DNA from: Sphingomonas sp. SCN 67-18
Lineage (GTDB): Bacteria; Pseudomonadota; Alphaproteobacteria; Sphingomonadales; Sphingomonadaceae
DNA length: 64,000 bases
Assembly: GCF_001724715.1 (NCBI RefSeq)
Contig: NZ_MEFG01000024.1
Span: 1 to 64,000, forward strand
Direction: 5' to 3'
The position numbers and the translations under genes were made by a program. Positions 1-64,000 of the stretch are shown piece by piece (position 1 is the stretch's first letter; each line of letters starts with the position of its first letter). The notes beneath the pieces were generated by a model that made no database searches, had not been told where the DNA came from, and saw only the letters and a program-made list of their open reading frames with translations.

Positions 1-25
1 ACAGCTCGTAGCGACGCACGCTCAT
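1..25 (-). CDS. 5' end of a divergent gene, cut by the window edge
   Basis: Only the first eight codons are visible (MSVRRYEL), starting at the ATG at 25-23 on the minus strand. A GGGAGC-type ribosome binding site lies just upstream. It is transcribed away from the TetR gene, and the palindrome at 147-164 lies in the shared intergenic region, so it is a candidate target of that regulator. Too little is visible to name a product. Confidence 0.45.
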
Positions 26-146
26 CATAAGCTCCCTTCCAGGAGCTTGAATCACGACCACCCCAAAAAGGGAATCCCATTTATGAGTTTGTGACCTAGC
101 CCACTGCTCACGCTCTCATCCGGGTGAGTCGGGTAAAGCTGGACGA

Positions 147-164
147 TTGACTAAATTTAGTCAA
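147..164. promoter_or_regulatory. Perfect 18-bp palindrome, probable TetR operator
   Basis: TTGACTAAATTTAGTCAA is identical to its reverse complement. It lies 20 bases upstream of the TetR-family gene and between it and a divergent gene. Each strand carries a TTGACT that could act as a -35 element, so a bound dimer would block both promoters. Palindromes of this size close to the regulator gene are usual for TetR autoregulation. Binding is inferred. Confidence 0.7.
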
Positions 165-184
165 GTGTCCAATGTTGATCGGCC

Positions 185-895
185 GTGCAGGCTTGGCTAG
201 TGAAGGCTTCCTCCGGGAAAAGGGTAGGTGGCTTGTCGGATTTTATCGTTCCGGATCTGAAGATTACGCCCCGTGAAGGGGGCTATGCCCGTGGCCAGGA
301 CGGGGTTGAGCAGATCCTGCGCGCGGCCCTGTCGCTGCTGGTCGAACAGGGATCGAAGGCACTGACATTGCGTCGTATCGCCGCCGAGTGCGGGATGAAT
401 GTCGGCAATCTGAACTATTATTTCCGCTCCAAGGACGATCTGATTCGCGAGCTGCTGGATGCGGTCATTTCCAGCTATCAGGATTCGTTCGACGCGATCA
501 TGCATGAACCCGGCGCCGATGCGGAGGCGCGGCTGGGCAAGCTGGTCAGGCTGATCCTGGAAGACATCACCACCAAGAAGACGACGCGCTTCTTCCCCGA
601 GCTCTGGGCGATGTCGAGCCACGACCCGTTCGTGCAGGAGCGGATGGAGGAGCTGTACCGGCAGGCGCGCGTCTCGCTGAACGAGCTGATCGCGGAGATC
701 AACCCGGCGCTGCCCGAGGAGGAGCGCGAGACGCTGGCGCTGTTCATGTCCGCATCCATGGAGGGGCAGACCGTGTTCGCAGGCTATGAGAAGCCGTGGA
801 TGCCGCGCATGCCGTGGCTGGAGCAGATCGCCATCACATCGTTCGTCCATCTGGCGCGCACGCTGCGCCCGGGCCAGATCAGGGCGCTGGCCTAG
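185..895 (+). CDS. TetR/AcrR-family transcriptional regulator
   Basis: One-component repressor of 236 residues. The N-terminal DNA-binding domain covers about residues 40-90 and shows the typical pattern ILRAALSLLVEQG, LTLRRIAAECG and LNYYFRSKDDLI. The remaining helical part is the ligand and dimer domain, and its ligand cannot be read from sequence. The GTG at 185 gives about 32 residues before the domain. A TTG at 233, preceded by AGGGTAGGTGG, is a plausible alternative start. The 3' end overlaps the convergent ParA-type gene by 4 bases. Autoregulation through the palindrome at 147-164 is likely. Confidence 0.85.
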   Translation: MQAWLVKASSGKRVGGLSDFIVPDLKITPREGGYARGQDGVEQILRAALSLLVEQGSKALTLRRIAAECGMNVGNLNYYFRSKDDLIRELLDAVISSYQDSFDAIMHEPGADAEARLGKLVRLILEDITTKKTTRFFPELWAMSSHDPFVQERMEELYRQARVSLNELIAEINPALPEEERETLALFMSASMEGQTVFAGYEKPWMPRMPWLEQIAITSFVHLARTLRPGQIRALA

Positions 896-1653
896 CGGCC
901 GGACGGTTTCGCCTTCGCGTCCATGCGGGAGAGGCGGCGCTCTATGCCGCGCCACAATGCCGCAAAGGCTTCCGCCGCCGGGGTGCGCGGCGCGAAGCTG
1001 CCGACCGGCGCCCGCTCCACCGCCATCTGCTCGACCGCGCTCGCCATCGGGATGGCCGGCCAGTCGGGATTGGCCTCCACGCCGGCGCGGTGCAGCGCGC
1101 GCCTGCGGTCGACCATCATGTGCACGGGCAGCAACGCGGCGTGGCGGCCGGTCTGCCGGTCCAGAAAGGCGACCACCTCGTCAAGCGCGCGCTGCGACAG
1201 GGGGGAGGGGATGACCGGCACCAGAATCACGTCCGCCGCGCGCATCACCTGCTCGCTCGTCTCGGTCAGCCCCGGCGTGCAATCGAGGATGACCCGCTCA
1301 TAATCGTGGCACAGCGTTTCGAGCAGGCGGGCCAGCCGCCTTTTCTTGCCCAGATCGAAGAACAGCCGGTCGAGGCCGCGCAGCGAGGCGTCGGCCGCCA
1401 GCAGGTCCAGCCGTTCATGCGCGGTGGGCTGGATCAGCCGGTCGGCGGTGATGTCTTTCGAAAACAGCGCCTTCGCCGAATCGCGGCTTGCCTTGCCGGA
1501 GCCAAGGATGAAGCTGGCGCCGCCCTGGGCATCGAGATCCCATAACAGGGTGCGGCGCGCCGACAGCGCGGCGGCGGCCCAGGCGAGGTTGACCGCCAGC
1601 GTCGTCTTACCGACACCGCCCTTCAGGCTGTAGACCGCGATCACCGGCATCAT
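892..1653 (-). CDS. ParA/MinD-family ATPase
   Basis: P-loop ATPase of 253 residues. The deviant Walker A KGGVGKTT is at residues 11-18, a Walker B-like segment VILDCTPG follows about residue 140, and LLWDLDAQGG forms the Walker A' region. These are ParA/Soj features, but no parB gene or parS-like site is visible nearby, so this is more likely an orphan positioning ATPase than the chromosome partition protein. AAGGAG precedes two adjacent ATG codons (1653 and 1650). It follows the arsC-like gene on the same strand after 74 bases and overlaps the TetR gene tail to tail by 4 bases. Confidence 0.85.
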   Translation of the reverse strand: MMPVIAVYSLKGGVGKTTLAVNLAWAAAALSARRTLLWDLDAQGGASFILGSGKASRDSAKALFSKDITADRLIQPTAHERLDLLAADASLRGLDRLFFDLGKKRRLARLLETLCHDYERVILDCTPGLTETSEQVMRAADVILVPVIPSPLSQRALDEVVAFLDRQTGRHAALLPVHMMVDRRRALHRAGVEANPDWPAIPMASAVEQMAVERAPVGSFAPRTPAAEAFAALWRGIERRLSRMDAKAKPSGR

Positions 1654-1727
1654 CGCATCTCCTTGTCGCGGCGATCATGACAGGATGATGACAGGCCGGG
1701 GAGGGGGGAATGCCGGAATGCGCCGGA

Positions 1728-2072
1728 TCAGAGGATTTCGCGCACCCTGTCCTGCGGCCGGCAGAGCCGGACACCCTTTTCGGTGCGGACGATGGGCCGC
1801 TCGATCAGGATCGGATTGGCCACCATCGCGTCGAGCAGCGCCGCTTCGCTGACATGGGCGAGGTCGAGATCGGCCGCCAGGCTTTCCTTGGCGCGCAGCC
1901 CCTCGCGGGCGGAAATGCCGGCCTCGCGATAGAGTTCGGCCAGCTGCTCGCGGCCGGGCGGGGTCTTCAGATAATCCACCACCTCCACCTCGACGCCGGG
2001 GGTTTCGGTCAATATCTCCAGCGTCTTGCGGGACGTGCCGCAGCGCGGGTTGTGCCAGATGGTCGCTTTCAT
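1728..2072 (-). CDS. arsC: ArsC-family arsenate reductase-like protein
   Basis: Thioredoxin-fold protein of 114 residues. The N-terminus [15 protein letters not shown] holds the ArsC HNPxCGTSR active site, with the catalytic Cys at residue 11. Later Arg residues include the one in [10 protein letters not shown], typical of glutaredoxin-dependent ArsC and close relatives. The start at 2072 overlaps the accC stop as ATGA, so it is probably translationally coupled to accC. The reading frame is open further upstream, but that would place the start inside accC. No arsR or arsenite pump is adjacent, so the substrate could be something other than arsenate. Confidence 0.8.
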
Positions 2073-3424
2073 TCCGATTCTTCTTCCCGTGCCAGCCACT
2101 GTTCCAGCCAGCTGATGGTATAATCGCCCGACTGGAAATCCGGTTCCTCGAGCAAGGCCTGATGGAGCGGGATGGTGGTCTTCATGCCTTCGATCACGAA
2201 TTCCTCCAGCGCGCGCCGCAGCCGGCGGATCGCGCCGTTGCGGGTGGTGCCGTAGACGATCAGCTTGGCGATCATGCTGTCGTAATAAGGCGGCACCCGG
2301 TAGCCCGCGTACAGCCCGCTATCCACCCGCACGTTCATGCCGCCCGGCGCGTGATAATGCTTCACCAGCCCCGGCGAGGGGACGAAGGTGCGGGGGTCTT
2401 CCGCATTGATGCGGCATTCGATGGCGTGGCCGCGGAAGATGACGTCTTCCTGACGCAGCGTCAGCGGATGGCCGTCGGCGATGCGGATCTGCTCGCGGAC
2501 GAGATCCAGCCCGGTGATCGCTTCCGTCACCGGATGCTCCACCTGCAGGCGGGTGTTCATCTCGATGAAGTAGAATTCGCCATTCTCGTACAGGAACTCG
2601 ATGGTCCCCGCGCCGCGATAGCCCATATTCGCCATCGCCCTGGCGACGATGCCGCCCATATGCTCGCGCACTTCCGGCGTGATGACCGGGGAGGGGGCTT
2701 CTTCCAGCACCTTCTGGTGGCGGCGCTGCAGCGAGCAGTCGCGCTCGCCCAGGTGGATCGCCTCGCCATTGCCGTCGCCAAACACCTGAAACTCGATGTG
2801 GCGCGGATTGCCGAGATATTTCTCCATATAGACGGTGGCGTCGCCAAAGGCCGATTTCGCTTCCGACCCGGCCTGCGCCATCAGCGTCGCGAGCTGGCTT
2901 TCGTCGGGCACCACCTTCATGCCCCGGCCGCCGCCGCCGGAGGCCGCCTTGATGAGCACGGGATAGCCGATGCGCGCGGCGATGGCCTTCGCCTCGTCCA
3001 GATCGGCGATCGCCCCGTCGGACCCCGGCACCAGCGGCAGGCCCAGCGCGCCGGCGGTGCGCTTTGCCTCCACCTTGTCGCCCATGATGCGGATATGTTC
3101 GGGCTTGGGGCCGATCCAGATCAGCTTGTGCAGCTCCACGATCTCCGCGAAGCGCGCATTTTCGGACAGGAAGCCGTAACCGGGGTGGATGGCGTCCGCC
3201 CCGCTGATCTCCGCCGCGGAAATGATGTTGGGGATGTTGAGATAGCTCTCGGTGGCGGGCGGCGGGCCGATGCACACCGCCTCGTCGGCCAGCCGCACGT
3301 GCATGGCGTCCGCATCCGCGGTGGAGTGCACCGCGACCGTCTTGATCCCCATCTCATGCGCCGCGCGGTGGATGCGCAGCGCGATCTCGCCGCGATTGGC
3401 GATCAATATCTTGCCGATCGTCAT
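2069..3424 (-). CDS. accC: Acetyl-CoA carboxylase, biotin carboxylase subunit
   Basis: Carboxylates the biotin carried by AccB, using ATP and bicarbonate, in the first step of malonyl-CoA synthesis for fatty acids. At 451 residues it has the usual length. It opens with [14 protein letters not shown], contains the ATP-grasp glycine-rich loop [12 protein letters not shown], and has the catalytic region [14 protein letters not shown]. It lies four bases after accB on the same strand and is followed by an overlapping arsC-like gene. Confidence 0.97.
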
Positions 3425-3428
3425 CCGA

Positions 3429-3911
3429 TCACTCGACGACGACGAGGGGCTGATCGAACTCGACCGGCTGGCCGTTGTCGACCAGCAGCGCCCGGACGAC
3501 GCCGGATGCCGGGGCGGTGATGGGGTTCATCACCTTCATCGCCTCGACGATGACCAGCGTGTCGCCGGCCTTCACGCTGTCGCCCACCGAAACGAAGTTC
3601 CGCGCGCCCGGCTCCGCCGCCAGATAGGCGGTGCCGACCATCGGCGATTTGATGGCGTTCTGGTGGTTGGGCGCCGCGGCGGGCGCCTCCGCCGCCGGGG
3701 CGGCGGCCGGGGCCTGCGGCGCGGGCGCGGCATGGGCCACGGGCGCGGCGGCGGCGGCAACGGTGACGTTGCGGGCGACGCGGATCTTGCGGTCGCCGTC
3801 CTCGACCTCGATCTCGGTCAGGCGGGTTTCGTCGAGCAGTTCGGCGAGCTGGCGAACCAAGGCCGCGTCGACCTGCATTGCATTGGTGGATTTTCGATTG
3901 TTATCGGTCAT
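3429..3911 (-). CDS. accB: Biotin carboxyl carrier protein of acetyl-CoA carboxylase
   Basis: Carries the biotin shuttled between AccC and the carboxyltransferase. It has an N-terminal helical part, an Ala/Pro-rich linker at about residues 55-85, and a C-terminal biotinyl domain with the biotinylation motif EAMKVMN. I chose the start MTDNNRKST (160 residues) because AGAGGG lies at a good distance upstream. An ATG at 3944 would add 11 residues. The order aroQ-accB-accC is common in proteobacteria. Confidence 0.95.
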
Positions 3912-3946
3912 TCGACCCTCTTTATGCCCTGTTGCAGGGCTCATAA

Positions 3947-4378
3947 TCAGAGACGCGCCGCCGCGTCCAGCGCGAGTAGATAGGAAAACGCACCGAAGCC
4001 CGCGATCGTGCCTATCGCCGCGCCGCCGACGAAGCTGTTGTGGCGAAAGCTTTCGCGCCGGTGCGGGTTGGACAGGTGGACCTCGATCACCGGCACTGAA
4101 ATGGCCTTGATCGCGTCGTGCAGTGCCACCGAAGTGTGGGTGAAGCCGGCGGCGTTCAGGATCACCGCCTTCGCCCCGGCGGCGTTCGCTTCGTGCAACC
4201 AGTCGACCAGATGGCCTTCATGGTTGGACTGGCGCATGTCGATTTCCAGCCCGAGCGCGCGGGCGCGGTCTTCCAGCATCCCGGCAATGTCGTCCAGCGT
4301 GTCCGATCCGTAGATCGCCGGCTCGCGCAGGCCGAGCAGGTTCAGGTTCGGCCCGTTCAGCACGAAAACGCTATCCAT
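3947..4378 (-). CDS. aroQ: Type II 3-dehydroquinate dehydratase
   Basis: Converts 3-dehydroquinate to 3-dehydroshikimate in the shikimate pathway. At 143 residues it matches the small dodecameric type II family. It shows [20 protein letters not shown] with the catalytic Tyr, [30 protein letters not shown], and [17 protein letters not shown] with the catalytic His. The start is set at [10 protein letters not shown]. The open frame continues upstream, but that region is not part of the family. First gene of the leftward aroQ-accB-accC-arsC set. Confidence 0.95.
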
Positions 4379-4522
4379 CGATGCCAGCCTTTCGGTTGCG
4401 GGGAAGGAGCGACGGCTCCTATATGACGCGCCATGGAAGGGCCAGCGCCCCGTTTCATTCCTATCCGTTCGTGTCGCGTATAGCCGAGACACGTTTTCGC
4501 GCCAAGGAGCCGACGCAAGACA

Positions 4523-5527
4523 ATGACGACAGCCGACCGCATGATTGCAATCCGCGTGAATGGCGAAGCGCGCCGGGTGGCGGCGGGCCTGACTTTCGCC
4601 GGGCTGGCGGCGGAACTGGGCCTTGCGCCCGAAAAGGTGGCGGTGGAGCGCAACCGCGAGATCGTGCCGCGTTCCACGCTGGCGGCGGTCGCGGTGGCGG
4701 ACGGCGACGAGATCGAGATCGTTCATTTCGTGGGCGGCGGCGACCATGCCGCGACGGACGACGACGGCTGGACCGTCGCCGGGCGCAGTTTCCGGTCCCG
4801 CCTGATCGTGGGCACCGGCAAGTATAAGGATTTCGCGCAGAATGCGGCGGCGGTCGCGGCGTCGGGCGCGGAGATCGTCACCGTCGCGGTGCGGCGGGTG
4901 AACATCGCGGACCGCAACGCGCCGATGCTGACCGATTTCATCGACCCGAAGACGATCACCTATCTGCCCAACACGGCGGGCTGCTTCACCGGCGAGGAGG
5001 CGATCCGCACCCTGCGGCTGGCGCGCGAGGCGGGCGGCTGGGACCTGGTGAAGCTGGAGGTGCTGGGGGAAGCCCGCACCCTTTACCCGGACATGGTGGA
5101 AACGCTGCGCGCCACCGAGGTGCTGGCGAAGGAAGGTTTCCTGCCGATGGTCTATTGCGTGGACGATCCCATCGCGGCGAAGCGGCTGGAAGATGCCGGC
5201 GCGGTGGCGGTGATGCCGCTCGGTGCGCCGATCGGCTCCGGCCTCGGCATCCAGAACCGGGTGACGATCCGCCTCATCGTCGAGGGCGCGAAGGTGCCGG
5301 TGCTGGTCGATGCGGGCGTCGGCACCGCGTCGGACGCCGCCGCGGCGATGGAGCTTGGCTGCGACGGGGTGCTGATGAACACCGCCATCGCCGAGGCGAA
5401 GAACCCGGTGATGATGGCGGCGGCGATGAAGGCGGCGGTGGAGAGCGGCCGGCTGGCCTATCGCGCGGGCCGCATGGGCAGGCGGCTTTACGCCGACCCG
5501 TCCTCGCCGTTGGCCGGGCTGATCTGA
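4523..5527 (+). CDS. thiSG: ThiS-ThiG fusion: sulfur carrier and thiazole synthase
   Basis: Residues about 7-72 form a ThiS ubiquitin-like fold that ends in the glycine run VHFVGGG. Residues about 82-334 form ThiG, with the Schiff-base Lys in DLVKLEVLG (about K177) and the phosphate-binding [10 protein letters not shown]. ThiG makes the thiazole phosphate of thiamine from deoxyxylulose phosphate, dehydroglycine and ThiS thiocarboxylate. Free ThiS needs a C-terminal Gly-Gly, which is internal here. AAGGAG precedes the ATG at 4523, and MIAIRVNGE at 4541 is an alternative start. I found no TPP riboswitch upstream. Confidence 0.93.
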
Positions 5528-5528
5528 G

Positions 5529-5547
5529 GCCGGATCGCCCGTCCGGC
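5529..5547 (+). terminator. Short GC hairpin after thiSG
   Basis: GCCGGA and TCCGGC pair around a 7-base loop directly after the thiSG stop. There is no T-run, so this is a weak terminator candidate. Confidence 0.3.
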
Positions 5548-5584
5548 TCCGGCCGTCCGCACATGGCGGTTCGTCGCGAATCCC

Positions 5585-5610
5585 GGAACCCTTTGGCCAC
5601 GGTCGTCGTT
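5585..5610 (+). promoter_or_regulatory. EcfG-type general stress promoter for the CsbD gene
   Basis: GGAAC at 5585-5589, a 17-base spacer and CGTT at 5607-5610 match the alphaproteobacterial EcfG consensus GGAAC-N16/17-CGTT. The site is 70 bases upstream of a CsbD-family gene, a classic general-stress target. Promoter use is inferred. Confidence 0.65.
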
Positions 5611-5679
5611 CACGTTCCAGGCGCCCGGTTGCCGCGCTACCCCCGGCGCGGCGGCGTCCATTGTGAATGGAGATTCGAC

Positions 5680-5862
5680 ATGGGTGAGTTCGTCGACAAG
5701 GTGAAAGGCAATGCCAACGAAGCCGTCGGTAAGGCCAAACAGGCGATCGGCAAGAGCACCGACAACGCCAGCCTGCGCGCCGAAGGGCTGGCGCAGGAAG
5801 GCAAGGGCAAGGCCCAGCAGGTGGCCGGCAAGGTCAAGGGCGCGTTGGGCGACCGCATCTGA
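5680..5862 (+). CDS. CsbD-family stress protein
   Basis: Small hydrophilic protein of 60 residues (MGEFVDKVKGNANEAVGKAK at the start), made almost entirely of the CsbD repeat pattern with KVKG, AVGKAK and GKVKGALGD. The family is strongly induced in general stress responses, but its biochemical role is unknown. GGAGAT precedes the start. The EcfG-type promoter at 5585 and the terminator at 5885 make it a single-gene transcript. Confidence 0.88.
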   Translation: MGEFVDKVKGNANEAVGKAKQAIGKSTDNASLRAEGLAQEGKGKAQQVAGKVKGALGDRI

Positions 5863-5884
5863 ACCGCCGCGATGCGTTGATGAA

Positions 5885-5917
5885 GGGGCGTGCCGCGTGG
5901 TCGGCGCGCCCCTTTTT
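5885..5917 (+). terminator. Rho-independent terminator after the CsbD gene
   Basis: GGGGCGTGCCG pairs with CGGCGCGCCCC across a 6-base loop, with one G-T pair, and is followed by TTTTT. It ends the CsbD transcript 22 bases after the stop. Confidence 0.85.
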
Positions 5918-5932
5918 CGTCGCCCCTTTTCG

Positions 5933-7585
5933 TCAGTGCCGCGCGCGCAGCTTGCTGATGGTGGTGCCGGCGGAAATCTGCTCGACATCGGTTTTCAGGT
6001 GGAGGAAGCGCACGCCCTTGCCCGCCTGCGCGCGGGCGAGCGCGGGGGCGAACTCCTCCGTCCGCTCGACCGTTTCTGCCCATGCGCCGAAGGCGCGGGC
6101 GAAGGCCGCGAAATCAGGATTGACCAGCTCCGTGCCGGAAAGGCGGCCGGGATATTCGCGTTCCTGATGCATGCGGATGGTGCCGTAGCTGCCATTGTCC
6201 ACCACCAGCACCAGCATGTTGCAGCCATAGCGCACCGCCGTCGCCAGTTCCTGCCCGTTCATCAGGAAATCGCCGTCGCCGGCCAGCACGATGGTCTGCC
6301 GCTCTGGCTGGCGCAGCGCGGCGGAGACGCCCGCCGGCATGCCATAGCCCATCGCGCCAGCCGTCGGCGCAAGCTGGCTCGACGGCCCGGCATAATGCCA
6401 ATAGCGGTGCCACCAGCCGGAGAAATTGCCCGCGCCGTTGCAGATGATGCTGTCTGCGGGCAGCGCCTCGCGCATCGCGGCGACGCACTGGCCGAGATCG
6501 AGCGCAGCGCCGGACGGTTTGGGCGTGCTCCATTCCAGCCATTCGGCGTGGGCCTGCGCGCCCGCATCGAAGGACAGCAGATCGTCCTCCCACGATTCCG
6601 CCATTTCCGCGAATTCGGCGCAATCGGCGCAGATCGCCAGATCGGTACGGAAGACGCGGCCCAACTCCTCGGGATCGGGGTGGATATGGACCAGGATCTG
6701 GCCGGGATGATCGGGCGTGATCAGCGTATAGCCGTCCGTCGTCGCCTCGCCCAGCCGCGCGCCGACGACGATCAGCAGGTCGGCCTGGCGGATGCGCTCG
6801 GTCAATTTGGGATTGGGGCCGTAGCCCAGATTGCCGGCATAGACGGCGCAGCCATTGGGCACCGCGTCCTGCCGCCGGAAGCCGACCGCCACGGGCAGGC
6901 CGATCCGCTCCGCATAGGCGGCGAAATAATGCGCGGTCCGGGCATCCCAGTCCGCCCCGCCGACGATCGCCACCGGGTTGGTCGCATCGCGCAGCAGGTC
7001 CGTCAGCACCATCATCGCCTCCGGGTCCGGGCATTGCGGCGGGCGCACCGCGCGCGGGCGGTCATGCGCCGCGACGACGTCGGTGAGCATATCCTCTGGC
7101 AGCGCGATCACCACCGGGCCGGGCCGCCCCGCCATCGCCACCGCATAGGCGCGCGCGAGATATTCCGGGATGCGGCGTGCATCGTCGATCCGCGTCGCCC
7201 ATTTGGCGAGCGGGGTGAACATGGCCGTGAAATCGACCTCCTGAAACGCCTCCCGGTCCCTGTCGCCGCGCGCGACATCGCCGATGAACAGGATCATCGG
7301 CACCGAATCCTGCATCGCCACATGCACGCCGATCGACGCATTGGTGGCGCCGGGGCCGCGGGTGACGAAGGCGATGCCCGGCCGCCCGGTCTGCGCGCCG
7401 TCCGCCGCCGCCATGAAGCCGACGCCGCCTTCCTGGCGGCAGACCACGGTCTGGATTTCGGGCGTGTCGTGCAGCGCATCCAGCACGGCGAGGAAGCTTT
7501 CGCCCGGCACGGTGAAGATCCTGTCGCACCCCTGCGCGACCAGATTATCCACCAGAATGCGTCCCCCACTGCGTGCGCCGGCCAT
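5933..7585 (-). CDS. Thiamine diphosphate-dependent enzyme, acetolactate synthase-like
   Basis: 550 residues in the three-domain layout of the pyruvate oxidase/acetolactate synthase family. The N-terminal ThDP-pyrimidine domain has IFTVPGESFLAVLDAL and the catalytic Glu in CRQEGG. The middle domain has AIVGGADWDA. The C-terminal pyrophosphate domain has AGDGDFLMNGQEL with the later VVDNGSYGTIR (GDG...N motif). The exact reaction (acetolactate synthase, decarboxylase or oxidase) cannot be fixed, and no ilvN-type regulatory subunit is adjacent, which argues against a biosynthetic acetolactate synthase. Divergent from the SMP-30 gene. Confidence 0.85.
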   Translation of the reverse strand: MAGARSGGRILVDNLVAQGCDRIFTVPGESFLAVLDALHDTPEIQTVVCRQEGGVGFMAAADGAQTGRPGIAFVTRGPGATNASIGVHVAMQDSVPMILFIGDVARGDRDREAFQEVDFTAMFTPLAKWATRIDDARRIPEYLARAYAVAMAGRPGPVVIALPEDMLTDVVAAHDRPRAVRPPQCPDPEAMMVLTDLLRDATNPVAIVGGADWDARTAHYFAAYAERIGLPVAVGFRRQDAVPNGCAVYAGNLGYGPNPKLTERIRQADLLIVVGARLGEATTDGYTLITPDHPGQILVHIHPDPEELGRVFRTDLAICADCAEFAEMAESWEDDLLSFDAGAQAHAEWLEWSTPKPSGAALDLGQCVAAMREALPADSIICNGAGNFSGWWHRYWHYAGPSSQLAPTAGAMGYGMPAGVSAALRQPERQTIVLAGDGDFLMNGQELATAVRYGCNMLVLVVDNGSYGTIRMHQEREYPGRLSGTELVNPDFAAFARAFGAWAETVERTEEFAPALARAQAGKGVRFLHLKTDVEQISAGTTISKLRARH

Positions 7586-7631
7586 TCAATCCTCATCATC
7601 ATGATTTGCAGGTTGCATCCGGAGGTGCGCT

Positions 7632-8582
7632 TTGCTGATCTGGCTGTCAACGCGCGGAGCAGGACGAGTGCAGCAATTTCAGGACGTAGCCGACGGATTG
7701 CGATTTCCCGAAGGCCCGGTGGCGATGCCGGACGGCAGCATCATCTTGGTCGAGATCGCGGCCGGGCGGGTCACCCGCATCCTGCCGGACGGCAGCCGGC
7801 AGACGGTGGCGGAGCCGGGCGGCGGGCCGAACGGGCTGGCGCTGGGGCCGGACGGGATGCTCTATCTGTGCAACAATGGTGGCTTCGGCTGGCTGGAAAC
7901 GGGCGGGCTGCTGATCCCGCACGGCACGGCCGCCGATTATGCGGGCGGATCGATCCAGCGCATCGATCCCGCCACCGGATCGGTCGAGACGCTCTACACC
8001 CATGTCGACGGCGAGCCGCTGAAAGGCCCCAACGACATCGTGTTCGACGATGCGGGCGGATTCTGGTTCACCGACCATGGCAAGACGCGGCCCCGTGCGC
8101 GCGACGTGGTGGGCGTGTTCTACGCCCGGGCGGACGGCAGCGGGATAAGCGAGGCGATCTTCCCGATGGAGAACCCCAACGGCATCGGCCTCTCGCCGGA
8201 CGGGCGGACGCTCTATGTGGCGGAAACCTATACCGCCAAGCTTTGGGCCTTCGACATCGAGTCGCCTGGCCGCGTCGCGCTTCAGCCCGGGCTGGCGGGC
8301 GGCGGCGGGCGCTTCCTCTATGGCGCGGGCGGCTATACCTATTTCGACAGCCTGGGCGTGGACAGCGCGGGCAACATCTGCGTGGCGACCATCGGCCAGG
8401 GCGGCATATCGGTGGTCGCGCCGGACGGCGCGCTGGCGGATTTCGTGGCGACGCCGGACCCGTTCACCACCAATATCTGCTGGGGCGGGGCGGATCTTCG
8501 CACCGCTTACATCACCTTGTCCGCCACCGGCCGGCTGGTCAGCATGGCATGGCCGCGCCCGGGGCACAGACTGAATTTCTGA
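7632..8582 (+). CDS. SMP-30/gluconolactonase/LRE family protein
   Basis: Six-bladed beta-propeller hydrolase-like protein of 316 residues. Family marks are [52 protein letters not shown] and [11 protein letters not shown], which include the metal-binding Glu, Asn and Asp positions of lactonases. The substrate is unknown; sugar lactones are usual. The TTG start at 7632 has GGAGG six bases upstream. A GTG at 7668 with GGAG at a good distance gives a form that begins nearer the fold. Confidence 0.85.
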
Positions 8583-8670
8583 CCTGCGGTCCGGTGCCGG
8601 ATTTGACCGGGGGCGGGCGGCAGGCTTATGGCCCGGCCCGAAGCAGCGGCAGCCCGAGGAGCATTTTTCC

Positions 8671-9378
8671 ATGAAGAAACATTATCCCGACGCGGCGGCG
8701 GCGCTGGATGGCGTGCTGTTCGACGGCATGACGATCTGCGCGGGCGGCTTCGGCCTTTGCGGCATACCGGAACGGCTGATCGACGCCATCGAGGCGTCCG
8801 GGGTCAAGGGGCTGACGGTCGCGTCCAACAATGCCGGCATCGACGGCGAAGGGCTGGGCAAGCTGCTGCGTTCACGCCAGATCAGCAAGATGATCTCCTC
8901 CTATGTCGGCGAGAACAAGGAGTTCGAGCGGCAATATCTGGCGGGCGAACTGGAGGTCGAATTCTGCCCCCAGGGCACGCTGGCCGAGCGGTGCCGCGCG
9001 GGCGGGGCGGGCATTCCCGGTTTCTACACCCGCACGGGCGTGGGCACGCTGGTCGCGGACGGCAAGGAAGTGAAGAATTTCGACGGCGTGGATTATATAT
9101 TGGAGCGCGGCATCTTCGCCGACCTGGCGATCATCAAGGGCTGGAAGGCGGACGAGGCGGGCAACCTGATCTTCCGCAAGACCGCGCGCAACTTCAACCA
9201 GCCGATGGCGACCGCGGGCAAGATCTGCGTCGCCGAGGTGGAGGAGATCGTGCCCGTGGGCACCTTCGATCCCGACAGCATCCACCTGCCGGGCATTTAT
9301 GTGAACCGGATGGTGCTGGGCGCGCCCTATAGCAAGAAGATCGAGTTCCGCACCGTGCGGGAACGGGAAGCCGCGTGA
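8671..9378 (+). CDS. scoA: 3-oxoacid CoA-transferase subunit A
   Basis: Alpha subunit of succinyl-CoA:3-oxoacid CoA-transferase, which activates acetoacetate with the CoA of succinyl-CoA. At 235 residues, it has [31 protein letters not shown] and [22 protein letters not shown], all typical of the A subunit. GGAGC precedes the start. Its stop overlaps the next start (GTGA), but that gene is a phosphatase; subunit B lies 870 bases further on. Confidence 0.95.
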
Positions 9379-10250
9379 GCGCGGTGCGCGCCGCGCTGCT
9401 GACGCCTGTGCTGGCGCTGGCCGCCTGCGCCACCACCGGCGCGCCGGAAGCGGCGCCGGCGCCCCCTGCCGCGCCCCCCGGCGCGACGCAGTTTCTCTAC
9501 GGATCGGCGGAATCGGCGGCGCTCAGCATCCAGGCCTATCAGGGGCTGGTCGACCATGTCCTGCGCGACCGGGCCGGCAATCCGCAGGAAAGCGTGGTGC
9601 TGGCCCCCGGCGCGACGCTCGCCGCGCCGTCATTCGGCCTGTGCGGGGACCGCAAGCCCGCCGTGGTGCTGGACGCCGACGAGACGGTGATCCTGAATGT
9701 CGGCTATCAATATTATGACGCGCTGAAGGGGCACAGTTTCGACATGGGCCGCTGGGAACGGTGGGAACAGACCGGCGCGACGGCGATATCCCCGGTGCCG
9801 GGCGCGGTGGCGGCGCTCACCGCGCTGCGCAAGGCGGGCGTCACGGTGATCTTCAACACCAACCGCAGCGCCGCCAACGCGGCCTGGACGGCGGACGCGC
9901 TGAACCGCGCCGGGGTGGGCCCGGCGGTGCACGGCGAAACGCTGTTCCTGGCCGGCGACGACGCGATGGGGACCAGGAAGGACGGCCGCCGCGCCACCAT
10001 TGCCGCAAAATATTGCGTGATCGCGCTGGTGGGCGATCAGCTGGGCGATTTCAGCGACCTGTTCGCCGCCATCCCGTCGGTTGCCGATCGGCGGGCGGCG
10101 GCGGTGAGCGGGCCGATCGCCAGAATGTGGGGCAATGGCTGGTTCGTCCTGCCCAACCCCGTTTACGGAAGCGGCCTGAAAGGCGGCTTCGACGAGATTT
10201 TTCCGGCCGACAAGCGCTGGACCGATCCTGCCGATGAAGGAGCGAATTAA
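9375..10250 (+). CDS. HAD-family acid phosphatase, predicted lipoprotein
   Basis: 291 residues. The signal peptide ends in the lipobox LALAAC (Cys18), followed by an Ala/Pro-rich tether to about residue 37. The HAD subfamily IIIB motif [12 protein letters not shown] (D100, D102), a later TNR motif region and a GDQLGDFSD acidic motif resemble the lipoprotein e(P4) 5'-nucleotidase group. It should sit on the outer membrane, dephosphorylating small molecules in the periplasm. It overlaps scoA by 4 bases (GTGA) and scoB by 1 base (TAATG), so all three are likely co-translated. Confidence 0.85.
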
Positions 10251-10885
10251 TGGCCTGGGACCGCAATCAGATGGCGGCACGCGCGGCGAAGGAGCTGCGC
10301 GACGGATATTATGTCAATCTGGGCATCGGCATTCCCACGCTGGTCGCCAACAACATCCCGGCCGGGGTGGAGGTGACGCTGCAATCCGAAAACGGGATGC
10401 TGGGCATCGGCCCCTTCCCCTATGACGACGAGGTGGACCCGGACCTGATCAACGCCGGCAAGCAGACGGTGAGCGCCCTGCCGCAGACCAGCTTCTTCTC
10501 CTCCGCCGACAGTTTCGCGATGATCCGCGGCGGCCATATCGACCTGGCGGTGCTGGGCGCGATGGAGATCGCGGAAAATGGCGACATCGCCAACTGGATG
10601 ATCCCTGGCAAGATGATCAAGGGCATGGGCGGCGCGATGGACCTGGTCGCGGGCGTGAAGAAGATCATCGTGGTGATGGAGCATACGTCCAAGAACGGCG
10701 ACCCGAAGTTCATCCCCGCCTGCACCCTGCCGCTCACCGGCAAGAATGTGGTGGACATGATCGTCACCGATCTGTGCGTGTTCCAGCGCCCGGACCATGC
10801 CAGCCCGTTCAAACTGATCGAGTTGGCCCCCGGCGTGACCGCCGACGAGATCAAGGCGAAGACCACGGCGCACTACGTCTCCTGA
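10250..10885 (+). CDS. scoB: 3-oxoacid CoA-transferase subunit B
   Basis: Beta subunit, 211 residues. The catalytic Glu that forms the CoA thioester lies in [14 protein letters not shown], and [18 protein letters not shown] is the usual N-terminal region. It pairs with scoA to use acetoacetate or similar 3-oxoacids, possibly linked to polyhydroxybutyrate or ketone use. It starts on the last base of the phosphatase stop codon. Confidence 0.95.
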
Positions 10886-11000
10886 TCCGTCGTTCCTGAT
10901 CCCCGCTCACGGTCCGCCATGCCGCTGGCCGGTCGCAGCGCAGGCGCGTTCCGGCCCGGAAACCGGCCCCGCACTTGCACTTGCGGTTAAAATCTGATTC

Positions 11001-12338
11001 ATGGCGCAAGGATGGGGATGGCAAGGGCCGCGCACGGTTTTGGATAACGGGTCGCAACGCAGGATCAGCCGGAAATCGACGCTCGCCATGCTGTTGGGCG
11101 TGGCCGGTTTTTACGGGCTTGCCGCGCTTGGCGTGCAGGCCGCGATTTCCAGTTTCGTGCCGCTGCAGCCCGCCCATGCGTCCGACCCCACGCCGGCCCG
11201 CGTCTCGATGGACGGCCTGCCGGTCGAGGCGCTGCGCGCGCCCTCCAAGATCGATTATCAGCGGGTCGACCAGCGGCTGGCGCGGCTGGCGGAAAAGCCG
11301 GACATGGTCGGGCTCGCGGTCGCCATCATCGAAAATGGCGAGATCGCCTTCGTAAAGGGCTATGGCGTGACCGCCGCCGGCACCACGGACCCGGTGGGCG
11401 TGCGCACGGTGTTTCGCTGGGCCTCGCTGTCCAAGGGGCTGGCCGCCACGGTTGTCGGCGAACTGGCGGCGGAAAAGCGCCTGTCGCTGAGCGATCCGGT
11501 GTCCCGCTATGCGCCCTCGCTGCACCTGCCCGGCGGATCCGAGGGGCGGGTGACGCTGGACGATCTGCTGGCCCACCGGGTCGGGCTGGTCCACAACGCC
11601 TATGACGACCGGCTGGAGGCGGGGCAGGACCCACGCCAGATCCGCGCCGCGCTGGGCTCGCTCGCCGCTTTCTGCGCGCCGGGCGCGTGCCACGGCTATC
11701 AGAATGTCGCCTTCGACGCCGCCAGCGAGACGGTGGAGGCGGTGACCGGCGAGCCTTATGCGCAGGTGGTGCGCGAAAAGCTGTTCGCGCCGCTGGGCAT
11801 GGCGGATGCGAGCGTGACCCGCGACGGGCTGATGAGCGCGCCAAGCTGGGCGCGGCCGCATGTCGGGCGGACCACGATGAAGGTGGACGAGGCCTATTAC
11901 CGGGTGCCGGCGGCGGGCGGGGTGAATTCCTCGATCTTCGACCTTGCCCTGTGGATGCGCGCCCAGATGGGGCTGGCCACCAGCGTGCTGCCGCAGGCGG
12001 TGCTGGACGAGATCCACCGCCCGCGCGTGGCGACGGACCGCCGCAACGGCGATTTTTCCCGCGCCATGGGGCAATCGCACTATGCGCTCGGCTGGCGCGA
12101 TTATGATTATGCCGGGCACCGGCTGATCGGCCATCAGGGCGCGGTGCAGGGTTATCGCTCCACCATATTGTTCGATCCCGTCACCCGGTCCGGCGTGGCC
12201 GTGCTGTGGAATTCGCAGAGCAACCGGCCGAGCGCCTTCCAGCTCGAGATATTGGAGATGCTGTACGGCCAGGAGCGGCATGACTGGTTGAAGCTGGACG
12301 AAAATCGTGCTTCCGGGGCGCGGATTGCCGCCCGTTAA
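11001..12338 (+). CDS. Serine hydrolase of the class C beta-lactamase/esterase family
   Basis: 445 residues with a membrane segment at about residues 28-50, so probably an anchored periplasmic enzyme. The SxxK nucleophile is in WASLSKGLAAT, the YxN motif in YQNVAFDAAS, and an HxG motif in IGHQGAVQGYRS. This family includes AmpC, D-aminopeptidases and esterases. The residues do not settle the substrate, and the HxG variant argues for an esterase or peptidase over a true beta-lactamase. No clear ribosome binding site precedes 11001, so the start is uncertain. Confidence 0.82.
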   Translation: MAQGWGWQGPRTVLDNGSQRRISRKSTLAMLLGVAGFYGLAALGVQAAISSFVPLQPAHASDPTPARVSMDGLPVEALRAPSKIDYQRVDQRLARLAEKPDMVGLAVAIIENGEIAFVKGYGVTAAGTTDPVGVRTVFRWASLSKGLAATVVGELAAEKRLSLSDPVSRYAPSLHLPGGSEGRVTLDDLLAHRVGLVHNAYDDRLEAGQDPRQIRAALGSLAAFCAPGACHGYQNVAFDAASETVEAVTGEPYAQVVREKLFAPLGMADASVTRDGLMSAPSWARPHVGRTTMKVDEAYYRVPAAGGVNSSIFDLALWMRAQMGLATSVLPQAVLDEIHRPRVATDRRNGDFSRAMGQSHYALGWRDYDYAGHRLIGHQGAVQGYRSTILFDPVTRSGVAVLWNSQSNRPSAFQLEILEMLYGQERHDWLKLDENRASGARIAAR

Positions 12339-12384
12339 GCAAAGCTTGCTTTCCCGCGCGGCGCGAAGCCGATAGAGCGACCTG

Positions 12385-13830
12385 ATGACCAGCAAAGCCC
12401 GCACCCTCTACGAAAAGATATGGAACGCCCATGTCGTCGACCGTCGCGATGACGGCACCTGCCTGATCTATATCGATCGCCACCTTGTCCACGAGGTGAC
12501 GAGCCCGCAGGCTTTCGAGGGGCTGCGCGTGGCCGGCAGGCCGGTGCGGCGGCCGGACCTGACGCTGGCGGTGCCCGACCATAATCTGCCGACCACGGCG
12601 CGGCTGGACGCGGCGGGCAAGCGTATTCCCATCGCCGACCCGGAAAGCGCGGCGCAGCTGGCGGCGCTGGAGGCCAATGCGCCCGCCTTCGGCATCCGCT
12701 ATATCGACGCTTCCGCGCCGGAGCAGGGCATCGTCCATGTGGTGGGGCCGGAACAGGGTTTTACCCTGCCGGGCTGCACGCTGGTGTGCGGGGACAGCCA
12801 CACCGCGGCGCACGGCGCGCTGGGCGCGCTGGCATTCGGCATCGGCACCAGCGAGGTGGAGCATGTGCTGGCCACCCAGACGCTGCTGTTGAAGCAGGCG
12901 AAGACCATGGAGATCCGCGTCGACGGCACGCTGGGTTTCGGCGTGGGTCCGAAGGACATGATCCTTGCCGTGATCGGGCGGATCGGCGCCGCGGGCGGCA
13001 ACGGCCATGTCATCGAATATACCGGCTCGACCATCCGTTCCATGTCGATCGAGGGGCGGTTGACCGTCTCCAACATGTCGATCGAGGCGGGCGCGCGGGC
13101 CGGGCTGATCGCGCCGGACGATGCGACCTTCGCCTATCTGAAGGGGCGGCCGATGGCGCCGCGCGGCGCGGACTGGGATGCCGCCGTCGCCTATTGGCGC
13201 ACCCTGCCGACCGATGCCGGCGCGGTTTATGACCGCACCGAGATATTCGACGCCGCCGCCATCTCGCCCAGCGTCACCTGGGGCACCAGCCCGGAGGATG
13301 TGGTGGGCATTGCCGGCGTCGTGCCCGACCCGGAGAGCTTTGCCGATCCTTCCAAGCAGGAAGCGGCGCGCAAATCGCTGGATTATATGGGGCTTCAGGC
13401 CGGCCAGCGGATGCAGGACGTGGCGGTGGAGCATATCTTCATCGGCAGCTGCACCAACAGCCGGATCGAGGATCTGCGCGCCGCCGCCGCCGTGGTCAAC
13501 GGCCGCCGCATCGCAGGCGGCATCAAGCAGGCGCTGGTCGTGCCCGGCTCCGGGCTGGTCAAGCGCCAGGCCGAGCAGGAAGGGATCGACCGGATTTTCA
13601 AGGAAGCCGGTTTCGAATGGCGCGAGCCGGGCTGTTCGGCCTGCCTGGGCATGAACCCGGACAAGGTGCCGGCGGGCGAGCGTTGCGCCTCCACCTCCAA
13701 CCGCAATTTCGTGGGCCGTCAGGGGCCGGGCGCGCGCACTCATCTGGTGTCGCCCGCCATGGCGGCGGCGGCGGCGGTGACCGGGCGGCTGACCGATGTA
13801 CGGGATTTGATGGGGGGGCGGACGGCGTGA
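12385..13830 (+). CDS. leuC: 3-isopropylmalate dehydratase large subunit
   Basis: Isomerises 2-isopropylmalate to 3-isopropylmalate in leucine synthesis, with LeuD. 481 residues. The 4Fe-4S ligands are in [10 protein letters not shown] and in [10 protein letters not shown], and [21 protein letters not shown] is the aconitase-family signature. The stop overlaps the start of a 47-codon gene (GTGA) that separates it from leuD. Confidence 0.97.
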
Positions 13831-13970
13831 AAAAGGCATTGTTCCTGTTGATTGCCGGGGCCGCGATCAGCGGTCTCGCCGCCTATGCGGCCAGCGCGCG
13901 CAACCACCGGCTTGCCCAGGCCGGCCCGGCGGCGCCCGTGCTGCCCGCGCCGGGGGCGGTTGCGCAATGA
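13827..13970 (+). CDS. Small single-pass membrane protein between leuC and leuD
   Basis: 47 residues, starting at a GTG ([20 protein letters not shown]). A Lys-Lys start and a hydrophobic segment at about residues 4-23 are followed by a short Ala/Pro-rich tail ending GAVAQ. It resembles an uncleaved membrane anchor or a tiny secreted peptide. It overlaps leuC by 4 bases (GTGA) and leuD by 4 bases (ATGA), so it is translated within the leuCD coupling. I recognise no family. Its role is unknown. Confidence 0.6.
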
Positions 13971-14545
13971 AGCCCGTCACCACCATCAGCGGCCGCGCCT
14001 ATCCGTTCGGCCGCAAGAATGTGGACACCGACGTCATCATCCCGGCGCGCTGGCTGAAGACGATCAGCCGGGCGGGGCTGGGGCGCGGCGCGTTCGAAAC
14101 CGTGCGGCGCGAAGCCGGCAATGTGTTCGACGACCCGACCTATGCCGGCGCGCCGATCCTGATCGCCGGCGACAATTTCGGCTGCGGATCGAGCCGCGAA
14201 CATGCGGCCTGGGCGCTGGGCGATCTGGGCATCGGCGCGGTGATCGCCCCCAGCTATTCCGACATCTTCTCCGGCAACGCCTTCAAGAACGGCATATTGA
14301 CGGTGGTGCTGCCCCAGCCGGTGATCGACCGGCTGATGGAAGTGGCGCGCACCCACCCGATCGAGATCGACCTGGAGCGGCAGATGGTGACGACTCCGTT
14401 TCAGGACCGGTTCGCGTTCGAGATCGATCCGTTTCGCAAGCATTGCCTTTTGAACGGGCTGGACGAAGTCGGCATGACCATGGCGATGGACGCCAGCATC
14501 TCCGCGTTCGAGGCGCAGCGCGCGGCCAGCCAGCCATGGCTGTGA
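13967..14545 (+). CDS. leuD: 3-isopropylmalate dehydratase small subunit
   Basis: Swivel subunit of isopropylmalate isomerase, 192 residues. It has the [16 protein letters not shown] and [16 protein letters not shown] motifs that define the LeuD active-site loop. It is coupled by ATGA to the 47-codon gene after leuC. Confidence 0.97.
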
Positions 14546-14567
14546 TCGCGGCGGGAAGGATATCGGC

Positions 14568-15569
14568 ATGAAGGCGCTGTTGTCCCGCGCACCGGGCGGA
14601 CCGGAAACGCTCGAACTGGCTGAGGTGGCCGATCCCGTCGCCGGCAAGGGCGAGTTGCTGGTCGCCGTCACCGCCTGCGCGATCAACTATCCCGACGTGC
14701 TCATCATCGAGGATAAATATCAGTTCCGGCCAGAGCGGCCCTTTGCGCCGGGTGGCGAGGTTTCGGGCGTGGTCGAGGCGGTGGGCGAGGGCGTAACCGG
14801 CTGGGCGGTGGGCGACCGGCTGATCGCGCTGACCACGTCTGGCGGGCTGGCCGAAAAGGTGGCGGTGCCCGCCGGCCGCGCGTTCCGCGTGCCGGACGGC
14901 GCATCGATGATCGAGGCTTCCGCGCTGCTCCTCACTTATGCCACGTCCATCCACGCGCTGCTCGATCGCGGGCGGCTGCAGGCCGGGCAGACCCTGCTGG
15001 TGCTGGGCGCGGCGGGCGGCGTCGGGCTGGCGACCATCGAGCTGGGCGTGGCCTTTGGCGCGCGCGTGATCGCTGCCGTGTCCTCGGAAGAAAAGGCCGC
15101 CGCCGCGCGCGAGGCCGGGGCGCATGACGTGCTGGTCTATCCGCGCGCGCCCTTCGACAAGGCGCAGTCCAAGGCATTGGCCGACCTGTTCAAGGAAAAG
15201 GTGGGGCCGAACGGCGCTGACGTGATCTACGATCCGGTCGGCGGCGACTATGCCGAGCCGGCGCTGCGCGCGATCGCGTGGGAGGGGCGCTATCTGGTCG
15301 TCGGCTTCCCGGCGGGCATTCCGCGCCTGCCGCTGAACCTGACGCTGCTGAAAAGCTGCGATGTGTGCGGCGTGTTCTGGGGCGCTTTCACCATGCGCGA
15401 TCCGCGCGCCAACCAGGCGCATGTCGAGCGGCTGTTCTCCCTGTGGGGCGAAGGGCGCATCCGCCCGCGCGTGACCGAGACTTTCCCGCTGGACCGCGCC
15501 GGAGACGCCATCGCCAAAATGGCGGGGCGGGCCGCCATCGGCAAGCTGGTCGTCACGATCGGCGGCTAG
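14568..15569 (+). CDS. NADPH:quinone oxidoreductase, zinc-free MDR family
   Basis: 333 residues. The N-terminal GroES-like fold has VTACAINYPDVL and the FAPGGEVSGVVEAVG region. The Rossmann part has LLVLGAAGGVGLATIELG. The structural and catalytic zinc Cys clusters of alcohol dehydrogenases are absent, which fits the quinone or enoyl reductase branch. It lies 22 bases after leuD and may share its transcript. The substrate is unknown. Confidence 0.87.
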   Translation: MKALLSRAPGGPETLELAEVADPVAGKGELLVAVTACAINYPDVLIIEDKYQFRPERPFAPGGEVSGVVEAVGEGVTGWAVGDRLIALTTSGGLAEKVAVPAGRAFRVPDGASMIEASALLLTYATSIHALLDRGRLQAGQTLLVLGAAGGVGLATIELGVAFGARVIAAVSSEEKAAAAREAGAHDVLVYPRAPFDKAQSKALADLFKEKVGPNGADVIYDPVGGDYAEPALRAIAWEGRYLVVGFPAGIPRLPLNLTLLKSCDVCGVFWGAFTMRDPRANQAHVERLFSLWGEGRIRPRVTETFPLDRAGDAIAKMAGRAAIGKLVVTIGG

Positions 15570-15636
15570 TGCCGTTGCGCCGGGCCGCCCCGATGCCTAT
15601 CTCGACTCCCGACCATTGAAAGCATGAAGGACCGCC

Positions 15637-15960
15637 ATGACCAGCTTTGACGATCGCGAACGCGCTTTCGAGACGCAACATGCCCGCGATGCGGAGATCC
15701 AGTTCAAGATCATCGCCCGCCGCAACCGGCTGATCGGCCAGTGGGCGGCGCAGAAGATGGGCCTGACCCCCGAAGAGACGGACGCCTATGCCAAGGCGGT
15801 GATCCGCGCCGATTTCGAGGAAGCGGGCGATGAGGACGTGATCCGCAAGCTGCTGGGCGATCTCACCTCCGCCGGCGTGGAGATTGACGGCGACACCATC
15901 CGCCGCGCGCTGGACGAGCGGATGGTCGAGGCCCGCCGCCAGTTCATCGAGGCGCAGTAA
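15637..15960 (+). CDS. ATP synthase inhibitor subunit zeta (DUF1476)
   Basis: Helical protein of 107 residues starting MTSFDDRERAFETQHARD, with the conserved RRNRLIGQWAAQKMG segment. This matches the alphaproteobacterial zeta subunit that blocks ATP hydrolysis by F1-ATPase through its N-terminal region. It is followed after 9 bases by bolA and then grxD. Confidence 0.9.
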   Translation: MTSFDDRERAFETQHARDAEIQFKIIARRNRLIGQWAAQKMGLTPEETDAYAKAVIRADFEEAGDEDVIRKLLGDLTSAGVEIDGDTIRRALDERMVEARRQFIEAQ

Positions 15961-15969
15961 GGGCGCGTC

Positions 15970-16203
15970 ATGGGCATGGCCGCCGACGAGATCGAGACGC
16001 TGATCCGCACGGGTATTCCCGACGCGACGGTGGAGATCACCGACCTTGCCGGGGACGGCGATCATTATGCCGCGCGGGTCACGGCTGAGAGTTTTCGCGG
16101 GATTTCCCGTGTCCGGCAGCATCAGGCGGTCTATGCCGCGCTGGGCGGCCGGATGGGTGGGGCGCTCCACGCCCTGCAATTGACCACCGGGGTTCCGGAC
16201 TAA
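15970..16203 (+). CDS. BolA-family protein
   Basis: 77 residues, the small BolA class. It has the metal- and glutaredoxin-binding region DGDHYAARV, and RVRQHQAVYAALGGRMGGALHAL with the invariant C-terminal His. BolA proteins form [2Fe-2S] complexes with monothiol glutaredoxins, and the next gene, 12 bases downstream, encodes one. Confidence 0.92.
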   Translation: MGMAADEIETLIRTGIPDATVEITDLAGDGDHYAARVTAESFRGISRVRQHQAVYAALGGRMGGALHALQLTTGVPD

Positions 16204-16215
16204 AGGAGGCTGACG

Positions 16216-16548
16216 ATGACCGACGACGCACAGGCGCGGATCGGCGAACTGGTGAATGCGAACGACGTGCTGCTGTTCATGAAGGGCACGCCGCTTTTCC
16301 CGCAATGCGGCTTTTCCAGCCGCGCGGTCGCCATCCTCGATCATCTGGGCGTCGCCTATGAAAGCGTCGACGTGCTGCAGGACCAGGGCATCCGCCAGGG
16401 CATCAAGGAATTTTCCGACTGGCCGACCATCCCCCAGCTTTATGTGAAGGGCGAGTTCGTCGGCGGATCGGACATCATGATGGAAATGTACGAAGCCGGG
16501 GAACTGAGCGAGCTTTTCGCCGAAAAGGGCGTTGCCCGCGCGGGCTGA
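16216..16548 (+). CDS. grxD: Monothiol glutaredoxin, Grx4/GrxD type
   Basis: 110 residues with LFMKGTPLFPQCGFSSRAV, holding the CGFS active site, and WPTIPQLYVKGEFVGGSDI for glutathione binding. CGFS glutaredoxins bind and transfer a [2Fe-2S] cluster with glutathione and BolA. AGGAGG precedes the start. The terminator overlaps the end of the gene. Confidence 0.96.
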   Translation: MTDDAQARIGELVNANDVLLFMKGTPLFPQCGFSSRAVAILDHLGVAYESVDVLQDQGIRQGIKEFSDWPTIPQLYVKGEFVGGSDIMMEMYEAGELSELFAEKGVARAG

Positions 16549-16561
16549 CGCCCCCTTTTTT
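16526..16561 (+). terminator. Rho-independent terminator at the end of grxD
   Basis: GGGCGT pairs with ACGCCC, with an inner GCCCG/CGGGC stem, followed by a run of T. The stem includes the last codons and stop of grxD. Confidence 0.75.
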
Positions 16562-16712
16562 CGTTGAAGGATGATGCGCGCCGCCGCACGGCGCGTGCTG
16601 CGCGCGCCCCGCACGGTGCGCGGGCCGGTCTGTCGTCTGATGTCGGGGGCTGGGGTTCCGGGTGAGGGCGGGCCAGCGCGAGACCGGAGAAGCTGCTGGC
16701 CCGCCCCCTTTT
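16562..16712 (+). ncRNA. Structured intergenic stretch ending in a terminator, possible small RNA
   Basis: The region between grxD and the BlaI gene is about 380 bases. CGCGCCG/CGGCGCG form a hairpin at 16577-16595. A perfect 12-bp stem GGGCGGGCCAGC/GCTGGCCCGCCC at 16666-16706, followed by CCTTTT, is a good terminator. grxD already has its own terminator, so this second one may end a separate short transcript. No protein-coding frame is convincing. No promoter was identified, so the transcript is a guess. From 16713 to 16880 I see nothing I can name. Confidence 0.35.
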
Positions 16713-16880
16713 GAAGCGGATACTTCGGAACAATCAGAGTGTTGCACCCTCCGTGCCAGAATGCGCACCTGCGCGATTGCCGCCGGTTTCGATAGTGAGC
16801 AACGCGTTAACCGACAGCCCGACTGTAAGAAGCGCCGACAGACCGGCCCGATCGCCCGTTCATTCACCGTTCAGTCTTGC

Positions 16881-16896
16881 GATTACACATGTAGTC
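16881..16896. promoter_or_regulatory. BlaI-type operator 1
   Basis: GATTACACATGTAGTC is a near-palindrome of the form GACTACA-NN-TGTAGTC, matching the TACA-NN-TGTA core bound by BlaI/MecI repressors. It lies 22 bp, two helical turns, from operator 2. A possible -35 (TTGCGA, 16877) and -10 (TAAGAC, 16900) with a 17-base spacer overlap both sites. Confidence 0.72.
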
Positions 16897-16902
16897 ATGT
16901 AA

Positions 16903-16918
16903 GACTACAGATGTGGTC
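16903..16918. promoter_or_regulatory. BlaI-type operator 2
   Basis: GACTACAGATGTGGTC is the second near-palindrome with the same core, immediately upstream of the GGGGAGG ribosome binding site of the BlaI gene. Binding here would block the promoter, the autoregulation known for BlaI/BlaR systems. Confidence 0.72.
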
Positions 16919-16930
16919 GGGGAGGTTGCG

Positions 16931-17299
16931 ATGGCTGAACGGATCAGTGACGCTGAATATGCGGTGATGGAGGTGCTGTGGACGGAAAGTCCGCTGACCG
17001 CCAATGAGGTGGCCGACCGCGCCGGGCCGTCGCGCGACTGGAACGTCCGCACCGTCAAGACGCTGCTGTCCCGCCTGCTGGCGAAGGGCGCGCTGATCCA
17101 CGAGGAGGATGGCCGCCGCTATCTCTACCGCCCGGCCATAGAGCGCGGCGATTATGTCGCCCGCGAATCGCGCCGGCTGGTGGACCGGCTGTTCGGCGGC
17201 AAGGTGACGCCGCTCGTCGCCCATCTCGCCGCGCGCGACGACCTGAGCGATGCCGACATCGCCGAGATCGAGGCGTTGCTGAAGGCGCTCCGGTCATGA
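16931..17299 (+). CDS. BlaI/MecI/CopY-family transcriptional repressor
   Basis: 122 residues. The winged-helix domain has ISDAEYAVMEVLW, LTANEVADR and WNVRTVKTLLSRLLAKGAL, all hallmarks of BlaI, followed by a dimerisation tail. In BlaI systems the repressor is removed when the M56 membrane protease is activated. I chose the ATG at 16931, with GGGGAGG upstream; an ATG at 16913 would lie inside operator 2. It overlaps the M56 gene by ATGA. Confidence 0.93.
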   Translation: MAERISDAEYAVMEVLWTESPLTANEVADRAGPSRDWNVRTVKTLLSRLLAKGALIHEEDGRRYLYRPAIERGDYVARESRRLVDRLFGGKVTPLVAHLAARDDLSDADIAEIEALLKALRS

Positions 17300-18822
17300 C
17301 CGGCTGGATCGTCGAGACGCTGGTCGCCAGCAGCCTGCTGATGCTGTTCGTGCTGGCCGCCAGGCGGCCGGTGGCGGCGGCATTCGGCCCGCGCGCCGCC
17401 TATCTGCTCTGGCTGCTGCCGGCGGCGCGCATGGTGCTGCCGCCCCTGCCGGACCTTGGCACGCCGGGCATCGCCGCGCTGCCGGTGGTGATCGACCTTT
17501 CCGGCATCGGCCGCGCCGCGCATCCGGTCATGGCCGCGCCCGCCGCCGTCGAGAGCATGGTCGACTGGGGCCTGCTGGCGCTGCTCATCTGGGTGGCCGG
17601 GGCTATCGCCTATTTCGGCTGGCATTTGCTGCAATATCGCCGGCTGATGCGGGACGTGCTGGCCAAGGCCACGCCGCTGCCCGCGCTGGACGGCCCGGGT
17701 GTCGAGGTGTGCGCCAGCCCGCTGGCGCGCGGCCCCTTTGCCGCCGGCATCTTCATCAAGACGGTGGTTTTGCCGCAGGATTATCGCACGCGTTATGAGG
17801 CGGGCGAACTGGCCCTCGCGATGCGCCATGAGATGACCCACCATGGCCGCTGCGACATTTCAGCCAATCTGGCCGCGCTCGCCATCCTGTCCCTGCACTG
17901 GTTCAACCCGCTGGCGCACCGCGCCTACCGGGCGTTCCGCATCGACCAGGAACTGGCCTGCGACGCCATCGTGCTGACCGGGGCCGGGGCCGGGGAGCGG
18001 CAGGCCTATGCGTCCGCGCTGGTGAAATCGGCCTGCGACCGCGTGCCGGCCGCCGCCTGCGCCATCGGCGCCAAGGACCAACTCAAAAGGAGACTGAAGA
18101 TGATGGGAGCGGGGGAGCGCACCGCCACGCGCACGCGGCTGGGCGCATTGATGGTGGGCGCAGTGGTGCTGGGCGGGCTGACGCTGACCGCATCGGGCGG
18201 GATCGCGGCCGAGACGACGAAGAAGGTGGAAAAGCAGGTCCGCGTGAAGATCATCAAGCAGGACCAGGCCGTCGCCGACGCGCGGGATGCCGAGGATGCG
18301 GCGGCGGAAGCGGCCAGTGCCGCGGCAGAAGCCGCCGCCGACGCGGCCGAGGCTGCGGCGGATGCGACCGAGCAGGCGGCAGCCGCCGCCGCTCAGGCCG
18401 CGGAGCAGGCCGAAGCGCCGCAGCCGCCGCAGGAAGCGGAAAAGACCATCCGCACCGTGCGGATCGTGCACAGCGGCCGTGACCCGGATTCCGCCATCGC
18501 CTCCGCGGTCGCCGCGATCAAGGGCATCAATTTCGACGGCATCAGCCGCGATGCGCTGAAGGATGCGGGCTGCGGCACCGCCGACGTCAATGTGTCGGCG
18601 GACGCGCAGGCGGGCGCGGGCGCGAACCGCACCCGGCGCACCCATGTGATGGTGTGCGGCGGCAAGGGCGTCGATGCGGCGCAGATCCGCTCCTCGCTGA
18701 TCGAGGGGTTGACCGAGGCCAAGGCCGACATTGCCGACGAGACCGATCTGAGCGCGGACCAGCGCTCGCGCATCGTGGCGGCGCTGGAAGCCAAGATCGC
18801 GGAGCTGCGCAGCCGCAAATAG
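17296..18822 (+). CDS. M56-family (BlaR1-like) membrane metalloprotease with a novel C-terminal region
   Basis: 508 residues. Membrane segments at about 5-22, 35-50 and 92-112 precede the zinc protease motif HEMTH (178-182) and the downstream Glu in DQELACDA (219). A further membrane segment lies at about 283-300. In BlaR1 a penicillin-binding domain follows. Here there is instead a charged and then Ala-rich coiled-coil stretch (about 310-385) and a C-terminal domain with two Cys (CGTAD and MVCGGKG). So it probably senses something other than beta-lactams. Coupled to the BlaI gene. Confidence 0.85.
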   Translation: MTGWIVETLVASSLLMLFVLAARRPVAAAFGPRAAYLLWLLPAARMVLPPLPDLGTPGIAALPVVIDLSGIGRAAHPVMAAPAAVESMVDWGLLALLIWVAGAIAYFGWHLLQYRRLMRDVLAKATPLPALDGPGVEVCASPLARGPFAAGIFIKTVVLPQDYRTRYEAGELALAMRHEMTHHGRCDISANLAALAILSLHWFNPLAHRAYRAFRIDQELACDAIVLTGAGAGERQAYASALVKSACDRVPAAACAIGAKDQLKRRLKMMGAGERTATRTRLGALMVGAVVLGGLTLTASGGIAAETTKKVEKQVRVKIIKQDQAVADARDAEDAAAEAASAAAEAAADAAEAAADATEQAAAAAAQAAEQAEAPQPPQEAEKTIRTVRIVHSGRDPDSAIASAVAAIKGINFDGISRDALKDAGCGTADVNVSADAQAGAGANRTRRTHVMVCGGKGVDAAQIRSSLIEGLTEAKADIADETDLSADQRSRIVAALEAKIAELRSRK

Positions 18823-18877
18823 GGCGTTTGCGCCGGCAAAGGCTTGCGTCCGGCGAAGGACATGCCACATCGGGGGC

Positions 18878-19735
18878 ATGGACGAACATCCCACCGGGCG
18901 CGTCGTGACGCTTGAGCCGCTGGTGCGCCGCGTGCTCGCGCCCAATCCGTCGCCCTACACCTATAGCGGCACGGAAACCTACATTGTCGGCCATGGCGAG
19001 GTGGCGGTGATCGACCCTGGCCCCGACGACCCCGATCACATCGCCGCGCTGGTCGCGGCGGTGAAGGGGGAGACGGTGGCCGCCATCCTGTGCACCCACA
19101 CCCACCGCGACCACAGCCCCGCCGCGCCTGCGCTGAAGGCGGCGACGGGCGGGGCGATCGTCGGCTGCGCGCCGCTGGCGCTGGACGACAGCGGCCCGCG
19201 CGCCGACGCCGCCTTCGACCGCAGCTATGCGCCGGACAGGATATTGGCGGATGGTGAGCGCATCGCCGGGTTCAACTGGACCCTGCAGGCGGTGGCGACG
19301 CCGGGTCACACCTCCAACCACCTCTGCTATGCGTTGCCGGAAAGCGGCGCGCTGTTCACCGGCGATCATGTGATGGGCTGGTCGACCACGGTGGTGTCGC
19401 CGCCCGATGGCGACATGGCGGCCTATATGGAGAGCCTGGATATGCTGATGGCGCGCGAGGACCGCATCTATTACCCCGCCCATGGCGAGCCGATCGAGCG
19501 GCCGCAGCGTTTCGTGCGCGGGCTGGCCGGGCACCGCAAGCAGCGCGAGGGCCAGATATTGCGGTTGCTGGCGGACGGCGCCCGCGCCATCCCGGCGATG
19601 GTCGAGGCCATGTATGTCGGCATCGATCCGCGGCTGCACGGCGCGGCGGGCCAGTCGGTGCTGGCGCATCTGATCGACCTCGACCGGCGCGGCATGGTGG
19701 CGCGCGACGGCGATCTGTGGCGGCGCACCGCATGA
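18878..19735 (+). CDS. Metallo-beta-lactamase fold hydrolase, LACTB2-like
   Basis: 285 residues. The zinc motif CTHTHRDHSPA (HxHxDH), ATPGHTSNHL and FTGDHVMGWSTT, with a late YPAHGEP His, build the binuclear site. The C-terminal part (about 215-285) looks like the winged-helix tail of the LACTB2 group (QSVLAHLIDLDRRGMVA), some members of which cleave RNA. The sequence is not a beta-lactamase despite its position after the BlaI pair. The stop overlaps the DUF4230 start. Confidence 0.87.
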   Translation: MDEHPTGRVVTLEPLVRRVLAPNPSPYTYSGTETYIVGHGEVAVIDPGPDDPDHIAALVAAVKGETVAAILCTHTHRDHSPAAPALKAATGGAIVGCAPLALDDSGPRADAAFDRSYAPDRILADGERIAGFNWTLQAVATPGHTSNHLCYALPESGALFTGDHVMGWSTTVVSPPDGDMAAYMESLDMLMAREDRIYYPAHGEPIERPQRFVRGLAGHRKQREGQILRLLADGARAIPAMVEAMYVGIDPRLHGAAGQSVLAHLIDLDRRGMVARDGDLWRRTA

Positions 19736-20418
19736 GCGCGCGCAACCGCTGGATCGGCGCGGCCGCCGCCGTTGCGCTCGTGCTGGGCGGCATCTGGCTG
19801 CTGCGCGCCTATGTCAACGACCGGCTGGACCCCAAGCCGGAGACGATCGTCGCGACCAGCCTGGCCGGGCTGCGCGAGCAGAACCGCCTTTCCAGCTTCG
19901 CCGCGCGCTATGTCGCGGTGGTGACGTCCGAGCAGAACCGTTTCGGGCTGAGCGCGAAGAAGACCATGATCATGCCCGGCATGGTGCGCTACGAGGTCGA
20001 TCTGTCCAGATTGAAGGACGGCGATCTGCGCTGGGATGCGCAGGCGCGGCAATTGACCGTCACGCTGCCGCCGATCGAGCTGAGCGGGCCGGATGTCGAC
20101 CTTGCCCAGATCCGCGAATATGATGGCGGCGGCCTGCTGATGTCGCTGACCGACGCGGAGAAACAGCTCGATTCCGCCAACCGCGCCCGCGCCCGCGAGG
20201 ATTTGCTGAAGCAGGCGCAGGCGCCGCTGACCATGCGGCTGGCGCGGGACGCCACCCGGCGGGCGGTGGAGAATAATTTCGCGCTGCCGCTGCGCGCGGC
20301 GGGGGTGGACGCGACGGTGCGGGTCCGCTTTGCGGATGAAGGCGATAATGGCCCGTCCGAGCAGATGGACCGTTCCCGTCCGGTGCAGGACATATTAGGG
20401 GAGGGCGGCGCGCGTTGA
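19732..20418 (+). CDS. DUF4230 domain membrane-anchored protein
   Basis: 228 residues, one N-terminal membrane segment (about 8-25), then a mostly extracytoplasmic domain of the DUF4230 type, seen in [18 protein letters not shown] and [16 protein letters not shown]. Function unknown. It is coupled by ATGA to the MBL gene. The hairpin GGCGCGCG/CGCGCGCC at 20407-20428 covers its stop codon. Confidence 0.8.
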
Positions 20419-20455
20419 GGCGCGCGCCGACGAATGGAAGAATGAGGACAGGGTG

Positions 20456-21466
20456 ATGGACGCACGGCGCGGCATGGGTGGCAGTCTGGTCGGGGTCGAC
20501 CTGCGCGCCGAGATCGATCGGCTGCGCAAGGAGCGCAACGCCGTGATCCTGGCCCATTATTACCAGAAGCCGGAAATTCAGGACATCGCCGATTTCATCG
20601 GCGACAGCCTGGACCTTTCGCGCAAGGCGGCGGCCACGGATGCGGACGTCATCGCCTTTTGCGGGGTGCGCTTCATGGCCGAGACGGCCAAGATCCTCTC
20701 GCCCGAAAAGATCGTGATCCTGCCGGACATGGACGCCGGGTGCAGCCTGGAGGACAGCTGCCCGCCGGACAAGTTCGCCGCTTTCCGCGCGGCGCACCCC
20801 GATCATATCGCGCTGACCTACATCAACTGTTCGGCCGAGGTGAAGGCGCTGAGCGACATCATCGTCACCAGTTCTTCCGCCGAAAAGATATTGAGCCAGA
20901 TCCCCAGGGACCAGAAGATCATCTTTGGCCCCGACAAGCATCTGGGCGGCTATATGGCCCGCAAGACCGGGCGGGAGATGCTGCTGTGGCCGGGCGTGTG
21001 CATCGTCCACGAGGCTTTCTCGGAAACCGAGCTGCTGAAGCTGAAGGCGCAGCATCCCGGCGCGCCGGTCGCCGCGCACCCGGAATGCCCGCCCCATGTG
21101 CTCGACCATGCCGACATGGTGGGCTCGACCAGCGCCATATTGGAATTCGCCAAATCGACCGACAGCGATACCGTGATCGTCGCCACGGAGCCGCACATCA
21201 TCCACCAGATGGAAAAGGCGGTGCCGCACAAGACGTTCATCGGCGCGCCCGGCGCGGACGGCAACTGCAACTGCAACATCTGCCCCTATATGGCGCTGAA
21301 CACGATGGAAAAGCTCTACATCGCGCTGCGCGACCTGGAACCGCGCATCGAGATGGAGGAGGGGCTGCGGCTGCGCGCCAAGAAATCGCTGGACCGGATG
21401 CTCGCCATGGCGTCCGCCACAGTCGGCATGGGCGATCTCGGCCCGGCCAGGGTGACGGGGGATTGA
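20456..21466 (+). CDS. nadA: Quinolinate synthase A
   Basis: Condenses iminoaspartate with dihydroxyacetone phosphate to quinolinate in NAD synthesis, using a 4Fe-4S cluster. It shows [56 protein letters not shown] and [13 protein letters not shown], which cover the cluster Cys positions. A GTG at 20453 is also possible. nadC follows after 5 bases, but no nadB is present in the window. Confidence 0.96.
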
Positions 21467-21471
21467 GCGCC

Positions 21472-22314
21472 ATGCCGGACATTGCGGATTTCGATTGCGA
21501 CGCCTTCGTGCGTGCCACGCTGGTCGAGGATCTGGGCGAGGGCGGCGACATCACCTCGGCGGCGGTCATCCCCGCCGCCGCGCGCTTTGTGGGGGTGATG
21601 GACAGCCGCGAGCCGGTGGTCGTCGCCGGGCTTGAAATCGCCGCCGCCTTCTTCCGCGCGCTCGACCCGGATGTGGAAATCGCGCTGCTGGCGGCGGACG
21701 GCGACCGGGTGGCGGCGGGGGCGGACCTGATGCGCCTCAACGGCAAGGCCCGCGCCATGCTGACGGCGGAACGGTCCGCGCTCAACATCATGCAGCATTT
21801 GACCGGCATCGCCACCATGACCCGCGCCTATGTGGATGTGATCCGGGGCACGGGCGCGACGCTGCTGGATACCCGCAAGACCATTCCCGGCCTGCGCGTG
21901 CTTGAAAAATACGCCACGCGCATGGGCGGCGCGACCAACCACCGGATGCGGCTGGACGACGGGGCGATGATCAAGGACAATCATGTCGCCGTCGCGGGCG
22001 GGGTTGGCGAGGCGGTGCGGCGCGCGGTCGCCGCCGGCATCGGCCGGATCATCGTCGAGGTGGACCGGGTGGAGCAGATCGAGCCGGCCATTGCCGCGGG
22101 CGCGACGCACCTGCTGCTCGACAATATGGACCCGCCGACGCTGCGCGGCGCCGTCACGCTGATCGGCGGGCGCGTGCCCACAGAAGCATCCGGCGGCGTG
22201 CGGCTGGACAACATCCGGGCGATCGCCGCCACCGGCGTCACTTATATTTCCGCCGGCCGCATCACCCAGTCCGCGCCGGCCGCGGACATCGGGCTGGATT
22301 TCGAGGCGCTGTGA
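21472..22314 (+). CDS. nadC: Nicotinate-nucleotide pyrophosphorylase (carboxylating)
   Basis: Turns quinolinate and PRPP into nicotinate mononucleotide. At 280 residues it has ALNIMQHLTGIATMT, LLDTRKTIPGLRVLEKYA, GGATNHRMRLDDGAMIKDNH and EASGGVRLDNIRAIA, all conserved in the family. It is the second gene of a nadA-nadC pair. Its stop overlaps the GTG of the damaged RNase T2 gene. Confidence 0.97.
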   Translation: MPDIADFDCDAFVRATLVEDLGEGGDITSAAVIPAAARFVGVMDSREPVVVAGLEIAAAFFRALDPDVEIALLAADGDRVAAGADLMRLNGKARAMLTAERSALNIMQHLTGIATMTRAYVDVIRGTGATLLDTRKTIPGLRVLEKYATRMGGATNHRMRLDDGAMIKDNHVAVAGGVGEAVRRAVAAGIGRIIVEVDRVEQIEPAIAAGATHLLLDNMDPPTLRGAVTLIGGRVPTEASGGVRLDNIRAIAATGVTYISAGRITQSAPAADIGLDFEAL

Positions 22315-22927
22315 TCGCGCGCAGGCTGGCGGTGCTGGCGCTGATCGCCCTGCCGGGCGGCGCGCTGGCCCAGGCCAGCCAGTGCACGCCGCCGCAGCGC
22401 CTGCCCAGACCGCAGCCGGACGGACCGGGCGATGCCGAGCCGGCGCGCCGCCTGCCGATCGGCGGCTATACGCTGGCCACGGCCTGTGGCCGGACGGGCG
22501 GGGCAAGGCATGGCCGCAATATTGCACGGCGGTTTCGCTCCTGCCCGAACGGGTGATCCGCGATCACATCTGCGCCACGCCGTCCGTGCAGCTTTTGCAG
22601 CATGAATGGGCGAAGCATGGCAGCTGCATGGGCACCACGCCGGCCGCCTATTTCAGCCGGTCGACTGCGCTGTACCGGCAGGTCCGCTATCCCGACATGC
22701 GGGCGCTGTCGCGGCGGCCCGCGCTGACCGTCGGCCAGTTCGCGGCGGCGTTCGCCAGCGCCAATCCGGGTATGGATGCGGCGATGCTGCGGGTGACGGT
22801 GGATCGCCGGGGCTGGCTGGATGAGGTCTGGCTGTGCCTCGACACGGGCTTCCACACCGCGCGCTGCCCGGCGCATCAGGGCGGGGCGGCCGCCCGCGCC
22901 CGCCTGAAAATCTGGCGCGACGGCTGA
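22311..22927 (+). pseudogene. Ribonuclease T2-family gene, disrupted by deletion and frameshift
   Basis: The first frame (from GTG 22311) encodes a signal peptide ending in GALAQA and the mature start up to LPIGGYTLA. The family continues as LSWSPxYC and then FVLHGLWP. Here the sequence jumps at about 22470-22480 straight to GHGLWPDGRGKAWPQYC, but in the next frame, which then runs to 22927 with the second catalytic block HEWAKHGSC. So roughly 30-40 codons are missing and the frame is broken. The first frame stops at 22556. The enzyme would have been a secreted RNase. A functional shift by recoding is unlikely. Confidence 0.8.
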
Positions 22928-22948
22928 AAATGCGGGGCGTGACGGGCG

Positions 22949-23386
22949 CTACTGCCCGGCCGGGCGATGATCGATGATCGCCGTGGCCGGATGATGCTTG
23001 TCGAGGTGGCGCTTGATGATCTTCAGATTCTTGCTGTTCGACCGATAGACGAAATCGAACAGATCACCCACCACCGGCACCGCGCCGACCAGTGAATCGA
23101 TGCCGATATTGGCCGCCATGCGGGTCAGCTGGAATTTCGACATGCCCAGGTTGCGCGCTTCCCATACGATCCACGCGCCCATCGCGGCAGTGATGAGATC
23201 GCCCACCACCGGGATCAGGCCGACGATCGAATCCAGCCCGATCTGCCGGTTCAGCCCCGGCACCGTGAACATGCGCTCCAGCAGCGCCTCCATCGCCTCG
23301 ATCCGCCGGCGGATGGAGGCGGGATCCCGCCCCATGTCGGGGATGGCGCCGGCAAGGCGGTCTATCTGTTCCTGGGTCAGCGGCAT
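22949..23386 (-). CDS. DUF4112 membrane-associated protein
   Basis: 145 residues. Two similar hydrophobic segments with the DUF4112 signature are present: LDSIVGLIPVVGDLITAAMG and IDSLVGAVPVVGDLFDF. Probably an inner-membrane hairpin protein of unknown function. It lies between the convergent RNase T2 remnant and the binding-protein gene. Confidence 0.88.
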   Translation of the reverse strand: MPLTQEQIDRLAGAIPDMGRDPASIRRRIEAMEALLERMFTVPGLNRQIGLDSIVGLIPVVGDLITAAMGAWIVWEARNLGMSKFQLTRMAANIGIDSLVGAVPVVGDLFDFVYRSNSKNLKIIKRHLDKHHPATAIIDHRPAGQ

Positions 23387-23440
23387 GGCCGGTCCTCTCC
23401 TGATGTCCGCCGCCGATATGGGGATGCAGGCGGGCGTGCG

Positions 23441-24931
23441 CTAGTTGGCCTTGCCGCGCAGCCGGTCGAGCGGGTGGACGGCCCTGGGATTCTCGCGGAA
23501 CTGGTTGAGCCGTGGCGCGACCAGCGACCAGCGGATCGGCCGGGCGATGGGGATATATGCGGCGGACAAGGTGACGGCGGCATCGGCGGCGGCGAGGCGC
23601 GGGCCGCGTTCCGCCAGCGTGGGGGACGCGCGCACCGCGCGGATCGCGTCGGCGACGGCCGGGTCGCAGGCGCCGGGCGCCGGGCAGGCGAGGGCGGCCA
23701 GATACCAGATCGCGCTGTCGGCCGGGGCGACGCGGTCGACAAGGCGGATGTCGGCATCCGCATCGAACGCGACGCGGGTGGTTTCGATCCCGATGCTGCG
23801 CCAGTCCGCCGCGATCATCGCAAACAGCATCGCGCTGCCGGGGGCGTCGGGCAGCGCGAGGCGGAGCGGCGGCATTCCGCCGGATTGCCGCGCGCGCCAA
23901 CGGCTTACCGTGTCGTTGGCGGTCTGGCGGCGGCTGTCGAGCGGCAGCGCCGCCCAGTCCGGCAGGGCGGGGTCCGCCGATGAGCGGAAGCGCGCCGGCA
24001 GGATCGCGACGGCGGGCTGCCAGCCGGGCACGGCGAAGGCGTTGACGATGGCCTGCCGGTCCACCGCCATGGCCAGCGCGCGGCGATTGGCGGCGTCCTT
24101 CAGGAACCCGTCCTGCTGGACGACGGCGAGGCCGAACAGGCCGTCCGCCAGATCGAACCGGAGCTGGCGGGCCGGCAGGTTGGCGACCCGGGCGATGGCG
24201 AGGTCCGCCGCCGATCCGCCGAGCACCAGGTCGATATCGCGGTTGGCGAAGCGGGCCACCGCCAGTGCGGTCCGCTCGCCGCGCAGAACGAGGCTGCGCT
24301 CGGGCGGGATCGGCGCGGGGTCCTCGTCCGCGTCGACGGGCTCGGGCAGCGGATCGAGCGTCACATAGCCCTTGTGCGCGGTCGCGCGGAACGGCCCCAG
24401 TCCCTTGCCCCCGGCCAGGATGGCCAGTTCCGGCTGGGCGAGCAGCTGCAGCAGCGGCGGGCGCGGAGTGCTGAGGCGGATTTCAAGCACCTCCGGCGTG
24501 ATGACGACGATCTCGTCAATCGCCTCGAGCGCGTGTTTCAGCGGGTTCCGGCTGCCGGCGGCGATGGCGGCGCGCAGGTGCCGGGCAACCTCCGTGGCGG
24601 TCACCGGCTTACCATTGTCCCAGCGCAGGCGGCGCAGGCGGAAGATGTAGCTCAGCCCGTCGTCGGTGACGATCCAGCGTTCGGCCAGCCCCGGCTCGAC
24701 CTGTCCGGTGGCGTCGAAGGCGACGAGGCCCTGCGCGGTGGCGCCCAGCAGCGCGGACTGGGCGGGACCGGGCGGAATGCGGTTTGGGTCCACCGGCGTC
24801 GGCGTGCCGCCGATCACGCTGACCAGCACGGGCCCTTCGTCGTTGCGCGCGCCGCACCCGGCCAGCAGCGACAGGCCGGCCAGCGCCGCGGCCAGGCGAA
24901 TCCACCCTTTTACGCGCGTCTCACATCCCAT
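23441..24931 (-). CDS. ABC-type solute-binding lipoprotein, family 5 (oligopeptide type)
   Basis: 496 residues. The lipobox LLAGC puts the lipid on Cys26. Family features are GLAERWIVTDDGLSYIFRLR, LRWDNGKPVTATEVARHL and the later NRRALAMAVDRQAIVN. Such proteins bring peptides, dyes or metals to an ABC importer, but no permease or ATPase gene is adjacent, so it may work with a distant transporter. The frame is open upstream to 25135, but that region overlaps tRNA-Leu; the start MGCETRVKGW fits the signal peptide. Confidence 0.85.
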   Translation of the reverse strand: MGCETRVKGWIRLAAALAGLSLLAGCGARNDEGPVLVSVIGGTPTPVDPNRIPPGPAQSALLGATAQGLVAFDATGQVEPGLAERWIVTDDGLSYIFRLRRLRWDNGKPVTATEVARHLRAAIAAGSRNPLKHALEAIDEIVVITPEVLEIRLSTPRPPLLQLLAQPELAILAGGKGLGPFRATAHKGYVTLDPLPEPVDADEDPAPIPPERSLVLRGERTALAVARFANRDIDLVLGGSAADLAIARVANLPARQLRFDLADGLFGLAVVQQDGFLKDAANRRALAMAVDRQAIVNAFAVPGWQPAVAILPARFRSSADPALPDWAALPLDSRRQTANDTVSRWRARQSGGMPPLRLALPDAPGSAMLFAMIAADWRSIGIETTRVAFDADADIRLVDRVAPADSAIWYLAALACPAPGACDPAVADAIRAVRASPTLAERGPRLAAADAAVTLSAAYIPIARPIRWSLVAPRLNQFRENPRAVHPLDRLRGKAN

Positions 24932-25027
24932 GCCGCCCTTGGTAGGCGGCTGAGGCGAGCGCGCCAACCCCGGCGTTGGCGATGGAGAAGAGGAGGCTAT
25001 GGGGAAGGGGGGCGATGGAGAAGGGGG

Positions 25028-25114
25028 TGGTGCGGACGGCGGGACTCGAACCCGCACTTTCAAAGGAAAAGCAGATTTTAAGTCTGCTGCGTCTACCGGT
25101 TTCGCCACGTCCGC
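25028..25114 (-). tRNA. tRNA-Leu (anticodon UAA)
   Basis: Minus-strand tRNA with acceptor stem GCGGACG/CGTCCGC, discriminator A and encoded CCA. The anticodon arm GCAGA-CTTAAAA-TCTGC gives UAA, and GGTTCGAGTCC is the T loop. The long variable arm is as expected for Leu. An apparent protein reading through it (VAKPVDAADLKSAF) is a well-known false translation of this tRNA. Confidence 0.96.
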
Positions 25115-25225
25115 ACGGATCGACGACAACAGCAATGGCCCGCGGGCGTCAAGCGCCTCGGCTATGGCATGGCCATGTAAATGATGGGGACGGGCGCGTG
25201 AAACGGTGCGCCGGCGCTGGCGGCT

Positions 25226-25260
25226 ATCCGGCCCGGGCGAGCGAATCGCCCGGGCCGGAT
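25226..25260 (-). terminator. Strong hairpin after ihfB
   Basis: A perfect 15-bp stem (ATCCGGCCCGGGCGA and its complement) with a 5-base loop, starting 7 bases after the ihfB stop. There is no T-run, but stability is high. Confidence 0.65.
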
Positions 25261-25267
25261 GGGCGCG

Positions 25268-25546
25268 TCACACGTTCAGGCGCGCGCGCATTTCCTTGCC
25301 CGGCTTGAAATAGGGGACGCGCTTTGCATCGACATCCACCGTTTCGCCGGTGCGGGGGTTGCGGCCCGCGCGCGCATCCCGCGCACGGGTTGAAAAGGCG
25401 CCGAAACCGCGCAGTTCCACGCGGCCGCCATCGGCAAGCCTGCCACTGATTTCGTCAAAGAAAACCGTGACGATCTTTTCGATCTCACGGGTCGACAGGT
25501 CGGGATAGTCCTTGCCCAGAAGCTGGACGAGTTCAGAGCGGATCAT
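25268..25546 (-). CDS. ihfB: Integration host factor subunit beta
   Basis: 92-residue DNA-bending protein, starting [18 protein letters not shown]. It has the HU/IHF signature [22 protein letters not shown] with the intercalating Pro, and [17 protein letters not shown]. It works as a heterodimer with IhfA in replication, recombination and sigma54 transcription, including Psp-type promoters such as the one at 56736. It lies downstream of rpsA, as is common in proteobacteria. Confidence 0.95.
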
Positions 25547-25745
25547 GTGTTTCCTTTCAAGCGGGTCTGAGGGACGATCAATCAGCGGTCTTCCGGTCGC
25601 CCGGATCCCCCTTTTCTCTCCTCCCGCACCGCCGTCCGTTTTCGGATCGCCGATGAAGATCAACTTAATGCACGATGCGCCCAATAATGGTTTTCTTATC
25701 ATAAATTGCGCCGGATAGCCATAGCGCATATCGAAAATTATCACC

Positions 25746-25783
25746 CGTTGATCGCGCCAATTTGGGAATCGGCGCGATCAACG
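25746..25783 (-). terminator. Hairpin after rpsA
   Basis: CGTTGATCGCGCC and its exact complement form a 13-bp stem 15 bases after the rpsA stop, in the gap before ihfB. The T-run is poor (GGGTGATAATTTT follows), so termination may be partial. Confidence 0.6.
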
Positions 25784-25798
25784 AATGATGGGAGTATC

Positions 25799-27517
25799 TT
25801 ACTTCTTGCTGTCGCGCGCCTTCAGGGCCTCGCCCAGAATGTCGCCCAGCGAAGCGCCGGAATCCGAAGACCCATATTGCGCCACGGCCTGCTTTTCTTC
25901 GGCGATCTGCATCGCCTTGATCGAGAAGTTCGGCTTCTTGGAGCGGTCGAAACCGATCACCATGGCGTCCAGCTTCTGGCCGACCTGGAAGCGTTCCGGA
26001 CGCTGCTCGTCGCGGTCGCGGCCCAGGTCCGTGCGCTTGATGAAGCCGGTTGCGCCATCGTCGCCGGCCTGCACTTCGAGGCCGCCGTCGCGCACTTCCA
26101 GCACGGTGACGGTGACGACGCTGTTCTTGCCCAGGCGCGATGCGTCCGCCGTGGATGCGCCGCCGACCGCGGGGCCGCCGCGTTCCAGCTGCTTCATGCC
26201 CAGCGAGATGCGCTCCTTCTCCACGTCGATGTCGAGCACGACCGCCTTCACGGTTTCACCCTTGTGGTGCAGGTTCAGCGCGTCTTCGCCGGAAATGCCC
26301 CAGGCGATGTCGGACATGTGGACCATGCCGTCGACATCGTTGTCCAGGCCGATGAACAGGCCGAATTCGGTGGCGTTCTTGACCTCGCCTTCCACTTCGG
26401 TGCCGACCGGATGGGCGGCGGCGAAGGCATCCCACGGGTTGCTCTGCGCCTGCTTGAGGCCGAGCGAGATGCGGCGCTTGTCCTGATCCACCTCGAGGAT
26501 GACGACTTCGACTTCCTGGCTGGTCGACACGATCTTGCCGGGGTGGACGTTCTTCTTGGTCCACGACATTTCGGAGACGTGGACGAGGCCCTCAATGCCC
26601 GCTTCCAGTTCGACGAAGGCGCCATATTCGGTGATGTTGGTGACGCGGCCCGACAGCTTGGCGCCAACCGGATATTTGGCGCCGGCGCCTTCCCACGGAT
26701 CGCTTTCCAGCTGCTTCATGCCCAGCGAGATGCGCTGCGTGTCCTTGTTGATGCGGATGATCTGCACGCGCACGCTGTCGCCGATGTTGATCATTTCCGA
26801 CGGGTGGCCGACCCGCTTGTAGCTGAGGTCGGTGACGTGCAGCAGGCCGTCGATGCCGCCCAGGTCCACGAACGCGCCGTAATCGGTGATGTTCTTGACC
26901 ACACCGTCGATCACCTGGCCCTCGGCCAGCGACAGGATGAGGCCGGAACGCTGCTCGGCGCGGGTTTCCTCGAGGATGGCGCGCCGCGAAACGACGATGT
27001 TGCCGCGCCGGCGATCCATCTTCAGGATCTGGAAGGGCTGCGGAATGTCCATCAGCGGGGTGACGTCGCGCACCGGGCGGATATCCACCTGCGATCCGGG
27101 CAGGAAGGCCACCGCGCCGTTCAGGTCGACGGTGAAGCCGCCCTTGACGCGGCCGAAGATGACGCCCTCGACACGGGCGGTCTGGGTGAATTCGGCTTCC
27201 AGCGTGTCCCACGCGGCTTCGCGGCGGGCGCGGTCGCGTGACAGCATCGCTTCGCCATGGGCGTTCTCGACCCGGTCGACATAAACCTCGACTTCGTCAC
27301 CGATCTTCAGCTCCGCCTTCTGGCCCGGCGCGGCGAATTCGCGCAGCGCGACGCGGCCTTCGGATTTCAGGCCGACGTCGATGACGGCCATGTCGTTCTC
27401 GATTCCGGTGACGGTGCCTTTGACGACGCGGCCTTCAAAGCCTTCATGTTCGCCGCCCAGCGATTCGTTGAGCATCGCGGCGAAATCGTCGCGGGTCGGG
27501 TTTGCCGTTGAGGCCAT
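25799..27517 (-). CDS. rpsA: 30S ribosomal protein S1
   Basis: 572 residues with six S1 (OB-fold) repeats; typical repeat cores are DYGAFVDLGGIDGLLHVTDL and EYGAFVELEAGIEGLVHVSEM. The first two repeats contact the ribosome and the others bind mRNA. The weak AGGA near the start and the structured leader agree with the autoregulation known for rpsA. Part of the leftward aroA-cmk-rpsA-ihfB set, with its own promoter at 27741. Confidence 0.97.
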   Translation of the reverse strand: MASTANPTRDDFAAMLNESLGGEHEGFEGRVVKGTVTGIENDMAVIDVGLKSEGRVALREFAAPGQKAELKIGDEVEVYVDRVENAHGEAMLSRDRARREAAWDTLEAEFTQTARVEGVIFGRVKGGFTVDLNGAVAFLPGSQVDIRPVRDVTPLMDIPQPFQILKMDRRRGNIVVSRRAILEETRAEQRSGLILSLAEGQVIDGVVKNITDYGAFVDLGGIDGLLHVTDLSYKRVGHPSEMINIGDSVRVQIIRINKDTQRISLGMKQLESDPWEGAGAKYPVGAKLSGRVTNITEYGAFVELEAGIEGLVHVSEMSWTKKNVHPGKIVSTSQEVEVVILEVDQDKRRISLGLKQAQSNPWDAFAAAHPVGTEVEGEVKNATEFGLFIGLDNDVDGMVHMSDIAWGISGEDALNLHHKGETVKAVVLDIDVEKERISLGMKQLERGGPAVGGASTADASRLGKNSVVTVTVLEVRDGGLEVQAGDDGATGFIKRTDLGRDRDEQRPERFQVGQKLDAMVIGFDRSKKPNFSIKAMQIAEEKQAVAQYGSSDSGASLGDILGEALKARDSKK

Positions 27518-27740
27518 AAAAATATTGTCCTACATACTGTTGCTGGCCAACCGGTTGTCTCCGGTGGTCTTGGCCAAAGTGCCGCGGCGGCCGAATGCCG
27601 GCGCAGCATCCCGCGCGCACCCGATGACCGTGAAGGCAAGCCGCATATATGCGAAAAGGGCGCGTGAGAGGCGACGGCAACGCCGCCCGGCCACTCCGCG
27701 CCTTCCTCCACGAACGTCGGACATCCGCTGGACGGGGCGC

Positions 27741-27769
27741 GCTATAGCGAAGCGCGGGCGATCCGGCAA
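27741..27769 (-). promoter_or_regulatory. Sigma70-like promoter for rpsA
   Basis: On the minus strand TTGCCG (27769-27764), a 17-base spacer and TATAGC (27746-27741) lie just after the cmk stop. The transcript would have a leader of roughly 220 bases, with a hairpin built from two TGGCCA blocks and CCGG pairs at 27545-27577 near the rpsA start. Promoter use is inferred. Confidence 0.5.
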
Positions 27770-27790
27770 GCTTTTGCGTGGGCGGGTGGG

Positions 27791-28423
27791 TCAGCCCGTG
27801 CGGCGGGCAAGCTGCTTTTCGACCAGCTCGATCGCATGGCTGATCGCCGCGTCGATGGAGAGAAAACTGGTGTCGAGCAGCGCGGCGTCCTCCGCCTGGC
27901 GCAGCGGCGCGGTGGCGCGGGTGCTGTCGCGCAGGTCGCGCGCCTTGATGTCGGCGAGCATCCGGTCGTAGCTGATCGTGGATCCGGCCTTGCGGGCTTC
28001 CTCGTGCCGGCGCCGGGCGCGCACCGCCGATGTGGCGCGCACGAACAGCTTGGCGTCCGCATCGGGCGCGATCACCGTGCCGATGTCGCGGCCGTCCAGC
28101 ACCGCGCCGCCGGGCTGGGCGGCAAAGGCGCGCTGCCGGGCGATCAGCGCGGCGCGGACCAGCGGATGGGCGGAGACGATGGAGGCGGCCTTGCCCGCAT
28201 CCTCGCCGCGTAACCGGGCATCGGCCAGCAGCGCATCGGCAAAGGAGCAGGCGGCAAGGGCGTCCGCCTCGCTGGCCGGATCGCCGCCATTGTCGAGCAC
28301 GGTCTGGCCGACGGCGCGGTAGAGCAGGCCGGTGTCGAGGTGCGGCAGCCCGTAATGGGCGGCCAGCGCGCGGGCGATGGTGCCCTTGCCGCTGGCGGCG
28401 GGGCCGTCGACGGCAATGATCAT
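27791..28423 (-). CDS. cmk: Cytidylate kinase
   Basis: Phosphorylates CMP and dCMP with ATP. 210 residues with the P-loop [17 protein letters not shown], the CMP-binding [10 protein letters not shown], and [20 protein letters not shown]. Its ATG overlaps the aroA stop (ATGA). Confidence 0.96.
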
Positions 28424-29754
28424 GCCGTGGCCCTCAACCGGCCGATCAGGTCGAAGAAATTGGGGAAGCTGGTGGCGACCGGCGCGACGTCGTCGATGGT
28501 CACCGGCGCGTCGGCGACCAGCCCGGCCACGGTGAAGCTCATCGCGATGCGGTGATCCAGTTCCGCCGCGATGGTCGCGCCGCCGGCCAGCGCCGCGCCG
28601 CCCGTGCCGTCGACGATCAGCCCGTCCGGCAGTTCCTCCACCCGCGCACCGATTGCCCTCAGGCCCCGCGCCATCACGGCGATGCGATCCGATTCCTTGA
28701 CGCGCAGCTCATCCAGCCCGCGCATCACGGTGCGGCCCCCGGCCAGCGCGGCCGCGACGAACAGCACCGGATATTCGTCGATCATGCTGGGGGCGACCGC
28801 CTCCGGCACGGCGATGCCGGTGAGCGGGGAATGGCGCACGACGATGTCGGCGACCGGCTCTCCCCCCACGGTGCGCCGGTTGGTCATCGTCAGGTCCGCG
28901 CCCATGGCCTGCAATATGCCGAACAGCCCGGCGCGGGTGGGGTTGATGCCGATATTCTCCACCGTGACGGCGGAACCGGGAACGATCAGCCCGGCGACCA
29001 CCAGGAATGCGGCCGAAGACGGATCGCCGGGGACGGTGATATGCTGCGCGCGCAATTCCGCCCCGCCCTTCACGGAGATGGTGCGGGTGCCGCCGGCGTC
29101 TGTTTCCACCGTCAGTTCCGCGCCGAAACCCTGCAGCATCCGCTCGCTATGGTCGCGCGTCGGCACCGGCTCGATCACCTGGGTGGTGCCGGGCGTGTTC
29201 AGCCCGGCCAGCAGGATGGCCGATTTCACCTGTGCCGAGGCCATGGGCAGCGTGTAGCGGATTGGCGCCGCCGGGCGGGTGCCGCGCACCGTCAGCGGCA
29301 GCCGCCCGCCCGGGCTGGCCGAGATATCGGCGCCCATCAGCGTCAGCGGGTCGATCACCCGGCCCATCGGCCGGCCGGAAAGCGATGCGTCGCCGGTGAA
29401 GGTGACGCTGATCGGGTGGCTGGCGACCAGCCCCATCAGCAGCCGGGTGGAGGTGCCGCTATTGCCCATCTCCACCGGGGCGGCGGGCTGCGTCAGCCCG
29501 CCCACGCCGACGCCCTGGATATGCCAGCGGCCGTCGGCGCGCCTTTCGATATGCGCGCCCATCGCCCGCATGGCGGCGGCGGTGGCGAGCACGTCCTCGC
29601 CCTCCAGCAGGCCCTCCACCACGCTTTCGCCCACGGCCAGCGCGGACAGCATGAGCGCGCGGTGGCTGATCGATTTGTCGCCGGGAACGCGCACCGCGCC
29701 GCAAAGCGGCCCGCTATGCTGGAAGGACATGGATCGGGCGGGCGCTGAAGACAT
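28420..29754 (-). CDS. aroA: 3-phosphoshikimate 1-carboxyvinyltransferase (EPSP synthase)
   Basis: Joins phosphoenolpyruvate to shikimate-3-phosphate. 444 residues. It has [31 protein letters not shown] and [18 protein letters not shown], and the [13 protein letters not shown] region. The catalytic core is complete. A second ATG at 29730 (MSFQHSGPL) is possible. It heads the aroA-cmk-rpsA set. Confidence 0.96.
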
Positions 29755-29899
29755 GCAAGCTCGCGATTCTCGAAGGGGTAAGGAAAGCGACCCGGCTTTT
29801 GACAGCGGCCCCGTGCTATGGCAAGGCGCGCGGCGTTCAGCGGAGCATCACCCATGGCGGTGCGCCGCTCCTTTCATTTCTACTGGAGGCTGGCGACAC

Positions 29900-30217
29900 A
29901 TGGTGAAGCCTGAATGGGGCACCAAACGGACCTGTCCCAAATGCGGTACGCGTTTCTACGATCTGGAAAAGGATCACCCGGTGACCTGCATCGAATGCGG
30001 GAATGTGTGGGAGCCGGAACCGATCCTGAAATCCAAGCAGCCCTTGCCGTTCGATGCCCCCAAGAAGGATATCGAGGCCAAGAAGGACGATAGCGACCTG
30101 GTCGATGACGATCTGGACATCGACGAGGACGAGGAAGAATCGCCCGACGACGAGGTCGATCTGGGCGGCGATGACGATCTGGGCGTCGCCACCAAGGATG
30201 ACGACGACGAGCATTGA
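29900..30217 (+). CDS. TIGR02300 (FYDLN-acid) family protein
   Basis: 105 residues. The N-terminal zinc-ribbon-like part has KRTCPKCGTRFYDLEKDHPVT and TCIECGNVW (two CxxC pairs). The C-terminal half is almost pure Asp/Glu (DDDLDIDEDEEESPDDE). This layout defines an alphaproteobacterial family of unknown function. GGAGGC precedes the ATG. A hairpin and tRNA-Ala follow. Confidence 0.92.
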   Translation: MVKPEWGTKRTCPKCGTRFYDLEKDHPVTCIECGNVWEPEPILKSKQPLPFDAPKKDIEAKKDDSDLVDDDLDIDEDEEESPDDEVDLGGDDDLGVATKDDDDEH

Positions 30218-30262
30218 TTGTTGCATTGGCGGCGTTGCCTGAATAAAGGCAGCGCCACCACC

Positions 30263-30286
30263 GCGATCCGCGACAGCGCGGATCGC
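30263..30286 (+). terminator. Hairpin between the TIGR02300 gene and tRNA-Ala
   Basis: GCGATCCGCG and CGCGGATCGC form a perfect 10-bp stem with a 4-base loop, 45 bases after the stop. There is no T-run; termination is possible but not certain. Confidence 0.45.
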
Positions 30287-30293
30287 CGGATAT

Positions 30294-30369
30294 GGGGCCT
30301 TAGCTCAGCTGGGAGAGCGCTACACTGGCAGTGTAGAGGTCAGGGGTTCGATCCCCCTAGGCTCCACCA
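30294..30369 (+). tRNA. tRNA-Ala (anticodon GGC)
   Basis: Plus-strand tRNA with acceptor GGGGCCT/AGGCTCC, D loop AGCTCAGCTGGGAGAGC, anticodon arm CTACA-CTGGCAG-TGTAG giving GGC, T arm GGTTCGATCC, discriminator A and encoded CCA. Confidence 0.97.
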
Positions 30370-30381
30370 TTCCCCACATGG

Positions 30382-31224
30382 TCATCGGTGCAGCCCCTGC
30401 AGCGGCGCGCCCAGCCGCGCGTGGCGCGCGACCCCGGCGGGTTCCAGCATGACGCGGGGCAGGGCGAAATATTCGCTGGGCGACAGGCCCATGAAGCGCC
30501 GGAAATCCCGATTGAAATGCGATTGGTCGACATAGGCCGAATCGATCAGCGACACCCAGGGCTCGTCCAGCCGCTCACGCATCCGGCCGAGCGTGCGCAG
30601 GAAGCGCTGCCGCGCCAGCAACAATTTGGGCGTGAAGCCGAAATCGCGGCGGCACAGCCGCTCCAGCTGGCGCGTCGACAGGCCGACGGCGGCGGCGAAC
30701 GCCTCCACATCGGTGATGGCGGGGTCACGCAGCGCCGCCAGCGCCTGCGCGGTGCGGACCGCGGGCGCCGGCTCCGCAATGGCGAGGATCGCCGCATCCA
30801 GCCGGTCGGCGCGGTCGCGGTCGGTGGCGCAGCCCTGCGCGGCCTGCGGCAGGGCTGCGAGCGCGGGCAGCCTTGCCAGGTCGATGAAGCTATTGGCGAT
30901 CTGCGACGCGTCCGTGCCGATCAGCCGCCGCCAGCCGGGCGGGGTCAGGCCGATGCCGGTGATCATCCCCGGTCCGCCCCGGATCATCCGCGCCTTGCTG
31001 GTGGGGCCGAACAGCGCGGCGGGCGGCGCATCCACAAACGCCCCCTCGTCCGACCGCATTTGCCAGGCCGGGCCGCTGACGAAGCGGATGTTGGCCCATT
31101 CCGGGTGGAGAAGGTCGATCACGCTGGCGTCCGCCGGGCCGGCGACCGACACGAAATAATAAGAGGTGATCATCGGCTCCAGCGCGGCGGCCGGACGTTC
31201 GAAGCGGATATCGATCTCGATCAA
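30382..31224 (-). CDS. AraC-family transcriptional regulator
   Basis: 280 residues. The C-terminal double helix-turn-helix (about 175-265) has LSTRQLERLCRRDFGFTPKLL and the second-helix signature DQSHFNRDFRRFMGLSPSEYF. The N-terminal 160 residues form an effector or dimer domain without a recognisable ligand site. No clear target gene is adjacent. Confidence 0.9.
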   Translation of the reverse strand: MIEIDIRFERPAAALEPMITSYYFVSVAGPADASVIDLLHPEWANIRFVSGPAWQMRSDEGAFVDAPPAALFGPTSKARMIRGGPGMITGIGLTPPGWRRLIGTDASQIANSFIDLARLPALAALPQAAQGCATDRDRADRLDAAILAIAEPAPAVRTAQALAALRDPAITDVEAFAAAVGLSTRQLERLCRRDFGFTPKLLLARQRFLRTLGRMRERLDEPWVSLIDSAYVDQSHFNRDFRRFMGLSPSEYFALPRVMLEPAGVARHARLGAPLQGLHR

Positions 31225-31315
31225 GACTACGCGACCCCGGCTTTGCTTTTGTCACCAAATATTTGATGTTTTTATAATAAAATCAATTGTTTGTTTCAAA
31301 TCGACACAAAGGCTG

Positions 31316-31329
31316 TTAACCATATTTAA
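31316..31329. promoter_or_regulatory. CtrA-like binding site
   Basis: TTAACCATATTTAA contains the full CtrA half-site TTAACCAT and a second TTAA. Spacing between the TTAA boxes is 6 rather than the usual 7 bases. It sits in an AT-rich gap about 40 bases upstream of a small membrane protein gene. CtrA binding is inferred. Confidence 0.45.
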
Positions 31330-31369
31330 GCTGTAGCCGATCTGGTAAATAAAGCGTTAACATCATGCC

Positions 31370-31543
31370 ATGAGACGCTACCTTGTTTTGACCAACGAAG
31401 CCGCCCGCCATCCTTTTCGCCGCTCGCTGCCGCCGTCGGTGTTCGAAAAACCGCGCGCCGAGCGGGACGACGACAAGGACTGGAAGCTGTTCGCGCTCAG
31501 CTTCACCGCATTCTTCATCAGCTTCTACAGCTTCATCGCCTGA
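31370..31543 (+). CDS. Small membrane protein of unknown function
   Basis: 57 residues (MRRYLVLTNEAARHPFRRSL at the start). A basic and polar first two thirds with PPSVFEKPRAERDDDKDWK is followed by a C-terminal hydrophobic segment of about 17 residues ending FYSFIA, so it may be a tail-anchored protein. It ends one base before the convergent MFS gene. The CtrA-like site upstream suggests cell-cycle control. I do not recognise the family. Confidence 0.55.
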   Translation: MRRYLVLTNEAARHPFRRSLPPSVFEKPRAERDDDKDWKLFALSFTAFFISFYSFIA

Positions 31544-32836
31544 TCAATCGCAGGCGAGGTGGAGCTTCCAGGCGATCCACGCCGAGACGAAGCACATGGC
31601 GGTGATCGCCAGCAACTGGTCCACCGCCGACACGCCGAGCGCGCTCAACCCGAAGGCGAGCAGTGATCCGGCCACCATCGCGCCTGAATTGACGATGTTG
31701 TTGGCCGCAACGGTGCGCGCCGTTTCGTCCTTGCCCACCGTGGTGGTGAGAAAGGCGTAGAGTGGCACCACGAACATGCCGCCGGCAATCGCCACGCCCA
31801 GCAGGCTCAGGATCAGCAGCGGCGCGCCGGCATGGCCGACGAAATCGCGCAGGTTGTAGAGATCGTCGCCGACATCGCCGACCCATGATTTGGTGACGAA
31901 GTGGAACAGCAGGATGAAGCCGCCCATCACGATCACCGAAATCGGTGAGAAGCGCGCGGAAACCTGCCCCTTCAGCAGCCGGTTGACCATGATCGATCCG
32001 ATCGCGACGCCGACCGAGAAGATGCCGAGGAAAAGGCTGGCCACCTGCTCGTTGGCGGTCAGCACATTCTTCACGATGGGCGGGAACTGGATGATGAGCA
32101 CCGCGCCGATGGTCCAGAAAAAGCTGATCGAGCAGATCGCCAGGAACAGCCGGGGAATGTGCATCGTCGCCGAGACGAGGCGGATGGAGGCGCGCACGAT
32201 GTGCCAGTCCAGCGGTTCGGGCGGGACCACGGGCGGCGCGGGCGGCACCTGGCGGCCGCTGAACCAGCCCAGCACCGCGACGATCAGCACGCCCACCGCC
32301 GCCGCCTGCGCGTCGATCAGCCCGGCCAGCACGGTGCCGGCGAGAATCGCGATATAGGTGCCCGCTTCCACCAGCCCGGTGCCGCCCAGCACCTCGTCCG
32401 GCTGCAGATGCTGAGGCAGGATGGCGTATTTGATCGGCCCGAAGAAAGTGGAATGCACCCCCATGGCCAGCACCGCGCCCAGCATCAGCGGAATGGAGAA
32501 CTGGCCGAATGTGGGGGAATCGGCCAGCGTCAGGCCGATCGCGCCGACGACCATGATGGCGATTTCCGCCGTCTTCACCAGCCGGATGATTCGCGCCTTG
32601 TCCCGCGTGTCCGCCAGCTGGCCCGACAGCGCGGAGAGCAGGAAGAAGGGCAGGATGAACAGCCCGGTGGCGATGGCGTTGAACTGGGTTTCGCGCGTCG
32701 GGTCCGAATAGACGTGGTAGGTGACGAACAGCACCATCGCCGTCTTGAACAGATTGTCGTTGAAGGCGCCGAGCAATTGCGTGACGAAAAGGGGCAGAAA
32801 GCGACGCTGCCCTAGAAGCCGTATCGATGTCTGCAT
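31544..32836 (-). CDS. MFS transporter, LplT-like
   Basis: 430 residues with about 12 membrane segments. The start RRFLPLFVTQLLGAFNDNLFKTA is characteristic of the lysophospholipid flippase LplT and of the MFS part of LplT-acyltransferase fusions; here no acyltransferase domain follows. A lipid substrate is likely but not proven. The start is uncertain: an ATG at 32893 would add 19 residues. It diverges from pgsA, another phospholipid gene. Confidence 0.78.
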   Translation of the reverse strand: MQTSIRLLGQRRFLPLFVTQLLGAFNDNLFKTAMVLFVTYHVYSDPTRETQFNAIATGLFILPFFLLSALSGQLADTRDKARIIRLVKTAEIAIMVVGAIGLTLADSPTFGQFSIPLMLGAVLAMGVHSTFFGPIKYAILPQHLQPDEVLGGTGLVEAGTYIAILAGTVLAGLIDAQAAAVGVLIVAVLGWFSGRQVPPAPPVVPPEPLDWHIVRASIRLVSATMHIPRLFLAICSISFFWTIGAVLIIQFPPIVKNVLTANEQVASLFLGIFSVGVAIGSIMVNRLLKGQVSARFSPISVIVMGGFILLFHFVTKSWVGDVGDDLYNLRDFVGHAGAPLLILSLLGVAIAGGMFVVPLYAFLTTTVGKDETARTVAANNIVNSGAMVAGSLLAFGLSALGVSAVDQLLAITAMCFVSAWIAWKLHLACD

Positions 32837-32947
32837 AAAGGGGGAGGTCGTCCGCTGATTGATGGGCTTGTACAATGCGTATAGCCCGGCCATCCTTGGG
32901 GACCAAATCCGCTTTTCGCGCTCGTTTTCCGGGTTGATGCAACGACC

Positions 32948-33520
32948 ATGCTGACCGTTCCGAATCTGTTGACGCTGTCGCGCATCTTCGCGCTGCCCCT
33001 GCTCGTCGCGCTGCTGTGGTATCCCGGCTGGCGCATGGGCTATGCGCTGGGCTTCGCGCTCTATGTGGCGATGGGGATCACCGATTATTTCGACGGCTAT
33101 CTTGCCCGCGCGCAGGGCGCGGTGTCGCGGCTGGGCATTTTTCTCGACCCCATCGCCGACAAGATCATGGTCGCCGCCGTCATCGTCATGCTGATTTCCA
33201 CCGAGGATGTCGTCGCCGGTCATCCGCTGGTGTCCGGCTGGCACGTGATCCCCGCGCTGGTCATCCTGGTGCGCGAGATCGCGGTCTCGGGCCTGCGCGA
33301 ATTCCTGGCCCAGCTCAGCGTCTCGGTGCCGGTCAGCACCCTCGCCAAGTGGAAGACGACTTTCCAGATGGTCGCGCTGGGCGCGCTGATCCTTGCCGGC
33401 GCGCTGGTCGACTGGCCGTGGGTGCACCAGGTCGGCCTCGCCTCGCTATGGGTGGCGGCGGTGCTGACCACGATCACCGGCTGGGATTATCTGCGCGTCG
33501 GCGTCCGCCACATGGATTGA
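32948..33520 (+). CDS. pgsA: CDP-diacylglycerol--glycerol-3-phosphate 3-phosphatidyltransferase
   Basis: Makes phosphatidylglycerol phosphate at the inner membrane. 190 residues, with several membrane segments and the CDP-alcohol phosphotransferase motif DGYLARAQG...GIFLDPIADK (D-G-x2-A-R-x8-G-x3-D-x3-D). It is followed by moaD after 5 bases. Confidence 0.95.
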   Translation: MLTVPNLLTLSRIFALPLLVALLWYPGWRMGYALGFALYVAMGITDYFDGYLARAQGAVSRLGIFLDPIADKIMVAAVIVMLISTEDVVAGHPLVSGWHVIPALVILVREIAVSGLREFLAQLSVSVPVSTLAKWKTTFQMVALGALILAGALVDWPWVHQVGLASLWVAAVLTTITGWDYLRVGVRHMD

Positions 33521-33525
33521 CGGGC

Positions 33526-33783
33526 ATGGCGGTCGACATCCTCTATTTCGCCTGGGTGCGCGAGCGGATCGGCATCGCGCAGGAGCGCGCGGAGCCGCCT
33601 GCCGGGGTCGTCACGGTGGCGGACCTGCTGGGCTGGCTGGCCGGGCGGGGCGGCGGCTATGCGGAGGCTTTCGCCGCGCCGGAGCGGATCCGCGCCGCCA
33701 TCGACCATGCTTTCGCCGGCCCGGAGGCCGCAATAGCCGGGGCGCGGGAAATCGCGCTGTTCCCGCCGGTGACGGGCGGATGA
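33526..33783 (+). CDS. moaD: Molybdopterin synthase sulfur carrier subunit
   Basis: 85-residue ubiquitin-like protein. It begins MAVDILYFAWVRERIG and ends in the required Gly-Gly (FPPVTGG), which is adenylated and thiocarboxylated. It pairs with MoaE, whose start overlaps its stop (ATGA). Confidence 0.95.
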   Translation: MAVDILYFAWVRERIGIAQERAEPPAGVVTVADLLGWLAGRGGGYAEAFAAPERIRAAIDHAFAGPEAAIAGAREIALFPPVTGG

Positions 33784-34226
33784 TCGAGATACGCGTCCAG
33801 CCCGGGGATTTCGATCCCGCCATCGAGCTGGCGCGGCTGGAGGCGCTGGGCGGGGGCGCGGTCGCCAGCTTCGTCGGGCAGGTGCGCGGCGACGGCGGCC
33901 TGACCGAATTGTTCCTCGATCATTATCCGGCGATGACGGACCGGATGCTGCGCGCGCTGGCGGATGAAGCGGCGGGCCGCTGGCCGCTCATCGGTGTGGT
34001 GCTGATCCACAGGATCGGCGCGCTGGGGGCGGGTGAACGCATCGTGCTGGTCGCCACCGCATCGGCGCACCGCGCGGCGGCGCTCGAATCCTGCGCTTTC
34101 CTGATCGACCGGCTGAAAACGGACGCGCCCTTCTGGAAGCGCGAACGCTTCGGCGACCGCAGTCATTGGGTGGACGCGCGCGAGGCGGACGATGTGGCGG
34201 CGGACCGCTGGCGCAGGCCGGATTGA
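33780..34226 (+). CDS. moaE: Molybdopterin synthase catalytic subunit
   Basis: Inserts sulfur from MoaD thiocarboxylate into precursor Z to form molybdopterin. 148 residues. It has GAVASFVGQVRGDGG, LFLDHYPAMTDRM, VLIHRIGALGAGE and DRLKTDAPFWKRE with the catalytic Lys residues. Confidence 0.95.
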   Translation: MIEIRVQPGDFDPAIELARLEALGGGAVASFVGQVRGDGGLTELFLDHYPAMTDRMLRALADEAAGRWPLIGVVLIHRIGALGAGERIVLVATASAHRAAALESCAFLIDRLKTDAPFWKRERFGDRSHWVDAREADDVAADRWRRPD

Positions 34227-34237
34227 GGGCAGGCGAT

Positions 34238-34274
34238 GGCGCGGGCGGGCGGAAAAAGGCCGCCCCCCCGCGCC
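34238..34274. terminator. Bidirectional terminator between moaE and the fasciclin gene
   Basis: A 15-bp GC stem with a single mismatch (GGCGCGGGCGGGCGG at the left) and a loop AAAAAGG, placed between two convergent genes. There is no strong T-run on either side. Confidence 0.65.
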
Positions 34275-34279
34275 GATGC

Positions 34280-34876
34280 TCAGTTCAGTTTCGGCAGCAG
34301 CACGCCGTTGACGACATGGATGACACCGTTTGACTGCTTGACGTCAGGCTGGGCGATGTAGCTCGCGTTGCCGTTCACGTCGCTGATCTTCAGCGCCTCG
34401 CCTTCCATGGACAGGGTCAGCGGCTCGCCTTCCACCGTGGTCAGCTGGGCCGCCGCGCCGGTTTCATGCGCCTTGGCCATCAGCTGCTCGAACGAGAACT
34501 CGCCCGGGATGACATGATAGGTCAGCACCTTGACCAGCGTTTCCTTATTCTCCGGCTTCAGCAGCGCGTCCATCGTGCCCGGCGCAAGGCGGCCGAAGGC
34601 TTCGTTGGAAGGGGCCAGCACGGTGAAGGGGCCGGGGCCGGACAATGTTTGCTCCAGCCCGGCCGCCTTGATGGCGGCGACCAGCGTGCTGTGATCGGAG
34701 GATGCGGACGCATTCTCGACGATCGTCCTGGTGGGCAGCATTTCCGCGCCGCCGACGACGGGATTGGCGGCATCGGCCGCAGCCGCCGCCTGATCCTGCA
34801 TCGCCGCCGGCGCGGCGGCGGGAAGCAGAAGCGAAGTCGACATCAACAATAATGCAATAGTTGAGGTTTTCGTCAT
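34280..34876 (-). CDS. Fasciclin (FAS1) domain secreted protein
   Basis: 198 residues. The signal peptide (to about residue 25, PAAAPAAMQ) is followed by one FAS1 domain with TLVAAIKAAGLEQTLSGPGPFTVLAPSNEAF and the closing NGVIHVVNGVLLPKLN. Such domains mediate adhesion or matrix contacts. The start MTKTSTIALL has GGAGAG upstream, so I preferred it to the longer frame from 34912. Confidence 0.9.
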   Translation of the reverse strand: MTKTSTIALLLMSTSLLLPAAAPAAMQDQAAAAADAANPVVGGAEMLPTRTIVENASASSDHSTLVAAIKAAGLEQTLSGPGPFTVLAPSNEAFGRLAPGTMDALLKPENKETLVKVLTYHVIPGEFSFEQLMAKAHETGAAAQLTTVEGEPLTLSMEGEALKISDVNGNASYIAQPDVKQSNGVIHVVNGVLLPKLN

Positions 34877-34977
34877 GGGCACTCTCCGGTTTGTCGCAGG
34901 AGTGTGAAACATAGCCTGCGCGCACGTCCGATCTCAATCTACGCGCGACGAGTGATTTCGTTTCATGGACGAGTCGA

Positions 34978-35877
34978 TTAGCCAGCAGCGCGCAAAATCC
35001 CCGCAAGCAATTCAAAATCCTTGTGGCGAGGACTGCCGCGCCGCCATGCCAGCGCGATCTGGCGAGACGGATGATCGGCATCCAACGGCCGGGCGATAAT
35101 GTCTGTATTGTCCAATATGCCCGCGTTCAGCGCCATTTCCGGCAGCATGGTGATGCCCAGCCCGTTATCGACCATCTGCACCAGCGTGTGCAGCGATGTG
35201 CCCAGCATGGTCGCCTCCGCCCGCAATTCCGGCCGGTTGCAGGCCGCCAGCGCATGATCCTTCAGGCAATGCCCGTCCTCCAGCAGCAGCAGGCGGGTCT
35301 CGTCGATCGCCTCGGGCGGGATGGACGGCGGCGGATCGTGCGGCTCGCCCTTGGGGAAGGCCACGAACAGCCGGTCGTCGAACAGCGGCGCCGCCTCGAT
35401 CTCCCCGCAGGCATAGGGCAGGGCGAGCAGCACGCAATCGACCTGGCCGCGGTGCAGGGATTCGCAGGCCGCGCCGCTTGGCTCCTCGCGCAGATAGAGT
35501 TTCAGTTCCGGGCGCTCGCGGCGCAGGCGCGGCAGGATGCGCGGCAACAGGAAGGGCGCGATGGTGGGGATCACGCTCATCCGCATCTCGCCGGAAAGCG
35601 GCTTGCCGGCGGCGCGGGCCATGTCGCTCAGTTCCTCGGCCTCGCGCAGCACCTTGCGTGCCTTTTCCGCGATCGATTCGCCGAGCGGGGTGAACCGCAC
35701 CACCCGCCGGGTGCGCTCGACCAGCGTGATGCCGATCAGCGATTCGAGCTCGCGAATCCCGGCCGACAGAGTGGACTGGGTGACGAAGCAAGCATCAGCC
35801 GCGCGGCCGAAATGGCCGTGCTCGCTGAGCGCGACCAGATATTGCAATTGCTTGAGAGTCGGCAGGTAGGTGGACAT
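34978..35877 (-). CDS. oxyR: Hydrogen peroxide sensor OxyR (LysR family)
   Basis: 299 residues. The N-terminal helix-turn-helix has FGRAADACFVTQSTLSAGIRELE. The regulatory domain has EDGHCLKDHALAACN, whose two Cys (204 and 213) match the redox pair C199/C208 of E. coli OxyR in spacing and context, so it should form the peroxide-induced disulfide. It diverges from ahpC, its usual target. Confidence 0.93.
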   Translation of the reverse strand: MSTYLPTLKQLQYLVALSEHGHFGRAADACFVTQSTLSAGIRELESLIGITLVERTRRVVRFTPLGESIAEKARKVLREAEELSDMARAAGKPLSGEMRMSVIPTIAPFLLPRILPRLRRERPELKLYLREEPSGAACESLHRGQVDCVLLALPYACGEIEAAPLFDDRLFVAFPKGEPHDPPPSIPPEAIDETRLLLLEDGHCLKDHALAACNRPELRAEATMLGTSLHTLVQMVDNGLGITMLPEMALNAGILDNTDIIARPLDADHPSRQIALAWRRGSPRHKDFELLAGILRAAG

Positions 35878-35892
35878 GGGCTGAACGCCTTA

Positions 35893-35937
35893 ATCGATCA
35901 ATGGAACCGGAATAATCGATTGGATAACTTTAATCCA
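35893..35937. promoter_or_regulatory. Probable OxyR binding region between oxyR and ahpC
   Basis: Two ATCGAT boxes 22 bp apart and the dyad TGGAT-AACTTTA-ATCCA (35921-35937) lie in the divergent oxyR-ahpC gap. The half-site spacing of about 11 and 22 bp suits a LysR-type tetramer. The match to the enteric ATAG-N7-CTAT pattern is poor, so the exact site is uncertain. Confidence 0.5.
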
Positions 35938-36022
35938 CCCCGTTAGACAGCATATCGCAGTCACGGCGCGGCATCGCACCGCGGCGACCCGTTTTTCCAC
36001 CGTCCCCCAAGAGGAGATATTG

Positions 36023-36565
36023 ATGCTTACCGTTGGCGATAAACTTCCCGAATTCACCGTTCCCGTCCAGCAGGGCACCAATGCGCTCCCGGCCGGCGAG
36101 ACGCTGAGCCACGACAGCTTCCCCGGCAAGTGGAAGGTGATCTTCTACTGGCCGAAGGACTTCACCTTCGTCTGCCCGACCGAGATCGTCGGCTATGGCG
36201 ACCTGAAGCAGGACTTTGCGGACCGCGACGCCGTGCTGATCGGCGCGTCGACCGACACCGCCCATGTCCACCTCGCCTGGCGCAAGTCGGACGAGCAGCT
36301 CGCCAAGGCGGATTTCCCGTGGCTGGCCGACAACGGCAAGGTGCTGGCGGATGCGCTGGGCATCGTCCACGCCGATGAAGCGGTCGCGCTGCGCGCCACC
36401 TTCATCGTCGATCCGGACAATGTGATCCAGCACGTCACCATCAACGGCCTGAACGTCGGCCGCAACCCGCAGGAAACCCTGCGCGTGCTCGACGCCCTGC
36501 AGACCGACGAGCTGTGCCCGTGCAACTGGAACAAGGGTGAGGACGTGCTGCACGTCGCAGCCTGA
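36023..36565 (+). CDS. ahpC: Alkyl hydroperoxide reductase, peroxiredoxin AhpC
   Basis: 180 residues. The peroxidatic Cys51 is in DFTFVCPTE and the resolving Cys165 in DELCPCNWNK. The CxC at 165-167 resembles the three-Cys mycobacterial AhpC that works with AhpD. It reduces peroxides and alkyl hydroperoxides. GAGGAG precedes the ATG at 36023 (a TTG at 36020 is less likely). ahpD follows after a terminator, and no ahpF is in the window. Confidence 0.96.
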   Translation: MLTVGDKLPEFTVPVQQGTNALPAGETLSHDSFPGKWKVIFYWPKDFTFVCPTEIVGYGDLKQDFADRDAVLIGASTDTAHVHLAWRKSDEQLAKADFPWLADNGKVLADALGIVHADEAVALRATFIVDPDNVIQHVTINGLNVGRNPQETLRVLDALQTDELCPCNWNKGEDVLHVAA

Positions 36566-36621
36566 TCCATCCGGGTCCGGCCACCGCTTCACCGATGCGG
36601 CGGCCGGTTCCAGGCCCCCGA

Positions 36622-36655
36622 GGGCGCGGGGACCGTGGGTTTCCGCGCCCTTTTT
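36622..36655 (+). terminator. Terminator between ahpC and ahpD
   Basis: GGGCGCGG pairs with CCGCGCCC, followed by TTTTT. It is 57 bases after ahpC and 24 before ahpD, so it may lower ahpD expression relative to ahpC. Confidence 0.82.
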
Positions 36656-36678
36656 ATCGACCTTATGGAGTGACCCAA

Positions 36679-37200
36679 ATGTCCTTGAAGACGTTCGCCG
36701 AAGCCTTGCCGGAATTCGCCAAGGACCTGCGGCTCAACCTGAATTCCATGCTGGGCGATCAGCAGCTGGGCGACCAGCGCAAGTTCGGCCTGCTGCTCGC
36801 CTGCGCGCACGGCACCGGCTATCGCCCGCTCGTCGACGCGACAGAGGCCGAGGTGGCTGACCAGCTTTCTCCCGAGGCGGCCAATGCGGCGCGGGCGGCG
36901 GCGGCGATCATGGCGATGAACAACGTCTATTACCGCTTCGTCCACCTGGCCAGTAACAAGGAATATGGCCAGTTGCCGGCCAAGCTGCGGATGAACGTGA
37001 TCGGCAATCCGGGCATCGACAAGGCGGATTTCGAGCTGTTCAGCCTCGCCGTCTCCGCCCAGAACGGCTGCGGCATGTGCATCGACAGCCATGAAAAGGT
37101 GCTGAAGCAGCACGGCGTCAATGCCGAGACGATCCAGGCCGCAGCCCGCATCGGCGCGGTGATGAAGGCGGTCGCGACCGTCCACGCCGCCGCGGCGTGA
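36679..37200 (+). CDS. ahpD: Alkyl hydroperoxide reductase AhpD
   Basis: 173 residues with the CxxC active site QNGCGMCIDSHEK (Cys131, Cys134) and the nearby His residues of the AhpD/CMD fold. In mycobacteria AhpD passes electrons from lipoylated dihydrolipoamide succinyltransferase to AhpC; the same route is likely here. The N-terminal third follows the long AhpD form. Confidence 0.95.
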   Translation: MSLKTFAEALPEFAKDLRLNLNSMLGDQQLGDQRKFGLLLACAHGTGYRPLVDATEAEVADQLSPEAANAARAAAAIMAMNNVYYRFVHLASNKEYGQLPAKLRMNVIGNPGIDKADFELFSLAVSAQNGCGMCIDSHEKVLKQHGVNAETIQAAARIGAVMKAVATVHAAAA

Positions 37201-37211
37201 AGTCTGTCCTG

Positions 37212-37235
37212 CCATCCCGGCGCAAGCCGGGGTGG
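37212..37235. repeat. Palindromic intergenic element, REP-like
   Basis: CCATCCCGGC-GCAA-GCCGGGGTGG is a 10-bp stem (one T-G pair) with a 4-base loop. It resembles the widespread CATCCCGGC-loop-GCCGGG intergenic palindrome of alphaproteobacteria and probably acts as a terminator for the convergent ahpD and tauE genes. No second copy is seen in the window. Confidence 0.5.
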
Positions 37236-37239
37236 CGGA

Positions 37240-38010
37240 TCAGCTGAGATATTTGATGATACTGTAGGCGCTGGTCAGCGTCAGCACCACGCCGACCATG
37301 GTGAGCAGCGCCTTTGCCGGCACGCGCTTGGCGATGATCGCGCCGAAGGGCGCGGCCAGCACCCCGCCGATCAGCAGGCCCACCGTCGCCACGGTGAACG
37401 CCTTGAAGCCCAGCGTGGCGATGAAGGTGGCGGAAATCGTCACGGTCAGGAAGAATTCGACCGTGTTGACCGTGCCGATGGTGGTGCGCGGCTGCGCGCC
37501 CTGGACCAGCAGGTTGCTGGTCACCACCGGGCCCCAGCCGCCGCCGCCGGCCGCGTCCAGAAAGCCGCCGGCCAGGCCCAGCGGCTCGATGACCTTGGGT
37601 TCCTTGTGGCTGTGCGGCGGGTAACGCAGCCCGCGCACCAGCAGATAGATGCCGATCGCCGCCAGATAAGTCATCACGAAGGGGCGGGCGACCTCCGCAT
37701 GGATGTTGCTCAGCACATAGGCGCCCAGCACCCCGCCGATCACGCCCGGAATGAGCAGCCGGAAGAACAGCCGCCAGTTCACATTGCGGTGAATGACATG
37801 GCTGATCCCCGACGCGGCGGTGGTGAAGCTTTCGACCAGATGGACGCTGGCCGAGGCGGTGGCGGGCGAAACGCCCAAAATGGCGACGAGAACCGTGTTG
37901 GAGATGACGCCGAAGGCCATGCCGAGCGCGCCGTCCACCAGCTGCGCGGCAAAACCCACGAGGATGAAGGGCAGGAGCATGGAATAATCGAAACTGGCAA
38001 AATCAATCAT
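37240..38010 (-). CDS. TauE/SafE-family sulfite or anion exporter
   Basis: 256 residues with about eight membrane segments in two related halves: VDGALGMAFGVISNTVLV and ATASASVHLVESFTTAASG in the first, FLDAAGGGGWGPVVTSNLL and TTIGTVNTVEFFLTVTISAT in the second. The family exports sulfite and other sulfur compounds. It faces cysE across 165 bases, which supports a sulfur role. Confidence 0.9.
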   Translation of the reverse strand: MIDFASFDYSMLLPFILVGFAAQLVDGALGMAFGVISNTVLVAILGVSPATASASVHLVESFTTAASGISHVIHRNVNWRLFFRLLIPGVIGGVLGAYVLSNIHAEVARPFVMTYLAAIGIYLLVRGLRYPPHSHKEPKVIEPLGLAGGFLDAAGGGGWGPVVTSNLLVQGAQPRTTIGTVNTVEFFLTVTISATFIATLGFKAFTVATVGLLIGGVLAAPFGAIIAKRVPAKALLTMVGVVLTLTSAYSIIKYLS

Positions 38011-38049
38011 CAGGGCGCTCCCGCCGGGAATTTGAACGCCGCTTTTGCT

Positions 38050-38070
38050 TTGTCCGGTCCCATGGGACAA
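38050..38070. promoter_or_regulatory. Inverted repeat between tauE and cysE
   Basis: TTGTCC-N9-GGACAA lies in the divergent gap of two sulfur-related genes. It could be a regulator site for either gene. The protein that would bind it cannot be named. Confidence 0.35.
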
Positions 38071-38175
38071 GAAAGATCGCCTTTTGCGACTCAAAGGGTA
38101 TCGCCATGCCGGGTGGCAATTGGGATAGTGTGAGACTAAATAGCGCGCCTGAGCGGCCTCGATTGGAGCATGGGG

Positions 38176-38880
38176 ATGGCAAGCCGGCTGACCGACTATC
38201 TGGATTCGATCCGCGCGCGTGACCCCGCGCCGCGTTCGAACTGGGAGATCCTGCTTTATCCCGGCGTGCTGGCCGTGGGGCTGCACCGCGTGGCCCACTG
38301 GCTGTTCGAGGGAAAGCTGTTCTTCCTCGCCCGGCTGGTCAACCATCTGGCGCGTTTCCTGACCGCCATCGACATCCATCCCGGCGCGAAGATCGGCCGG
38401 AACCTGTTCATCGATCACGGCTTCACCGTCATCGGCGAGACTGCCGAGATCGGCGACAATGTGACCATCTATCAGTGCGTTACCCTGGGCGGCACCAACC
38501 CGGCGGATGGCGTTGCGGGCAAGCGGCACCCGACGATCAGCGACGGCGTGATCATCGGGTCCGGCGCGCAGGTGCTCGGGCCGATCACGGTCGGCGCGCA
38601 GGCGCGGATCGGCGCCAATGCCGTCGTCACCCGCGACGTGCTGGAGGGCGCGGTGATGGTGGGCATCCCCGCGCGCCAGACGCAAGTGGACGGGCAGCAA
38701 TATCAGAAAGGCTTCGTCCCCTACGGCACGCCGTGCAGCGAATTGTTCGACCCGGCGACTCAGAAGCTGGAGATCATGCGCTGCGAGCTGGCGGCGATGC
38801 AGAAATGCATCGATGCGCTGATGGCTGAACGCGCGGATGCGTCGCCGACCGAGAAGGCGCGCCAAGACCTGTTCGGGTGA
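38176..38880 (+). CDS. cysE: Serine O-acetyltransferase
   Basis: Acetylates serine, the first step of cysteine synthesis. 234 residues. The left-handed beta-helix shows HPGAKIGRNLFIDHGFTVIGE and GDNVTIYQCVTLGGT, with the active-site His of the family. I preferred the ATG at 38176, since GGAG is 7 bases upstream; 38170 is too close. The stop overlaps the DUF2794 start. Confidence 0.95.
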   Translation: MASRLTDYLDSIRARDPAPRSNWEILLYPGVLAVGLHRVAHWLFEGKLFFLARLVNHLARFLTAIDIHPGAKIGRNLFIDHGFTVIGETAEIGDNVTIYQCVTLGGTNPADGVAGKRHPTISDGVIIGSGAQVLGPITVGAQARIGANAVVTRDVLEGAVMVGIPARQTQVDGQQYQKGFVPYGTPCSELFDPATQKLEIMRCELAAMQKCIDALMAERADASPTEKARQDLFG

Positions 38881-39221
38881 GCAATGTCACGCCTTTTCCG
38901 CAAGGGCGCGGCTTACCCCTGCAGACGGTGTTCGACCGGGCCGAGCTGACCCGGATCCTCGATCTCTACGGCCGCATGGTGGTGGCCGGGCATTGGCGTG
39001 ACTATGCCATCGATATGGACCGCGAGGTGGCAATCTTCTCCGCCTTTCGCCGCGCCGCCGAGCGGCCGGAATATCGCATCGAGAAGCGACCCGCGCTGCG
39101 CCAGCGCCAGGGCATGTGGGCGCTGGTGAACGAGGCCGGGATCGTGCTGAAACGCGGCCATGAGCTTGGCCCGGTTCTGGCGCCGGTCGAGCGGCGGCTG
39201 CTGAAACTGGTCGGCAATTAG
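38877..39221 (+). CDS. DUF2794 protein
   Basis: 114 residues starting at a GTG that overlaps the cysE stop. It contains the conserved LYGRMVVAGHWRDYAIDMDREVA-type core and RRPALRQRQ-like basic region (here EKRPALRQRQGMWAL) typical of this alphaproteobacterial family. Function unknown. It probably shares the cysE transcript and ends at the hairpin at 39226. Confidence 0.88.
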   Translation: MSNVTPFPQGRGLPLQTVFDRAELTRILDLYGRMVVAGHWRDYAIDMDREVAIFSAFRRAAERPEYRIEKRPALRQRQGMWALVNEAGIVLKRGHELGPVLAPVERRLLKLVGN

Positions 39222-39225
39222 GAGT

Positions 39226-39249
39226 GGGGGCGGCCGCATCCGCCCCCTT
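39226..39249. terminator. Bidirectional hairpin after the DUF2794 gene
   Basis: GGGGGCGG and CCGCCCCC flank a 6-base loop between two convergent genes, with a short TT on the plus side. Confidence 0.6.
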
Positions 39250-39261
39250 CCCACATGGCGA

Positions 39262-39897
39262 TCAGGCCAGCGAAACGGCGGTGCGGCGGCGGCGGCGGAT
39301 CGCCCCGCCGATCACCGCGAAGCCGCCGATCATCATCGCCCACATGGCCGGTTCCGGCACTACGGAGACCAGCACATTGTCCAGTGTGGCGCCGTAGAAG
39401 CCAGCTGAGCTGTCGTCAGCGGAAAAGGCCAGGTTGGTGGACGTGCCCGTCGCCACGAAGGTGAAGCTGTTGGTCTGCCAGTTCATCGCGCCAAGGCTGC
39501 CGTCCGCGGGGTGGGTGAAGACGAGCGGCCCGCCGCCGTCGATCGACACGAGCAGGTTGCGCGGCGCAGTGCCGCCGTCCGGATTGGCCGCCATGTCGAA
39601 GCTGACCGTGTAGCTTTGGCCGATGACGGTATCGAAGCTCTGCGCGATCGAGCCGATGGCGTTGCCGGCCAGGTCGATGCTGCGGATGCCCTGCGATGCT
39701 GCCCAGTAGGTGCCGATATAATCGATGCTGCCCGACGTGACCGTCCAGCCGTCGATCGCGGTGCTTGGCGAATCGATGGTGGTGAAGACGCCCGGATCGA
39801 CCGACGACATTTCGAAGCTGCCGTTGATGAGGGTTGCCGCGCTGGCCGATCCCGCCAGCAGCAGCGCGGCCGTGGCCGCTGTGATACGCGTGTACAT
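39262..39897 (-). CDS. PEPxxWA-CTERM surface protein, choice-of-anchor C type (copy 1)
   Basis: 211 residues. The signal peptide ends near GSASA, followed by a beta-rich domain with LINGSFEMSS, IDGWTVTSGSIDYIG and SIDLAGNAIGSIAQSF. The C-terminus VPEPAMWAMMIGGFAVIGGA plus an Arg cluster is the PEPxxWA-CTERM sorting signal, removed by an exosortase. A TTAACCAT half-site lies about 70 bases upstream (39966-39973). It shares its plan with copy 2. Confidence 0.9.
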   Translation of the reverse strand: MYTRITAATAALLLAGSASAATLINGSFEMSSVDPGVFTTIDSPSTAIDGWTVTSGSIDYIGTYWAASQGIRSIDLAGNAIGSIAQSFDTVIGQSYTVSFDMAANPDGGTAPRNLLVSIDGGGPLVFTHPADGSLGAMNWQTNSFTFVATGTSTNLAFSADDSSAGFYGATLDNVLVSVVPEPAMWAMMIGGFAVIGGAIRRRRRTAVSLA

Positions 39898-40033
39898 CTT
39901 ACTTTACCCCTTGGGCGCGCGAGCCGGTGGGCCCGCAAGACAAACGCCCGTCACGCTAACCCTTAGATGGTTAACGAGTTGCCCGGGGGAGGCCGGTTTT
40001 GAGGCGAGGCGGGCGATATTACCGCCGGAAACG

Positions 40034-40061
40034 AAAAAGGGCGACCCGAAGGCCGCCCTTT
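40034..40061 (-). terminator. Rho-independent terminator of PEP-CTERM copy 2
   Basis: On the minus strand AAAGGGCGGCC-TTCG-GGTCGCCCTTT is followed by TT. The stem has a UUCG tetraloop and lies 26 bases after the stop. Confidence 0.8.
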
Positions 40062-40086
40062 CCCGCTGTCGAAAGGTTTATTTCGT

Positions 40087-40743
40087 TCAGGCGATCGCGG
40101 TCTGCATCCGCGACCGGCGGCGCATCGCGCCACCGACGAGGCCGAAGCCGCCGATCATCATGGCCCAGGTGGCCGGTTCCGGCACGGGCGAGATCGACAC
40201 GTTGTCGATCGCGGCGCCGTACGGGTTGTTGGTCAGCGACTGGAACCGCAGGGTGGTCTGGCTGCCCTGGGCAGTGAACTGGAAGCGCTTCAGTTCCCAG
40301 TTCATCTGGTCGTGCGAGTCACCCTTGATGCCGGTGATGTCGGACAGCTGGATGGTCGAATTGTTGATCAACGCTTCGATCACCGCATTCTTGCCGACGC
40401 TGCCGGCGTCGGGGTTGCCCGACAGATAGTAGGTGACGGTGTAGAGCGTGCCCGCATTGGTGGCGAAGGTCTGCTCGATCCAGCCGTTGCCGTTGCCCGA
40501 CAGATCGATGCTGTGGGTGCCGTCGGCGGCTGCCCAGTAACCGTTGATCCAGTCGACCGAACCGTTGCTGACCGTCCAGCCCTGGATCGCGTTGCTCACC
40601 GCGTTCAGCGTGGTGAAGCCGCCCGACACCGGGTTGGAATAGCCATCGCTGGCGATTTCGAAGCTGCCGTTGACGATAGAAGCAGCCTGAGCCGAACCGG
40701 CCATCAGGGCTGCGGCCGCAGTGGCCATCAGGATTTTCTTCAT
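40087..40743 (-). CDS. PEPxxWA-CTERM surface protein, choice-of-anchor C type (copy 2)
   Basis: 218 residues. A signal peptide (ending GSAQA) leads to SIVNGSFEIASDG, IQGWTVSNGSVDWINGYW and SIDLSGNGNGWIEQTF, clearly the same fold as copy 1, then VPEPATWAMMIGGFGLVGGA and an Arg-rich tail. Copies 1 and 2 look like an old tandem duplication. The exosortase gene is not in the window. Confidence 0.9.
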   Translation of the reverse strand: MKKILMATAAAALMAGSAQAASIVNGSFEIASDGYSNPVSGGFTTLNAVSNAIQGWTVSNGSVDWINGYWAAADGTHSIDLSGNGNGWIEQTFATNAGTLYTVTYYLSGNPDAGSVGKNAVIEALINNSTIQLSDITGIKGDSHDQMNWELKRFQFTAQGSQTTLRFQSLTNNPYGAAIDNVSISPVPEPATWAMMIGGFGLVGGAMRRRSRMQTAIA

Positions 40744-40886
40744 ATTGTGTACCCCTATACACGACTCGCATGGGACGAGTGCTGAAGCCGCCGAATATCA
40801 AATTAACGGTTCGTAAACTACAGATTTTGAATCGAACTTCGTCCTATTTCGGCACGTCAATTCGGCGCTTTCGACCCCTGTTTTAG

Positions 40887-41945
40887 TTAATTTCGAGATT
40901 CGGCAGGTGTTTGCAAGAATTGCTGCGTTGGCGGGAGCTTGCGCTGCAAGTCGGCGGGAAGTTGGTTAACGATCAGGCCGCGCGCTTTTTGCCAGAATGC
41001 GGAGAGGAGAAGCAGCGCGGAGCCGATGACGAGCGCGGTCAGCGCGATATGGGTGCCGATGGCGCCGATCTCGCGAAACAGCACGCTGAGCGCGAACAAT
41101 ACATAGGCCAGCGCCGATACCATCAGCGCGCGCCGGTCTATGGTCAGCGCGACCATGGCCAGCCCGACATAGATGGCGACGACGGCCGATGCGGTGCCGA
41201 TCGTCGCCCGGTTGTCCAGCATCCCCAGCGCCATGAAGACGGGGTGGACGATCAGCGGGGCCGCCAGCAGGTGCAGCCAGAAGGCGACATCGGACCGGCG
41301 CGTCAGCCTGTTCCTGTCGGACATGTCCCACGCCATCGCGCCGGCGAAGGTGGCGATGCCGGCGATGAACATCACCGTGGTTGCATAATCCTCTATCTGG
41401 GGGGCCACCGAGAGCAGCAGGCCGAAAACGACCGCGATCAGCGCCGCGGCGCCCGCCGCGATGGTGATCGGCACATGGAAGCGCCGCCAGTGCAGCCATG
41501 CCGCCCCGGCTGCGATCGCGCCCGACAGGGCGAACAGCACCGCCGCGACGGAATCGCTGTCCGGCGAGATGCCGGTATCACCGATCAGGCCGGCCACCGC
41601 CGCGCCGAACACGCCGCCGACGAAGGCCAGCAGCAGCAATATGGAGGGCAGGGCCATCCGCCGGGCGCGGGTGAAATATTCCGCAAGGCCCCACGCCGCC
41701 GCCGCCACCGCGGCGCTGCCCAGCCATGGCGCGATTTCCCCGCCCATCCAGCCGACCGCGACCAGCAGCAGCACGCTGGCGATGGCGACGAAGATGTCGT
41801 TGAAACCGGATATCAGCCGGAAATGCTCTTCATCCACCAGCGGCGTGGCGCGTTGCGCCGCGACATGGTTGCGCAGCGCCATGGCCGCCTCCGGGCTGAT
41901 CGCCCCAGCCGCCACCGCCGCATCGAGATCGCTTTCGCTATACAT
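40887..41945 (-). CDS. Polytopic membrane protein with short cytoplasmic N-terminus, DUF2157-like
   Basis: 352 residues. After a 50-residue soluble start (MYSESDLDAAVAAGAISPEA) there are about ten hydrophobic segments. The N-terminal helix pair followed by membrane helices resembles DUF2157 proteins, but I am not certain. No transport or catalytic motif is visible. Confidence 0.6.
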   Translation of the reverse strand: MYSESDLDAAVAAGAISPEAAMALRNHVAAQRATPLVDEEHFRLISGFNDIFVAIASVLLLVAVGWMGGEIAPWLGSAAVAAAAWGLAEYFTRARRMALPSILLLLAFVGGVFGAAVAGLIGDTGISPDSDSVAAVLFALSGAIAAGAAWLHWRRFHVPITIAAGAAALIAVVFGLLLSVAPQIEDYATTVMFIAGIATFAGAMAWDMSDRNRLTRRSDVAFWLHLLAAPLIVHPVFMALGMLDNRATIGTASAVVAIYVGLAMVALTIDRRALMVSALAYVLFALSVLFREIGAIGTHIALTALVIGSALLLLSAFWQKARGLIVNQLPADLQRKLPPTQQFLQTPAESRN

Positions 41946-41980
41946 TGGCAGGTCCTCCCTGTGCGGGAGGATAGCACAAC

Positions 41981-42000
41981 TGTATTATCTTAACAATACA
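41981..42000. promoter_or_regulatory. Inverted repeat TGTATT-N8-AATACA
   Basis: A perfect 6-bp inverted repeat with an 8-base spacer in the AT-rich gap upstream of the polytopic membrane protein gene. It is a likely operator for an unknown repressor. Confidence 0.4.
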
Positions 42001-42023
42001 CTGGAAAAGTCAAGCGATTCCGG

Positions 42024-42923
42024 CTATTTCGCCTGCAGTTTCGACAGGATCAGCATCGCCTGTTCCGCGCCGGATTGCGGTACGGTCTCACCGGTGCGGT
42101 CGGTGATGCGGCTCCATGCGGCGGCCACCCCCTCCGGCGTGCGCTCCGCCGGGGGCAACAGCGCGCCCTGGGTCATGGTGACATAGGCGGCCTGATAGAC
42201 GCCCGCGCCCGCGCCGACGATGGCGTTGGTCGGCGCATCCTCGGACACCAGGAACAGCGCGGCGGGGGCGACATTTTCGGGCGAGAAGGCGGCGAAGGCT
42301 TCGGCCGGGAAGATATCCTCGGTCATCCGCGTGCCGGCGACGGGGGCCAGCGTGTTGACGCGGATATTATATTTCGCGCCCTCAAGGTACAGCGTCTTGG
42401 TCAGGCCGGCGAGGCCGAGCTTGGCCGCGCCGTAATTGGCCTGCCCGAAATTGCCGTAAAGGCCGGTCGACGACGCCGTCATCAGGATGCGGCCATAGGC
42501 CTGCTCGCGCATCAGGTCCCACACCGCCTTGGTGCAGTTGGCGGAACCGAGCAGGTGCACCTTCACCACCAGGTCGAAATCGGCTGGCTCCATCTTGGCG
42601 AAGCTCTTGTCGCGCAGGATGCCGGCATTGTTGATGAGGATGTGGACGCCGCCCCAGGCTTCCTTCGCCTTTGCGACCATCTCCACCATCTGCTCATATT
42701 CGGTGACGCTGCCGCCATTGGCCATGGCGGTGCCCCCGGCGGCGCGGATCTCCTCGACCACGCTCAGCGCGGCGTCGGAATGGCCGGTGCCGTCGCGCGC
42801 GCCGCCCAGATCGTTGACGACCACCTTCGCGCCCCGCCGCGCCAGCTCCAGCGCATAGGCGCGGCCCAGCCCGCCGCCCGCGCCGGTGACGATGGCCACG
42901 CGATTTTCAAAGCTGATGGTCAT
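42024..42923 (-). CDS. SDR-family dehydrogenase, MFE-2-like
   Basis: 299 residues. The cofactor motif is VTGAGGGLGRAYALELARRG, with NNAG, the catalytic SSTGLYG.FGQANYGAAK (Ser...Tyr-x3-Lys) and NDLGGARDGTG. This form is like the (3R)-hydroxyacyl-CoA dehydrogenase part of peroxisomal multifunctional enzyme 2, suggesting an acyl-CoA or steroid substrate. The C-terminal 50 residues are extra relative to short SDRs. Confidence 0.88.
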   Translation of the reverse strand: MTISFENRVAIVTGAGGGLGRAYALELARRGAKVVVNDLGGARDGTGHSDAALSVVEEIRAAGGTAMANGGSVTEYEQMVEMVAKAKEAWGGVHILINNAGILRDKSFAKMEPADFDLVVKVHLLGSANCTKAVWDLMREQAYGRILMTASSTGLYGNFGQANYGAAKLGLAGLTKTLYLEGAKYNIRVNTLAPVAGTRMTEDIFPAEAFAAFSPENVAPAALFLVSEDAPTNAIVGAGAGVYQAAYVTMTQGALLPPAERTPEGVAAAWSRITDRTGETVPQSGAEQAMLILSKLQAK

Positions 42924-42998
42924 TGCGCTTCTCCCGAAAACTGTTCGGAAGGTGCATTAACCCGTCAGGGCATCAGCGCAAGCGGCGCGCGCTGGCGC

Positions 42999-43700
42999 CT
43001 ATTGCGCGGCGTCGACGTCCAGCGCGTAGCCGGCCGAACGGACGGTACGGATTACGTCGCCGCCGCCGCCGGCGTTGATCGCCTTGCGGAGCCGGCGGAT
43101 GTGGACGTCCACGGTGCGCGGTTCGATGTCGGCATCATGGCCCCACACCGAATCGAGCAGCCGCTCGCGTGAGAAGACGCGGCCGGGATGCTCAAGGAAG
43201 TGGCGGAGCAGGCGGAATTCGGTGGGACCGAGCGGGATGGGGCGGCCGTCGCGGCGCACCTTGTGCCCCACCGTGTCCATTTCCAGATCGGCATAGCGCA
43301 GCTGCTCGCCGGCCAGCGCCGGGCGCACGCGGCGCAGCACCGCGCCGACGCGGGCGACCAGTTCCCGCGGCGAAAAGGGCTTGGTGACATAATCGTCCGC
43401 CCCGGTTTCCAGCCCGCGCACCCGGTCTTCCTCCTCGCCGCGCGCGGTGAGCATGATGATCGGCACATTGGCGGTGGCGGGCATCCTGCGCAGCCGGCGA
43501 CACACCTCGATGCCGGACAGGCTCTCGATCATCCAGTCGAGCAGCACCAGGTCTGGCGGGCTTTCGCGCGCCAGCAACAGCGCCTCCTCGCCGTCCGGCG
43601 TGTGGCGGACGGTGAACTCGCCGCTTTCGAAATGCCAGATCAGCAGCTCGGCAAGCGCGGCGTCGTCCTCGACCAGCAGCAGATCGCCCCGGCCAGCCAT
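42999..43700 (-). CDS. phoB: Phosphate regulon response regulator PhoB
   Basis: 233 residues. The receiver has the phospho-Asp in LVLLDWMIE (D55) and PIIMLTARGEEEDRVRGLETGADDYV. The OmpR-type winged helix has TEFRLLRHFLEHPGRVFSRERLL and VDVHIRRLRKAI. Last gene of the leftward phoR-pst-phoU-phoB set; phoU ends 3 bases before it starts. Confidence 0.95.
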   Translation of the reverse strand: MAGRGDLLLVEDDAALAELLIWHFESGEFTVRHTPDGEEALLLARESPPDLVLLDWMIESLSGIEVCRRLRRMPATANVPIIMLTARGEEEDRVRGLETGADDYVTKPFSPRELVARVGAVLRRVRPALAGEQLRYADLEMDTVGHKVRRDGRPIPLGPTEFRLLRHFLEHPGRVFSRERLLDSVWGHDADIEPRTVDVHIRRLRKAINAGGGGDVIRTVRSAGYALDVDAAQ

Positions 43701-43702
43701 GG

Positions 43703-44407
43703 TCAGGCCTCCGTTCCGATGGCGTCTTCGCCGCGGTCGCGCTCGGCCATGTAGGTGCCCTTGGCGGCGAAATAGACCATCTCGGCCACATTGGTGGCGT
43801 GGTCGCCGATCCGCTCCAGATTCTTGGCGACGAACAGCAGGTGCGCCGCCTGGCCGATGGTGGCCGGGTTTTCCATCATGAAGGTCACCAGCGTGCGGAA
43901 GATGCTGTTGTAGAAATCGTCGACCGCGCGGTCCCGCTCGCTGACGCGCAGCGCAAGCTGCCAGTCGCGCGCGGCGAAGGCGTCGAGCACGTCATGCACC
44001 ATCTCGGCCGCGATCGCCGCCATGGCGGGCAGCATGGCGAGCGCGTCTATCTTGTGCGGCCCGCCGATCTGCGCGGTCCGCTTGGCGATGTTCTTGGCAT
44101 AATCGCCGATCCGCTCGATCACGGACGCGATCTTCAGCGCCGCCACCACCTCGCGCAGGTCGTCGGCCATCGGCGCGCGCAGCGCGATGATCCGCACCGC
44201 CAGCCGCTCGATCTGGCCTTCCAGTTCGTCGATCCGCTTGTCTTCCTCGACAACCGTCTCCGCGGCGGCAAGGTCGTGGCGGACCAGCGCCTGCATCGCG
44301 TCGGCGATCGCCGCCTCGGCGCGGCCGCCCATTTCGGAGATCAGGCCGCGCAGCTCGACGATGTCGTCGTCGAAAGCCTTGACGGTATGTTCGGTGCCAT
44401 TTGCCAT
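43703..44407 (-). CDS. phoU: Phosphate transport regulator PhoU
   Basis: 234 residues, two similar three-helix halves with metal-binding ExxxD-type motifs (ERIGDYAKNIAKR and ERIGDHATNVAEM). It links PstSCAB to PhoR and keeps the regulon off in high phosphate. The start MANGTEHTVKAFD lies 11 bases after pstB, with GAGGAGG upstream. Confidence 0.95.
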   Translation of the reverse strand: MANGTEHTVKAFDDDIVELRGLISEMGGRAEAAIADAMQALVRHDLAAAETVVEEDKRIDELEGQIERLAVRIIALRAPMADDLREVVAALKIASVIERIGDYAKNIAKRTAQIGGPHKIDALAMLPAMAAIAAEMVHDVLDAFAARDWQLALRVSERDRAVDDFYNSIFRTLVTFMMENPATIGQAAHLLFVAKNLERIGDHATNVAEMVYFAAKGTYMAERDRGEDAIGTEA

Positions 44408-44418
44408 GACCTGCCTCC

Positions 44419-45198
44419 TCAGCCGTACCGGCCAGTGATGTAATCCTTGGTCCGCACTTCGCGGGGATTGGTGAAGATGTCGGACGTCTCGCCATATTCG
44501 ATCAGCGTGCCGAGGTGGAAAAAGGCGGTTTTCTGAGAAACGCGGGCGGCCTGCTGCATATTGTGGGTGACGATGACGATGGCGTAGCGGCCGCGCAGCT
44601 CGTGGATCAGCTCCTCGATCTTGGCGGTGGCGATGGGGTCCAGCGCGGAGCACGGCTCGTCCATCAGGATCACCTCCGGGTCGACGGCGATGGCGCGGGC
44701 GATGCACAGCCGCTGCTGCTGGCCGCCGGAAAGCGCGGTGCCGCTGTCGGACAGCCGGTCCTTCACCTCGTCCCACAAACCGGCGCGGCGCAGCGATTTC
44801 TCGACCACCATGTCCATGTCGGCGCGGCTGGCGGCCAGGCCGTGGATGCGCGGGCCGTAGGCGACGTTCTCGTAGATCGACTTGGGAAAGGGATTGGGTT
44901 TCTGGAACACCATGCCCACCCGGGCGCGAAGCTGCACCACGTCCATCGACGCGGCGTAGATATTCTCGCCGTCCAGCTCGATCGTCCCTTCCACCCGCGC
45001 GTTGGCGATGGTGTCGTTCATCCGGTTCAGCGTGCGCAGGAAGGTGGATTTGCCGCAGCCGGACGGGCCGATGAACGCGGTGACATGGTCCATGTCGACG
45101 TCGATCGACACGTCCGAGAGCGCCTGCTTGGCGCCGTAGAAGACGTTGACGCCCCGCGCCGTCATCTTGGGTGCCGTCATGGAAATCTGTTCTGTCAT
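44419..45198 (-). CDS. pstB: Phosphate ABC transporter ATP-binding protein
   Basis: 259 residues. Walker [22 protein letters not shown], signature [17 protein letters not shown], Walker [15 protein letters not shown] and the H-loop [12 protein letters not shown] are intact, as in PstB. Two bases separate it from pstA. Confidence 0.97.
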
Positions 45199-45200
45199 GG

Positions 45201-46475
45201 TCACCAACGCTGTTCGAACCGGTTGCGGAGATAGATGGCGAGGCCGTTCATCGCGAGGAGGAACAGCAGCAGCACGATGATGGCCGCCGACGTCTTTTCG
45301 ACAAACCCCCGGCTGACCTCGTCGGACCAGAGGAAGATCTGCACCGGCAGCACGGTGGCCGGGTCCGTCACGCCGCCCGGCGGGGTGGCGATGAAGGCGC
45401 GCATGCCGATCATCAGCAGCGGCGCCGTCTCGCCCAGCGCGCGCGCCATGCCGATGATCGTGCCGGTCAGGATGCCGGGCAGCGCCAGCGGCAGGACGTG
45501 GTGGAACACCACCTGCACCGGGCTGGCGCCGATGCCCAGCGCGGCATCGCGGATGGAGGGCGGCACGGACTTGATGGCGTTGCGCCCGGCGATGACGATG
45601 ACCGGCATGGTCATCAGCGCAAGGGTGAGGCCGCCGACCACCGCGGCCGAGCGGGGCAGGTGGAAGGTGTTGAGGAACACCGCCAGCCCCAGCAGGCCGA
45701 AGATGATGGAAGGCACCGCCGCCAGATTGTTGATCGACACCTCGATCAGGTCGGTCCAGCGGTTTCGCGGCGCATATTCCTCCAGATAGATGGCCGAGAG
45801 CACGCCGATGGGGAAGGCGAGCACCAGCGTGACCAGCATCGTCAGCAACGATCCCTTCAGCGCGCCCCATATGCCGACCAGCGTCGGGTCGGTCGCGTCA
45901 GCGCCGGTCAGGAAGCTGGCGTCGAACGCGGTGCTGACCGCGCCCTTCGCCTCCAGCCGGGCATGGGCGGCCTCCGCCTCGGGGTCGCCCTTGCCCTTGG
46001 CGGCAAGATCGATGGCGGTGGCGGCGGGCACGGCGATCACCGCGCTGCGCTGCAGGATGGCGGGATCGGCCTTGATCGCATCGCGCACCTTCAGCCACGC
46101 GCCGTCGGACAGCAGCTTCTCGCCGCCCGGGCCGAAGGCCGCATTGGCCGCCGCCGCCGTGACGTTGCGCAGCCCGGCGCCGGCCAGCACCTTGTCGACA
46201 TTCGGCCCGTCCAGCGTGGCGGGGTCGATCAGGATCGGCGCGGTTACGAAATCGACCGGCAGGGCGATCCGCGTCTGGGTGAAGCCGCGCACGCCGTTGG
46301 CCATCATGGTGACGAGCAGGAAGGCGAGGAACAGGCCGGACAGCGCGACCGCGCCGAAACCGAGCAGGCGGAACCGCCGTTCCGATGCGTAGCGGCGGCG
46401 GATGCGCCGCTGCATGGCGTCGGTCTTCCAGTCGGTGGGGGTGCGGAGCGGGCCGTCCACGGGGGCGTTACTCAT
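45201..46475 (-). CDS. pstA: Phosphate ABC transporter permease PstA, long form
   Basis: 424 residues, about 130 more than E. coli PstA. The extra part lies between the first membrane segment (about 38-60) and the permease core, a predicted periplasmic loop of the DUF3333 type. The core has [29 protein letters not shown], the cytoplasmic loop [23 protein letters not shown] and [10 protein letters not shown]. It overlaps pstC by 8 bases. Confidence 0.95.
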
Positions 46476-47844
46476 AAGCTTCCCGATATTTCTTCACCAC
46501 GCGCAGCGCGACGATGTTGAGCAGCAGGGTGACGAGGAACAGCACCAGGCCGAGCGCGAAGGCGGCCAGCGTCTTGGGGCTGTCGAATTCCTGGTCGCCG
46601 GTGAGCAGCTGGACGATCTGGGTGGTGACCGTGGTCACGCTGGCAAAGGGGTTGGCGGTCAGGTTGGCGGCAAGGCCGGCGGCCATCACGACGATCATCG
46701 TCTCGCCGATGGCGCGGCTGACGGCCAGCAGCACCCCGCCGACCACGCCGGGCAGCGCCGCCGGGATGAGCACGCGGCGGATGGTTTCGGACGGGGTGGC
46801 GCCCATCGCCAGCGATCCGTCCCGCATCGACGCGGGCACGGCGGCAATCGAATCGTCCGCCATGGAGGAAACGAAGGGGATGATCATCACCCCCATCACC
46901 ACGCCTGCCGCCAGCGCGCTTTCCGACGATGCGCCGGGAATGCCCAGCCCGGCGGCGAAATTGCGGATGGCGGGCGCCACGGTCAGCGCCGCGAAATAGC
47001 CATAGACCACGGTCGGCACGCCGGCGAGGATCTCCAGGATCGGCTTCATCCACTTGCGGACCACCGGGCGCGCATATTGGGTGAGGTAGACCGCGCTCAT
47101 CAGCCCCAGCGGAATGGCGACGATCATGGCGATGATCGCGCCGATGAAGATCGTGCCCCAGAACAGCGGCACCGCGCCGAAGGCGTTGGCCTGGTCCGCC
47201 AGCACCGCCGCCTGCGGGCTCCATTTTGTGCCGAACAGGAAATCGATGGGCGAGACCATGGAGAAGAAGCGGATCGATTCGAACAGCAGCGAGGCGACGA
47301 TGCCCACGGTGGTCAGGATGGCGACCAGCGAGGCGATGAGCAGCAGCCCCATCACCAGCCGTTCCACCCGCGTCCGCGCGCGGAAATCCGGGCGCAGGCG
47401 GGTGAAGGCATAAGCGCCGCCGGCAAAGGCGAGGATCAGCGCCAGCACCAGCCCGATGCCGTCATAGCGCGACTGGGCGGCGCGATAGGCCGGGGCCAGT
47501 TCCTCGGCCAGCGGGTTGAACGCGGATTGCAGCTTGCCGCTGGCCAGCGCGCGCGCTTCGGAGAGGATGGCGCCCCGCTCCATGGGGATGGCGGGCAGCT
47601 GGGCGGCGGCGGGGGTGTCCACCACCGCCTGCGTCACCATGCCCGGCGTCACCGCGCCCCATATGGCGAGGAAGATCAGCGCCGGCACGACCACCCACAG
47701 GGCGGTGAACCAGCCATGATAGCCGGGCAGGCTATGCGGCCGCGCCGCCCCGGTGCCGGTGAAGCGCGCGGCCTTCACGCGCGCCGACACCCAGGCGATG
47801 AAGCCCAGTCCAAGGACCAGCAGCAGCAGGGCGATTCCGTTCAC
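46468..47844 (-). CDS. pstC: Phosphate ABC transporter permease PstC, long form
   Basis: 458 residues from a GTG (VNGIALLLLVLGLGFIAW), larger than E. coli PstC by about 140. The N-terminal part adds membrane segments and a soluble loop. The core has PLGLMSAVYLTQYA, PTVVYGYFAALTV, GATPSETIRRVLIPAALPGVVGG and GETMIVVMAAG. Only 13 bases separate its GTG from the pstS stop. Confidence 0.92.
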   Translation of the reverse strand: MNGIALLLLVLGLGFIAWVSARVKAARFTGTGAARPHSLPGYHGWFTALWVVVPALIFLAIWGAVTPGMVTQAVVDTPAAAQLPAIPMERGAILSEARALASGKLQSAFNPLAEELAPAYRAAQSRYDGIGLVLALILAFAGGAYAFTRLRPDFRARTRVERLVMGLLLIASLVAILTTVGIVASLLFESIRFFSMVSPIDFLFGTKWSPQAAVLADQANAFGAVPLFWGTIFIGAIIAMIVAIPLGLMSAVYLTQYARPVVRKWMKPILEILAGVPTVVYGYFAALTVAPAIRNFAAGLGIPGASSESALAAGVVMGVMIIPFVSSMADDSIAAVPASMRDGSLAMGATPSETIRRVLIPAALPGVVGGVLLAVSRAIGETMIVVMAAGLAANLTANPFASVTTVTTQIVQLLTGDQEFDSPKTLAAFALGLVLFLVTLLLNIVALRVVKKYREAYE

Positions 47845-47857
47845 CGGGCGGTTCCGC

Positions 47858-48916
47858 TTATTTGAGCGCGGAAGGGTCGAGCAGGGTGAATTCCGCGGCT
47901 GTCTTGGCGTTGGCGGCGCGGACATCCTCCGGCGCGGCGATCAGCCCGCGCTTGGTCAAATAACCGTCCGGCCCCCATGCGCTCGCATATTCGCCGACAA
48001 ATTCGCGCAGGCCGGGAATGGCCTTCAGATGGGCGGCCTTCACATAGATGTAGAGCGGCCGAGCGCCGGGATAGCTGAAATCGGAAATCGTCGCATAGCT
48101 GGGGGCGATGCCGCCCACCGGAATGCCCTGCAGGCTCTTGCCGTTCTCTTCGAGGAAGCTGTAGCCGAAAATGCCGATCGCATTGGGGTTGGCCCCCAGC
48201 TTCTGGACGATCAGATTGTCGTTCTCGCCCGCATCCACATAGATGCCGTCCTCGCGGACGCGGTGGCAGATGTCCTTCGCCTTGTCGGCGTCGCTTTCCT
48301 TCATCGCCTTCATGGCGGGATCGGCCTCGCAGGCCTTTGCCATGATGAGTTCGGTCAGCGCGTCGCGCGTGCCGGACGTGGAGGGCGGGCCATAGACCTG
48401 GATGGCGATGGCGGGGAGGGCGGGGTTCACGTCCTTCCAGGTCTTGGCCGCGTTGGGCTTGCCATAGGGGTTGGCGGCGACGGCCTTGTAAATGTCGTCG
48501 ATGGTCAGCTTCAGCTTCGGCCCCTGCAGCGATTCGGCGAAGGCGACGCCGTCGATGCCGACCTGGATCTCCACGATGTCGCCGACGCCGTTCTTCTTGC
48601 AGTCCTCATATTCGCTGGCCTTCATGCGGCGCGACGCATTCTCGATATCGGGGTGGGCCGCGCCCACGCCCGCGCAGAACAGCTTCATGCCCGCGCCGGT
48701 GCCGGTCGATTCGACGATCGGTGATTTGAAGCCCGGGTGATTGTTGACGAACTGCTCCGCCACCGCGGTGGTGAAGGGATAGACGGTGGACGATCCCACC
48801 GCCTTGATCTGGTCGCGCGCGCCGCCGCCCGCCGCGCCGCCTCCGGCCTCGTCCTGACAGGCGGACAGCATCAGCGTGGATGCCAGCAATATCGCGATCG
48901 TGCGGACCATCTTCAT
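47858..48916 (-). CDS. pstS: Phosphate-binding lipoprotein PstS
   Basis: 352 residues. The lipobox LMLSAC gives lipidation at Cys20. Phosphate-loop features are VGSSTVYPFTTAVAEQF, ESTGTGAGMKLFCAG and GPPSTSGTRDALTEL. It delivers phosphate to PstCA. It is preceded by the Pho box at 48976-49008. Confidence 0.95.
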   Translation of the reverse strand: MKMVRTIAILLASTLMLSACQDEAGGGAAGGGARDQIKAVGSSTVYPFTTAVAEQFVNNHPGFKSPIVESTGTGAGMKLFCAGVGAAHPDIENASRRMKASEYEDCKKNGVGDIVEIQVGIDGVAFAESLQGPKLKLTIDDIYKAVAANPYGKPNAAKTWKDVNPALPAIAIQVYGPPSTSGTRDALTELIMAKACEADPAMKAMKESDADKAKDICHRVREDGIYVDAGENDNLIVQKLGANPNAIGIFGYSFLEENGKSLQGIPVGGIAPSYATISDFSYPGARPLYIYVKAAHLKAIPGLREFVGEYASAWGPDGYLTKRGLIAAPEDVRAANAKTAAEFTLLDPSALK

Positions 48917-48967
48917 GTCTCCGTAGAGGGGCTGCGCGCCTCGTTCCCGATCCGGCCTAGCGCCGGT

Positions 48968-50203
48968 TCAAACGCCCTGTGTGACGTTACCGTGACTCTT
49001 TGATGACAATGGCTCCGGCGTCACCGGCAGCAGGATGGAAATCGTCGTGCCCTGGCCCTGCACGCTGGCGATATCCAACCGCCCACGATGGCGCTCGACG
49101 ATGTGCTTGACGATGGCGAGGCCAAGGCCGGTGCCGCCCAGCGCGCGGCTGCGGCTGGCCTCCACCCGGTAGAATCGCTCGGTGAGCCGGGGCAGATGCT
49201 CGGGCGCGATGCCCTCTCCCTCGTCGCTCACGCTCAGCCGCACCATCGATTCGCCGTCGCGCGCCAGCCGCACGGTGACGGGGGTTCCCGCCTGGCCATA
49301 TTTCATCGCATTGCCGACCAGATTGTGGAGCAGCTGCGACAATTGGGCGCGGTCCCCGGCAATGGCGGGCGATTCGCCCTGCAGCGCGATTCGCACGTCC
49401 TTCGCCCGCGCGCCGCCATTGGCGAGGATGACATTATGCGTCTCGGCGATCAGCGTGGCGAGATCGACCGGGGTGTCGGGCGCGCGGTGCTTTTCCGCCT
49501 CGATTCGCGACAGCGACATCAGGTCGTCCACCAGCCGCTGCATCCGCTGCGCCTCGTCCTGCATCACTTTCAGGAACCGCTTGCGGGTGGTGGCGTCGCC
49601 GCCCGCCTTGTCGTCCCCCAGCGTCTCGACGAAACCCAATATGGCAGCCAGCGGCGTGCGCAGCTCATGGCTGGCGTTGGCGACGAAATCGACCCGCATC
49701 TTTTCCGCCGCATGGCTGCCGGTGCGGTCGATCAGGTGGATCAGCTGCCGCGCCCCCGCCAGCGGGCTGACCCGCATCACCCAGCGCGCGTCGCGGGCGC
49801 CGATGCCGGTCAGCGCGATGATCTCGGACGGATCGGGCGGGGTGGCGCGCGACAGGCTCTCGGCGGCGGCCGGGTGGCGGATGGCCAGCCGGACGTCCTC
49901 GCCGACGATATGCGCGCCAAGCAGCGTCCGCGCGCCCTGATTGGCATGGGCGATGCGCCCGCCGGCGACGATCATCACCGGCTCTGCGATCGCATCGACG
50001 ACCGCGCCGGACAGGTCGTCCGCGGCGGCCGGCCCCGCCGGTGCGGAAGGTTCGGCCTCGCCATGGCCGCCCAGCGCGACAAGGATGGCGGCGATGCCGG
50101 CAACGGCCCCGAGCGCGGCGGCGATGGGCGGCGCGCCCAGATATGCGGCGGCGATCGCGGCGGCGATCACCAGCAGGGCGGCGGGGGCGAGGCGGGCCGT
50201 CAT
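48968..50203 (-). CDS. phoR: Phosphate regulon sensor kinase PhoR
   Basis: 411 residues. Two membrane segments (about 5-22 and 27-45), a PAS-like region (about 65-160), the phospho-His in FVANASHELRTPLAAILGF (H179), and the ATPase motifs LVGNAMKYG, DEGEGIAPEHLPRLTERFYR and GGTGLGLAIVKHI. The start at 50203 lies 11 bases after the mpl stop. Its 3' end holds the pstS Pho box. Confidence 0.94.
   Translation of the reverse strand: MTARLAPAALLVIAAAIAAAYLGAPPIAAALGAVAGIAAILVALGGHGEAEPSAPAGPAAADDLSGAVVDAIAEPVMIVAGGRIAHANQGARTLLGAHIVGEDVRLAIRHPAAAESLSRATPPDPSEIIALTGIGARDARWVMRVSPLAGARQLIHLIDRTGSHAAEKMRVDFVANASHELRTPLAAILGFVETLGDDKAGGDATTRKRFLKVMQDEAQRMQRLVDDLMSLSRIEAEKHRAPDTPVDLATLIAETHNVILANGGARAKDVRIALQGESPAIAGDRAQLSQLLHNLVGNAMKYGQAGTPVTVRLARDGESMVRLSVSDEGEGIAPEHLPRLTERFYRVEASRSRALGGTGLGLAIVKHIVERHRGRLDIASVQGQGTTISILLPVTPEPLSSKSHGNVTQGV
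48976..49008 (-). promoter_or_regulatory. Pho box with three 11-bp repeats, upstream of pstS
   Basis: Read on the minus strand, TGTCATCAAAG, AGTCACGGTAA and CGTCACACAGG follow one another without gaps. Each carries GTCA(T/C) at the same place, matching the PhoB direct-repeat pattern of 11-bp period. The site lies inside the last codons of phoR and 60 bases before the pstS start. Confidence 0.8.
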
Positions 50204-50214
50204 GGACCCAGCGT

Positions 50215-51612
50215 TTAGCCGAGCCTGCGCAGGATGTCCGCTGCGAAAGTGGAAAGCGTGTCGTCGCGCGCGCCCATCACGACGATGCGGTCGCCGGGCC
50301 GGGCAAGCGCGACCAGCCGGTCGCCGCAATCCGGCCGGGCAGGGATATGCTCGGCCTGCCGTCCGCCCGCCGCCACCCCGGCGACGATGGCGTCGCTGCC
50401 TACCTCGCGGTTCACCGTGCCGCCATAGAAGACGGGGTCGGACAGGATCAGCGCGTCCCCGTCGCGCAGATTGTCGACGAAACAGGCGATCAGCTCCGCT
50501 TTCATCTGGCGCAGCGGGCCGTAGCCGTGCGGCTGGAAATAGACGCGCAGGCGACCGGGAAAGGCGTGGAGCGTCGCCAGCGTCGCGGCGATCTTGTCCG
50601 GGTTATGCCCGAAATCGTCGATCACCGTCACGCCGCCCGCCGTGCCGACCCGCTCGAACCGGCGGCGCAGCCCGGTGAACGCCGCCAGCGCCGCCGCCGC
50701 TTCGCCGAGCGACAGGCCGCACGCCAGCGCCGCGCCGATCGCGGCCAGCGCGTTGGAGGCATTGTGGCGGCCGGGCACCGCCAGATGCACGTCGACGCTG
50801 TCGCCGTTGCTGCGGTCCGTGACGTGGAAATCGACCCCGTCCGGCCGCTCGGTCAGCGCGCTGCCGACCAGCGAGGCGTCGTGCGCGAAGCCATAGCTGA
50901 TGATCCGCCCGGGGTGGGTTTCCCTCGCCAGCGTCGCGCTTTCCGCATTGTCGAGGTTGATCACCGCCACCTGCGCCCGGCCGACGAAATTGGCGAACAG
51001 CATGTGCAGCTCGTCCATCGACTTGTGGTCGAGCGAGATGTTGTTGAGCACGGCGACGGTCGGCTCATAGAGCGCGATCGACCCGTCGCTCTCGTCGACC
51101 TCGCTGACGAAAATATCCTCGCCGCCCACCAGTGCGCTGGCAAAGGGCGCGTCGGGGGTCATGAAATTCTTCATCACCGCGCCGTTCATCACGGTCGGCC
51201 GCCGCCCGGCCCGGTGCAGGATCCAGCCGATCATGCCGGTGACGGTGGATTTGCCGCTGGTGCCACCCACCGCGATGCTGAGCGGCGCGGCGTTGACCAG
51301 TTCGGCGAGCAGCCCGGCCCGGCTGGATCGGGACGCGCCGATGCGCAGCGCAGCCTGCACGTCCGGTACCGTGTCTTCCACCGCGGCGGAGGTGACGAGG
51401 ATCTGCGCCGCGCTGGTGATGCCGCTGCCGTCCTGCGGGAAAAGCGGGATGCCCATCTCCTTCAGGAAATCGAACTTGGCGGGGGTGCGGCCCTGGTCCA
51501 GCGAACGGTCCGATCCCGCGACCGCATGGCCGCGCGCGCGGACGATGCTGGCGAGGGGCAACATGCCGCTGCCGCCGATTCCACAGAAGAAGTATGATTT
51601 GTCCTGGCTCAT
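50215..51612 (-). CDS. mpl: Mpl-like murein peptide ligase (UDP-MurNAc:tripeptide)
   Basis: 465 residues. The Mur ligase plan is [21 protein letters not shown], the P-loop [15 protein letters not shown], a middle domain with [13 protein letters not shown], and a C-terminal domain with [10 protein letters not shown]. Mpl attaches recycled tripeptide to UDP-MurNAc, while MurC adds L-Ala; both are similar. I favour Mpl because the divergent neighbour is an LD-carboxypeptidase that makes tripeptide and because murC is normally in the dcw cluster. Confidence 0.75.
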
Positions 51613-51668
51613 GCGGCCACGCTATCACCGCTTTCGGTTCAGGGAACAAGCGGGCGGAGTGGAAGCAC

Positions 51669-52472
51669 ATGAGGATCGGCGTGGTCGCGCCCAGCGGCCG
51701 GATAGAGCCGGACGTGGCCGAACGGGCGTCCGCCCTCGCCGCCGGGCGGGCGGAGCTCGTCATCCACCCGCAATGCTATGCCGCGCACGGCCATTTCGCC
51801 GGCACGGACGCGGAGCGGGCGGAGGCGTTCATCGCCATGGCGAACGATCCCGCCATCGACGCCATCTGGTTCGCGCGCGGCGGCTATGGCTCGTGCCGCA
51901 TCCTCGATCTGGTGATCCCCCGGCTGGACCGCGCGTCGCGGGCCAAGGCCTATATGGGCTATAGCGACGGCGGCAGCCTGCTCGGCGCGCTCTACAGGGC
52001 GGGCATCGGCCGGCCGGCGCACGGCCCGGTGTTGAACGATATCGTGCGCGACAACGGCGTGCTGGCGGTGGCGCGGGCGCTGGACTGGCTGGTCGACCGC
52101 GCGCCCCACGCGCTCGAGCCGTCGCTCTCCGCCCGCATTCCGGCCGCCGCCTTCAACATCACCATCCTCAGCCACCTCATCGGCACGCCGCACCAGCCGG
52201 ATCTGGCCGGCCATGTGCTGATGCTGGAGGAAGTGTCGGAATATATGTACGCGATCGACCGGTCGCTCTGCCACATCACGGCCAACGCCGACATCCGCCG
52301 CGTCGCCGGGATCATGCTCGGCCGATGCTCGCAAATTCCCGAGAATGAGGTCGATTTCGGCGAGGATGAGGAGCAGGTGGCGCGGCACTGGTGCGCGGTT
52401 TCCGGCATTCCCTGGCTCGGCCGGGCCGATATCGGCCATGATGTCGCCAACAAGATTGTCCCCTTCGGGTAG
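51669..52472 (+). CDS. ldcA: LD-carboxypeptidase, family S66
   Basis: 267 residues. It removes terminal D-Ala from tetrapeptides in the cytoplasm during murein recycling. Motifs are GVVAPSGRI, IWFARGGYGSCRIL, MGYSDGGSLLGAL with the nucleophile Ser, and a later Glu and His in LEEVSEYMYAIDRSL and ADIGHD. The start MRIGVVAPSG is 56 bases from the mpl start on the other strand. Confidence 0.92.
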   Translation: MRIGVVAPSGRIEPDVAERASALAAGRAELVIHPQCYAAHGHFAGTDAERAEAFIAMANDPAIDAIWFARGGYGSCRILDLVIPRLDRASRAKAYMGYSDGGSLLGALYRAGIGRPAHGPVLNDIVRDNGVLAVARALDWLVDRAPHALEPSLSARIPAAAFNITILSHLIGTPHQPDLAGHVLMLEEVSEYMYAIDRSLCHITANADIRRVAGIMLGRCSQIPENEVDFGEDEEQVARHWCAVSGIPWLGRADIGHDVANKIVPFG

Positions 52473-52507
52473 CTTGTTCGCATCGGCGCCGCTATTATCT
52501 CGCCCCT

Positions 52508-53035
52508 ATGTCGCGCTCTTCCCGATCCTATGACTGGGGTTTTCCCCGCTGGCGCGGCTATGGTTCCGCGCGCGAGGCGACGACGGTGCGCCTGTGCGAC
52601 CGCCATGGCTGCGACAATCCGGGCGACCGGCCCGCGCCCAAGGCGCCGAACAGCCCGGAACGCTGGTATTTCTGTGAGCAGCACGCCGGCGAATATAACC
52701 GCAACTGGGACTATTTTCAGGGCCTGTCCGACGAGGAAGCGGCCCGGCGCGAGGCTGATGAGCGCCGCGATGCCGGCGGCTTCCGGCAATCGTCCCACCA
52801 TGGCTGGGGCGGGCCGGGCGACGGCAGCCGCTCGCGCGACGAAATGACCGCGCTGGACGTGCTGCAACTCGACAACGATGCCGATTTCACTGAGATCAAG
52901 GCCGCCTGGCGCCGTCTTGCCAAGGCCAACCACCCCGATGTGAAGCCCGGCGATGCCGACGCGGCGGTGCGCTTCCAGGCCATCCAGGCCGCCTATGAGG
53001 TGCTGCGCAGCGCCGAGGAACGCCGCGCCGCGTGA
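52508..53035 (+). CDS. J-domain protein with N-terminal Cys/His motif
   Basis: 175 residues. The C-terminal J domain (about 113-172) has ALDVLQLDNDADFTEIKAAW and the KANHPDVKPGD signature (HPD). The N-terminal part has CDRHGCDNPG and WYFCEQHAGEYNRNWDYF, a possible metal site. It likely directs an Hsp70 to specific clients. The next gene overlaps it (GTGA). Confidence 0.86.
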   Translation: MSRSSRSYDWGFPRWRGYGSAREATTVRLCDRHGCDNPGDRPAPKAPNSPERWYFCEQHAGEYNRNWDYFQGLSDEEAARREADERRDAGGFRQSSHHGWGGPGDGSRSRDEMTALDVLQLDNDADFTEIKAAWRRLAKANHPDVKPGDADAAVRFQAIQAAYEVLRSAEERRAA

Positions 53036-53346
53036 AGCAGCGCGTCGCCTCTCACTGGGAGGGGGCGGTGCTGGTCTGCGCCAAATGTTCCAGGCGGGTC
53101 GGCGGCGGCTTCGGCCCCAAGGGCAAGACGCGGCTGGCCAAGCTGCTGCGCAAGCAGCCCGGCTTCGGCAAGGGCCGCAAGGCGCGGATCGGCGTGGTCG
53201 AGAGCCGCTGCCTCGGCGTCTGCCCGCGCGATGCGGTGACGCTGGTGGATACGCGGCGGCCGGCGGACTGGCTGTTGGTGCGGCCGGGGACGGCGGTGGA
53301 GGCGGTGATCGCCCGGCTTGATGAAGGCGGCGCTCAGCCCGCGTAG
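53032..53346 (+). CDS. Thioredoxin-like [2Fe-2S] ferredoxin family protein
   Basis: 104 residues from a GTG overlapping the J-protein stop. The Cys ligands are in VCAKCSRR (16, 19) and ESRCLGVCPRD (60, 64), with a basic stretch between. This fits the small ferredoxin-like proteins of the DUF1636 kind. It may bind a [2Fe-2S] cluster. Tail-to-tail it overlaps sufE by 13 bases. Confidence 0.78.
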   Translation: MKQRVASHWEGAVLVCAKCSRRVGGGFGPKGKTRLAKLLRKQPGFGKGRKARIGVVESRCLGVCPRDAVTLVDTRRPADWLLVRPGTAVEAVIARLDEGGAQPA

Positions 53347-53750
53347 CGGCTCGCGGTGGCGCGGATCAGGGCGATCATGTTGGGAATGCCCTGGGTGCGG
53401 TTCGAACTCAGCTGGTTCTTCAGGTCGAACGGCGCCAGCGCGCCCTCTATGTCGGTGGCCAATATTGCCGCGGGGGTGGCATCCTGCACGGTCAGCAGCA
53501 CCAGCGCGATGATGCCCTTGGTGATGGCGGCGTTGCTGTCGGCCAGGAAATGGAGCCGCCCGTCATCGGTGCGGGTGGGATAGACCCAGACCGCCGCCGA
53601 ACACCCCCTGACCAGCGTCGCGTCGGTCTTCAGCGGGTCGGGCATCGGCTCCAGCCCTTTGCCCAGGTCGATCAGCAGGCGGTAACGGTCGTCGGGCTCG
53701 AGAAATTCATAATCGGCCAGGATGTCGGATATGTCGGGCGGAGTCGGCAT
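53334..53750 (-). CDS. sufE: SufE-family sulfur acceptor protein
   Basis: 138 residues. The catalytic Cys50 is in LVRGCSAAVWVYP (the family pattern is VxGCxSxVW), with the C-terminal GIPNMIALIRATA. SufE accepts persulfide from SufS and stimulates Fe-S assembly. The downstream order is convergent with a ferredoxin-like gene. Upstream on the same strand, 55 bases away, is the end of the Psp operon. Confidence 0.92.
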   Translation of the reverse strand: MPTPPDISDILADYEFLEPDDRYRLLIDLGKGLEPMPDPLKTDATLVRGCSAAVWVYPTRTDDGRLHFLADSNAAITKGIIALVLLTVQDATPAAILATDIEGALAPFDLKNQLSSNRTQGIPNMIALIRATASRYAG

Positions 53751-53805
53751 GGCGTGCGCTTAGTCCGCAACCGCCCGCGCGTCACCCCCGGCGTGGCGGA
53801 CGCTT

Positions 53806-54039
53806 TCAGATATCCACGCCGGCGGCGATCGCTTCCAGCTTGCGGATGCGTTCCTTCAGGTCCGCCATCTCGATCATCGATCCGGCCGAAGGCGGCGTGC
53901 TGTCCGCGCGCTGGTGCTGGATCTCGACATGCTTCAGGTCCAGCCAGCCGCGCCAGCCGCGCAGCGCAGCGAAGGACAGCATGGCGATGGCGGCCAGCGA
54001 AGCCCCGGCGACGGTGATGTAGAACATAGGGTCGGTCAT
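53806..54039 (-). CDS. Small membrane protein of the Psp operon, PspB-like (last gene)
   Basis: 77 residues. One N-terminal membrane segment (about 5-27) is followed by a basic turn (RGWRGWLDLKHVEIQ) and a short coil ending MADLKERIRKLEAIAAG. The plan of one helix plus an LxxRIxxLE coil is that of PspB. It follows the preceding gene after 26 bases and lacks the shared LR-end of its neighbours, so it may be the most derived copy. Confidence 0.65.
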   Translation of the reverse strand: MTDPMFYITVAGASLAAIAMLSFAALRGWRGWLDLKHVEIQHQRADSTPPSAGSMIEMADLKERIRKLEAIAAGVDI

Positions 54040-54065
54040 GATGCGTCCCCTTCCTTCCTGGGCGG

Positions 54066-54317
54066 TTACGCCTTGTCGCGCGTCCGCAGTTTCTCGATTT
54101 CGCGGTCCAGGCTGCTCGTATCCTCGGTGGCGAGCCGTTCGAGGACGGCAATCCGCTCCTTCAGCGTGCGCAATTCCTCGCGCATCCGGGCCGTATCGGG
54201 ATCGTGCAGCGGCAGGTCGTTGCCCTTGTTGTCGCGCCGGATGCCGTATTTCGCGCGCAGGATGCTGGCGACCGCGGTGATCGCGACGATCAGCACCACC
54301 ATTTCAAACGGGTTCAT
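54066..54317 (-). CDS. PspB-like coiled-coil membrane protein (3rd extra gene)
   Basis: 83 residues. A membrane segment at about 5-20 leads to RAKYGIRRDNKG and then a coil: LRTLKERIAVLERLATEDTS and SLDREIEKLRTRDKA. The coil is very like those in the proteins at 54344 and 54758. It should sit in the inner membrane with the coil in the cytoplasm. Part of the leftward Psp operon. Confidence 0.72.
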   Translation of the reverse strand: MNPFEMVVLIVAITAVASILRAKYGIRRDNKGNDLPLHDPDTARMREELRTLKERIAVLERLATEDTSSLDREIEKLRTRDKA

Positions 54318-54343
54318 CTATTGTCTCCCGAAATGCTTTTCGT

Positions 54344-54670
54344 TCAGTTCACCGGCCGCCGCAGCGACTCGATTTCCTTGTTCAGGCTATGCGCCTCGTC
54401 GGTGACGATACGCTCCACGGTGGCGAGACGATCCTTGATCGACCCCAGTTCCGCCCGCAGTTGCGCATTTTCCTGGGTGAGCAGCTTGACGCGCTCCATC
54501 GTCTCGTCGCTGTTCTTGGGATAGATGGCCTGGCCCCAGGCGCCGTCCAGCGGATAGCCGTTCTTGACGCGCAGCCAGGTGGTGAACATCCAGCCCGCGA
54601 CCCCCATGACGATGCCGACGACGGCGATCAGGGGAAAATATTCGCTCAGATTGGCAAGAGCTTCGGACAT
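54344..54670 (-). CDS. PspB-like coiled-coil membrane protein (2nd extra gene)
   Basis: 108 residues. A membrane segment (about 12-32) with the motif WMFTTWLRVKNGYPLDGAWG, then the coil ENAQLRAELGSIKDRLATVERIVTDE in pieces, ending LNKEIESLRRPVN. The WxFTxWxRxxxGYPxxGxWG part is shared with the protein at 54758, so the two are close paralogues. A hairpin CCGCCGC-TTT-GCGGCGG (54704-54720) lies in the gap upstream. Confidence 0.72.
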   Translation of the reverse strand: MSEALANLSEYFPLIAVVGIVMGVAGWMFTTWLRVKNGYPLDGAWGQAIYPKNSDETMERVKLLTQENAQLRAELGSIKDRLATVERIVTDEAHSLNKEIESLRRPVN

Positions 54671-54757
54671 TGTTGAACTTCCTCAAACAGGTGGTGCTGA
54701 TGCCCGCCGCTTTGCGGCGGCCGTGGCGGCTTTCGACGAACGGCGGATCGCGTTCGA

Positions 54758-55045
54758 TCAGCGCAGCGCGTCTATGTCGCGGGCGGTGCGTTCGGCCGGG
54801 TCGGTCGCGATGCGTTCCAGCACCGAAATCCGCTCCTCCAGCCGCAGCAGCTGGCCGCGCAGCTTTTCATTCTCGCCGGCGAGGAACGCGAGCTTGCGGT
54901 CCTCGTCCGGGTCGGAGCGGCTGACGCTGCCGCCCCATTCTCCCTCCACGGGATAGCCGTGGCGCGCCCGGATCCAGCTGGTGAACACCCAGCCGATGGT
55001 GCTGATCGCGATGAGGCTGATGACGAATATCTGGCCGCTGCCCAT
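54758..55045 (-). CDS. PspB-like coiled-coil membrane protein (1st extra gene)
   Basis: 95 residues. A membrane segment (about 5-22) with WVFTSWIRARHGYPVEGEWG, then a coil with ENEKLRGQLLRLEERISVLE, ERIATDPAERT and the ending ARDIDALR. The LxxRIxxLERIxxD core is the PspB coil pattern. It follows pspC after 29 bases. Confidence 0.73.
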   Translation of the reverse strand: MGSGQIFVISLIAISTIGWVFTSWIRARHGYPVEGEWGGSVSRSDPDEDRKLAFLAGENEKLRGQLLRLEERISVLERIATDPAERTARDIDALR

Positions 55046-55074
55046 GGTCTGTCTCCCCTGTTCGCCGGCCGCGC

Positions 55075-55455
55075 TCAGCGCAGGCTGTCGATTTCGTCGG
55101 CCAGCCGGCTGTTGCGGCTGGTGTAATAGGTCTCGACGTCGGCCAGGCGGCGGTCGATGTCGCGGAACTTGGAGCGGACGTCGCTGGTGGTGCGGGCCGG
55201 CGATTGCCGCACGCCCTGCCAGAACTTCGCTTCCTCGGCGTTTTCATAGAGGCCGCTCGGCTTGGGCGTGGCCATCCAGGCGGCGATCCAATATGCGATC
55301 AGCGTCCAGGGAAAGCCGCCCATCAAAGTGAAGACGACGGTTCCGACGCGGACCCACACCACATCGATGCCGGTGTAATCCGCGATGCCGGAGCAGACCC
55401 CCAGCCATTTGGCGTTCTGCTTGTCGAGGTAGAATTTGGTGCGACGGTCGGACAT
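55075..55455 (-). CDS. pspC: Phage shock protein C
   Basis: 126 residues. The PspC domain has KFYLDKQNAKWLGVCSGIADYTGIDVVWVR in outline and two membrane stretches (about 37-65). The C-terminal tail is a coil ending RLADEIDSLR, the same ending as in the small proteins downstream. PspC and PspB bind PspA at the membrane and control PspF release. Confidence 0.9.
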   Translation of the reverse strand: MSDRRTKFYLDKQNAKWLGVCSGIADYTGIDVVWVRVGTVVFTLMGGFPWTLIAYWIAAWMATPKPSGLYENAEEAKFWQGVRQSPARTTSDVRSKFRDIDRRLADVETYYTSRNSRLADEIDSLR

Positions 55456-55505
55456 TGTGATGCTCCCCTATTTGAGAAGAAATTGGTCGGTCGGGCCCGG
55501 CGCGG

Positions 55506-55733
55506 TCAGCCGCCGGATTTCCAGTTGGGATTGTCTGCGGCGATGATCCGCTCGATCGAATTCAGGCGATCGTCCAGCCGGCGGGCGGTCTCGTACAGTT
55601 CGCCCAGCAGGTTCTCGTCCTCGCGGGTGATGCCGCCCGCGCGCTTCCACTGCGTGACATAGTGGAGGATCAGCCAGGGCATCCCGATGAACAGGAAGCC
55701 GCAGACGAAGATGGGAACGAGGATGTCTTCCAT
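55506..55733 (-). CDS. pspB: Phage shock protein B
   Basis: 75 residues, the standard PspB length. The membrane segment MEDILVPIFVCGFLFIGMPW is followed by LHYVTQWKR and the coil LGELYETARRLDDRLNSIER with a terminal DNPNWKSGG, matching E. coli PspB (AEHPNWR). Four bases separate it from pspA. Confidence 0.92.
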   Translation of the reverse strand: MEDILVPIFVCGFLFIGMPWLILHYVTQWKRAGGITREDENLLGELYETARRLDDRLNSIERIIAADNPNWKSGG

Positions 55734-55737
55734 CGGA

Positions 55738-56409
55738 TCAGCCTTCCTTGCCGGTCGAGCGGGCCTTCATGGCGGCCAGTTCGGCTTCCACCTTCTCGCT
55801 CGATTTCAGCTCGGCGATCTCCTCTTCCAGCGTCTTGGGCGCGGCGCCGAAGCCGGCGGCATCGGCCCGGCCCTCGGCCAGGTCGGCGCGGCGCTCCAGC
55901 AGCTCGAACCGGCTGAACGCCTCGTCGATCTTCGGGCCGGCGTAGATCTCCCGCATCTTCGCGCGGTTGTGCGCCGATTCCAGCCGGGTGACGATGGAGT
56001 TCTGGCGGCTGCGCGCCTCGCGCAGCTTGCCCTGCAGCTTGGCGATGTCCGCTTCCGACGCGCGCAGCGATTCATCGAGCACGGCGATCTCGCTTTCCAG
56101 CTGCTCGGCCATGTCGCGGGCCTTCTGCTTCTCGACCAGCGCGGCCTTGGCCAGGTCCTCGCGGTCCTTGGACAGCGCCAGCTCGGCCTTTTCGGTCCAG
56201 CTTTCCTGCAGCTTGTCCAGCTTGGCGATGTGGCGGCGCATTTCCTTCTGGTCCGCGATGGTGCGGGCGGCGGAGGCGCGCACCTCGACCAGCGTCTCCT
56301 CCATTTCGAGGATGATCATGCGGATCATCTTCGCGGGGTCTTCCGCCTTGTCCAGCAGGTCGGTGACGTTGGCGGCGATGATGTCGCGGGTGCGAGAGAA
56401 AATACCCAT
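55738..56409 (-). CDS. pspA: Phage shock protein A
   Basis: 223 residues, nearly all coiled coil. The N-terminal amphipathic helix MGIFSRTRDIIAANVTDLLD and the segment EDPAKMIRMIILEMEETLVEVR are hallmarks. It binds damaged membranes as an ESCRT-III-like oligomer and inhibits PspF when idle. It lies 88 bases after the small secreted protein gene. Confidence 0.96.
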   Translation of the reverse strand: MGIFSRTRDIIAANVTDLLDKAEDPAKMIRMIILEMEETLVEVRASAARTIADQKEMRRHIAKLDKLQESWTEKAELALSKDREDLAKAALVEKQKARDMAEQLESEIAVLDESLRASEADIAKLQGKLREARSRQNSIVTRLESAHNRAKMREIYAGPKIDEAFSRFELLERRADLAEGRADAAGFGAAPKTLEEEIAELKSSEKVEAELAAMKARSTGKEG

Positions 56410-56497
56410 TTTCGGCTACTCCTGAAGGAAGGCTGGTGCGATGTGGAAAGGGGGGCCGGGGCAGACAAGGGGGCGCTGCCCCGGCCGGGTTATGCCA

Positions 56498-56677
56498 TCA
56501 CGCCAGCGGCGCGACGGCGAGGGAAAGGGCGGGGCTGGCGAGCTGCGCCGGCACCGGGCTGGCGTCCACCGCCTCGGCGGGGCCGACCGCGCTCAGCAGC
56601 AGCGTGCCGCTGAACAGGACGGTGCAGAGCGCGGCGGAAGCGGCTTTCTTCAATTCGAAACGGCTGTCGGTGAACAT
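56498..56677 (-). CDS. Small secreted or membrane-inserted protein, first gene of the Psp operon
   Basis: 59 residues (MFTDSRFELKKAASAALCTV at the start). A charged n-region, a hydrophobic core (about 12-32) and an AEA-type cleavage site (GPAEAVDAS) give a signal peptide, leaving a mature peptide of only about 25 residues rich in Ala, Pro and Leu. GGGAG precedes the ATG. It is the first gene after the sigma54 promoter at 56736. I recognise no family. Confidence 0.6.
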   Translation of the reverse strand: MFTDSRFELKKAASAALCTVLFSGTLLLSAVGPAEAVDASPVPAQLASPALSLAVAPLA

Positions 56678-56735
56678 GGTCGGTCTCCCTGAAACTTGGC
56701 TTTGAGACGGGTTCGTCTCGGTTCGGGAAAAGTTT

Positions 56736-56751
56736 TGCAGGGAGCGTGCCA
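56736..56751 (-). promoter_or_regulatory. Sigma54 (RpoN) promoter of the Psp operon
   Basis: TGGCACGCTCCCTGCA on the minus strand fits TGGCAC-N5-TTGCW except for one base. GG and GC are correctly spaced for -24/-12. The expected start lies about 12 bases downstream. An inverted repeat GAGACG-GGTT-CGTCTC (56704-56719) would lie at the very beginning of the transcript. The PspF gene is divergent and 100 bases away. Confidence 0.8.
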
Positions 56752-56852
56752 ATTTTGCGGACTCCCGCATTTCCGCCGATTTTATCGCGTTAAGCGGCAT
56801 GGATGGCCGAAATATCTTGCCAAGAGTTGGGATTTTACACCATATTGCGGCA

Positions 56853-57878
56853 ATGGAGCGCGACAATCATTTTATCGGGCAGTCCTTCGCCTTTCTCGAT
56901 TCCGTCGAGCGCGCCAGCCGTGCCGCCGGGCTGAACCGCCCGGTGCTGGTGATCGGCGAGCGCGGCACCGGCAAGGAACTGGTGGCGGAACGGCTGCACC
57001 GGCTCAGCCCGCGCTGGGACGGCCCCCTGGTGGTGATGAACTGCGCTGCGCTGCCCGAGACGCTGATCGAGGCCGAACTGTTCGGCCATGAGGCGGGCGC
57101 CTTCACCGGCGCGACGCGCGCGCGCGCCGGGCGGTTCGAGGAGGCGGACGGGGGCACGCTGTTCCTGGACGAGCTGGGCACGCTCTCTGCAGCCGCGCAG
57201 GAAAGGCTGCTCCGCGCGGTGGAATATGGCGAGGTGACGCGCATCGGCTCCAGCCGCCCGCTTCGCGTGGACGTCCGCATCGTCGCCGCCACCAACGAGA
57301 ATCTGCCCGCGCTGGTGGCGCAGGACCGCTTCCGCGCCGACCTGCTCGACCGGCTGTCGTTCGAGGTCGTCACCCTGCCGCCGCTCCGCGCGCGGGAAGG
57401 CGACGTGCCGGTGCTGGCCGATCATTTCGGGCGGCGCATGGCGGCGGAGCTGGACTGGCCGCTCTGGCCCGGCTTCACCGAGGACGCAGCGGCGGCGCTG
57501 ATGGCCTATGAATGGCCGGGCAATGTCCGCGAGCTGCGCAATGTGGTGGAACGGGCAGTCTATCGCTGGGGCGACCCGGAACGCCCGGTCGACGCAATCG
57601 AGTTCGATCCCTTCGCATCGCCGTGGAAGCCGGTGGGGGAGGCCGCCCGCGCGCCGATGTCCGGCACGGCCGGGGCCGCACCGGCCCCTGCCGCTCCGGC
57701 CGCCGCGGCGGACGAACCCTGCACCGATCTGCGCGCCGCCTGCGACGCCTATGAACGGCGCTTGCTGGAGGCGGCGCTCAACCGCTGCCGCTTCAACCAG
57801 CGCCAGACCGCCAAGGCGCTGGCGCTGACATATGACCAGTTGCGCCACGCCATGCGGCGGCACGCGCTGCAACCGTAA
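56853..57878 (+). CDS. pspF: PspF, sigma54-dependent activator of the Psp operon
   Basis: 341 residues. The AAA+ domain has VIGERGTGKELVAERLH (Walker A), GAFTGATRARAGRFEEADGG with the GAFTGA loop, and GGTLFLDELGTL (Walker B). There is no N-terminal regulatory domain, as in PspF, which is restrained by PspA. The C-terminal helix-turn-helix is FNQRQTAKALALTYDQLRHAM, after an Ala/Pro linker. I chose MERDNHFIGQS at 56853; an upstream ATG at 56799 would add 18 residues. Confidence 0.93.
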   Translation: MERDNHFIGQSFAFLDSVERASRAAGLNRPVLVIGERGTGKELVAERLHRLSPRWDGPLVVMNCAALPETLIEAELFGHEAGAFTGATRARAGRFEEADGGTLFLDELGTLSAAAQERLLRAVEYGEVTRIGSSRPLRVDVRIVAATNENLPALVAQDRFRADLLDRLSFEVVTLPPLRAREGDVPVLADHFGRRMAAELDWPLWPGFTEDAAAALMAYEWPGNVRELRNVVERAVYRWGDPERPVDAIEFDPFASPWKPVGEAARAPMSGTAGAAPAPAAPAAAADEPCTDLRAACDAYERRLLEAALNRCRFNQRQTAKALALTYDQLRHAMRRHALQP

Positions 57879-57986
57879 GAAATCGGGCCGCTCGCTCTGC
57901 CAGATCGGAAAAAATCGCGGGACTTTCCGCCGCGCCATGGGTTAGCAGCGCATCATCTGTCCGGATAAACTTGCCAGGAGGAAAAC

Positions 57987-58610
57987 ATGGCCTTTGTATT
58001 GCCCGCGCTGCCTTATGAGAAAACCGCGTTCGGAGAACTGATTTCCGAACGCACGTTCGATTTCCATCATGGCAAGCACCACCAGGCCTATGTCACCAAG
58101 ACCAACGATGCGCTGGCGGGCGCCGGCCTTGAGGGCGCGAAGCTGACCGACGTGATCCGCGCCGCGCGGGACAAGGGCAATAAGGGCCTGTTCAACAATT
58201 CCGCCCAGGTGTGGAACCACAGCTTCTACTGGCAGTGCCTGTCGCCCGAAAAGCAGGCGCCGAGCGGCGAACTGAAGGCGAAGATCGATGCCGCCTTCGG
58301 CTCCACCGATGCCTTCCTCGCCAAGTTCAAGGACGAGGCGGTCGGCCATTTCTCGAACGGCTGGGCCTGGCTGGTGCTGGATGGCGACGCGCTGAAGATC
58401 ACCTCGCTCCACGACGCGGATTCGCCGGTCGCGCATGACGGGATGAAGCCGCTCCTCACGCTCGACGTGTGGGAACATGCCTATTATCTCGATTATCAGA
58501 ATGCCCGTCCGGGCTATGTCGACGCGCTGCTCGGCAATGCGATCAACTGGGATTTCGTCGCCAGCAACCTGGACGGCAAGGGCGTCGACCGCGCCGACCA
58601 GCAGAGCTGA
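57987..58610 (+). CDS. sodB: Fe/Mn-type superoxide dismutase
   Basis: 207 residues with PALPYEKTAFGELISERTFD, FHHGKHHQAYV, NNSAQVWNHSFYW and the metal signature DVWEHAYYLDYQN. The overall pattern is that of the alphaproteobacterial iron enzyme, although metal choice cannot be fixed by sequence. AGGAGG precedes the start. Confidence 0.95.
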   Translation: MAFVLPALPYEKTAFGELISERTFDFHHGKHHQAYVTKTNDALAGAGLEGAKLTDVIRAARDKGNKGLFNNSAQVWNHSFYWQCLSPEKQAPSGELKAKIDAAFGSTDAFLAKFKDEAVGHFSNGWAWLVLDGDALKITSLHDADSPVAHDGMKPLLTLDVWEHAYYLDYQNARPGYVDALLGNAINWDFVASNLDGKGVDRADQQS

Positions 58611-58618
58611 TCCAGGCC

Positions 58619-58648
58619 GGGAGAGGCGCCCCGGCGGGCGCTTCTCCC
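58619..58648. terminator. Bidirectional terminator between sodB and ispZ
   Basis: GGGAGAGGCGCCC pairs with GGGCGCTTCTCCC (one G-T pair) around CGGC. It lies between two convergent genes. Confidence 0.7.
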
Positions 58649-58667
58649 GCAGCCGCGCGGGCGCGCC

Positions 58668-59312
58668 TTATCCTTCGGGGGGCAGCGGCGCGTCCTTGAC
58701 GGTCGGGTCGCTCAGCCCGTTGCGCAGCAGCATCGGGATGTTGGCGATGGCGAAGAGCAGGGTCAGCGGCACCGCGCCCCACAGCTTGAAGCCCACCCAG
58801 AAATCCCAGCTGAAATTCCGCCACACCGCCTCGTTGAGCGCGGCCATGGCGATGAAGAAGCCGATCCAGTTCAGCGTCAGCTTGTGCCACCCGCGCGCGG
58901 TCAGCCCCGGATAGGCGCTTTCCAGCAGCATCCGGAGCAGCGGCTTGCCGGCGATCAGCCCGTAGGCGAGCACCACCGCGAACATCGCATAGACCACGGT
59001 CGGCTTCATCTTGATGAAGGTCTCGTCGCGAAACCACAGCGTCAGCCCGCCGAAAAACAGCACGAGCGCGCCGGAAATCCACAGCATCGGCGAGATTCGA
59101 CCGGCCTTGATCTTCGACACGACCATGGCGACCCCGGTGGCGATCATGAAGGCGGCGGTCGCCATCAGCACCTTGAATATCTTGGGGTCCGGGGTCAGCG
59201 TGTTGACGATGAAGAACACCGCCAGCGGGCCGAAATCGACGGCCATGCGCATGCCCGCGCCCATTTTCTCGGGCTGGGTCGCGCTGTTTGCGGGCTTTGC
59301 TGTGTCTGTCAC
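58668..59312 (-). CDS. yciB: Inner membrane septation protein A-like (YciB/IspZ)
   Basis: 214 residues with five membrane segments. It has FGPLAVFFIVNTLTPD, GRISPMLWISGALVLFFGGLTLWFRDETFIKMKPT in part, and the family motif LNEAVWRNFSWDFWVGFKLW. It is linked to cell envelope and septum work. The GTG start (VTDTAKPANS) lies five bases after the ftsY stop. Confidence 0.92.
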   Translation of the reverse strand: MTDTAKPANSATQPEKMGAGMRMAVDFGPLAVFFIVNTLTPDPKIFKVLMATAAFMIATGVAMVVSKIKAGRISPMLWISGALVLFFGGLTLWFRDETFIKMKPTVVYAMFAVVLAYGLIAGKPLLRMLLESAYPGLTARGWHKLTLNWIGFFIAMAALNEAVWRNFSWDFWVGFKLWGAVPLTLLFAIANIPMLLRNGLSDPTVKDAPLPPEG

Positions 59313-59317
59313 GCCAC

Positions 59318-60253
59318 TCACTCTTTTACCGGTTCGGCGCCGGCAATCGCCCGCGCCAGTTGCTGGGGATCGAAGGGGCGCAGGTCGTCCAGCCCTTCGC
59401 CGACCCCGATCGCGTGGATCGGCATAGCGAATTTTTCGGCCGCCGCCACCAGCACGCCGCCGCGCGCGGTGCCGTCCAGCTTGGTCATCACCAGCCCGGT
59501 GACGCCCGCGACTTCCTTGAATATCTCGATCTGCGACAGCGCATTCTGCCCGGTGGTCGCGTCCAGCACCAGCACCACGTCGTGCGGCGCGTCCGGGTTC
59601 AGCCGGCCCAGCACGCGGCGGATCTTGGCCAGCTCGTCCATCAGTTCGCGCTTGTTCTGCAGCCGCCCGGCGGTGTCGACGATCAGCACGTCGATGCCGG
59701 TGGCGGTCGCCTGCTTCACCGCATCCCACACGATGCCGGCGGAATCGCCGCCTTCCGGGCCGGTGACGATCGGCACGCCGATGCGCTCCGCCCACACTTT
59801 CAGTTGGCCGATGGCGGCCGCGCGAAAGGTGTCACCCGCCGCCAGCATCACACCATAATCCTGCTCCAGGAACAGATGGGCCAGCTTGGCGATGGTGGTG
59901 GTCTTGCCGGATCCGTTGACCCCGATGACCAGGATCACCTGCGGCCGGGGAAAGGCGTCTATCTCCAGCGGCTCCGCCACCGGGGCGAGCACCTTGACGA
60001 TCTCGTCCGCCACCACGGCGCGCACGCCGTCGGCATCCAAGCCGCGCTCGAACCGGCCGTCGGCCAGCCGCTCGCGCACCCGCGCCGCCGTGGCCGGGCC
60101 GAGGTCTGAGGCGATCAGCGCCTCCTCGATCGAATCCAGCGTCTCGCGGTCCAGCGTCGTCCTGGTGAACAGGCCGGTCAGGTTCTCGCCCAATTTGTCC
60201 GACGTCCGCCGGAACCCGCCGAGCAGCTTTTCGTGCCAGCTCTTCTCGCTCAT
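59318..60253 (-). CDS. ftsY: Signal recognition particle receptor FtsY
   Basis: 311 residues, no long acidic A domain, so it begins close to the N domain (MSEKSWHEKLLGGFRRTSDK). GTPase motifs are GVNGSGKTTTIAKLA, LAAGDTFRAAA, DTAGRLQNK and TKLDGTARGG. It delivers SRP-ribosome complexes to SecYEG. It overlaps mtaB by 4 bases. Confidence 0.96.
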   Translation of the reverse strand: MSEKSWHEKLLGGFRRTSDKLGENLTGLFTRTTLDRETLDSIEEALIASDLGPATAARVRERLADGRFERGLDADGVRAVVADEIVKVLAPVAEPLEIDAFPRPQVILVIGVNGSGKTTTIAKLAHLFLEQDYGVMLAAGDTFRAAAIGQLKVWAERIGVPIVTGPEGGDSAGIVWDAVKQATATGIDVLIVDTAGRLQNKRELMDELAKIRRVLGRLNPDAPHDVVLVLDATTGQNALSQIEIFKEVAGVTGLVMTKLDGTARGGVLVAAAEKFAMPIHAIGVGEGLDDLRPFDPQQLARAIAGAEPVKE

Positions 60254-61503
60254 GCCACTCCCTTGGCGATCAATTGTCCCGCGTCCGCGCCGATGACGGC
60301 TAGGTCGCAAATCCGGCCATGCGCGCTGGCGGCGATCGGATCGGCCAGCCGCACGGATGCGAAATTCTCGGCATGGCCGCCCTTGCCGTCGCGCTCCACC
60401 AGCACCCGCTGCCGGCTGCCGACCAGCGAGGCCAGCCATGCGTCCCGCCGCGCCGCCGCCGCCGCGCGCAGCCGGGCTGCGCGCGTGCGGATCACCGGCG
60501 CCGCCACCTGCGGCATCCGCGCCGCCGGGGTGCCGGCGCGCGGCGAATAGGGAAAGATATGGCCGTAGACGATGGCGCAATCGTCGATCAGCGCCAGGCT
60601 GTTCTCGAACATCGCCTCCGTCTCGGTCGGGAATCCGGCGATGATGTCCGCGCCGATCGCCACCTCCGGCCGCGCGGTCTTGATGCGCTCCACCATCGCC
60701 ACTGCCTGGGCGCGGCTGTGGCGGCGCTTCATCCGCTTCAGGATCATGTCGTCGCCGGACTGGAGCGACAAATGGAGGTGCGGCATCAGCCGGGGTTCGC
60801 CGGTGATGAGCGCGAACAGCCGGTCGTCTATCTCCACCGAATCCAGCGAGGACAGTCGTAGCCGGGGCAGCGCGGGGACGTGGCGCAGGATGCGCTCGAC
60901 CAGCCGGCCGAGGCCATCCTCGCCGGGCAGGTCGGGGCCATAGCTGGTCACATCCACGCCGGTCAGCACCACCTCGCCATAGCCCTGGTCGACCAGCGCC
61001 CTGATTTGCTCGATCACCGCGCCCGCCGGGGCGGAGCGGCTGTTCCCCCGGCCATAGGGGATGATGCAGAAGGTGCAGCGATGGTCGCAGCCATTCTGCA
61101 CCTCAACGAAGGCGCGGGCATGTTCGGCAAAGCCGGTCGCCAGATGCGGCGCGGTGTCGCGCACCGCCATGATGTCGGACACGCGCACCCGGCCATGTCC
61201 GGTAAAATCATAGCTTTCCGGCAGCATCTTCTCACGGTTGCCGAGCACGCGCGCGACTTCCGGCATGGCGGCGAACATCGCTGGGTCGGTCTGCGCGGCG
61301 CAGCCGGTGACGACGATGCGCGCGTCCGGCCGGTCGCGGCGGGCGCGGCGAATGGCCTTGCGGGTCTGCCGCACCGCCTCGTTGGTGACCGCGCAGCTGT
61401 TGACGATCACCAGATCGCCGGCATCGCCCGCCATCGCGCGGATCGCCTCGCTTTCCGCGATGTTCAACCGGCAGCCGAGGGTGATCGTCTCGACGCCGCT
61501 CAT
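60250..61503 (-). CDS. mtaB: tRNA t6A37 methylthiotransferase MtaB
   Basis: 417 residues, radical SAM enzyme that makes ms2t6A. The N-terminal UPF0004 domain has LGCRLNIAESEAI, VNSCAVTNEAV and VVTGCAAQ (three cluster Cys). The radical SAM triad is in QNGCDHRCTFCIIPYGRG. The C-terminal TRAM domain is shortened or diverged. It sits in the dapF-mtaB-ftsY-yciB run, where all starts and stops overlap or nearly do. Confidence 0.94.
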   Translation of the reverse strand: MSGVETITLGCRLNIAESEAIRAMAGDAGDLVIVNSCAVTNEAVRQTRKAIRRARRDRPDARIVVTGCAAQTDPAMFAAMPEVARVLGNREKMLPESYDFTGHGRVRVSDIMAVRDTAPHLATGFAEHARAFVEVQNGCDHRCTFCIIPYGRGNSRSAPAGAVIEQIRALVDQGYGEVVLTGVDVTSYGPDLPGEDGLGRLVERILRHVPALPRLRLSSLDSVEIDDRLFALITGEPRLMPHLHLSLQSGDDMILKRMKRRHSRAQAVAMVERIKTARPEVAIGADIIAGFPTETEAMFENSLALIDDCAIVYGHIFPYSPRAGTPAARMPQVAAPVIRTRAARLRAAAAARRDAWLASLVGSRQRVLVERDGKGGHAENFASVRLADPIAASAHGRICDLAVIGADAGQLIAKGVA

Positions 61504-62306
61504 GCAAAGGCGTCCAGCTCTGCCTCGCCGGTGAAGACATGGGTGGCGGGGCCGGTCATGCGGATGGTGCCGCCCGGCGCCCAGGCGATGCGCAGTTCAC
61601 CGCCCGGCAGCGCGACCGTCACCGGGGACTGGACCAGCCCGCGCCGGATGGCGGCCACCGCCGTCGCGCAGGCCCCGGTGCCGCAGGCGCGGGTAAGGCC
61701 GGCGCCGCGTTCCCACACCCGCAGGCGGATGCGGTCCGAGGCCTCGATGGTGGCGACGTTGACGTTGATCCGCTCCGGAAACAACGGGTCATGCTCGATG
61801 ATCGGGCCAAGCCGGGCTAGGTCCACCGCGTCGGTATCGGCGGTGAAGAAGATGACGTGCGGGTTGCCGACATTCACCGCCGCCGGATCGACCAGTTCCT
61901 CCCAGCCAACCGGCATGTGCGCGGCGTCCATGGCATAGCCGAGCGGAATCGCCTGCCAGTCGAAGCGGGGCGCGCCCATGTCCACCGTCGCGCCGCCCGC
62001 CTGCGGCGAAACATGGAGCAGCCCGCCGTTCGTCTCCACCGTCGCGTCCTTGCCGATCAGCAGCGCCACGCAGCGCGTCGCATTGCCGCAGGCGCCCACC
62101 TCGCCGCCGTCCGCGTTGAAGATCCGCATCCGCGCATCGGCATGGCCGGACGGTTCGAGCAGGATCAGCTGGTCGCAGCCGACGCCGGTATTGCGGTCGG
62201 CAATGGCGCGCGCCGTCGCCCCGTCGATCCGCATCGGCCGTTCCCGGCCGTCGATCACGACGAAATCATTGCCCAGGCCGTGCATCTTGTGGAAAGCAAT
62301 GCGCAT
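61500..62306 (-). CDS. dapF: Diaminopimelate epimerase
   Basis: 268 residues. Interconverts LL- and meso-diaminopimelate. FHKMHGLGNDFVVIDGR, the catalytic Cys in GACGNATRC and the second in TRACGTGACAT are present. The ATG (62306-62304) overlaps the ATG of the divergent DUF924 gene by 2 bases. First gene of dapF-mtaB-ftsY-yciB. Confidence 0.96.
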   Translation of the reverse strand: MRIAFHKMHGLGNDFVVIDGRERPMRIDGATARAIADRNTGVGCDQLILLEPSGHADARMRIFNADGGEVGACGNATRCVALLIGKDATVETNGGLLHVSPQAGGATVDMGAPRFDWQAIPLGYAMDAAHMPVGWEELVDPAAVNVGNPHVIFFTADTDAVDLARLGPIIEHDPLFPERINVNVATIEASDRIRLRVWERGAGLTRACGTGACATAVAAIRRGLVQSPVTVALPGGELRIAWAPGGTIRMTGPATHVFTGEAELDAFA

Positions 62307-62880
62307 GACGGGCGATCTAGGGATGACGGCGGGCGAAGTCCATCGCGCCGCGGCGCAGGTTCTCCACTTCTGGCTGGAAACCGTGCCGCCGGACAAACGC
62401 TTCGCCAAGGATCCGGCGCTGGACGAAGAGATTGCCAGCCGCTTTTCCGCGCTGCGCGTCGCCGTGGTGGCCGATCCCGCGCCCTGGCGGGCGGATACGG
62501 ACACGCTGCTCGCCGCGATCATCCTGATCGACCAGTTTTCCCGCAACATCTTCCGGGGCGGGGCGGAGGCGTTCGCCGCCGACCCGCTGGCGCGCGATCT
62601 GGCGCGGCACGGCATCGCCATGGGCTGGGACGTGGCGATGGACAGCGTCCACCGCCAGTTCCTCTATCTGCCCTTCATGCATTCCGAGGATGCGGAGGAT
62701 CAGGCGCTGTCGGTGCGGCTCTACACCGCCATCGGCGACCCGGAACTGATCCGCTTCGCCACCCTCCATGCCGAACAGATCGCCCGGTTTGGCCGCTATC
62801 CGGGGCGCAACGCCGCGCTGGGGCGGGCGGACAGCGAAGAGGAAGCGGCTTTCCTCAGCCAGCCTGGCGCGCGTTTCTGA
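62305..62880 (+). CDS. DUF924 family protein
   Basis: 191 residues of TPR-like helices. Family marks are VLHFWL, IILIDQFSRNIFRGG, DPLARDLARHGIAMGWD and FLYLPFMHSED. Function unknown. Three in-frame starts are possible (62299, 62305, 62323); I chose 62305 with GGAAAG eight bases upstream. The divergent dapF start leaves no intergenic gap, so promoters lie within the coding regions. The 3' end overlaps the GGDEF/EAL gene by 26 bases. Confidence 0.87.
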   Translation: MTGDLGMTAGEVHRAAAQVLHFWLETVPPDKRFAKDPALDEEIASRFSALRVAVVADPAPWRADTDTLLAAIILIDQFSRNIFRGGAEAFAADPLARDLARHGIAMGWDVAMDSVHRQFLYLPFMHSEDAEDQALSVRLYTAIGDPELIRFATLHAEQIARFGRYPGRNAALGRADSEEEAAFLSQPGARF

Positions 62881-64000
62881 CCGTATCGGGCGGCGTCTTC
62901 GCAGGCTGGTCGAACGGCGTCGGCCGGGGCAGGCGGGCGGACGGCAGCAGGTTCTGCTCGGCGAGCAGGCTGCGGACCTGATCGATCGCCAGCGGCTTGC
63001 CGAAATGCCAGCCCTGGCCCTTGTTGCAGCCCAGCCCGCGCAGCCGGTCCTGGATCGCCTCGTCCTCGATGCCCTCGGCGGTGATCGGCAGGCCCAGGCT
63101 TTCGCCCAGGCGCGTGATCGCATTGACGATGGCCGCGCTGTCCGCATTGTCGTTCATCGACGAAACGAAGCTGCGGTCGATCTTGATCCGGTCGAACGGC
63201 AAGGCGCGCAGATGGGCGAGCGAGGAATAGCCGGTGCCGAAATCGTCGAGGGCGATGCGGACGCCCTGATTCTTCAACGACCCGACGATCGACTGGGCAA
63301 GGCCGAGATTTTCGAACAACGACGTCTCGGTGATCTCCACTTCCAGCCGGTTGGCCGGATAGCCGGTTTCCAGCAGCAGCTTGACGATCTTCTGCGCCAG
63401 CCACGGGTCTTTCAGCTGGGTCGGCGAGATGTTGACCGACAGGGTGAGCGAGGGGTCCCAGTTCTTCGCTTCCTCGAACGCCTGGCGCATCACCGACATG
63501 GACAGTTCGGAAATCAGCCCCGATTCCTCGGCGATGGGAATGAAGGTGTCGGGCGATATCATGCCCTTGGTCGGGTGGTTCCACCGCGCCAGCATCTCGA
63601 AACCGTGCAGGCGGCCGGTGGTGAGGTCGATCTGCTGTTCATAATAGGGGACGAACTCGCCGCGCGGAATGCCGTCGCGCAGGCCATATTCTATAGCGTT
63701 GCGGGTCTGCAGCTCGCGCTCCATCGATGCGTCGAACCAGCAATAGCGGTTCCGACCCTGATTCTTGGCGACATACATGGCGATGTCGGCGCGGCGCATC
63801 AGCGCGTCGATCGACTCGCAATCGACATCGGAACGCGCGATGCCGAGCGATGCGCTGATCCGGGTCTGCACGCCGCCGGCCTGGCAGGGGCGGGCGATGT
63901 GGGAGATGATCCGCTCCGCGATCACGTCCACCGCCTCGGGCGATGCCGGGTCGAAGGCGAAGGCGCAGGCGAATTCGTCGCCGCCCAGCCGGCCGGAAAG
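62855..64000 (-). CDS. GGDEF-EAL cyclic-di-GMP protein, 5' end outside the window
   Basis: Partial; 381 residues are visible. It begins in the GGDEF domain with RLGGDEFACAF (GGDEF complete), then GIARSDVDCESIDALMRRADIAMYVAK. The EAL domain follows with GFEMLARW (EML instead of EAL), LSVNISPTQL, LEVEITETSL, IALDDFGTGYSSL and KIDRSFV. Key metal and catalytic residues appear present, so it may both make and break c-di-GMP. The sensory N-terminal part cannot be seen. Confidence 0.92.
   Translation of the reverse strand, partial: LSGRLGGDEFACAFAFDPASPEAVDVIAERIISHIARPCQAGGVQTRISASLGIARSDVDCESIDALMRRADIAMYVAKNQGRNRYCWFDASMERELQTRNAIEYGLRDGIPRGEFVPYYEQQIDLTTGRLHGFEMLARWNHPTKGMISPDTFIPIAEESGLISELSMSVMRQAFEEAKNWDPSLTLSVNISPTQLKDPWLAQKIVKLLLETGYPANRLEVEITETSLFENLGLAQSIVGSLKNQGVRIALDDFGTGYSSLAHLRALPFDRIKIDRSFVSSMNDNADSAAIVNAITRLGESLGLPITAEGIEDEAIQDRLRGLGCNKGQGWHFGKPLAIDQVRSLLAEQNLLPSARLPRPTPFDQPAKTPPDTVRNARQAG

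Follow-up and report, generated by a model that had tools for sequence, protein, structure and literature searches.

A family of predicted single-span membrane proteins with a coil common to PspB and the PspC tail in the psp operon of Sphingomonadaceae

Introduction

PspA is a bacterial ESCRT-III protein, and its recruitment to and retention at a damaged membrane is the question on which the proteins described here bear.

In E. coli, residues 69-119 of PspC, which include a leucine zipper, are required for interaction with PspA and for induction (PMC3068692). In the on state, PspA is bound by the C-terminal cytoplasmic domain of PspC, and PspF is freed (PMC5596341). Some operons encode a PspC that has a divergent PspB fused at its C-terminal end (PMC11237479), and Ravi et al. 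(2024) mentioned "PspB duplicates" within psp operons, for example AOL22920.1 (PMC11237479).

Here we analyse a psp operon from Sphingomonas in which four small genes, termed X1-X4, follow pspC. An original prediction made from the sequence had described an operon enlarged by four PspB-like proteins. The enlargement is real; it is not wholly new, since PspB duplicates in the operon had already been mentioned, and these are possibly the same phenomenon as the X genes.

Results

The psp genes and X1-X4 lie on one strand behind a single sigma54-type site. Along the minus strand of the window (the whole 64 kb stretch of DNA that was analysed), the order is the sigma54-type site, a 59-aa ORF, pspA, pspB, pspC, X1-X4 and a sufE-like gene, with pspF divergent:

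56853-57878, plus strand: pspF, divergent sigma54 activator, start at 56799 or 56853 (TIGR02974, 483 bits, cut-off 443.6)
56736-56751, minus strand: sigma54-type promoter of the psp operon, TGGCACGctccCTGCA / TGGCACGCTCCCTGCA (motif match)
56498-56677, minus strand: 59-aa ORF with one hydrophobic segment
55738-56409, minus strand: pspA (TIGR02977, 271.7 bits, above cut-off)
55506-55733, minus strand: pspB (PF06667, 91 bits; TIGR02976, 76 bits)
55075-55455, minus strand: pspC (TIGR02978, 125.9 bits), with the shared coil in its C-terminal tail (55078-55122, by module search)
54758-55045, minus strand: X1, 95 aa, subfamily A; helix, WIRARHGYPVEGEWGG linker, coil module at 54761-54862
54344-54670, minus strand: X2, 108 aa, subfamily B; helix 3-37, linker with TTWLRVKNGYPLDGAWGQAIYPK, coil helix 55-104, module at 54359-54460
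54066-54317, minus strand: X3, 83 aa, subfamily C; helix FEMVVLIVAI, coil module at 54084-54185
53806-54039, minus strand: X4, 77 aa, subfamily Z; one helix, shortened coil LKERIRKLEAIAAGVDI / DLKERIRKLEAIAAGVDI

PspA, PspB, PspC and PspF passed the Pfam and NCBIfam cut-offs. The sigma54-type site was the sole match across the window (0.14 expected), most relatives also have such a site upstream of pspA, and the genome encodes rpoN. Within the operon, its own strand showed no promoter-like or terminator-like sites. The gaps are 29 bases between pspC and X1, 87 between X1 and X2, 26 between X2 and X3, 26 between X3 and X4, and 55 between X4 and the sufE-like gene. The coordinates confirm the predicted arrangement on a single strand with gaps of 26-87 bases, and the single sigma54 promoter proposed for the psp set and X1-X4 stands, as the only match in the window and with none internal on the operon strand. 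Gene order, gaps and the promoter site together indicate that X1-X4 are probably part of the PspF/sigma54-controlled operon.

Several other features were observed, in this operon and elsewhere. The 59-aa ORF, which is the first gene past the promoter and was absent from the original prediction, had no family match in Pfam or NCBIfam; ORFs of 45-59 aa with a similar layout precede pspA in many relatives of the family, and outgroups from the same order have a different type of small ORF there. The gap between X1 and X2 (54671-54757), the longest between X genes, contains an inverted repeat that is GC-rich and lacks a T run. Two psp operons (L043 in genome G020 and L048 in G003) encode a second PspC of 62-64 aa between pspB and the full pspC; it has no C-terminal tail, and this PspC domain lacking a coil is the converse of the X proteins. 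The genome of the window itself has a second PspC-domain match at another locus (G000 C26:66708-66893; L199, L101) at 49-53 bits, with a stop inside the wider match.

X1-X3 share one architecture, and X4 departs from it. X1-X3 belong to one family with a membrane helix and a 35-residue coil, LxxRIxxLERI(A/V)TD-x(n)-LxxEIxxLR. More generally, subfamilies A-E have one membrane helix and a C-terminal LxxR(I/V)xxLERI(A/V)TD-x(n)-LxxEIxxLR, in which the spacing after TD varies. The PspB arrangement of one N-terminal membrane helix followed by a coil was found in X1-X3 from sequence and, for X2, in an AlphaFold2 model (membrane helix 3-37, a loose linker and a single long helix 55-104; mean pLDDT 81). 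The corresponding model of PspC was poor (pLDDT 57), and a sequence search found no solved structures of PspC or of the X family. Basic residues past the helix suggest that the X1-X3 coil is on the cytoplasmic side. The coil of X4 is a shortened variant that only weakly resembles the X1-X3 module (1 of 150 null trials scored as high), and profile comparison detected no similarity between X4 and PspB. Thus, of the four genes predicted to encode PspB-like proteins with an LxxRIxxLERI coil, X1-X3 fit and X4 does not; the PspB-like count is three, not four, because X4 has no similarity to PspB.

The X ORFs are real genes, because they recur across genera and have dN/dS values like those of pspB and pspC. 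The values were about 0.3-0.45 (0.32-0.45) for the X genes and 0.30-0.31 for pspB and pspC, indicating that purifying selection on the X genes is near that on the two psp genes. Conservation together with dN/dS rules out chance ORFs.

The coil of X1-X3 is related to both PspB and the PspC tail, below curated thresholds. None of X1-X4 passed a Pfam or NCBIfam cut-off. X3 scored 15.3 bits against TIGR02976 (PspB; cut-off 51.7), X1, X2 and X4 had no match to PF06667 or TIGR02976, and X2 matched positions 70-121 of TIGR02978 (PspC; E 2.5e-4). There was no match to the PspC domain PF04024 in any of the four. When the 34-aa module was searched against the whole genome, X1, X2 and X3 were followed by the tail of PspC itself (E 0.0067) and then by noise at 0.62.

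We compared profiles of 64 ungapped modules with those of PspC tails (from other families, Gammaproteobacteria and E. coli) and PspB coils, using a null in which module columns were shuffled within heptad register (200 trials per comparison). The module aligned with PspC tails over 35 of 35 columns, ungapped to the last residue (probability 94.2), with a score of 31.6 against a null maximum of 27.5, and with PspB coils over 26 of 35 columns (probability 93.3), with a score of 28.9 against a null maximum of 25.2; in both comparisons 0 of 200 trials scored as high. Control scores were 19.8 for FtsB and 1.2 for PspA. Short coils are prone to false kinship; on the strength of the heptad-preserving null, pure coil periodicity was rejected as the source of this likeness. 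The PspB coil and the PspC tail also resemble each other (91.1), in agreement with the published remark on PspC-PspB fusions. Ten relatives were also scanned against 18,950 NCBIfam models; the two families matched in the majority of them were PspC and PspB.

X1-X3 are therefore related to the PspB and PspC families below threshold, by a relation that exceeds the heptad null. The term PspB-like is apt for their layout and their sub-threshold relation to PspB. It gives half of the picture, because the coil end matches the whole PspC tail and PspB over only 26 of 35 columns; the xPxW ending of PspB is absent from the X coils, which end in TD-x(n)-LxxEIxxLR.

The insert is a nearly constant feature of Sphingomonadaceae. 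Of 40 relatives surveyed, those in the same family almost all had one to eight small genes separating pspC from the sufE-like gene, and in the other families of the order pspB and pspC were present and the insert was absent. An X-protein profile found matches in 287 of 298 Sphingomonadaceae genomes, representing 82 of 89 genera, at 1-9 per genome, and few matches in the same class outside the family. A contig scan seeded by the subfamily B alignment yielded 80 named loci (Sphingopyxis, Sphingomonas, Sphingobium, Sphingosinicella and others), of which the commonest order was pspB-pspC-A-B-D-C-Z-sufE; the window has A-B-C-Z, with D missing. Gaps between X genes were short (median 16). The borders of subfamilies A, C and D are approximate, because the paralogue tree, built on few columns, recovered E alone as one clade and B nearly so. 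Throughout the family, the insert lies between pspC and sufE and its order is mostly fixed.

Relatives of the X proteins occur away from the psp operon in other Proteobacteria that have PspB, among them marine Gammaproteobacteria, where they are single genes. A search with a PspC profile turned up two small, unlinked proteins from Gammaproteobacteria, and a profile including them matched in 62 of 397 genomes of the phylum. Counted outside Sphingomonadaceae, all 33 genomes in which a strong match lies outside the psp operon encode PspB, two of the 33 having seeded the profile, compared with a background of 71 of 373. The co-occurrence has p about 1e-27 by genome and 1e-15 by genus, values that ignore kinship among genomes that are not phylogenetically independent. 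The exceptions to occurrence with PspB are a weak match in G706 (E 5e-4) and G442, a genome within the family that has no PspB match.

The 36 unlinked proteins (67-86 aa, from Gamma- and Alphaproteobacteria) resemble both PspB and PspC tails. Their profile aligned with PspB over nearly the full length (96.4, E 1.2e-9) and with PspC tails to the end (95.6), compared with 58.3 for the FtsB control. For six of six unlinked relatives, the best of the 18,950 NCBIfam models was PspB or PspC, always below cut-off, and no member tested reached the curated threshold of either family. The genes occur, among others, in Vibrio campbellii, Pseudoalteromonas sp. and Photobacterium sp., where they are annotated as hypothetical protein or unannotated. 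A sigma54 score of at least 25 was found upstream of 7 of the 36, several of them from one genus and at varying distances, compared with 1 of 94 other genes.

Two further arrangements were seen. In a family from another order of the class, two X-like matches lie close together about 80 kb from the psp operon (L098 in G192, L099 in G399). In another class of the phylum, a tandem pspB duplication (G848 C1:1117368-1117807) consists of two adjacent stretches above the PspB cut-off.

Discussion

X1-X3 appear to be an unnamed family of single-span inner-membrane proteins with a helix and a coil common to PspB and the PspC tail. We lean, with modest confidence, towards the view that the X proteins, co-induced and anchored in the membrane, are copies of the coil of PspB/PspC and would provide extra docking sites for PspA and for PspB/PspC. 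Membrane stress would lead PspF to induce the X genes along with PspA. The X proteins, with the N terminus out and the C terminus in, would then expose tails of the PspC type at the cytoplasmic face and lack the PspC sensor domain; these tails would bind PspA and pair with the PspB and PspC coils. The added sites would hold PspA at the membrane and tune how easily it leaves or inhibits PspF again, the distinct linker beside each helix would give each paralogue its own place, and X4 would be a more distant helper. We infer the sign of the X effect, the topology and the binding.

The original prediction proposed that the X proteins are interchangeable adaptors, each able to replace PspB in the PspBC sensor and to couple PspA to a different membrane stress. 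Their PspB-like layout, the sub-threshold similarity to PspB across helix and coil, and the several distinct membrane helices and linkers are in keeping with this. However, the canonical PspB is kept alongside them, the coil end is PspC-type and not PspB-type, and the paralogues are distinct subfamilies that recur in mostly fixed order in dozens of species and look non-redundant. We do not favor interchangeability and consider it improbable, since the paralogues differ from one another and keep a largely constant order, which points to distinct roles. It is also unlikely, if somewhat easier to imagine, that the X proteins exert negative feedback: once induced, they would pair either with the tail of PspC or with the coil of PspB, so that PspC could no longer hold PspA and the response would shut down again. 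The X coil resembles both partners, and a silencing interaction between PspB and PspC in the cytoplasm is, by its title, the subject of one cited paper. The evidence for such feedback is the same as that for docking and either sign fits it, but up to nine matches per genome is more than a simple off-switch would need.

We consider it very unlikely that the X proteins are unrelated small coiled-coil membrane proteins merely co-transcribed with psp, whose likeness to PspB and PspC reflects convergent coil periodicity. The coils are short, their scores are below curated cut-offs, and the FtsB control was not negligible against the unlinked relatives (58.3). Nevertheless, none of the 200 heptad-preserving trials reproduced the likeness, PspB or PspC headed the NCBIfam models for every unlinked relative compared, and co-occurrence with PspB was complete in the 33 genomes whose relatives lie outside the operon.

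Extra docking sites in the Sphingomonadaceae operon could be part of a wider picture. Tentatively, and at somewhat under even confidence, we suggest that single-span proteins with a PspB/PspC coil are an overlooked further class of phage-shock component. Many Gammaproteobacteria and some Alphaproteobacteria with PspB would encode one as a lone, unlinked gene; in Sphingomonadaceae such genes would have been drawn into the psp operon and multiplied there, forming a fixed multi-subunit assembly for docking PspA. If so, an unannotated family would be added to a well-studied stress system of Proteobacteria. The literature searched, which covered few subscription papers, yielded no description of the X family, its PspC-type coil end, the fixed Sphingomonadaceae operon or the PspB-tracking unlinked relatives. 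The "PspB duplicates" of Ravi et al., extra PspB-type genes in a psp operon, are mentioned in one clause without family definition, copy number, order or unlinked relatives (PMC11237479).

The E. coli psp operon has no X-type gene; PspD and PspG of enterobacteria are, according to the literature, small PspF-regulon proteins. PspB (PF06667, TIGR02976), encoded in the same operon, likewise has one N-terminal membrane helix and a coil (RLxxRLxxIERI). It differs in that X1-X3 fall far below its cut-offs, in that it ends in xPxW and they in the TD-x(n)-LxxEIxxLR pattern, and in that the linkers of subfamilies A and B bear HGYPxExxWG-type motifs. The C-terminal tail of PspC (TIGR02978 positions about 70-121; residues 85-119 in E. 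coli) has the same 35-residue coil, identically spaced to the last residue, and belongs to the part of the protein linked to PspA binding in E. coli (PMC3068692). Unlike PspC, the X proteins have no PF04024 domain and have one membrane helix of their own; if the docking reading is right, membrane proteins with only the type of coil that contacts PspA, and without the sensor part of PspC, would make it possible to separate docking from sensing.
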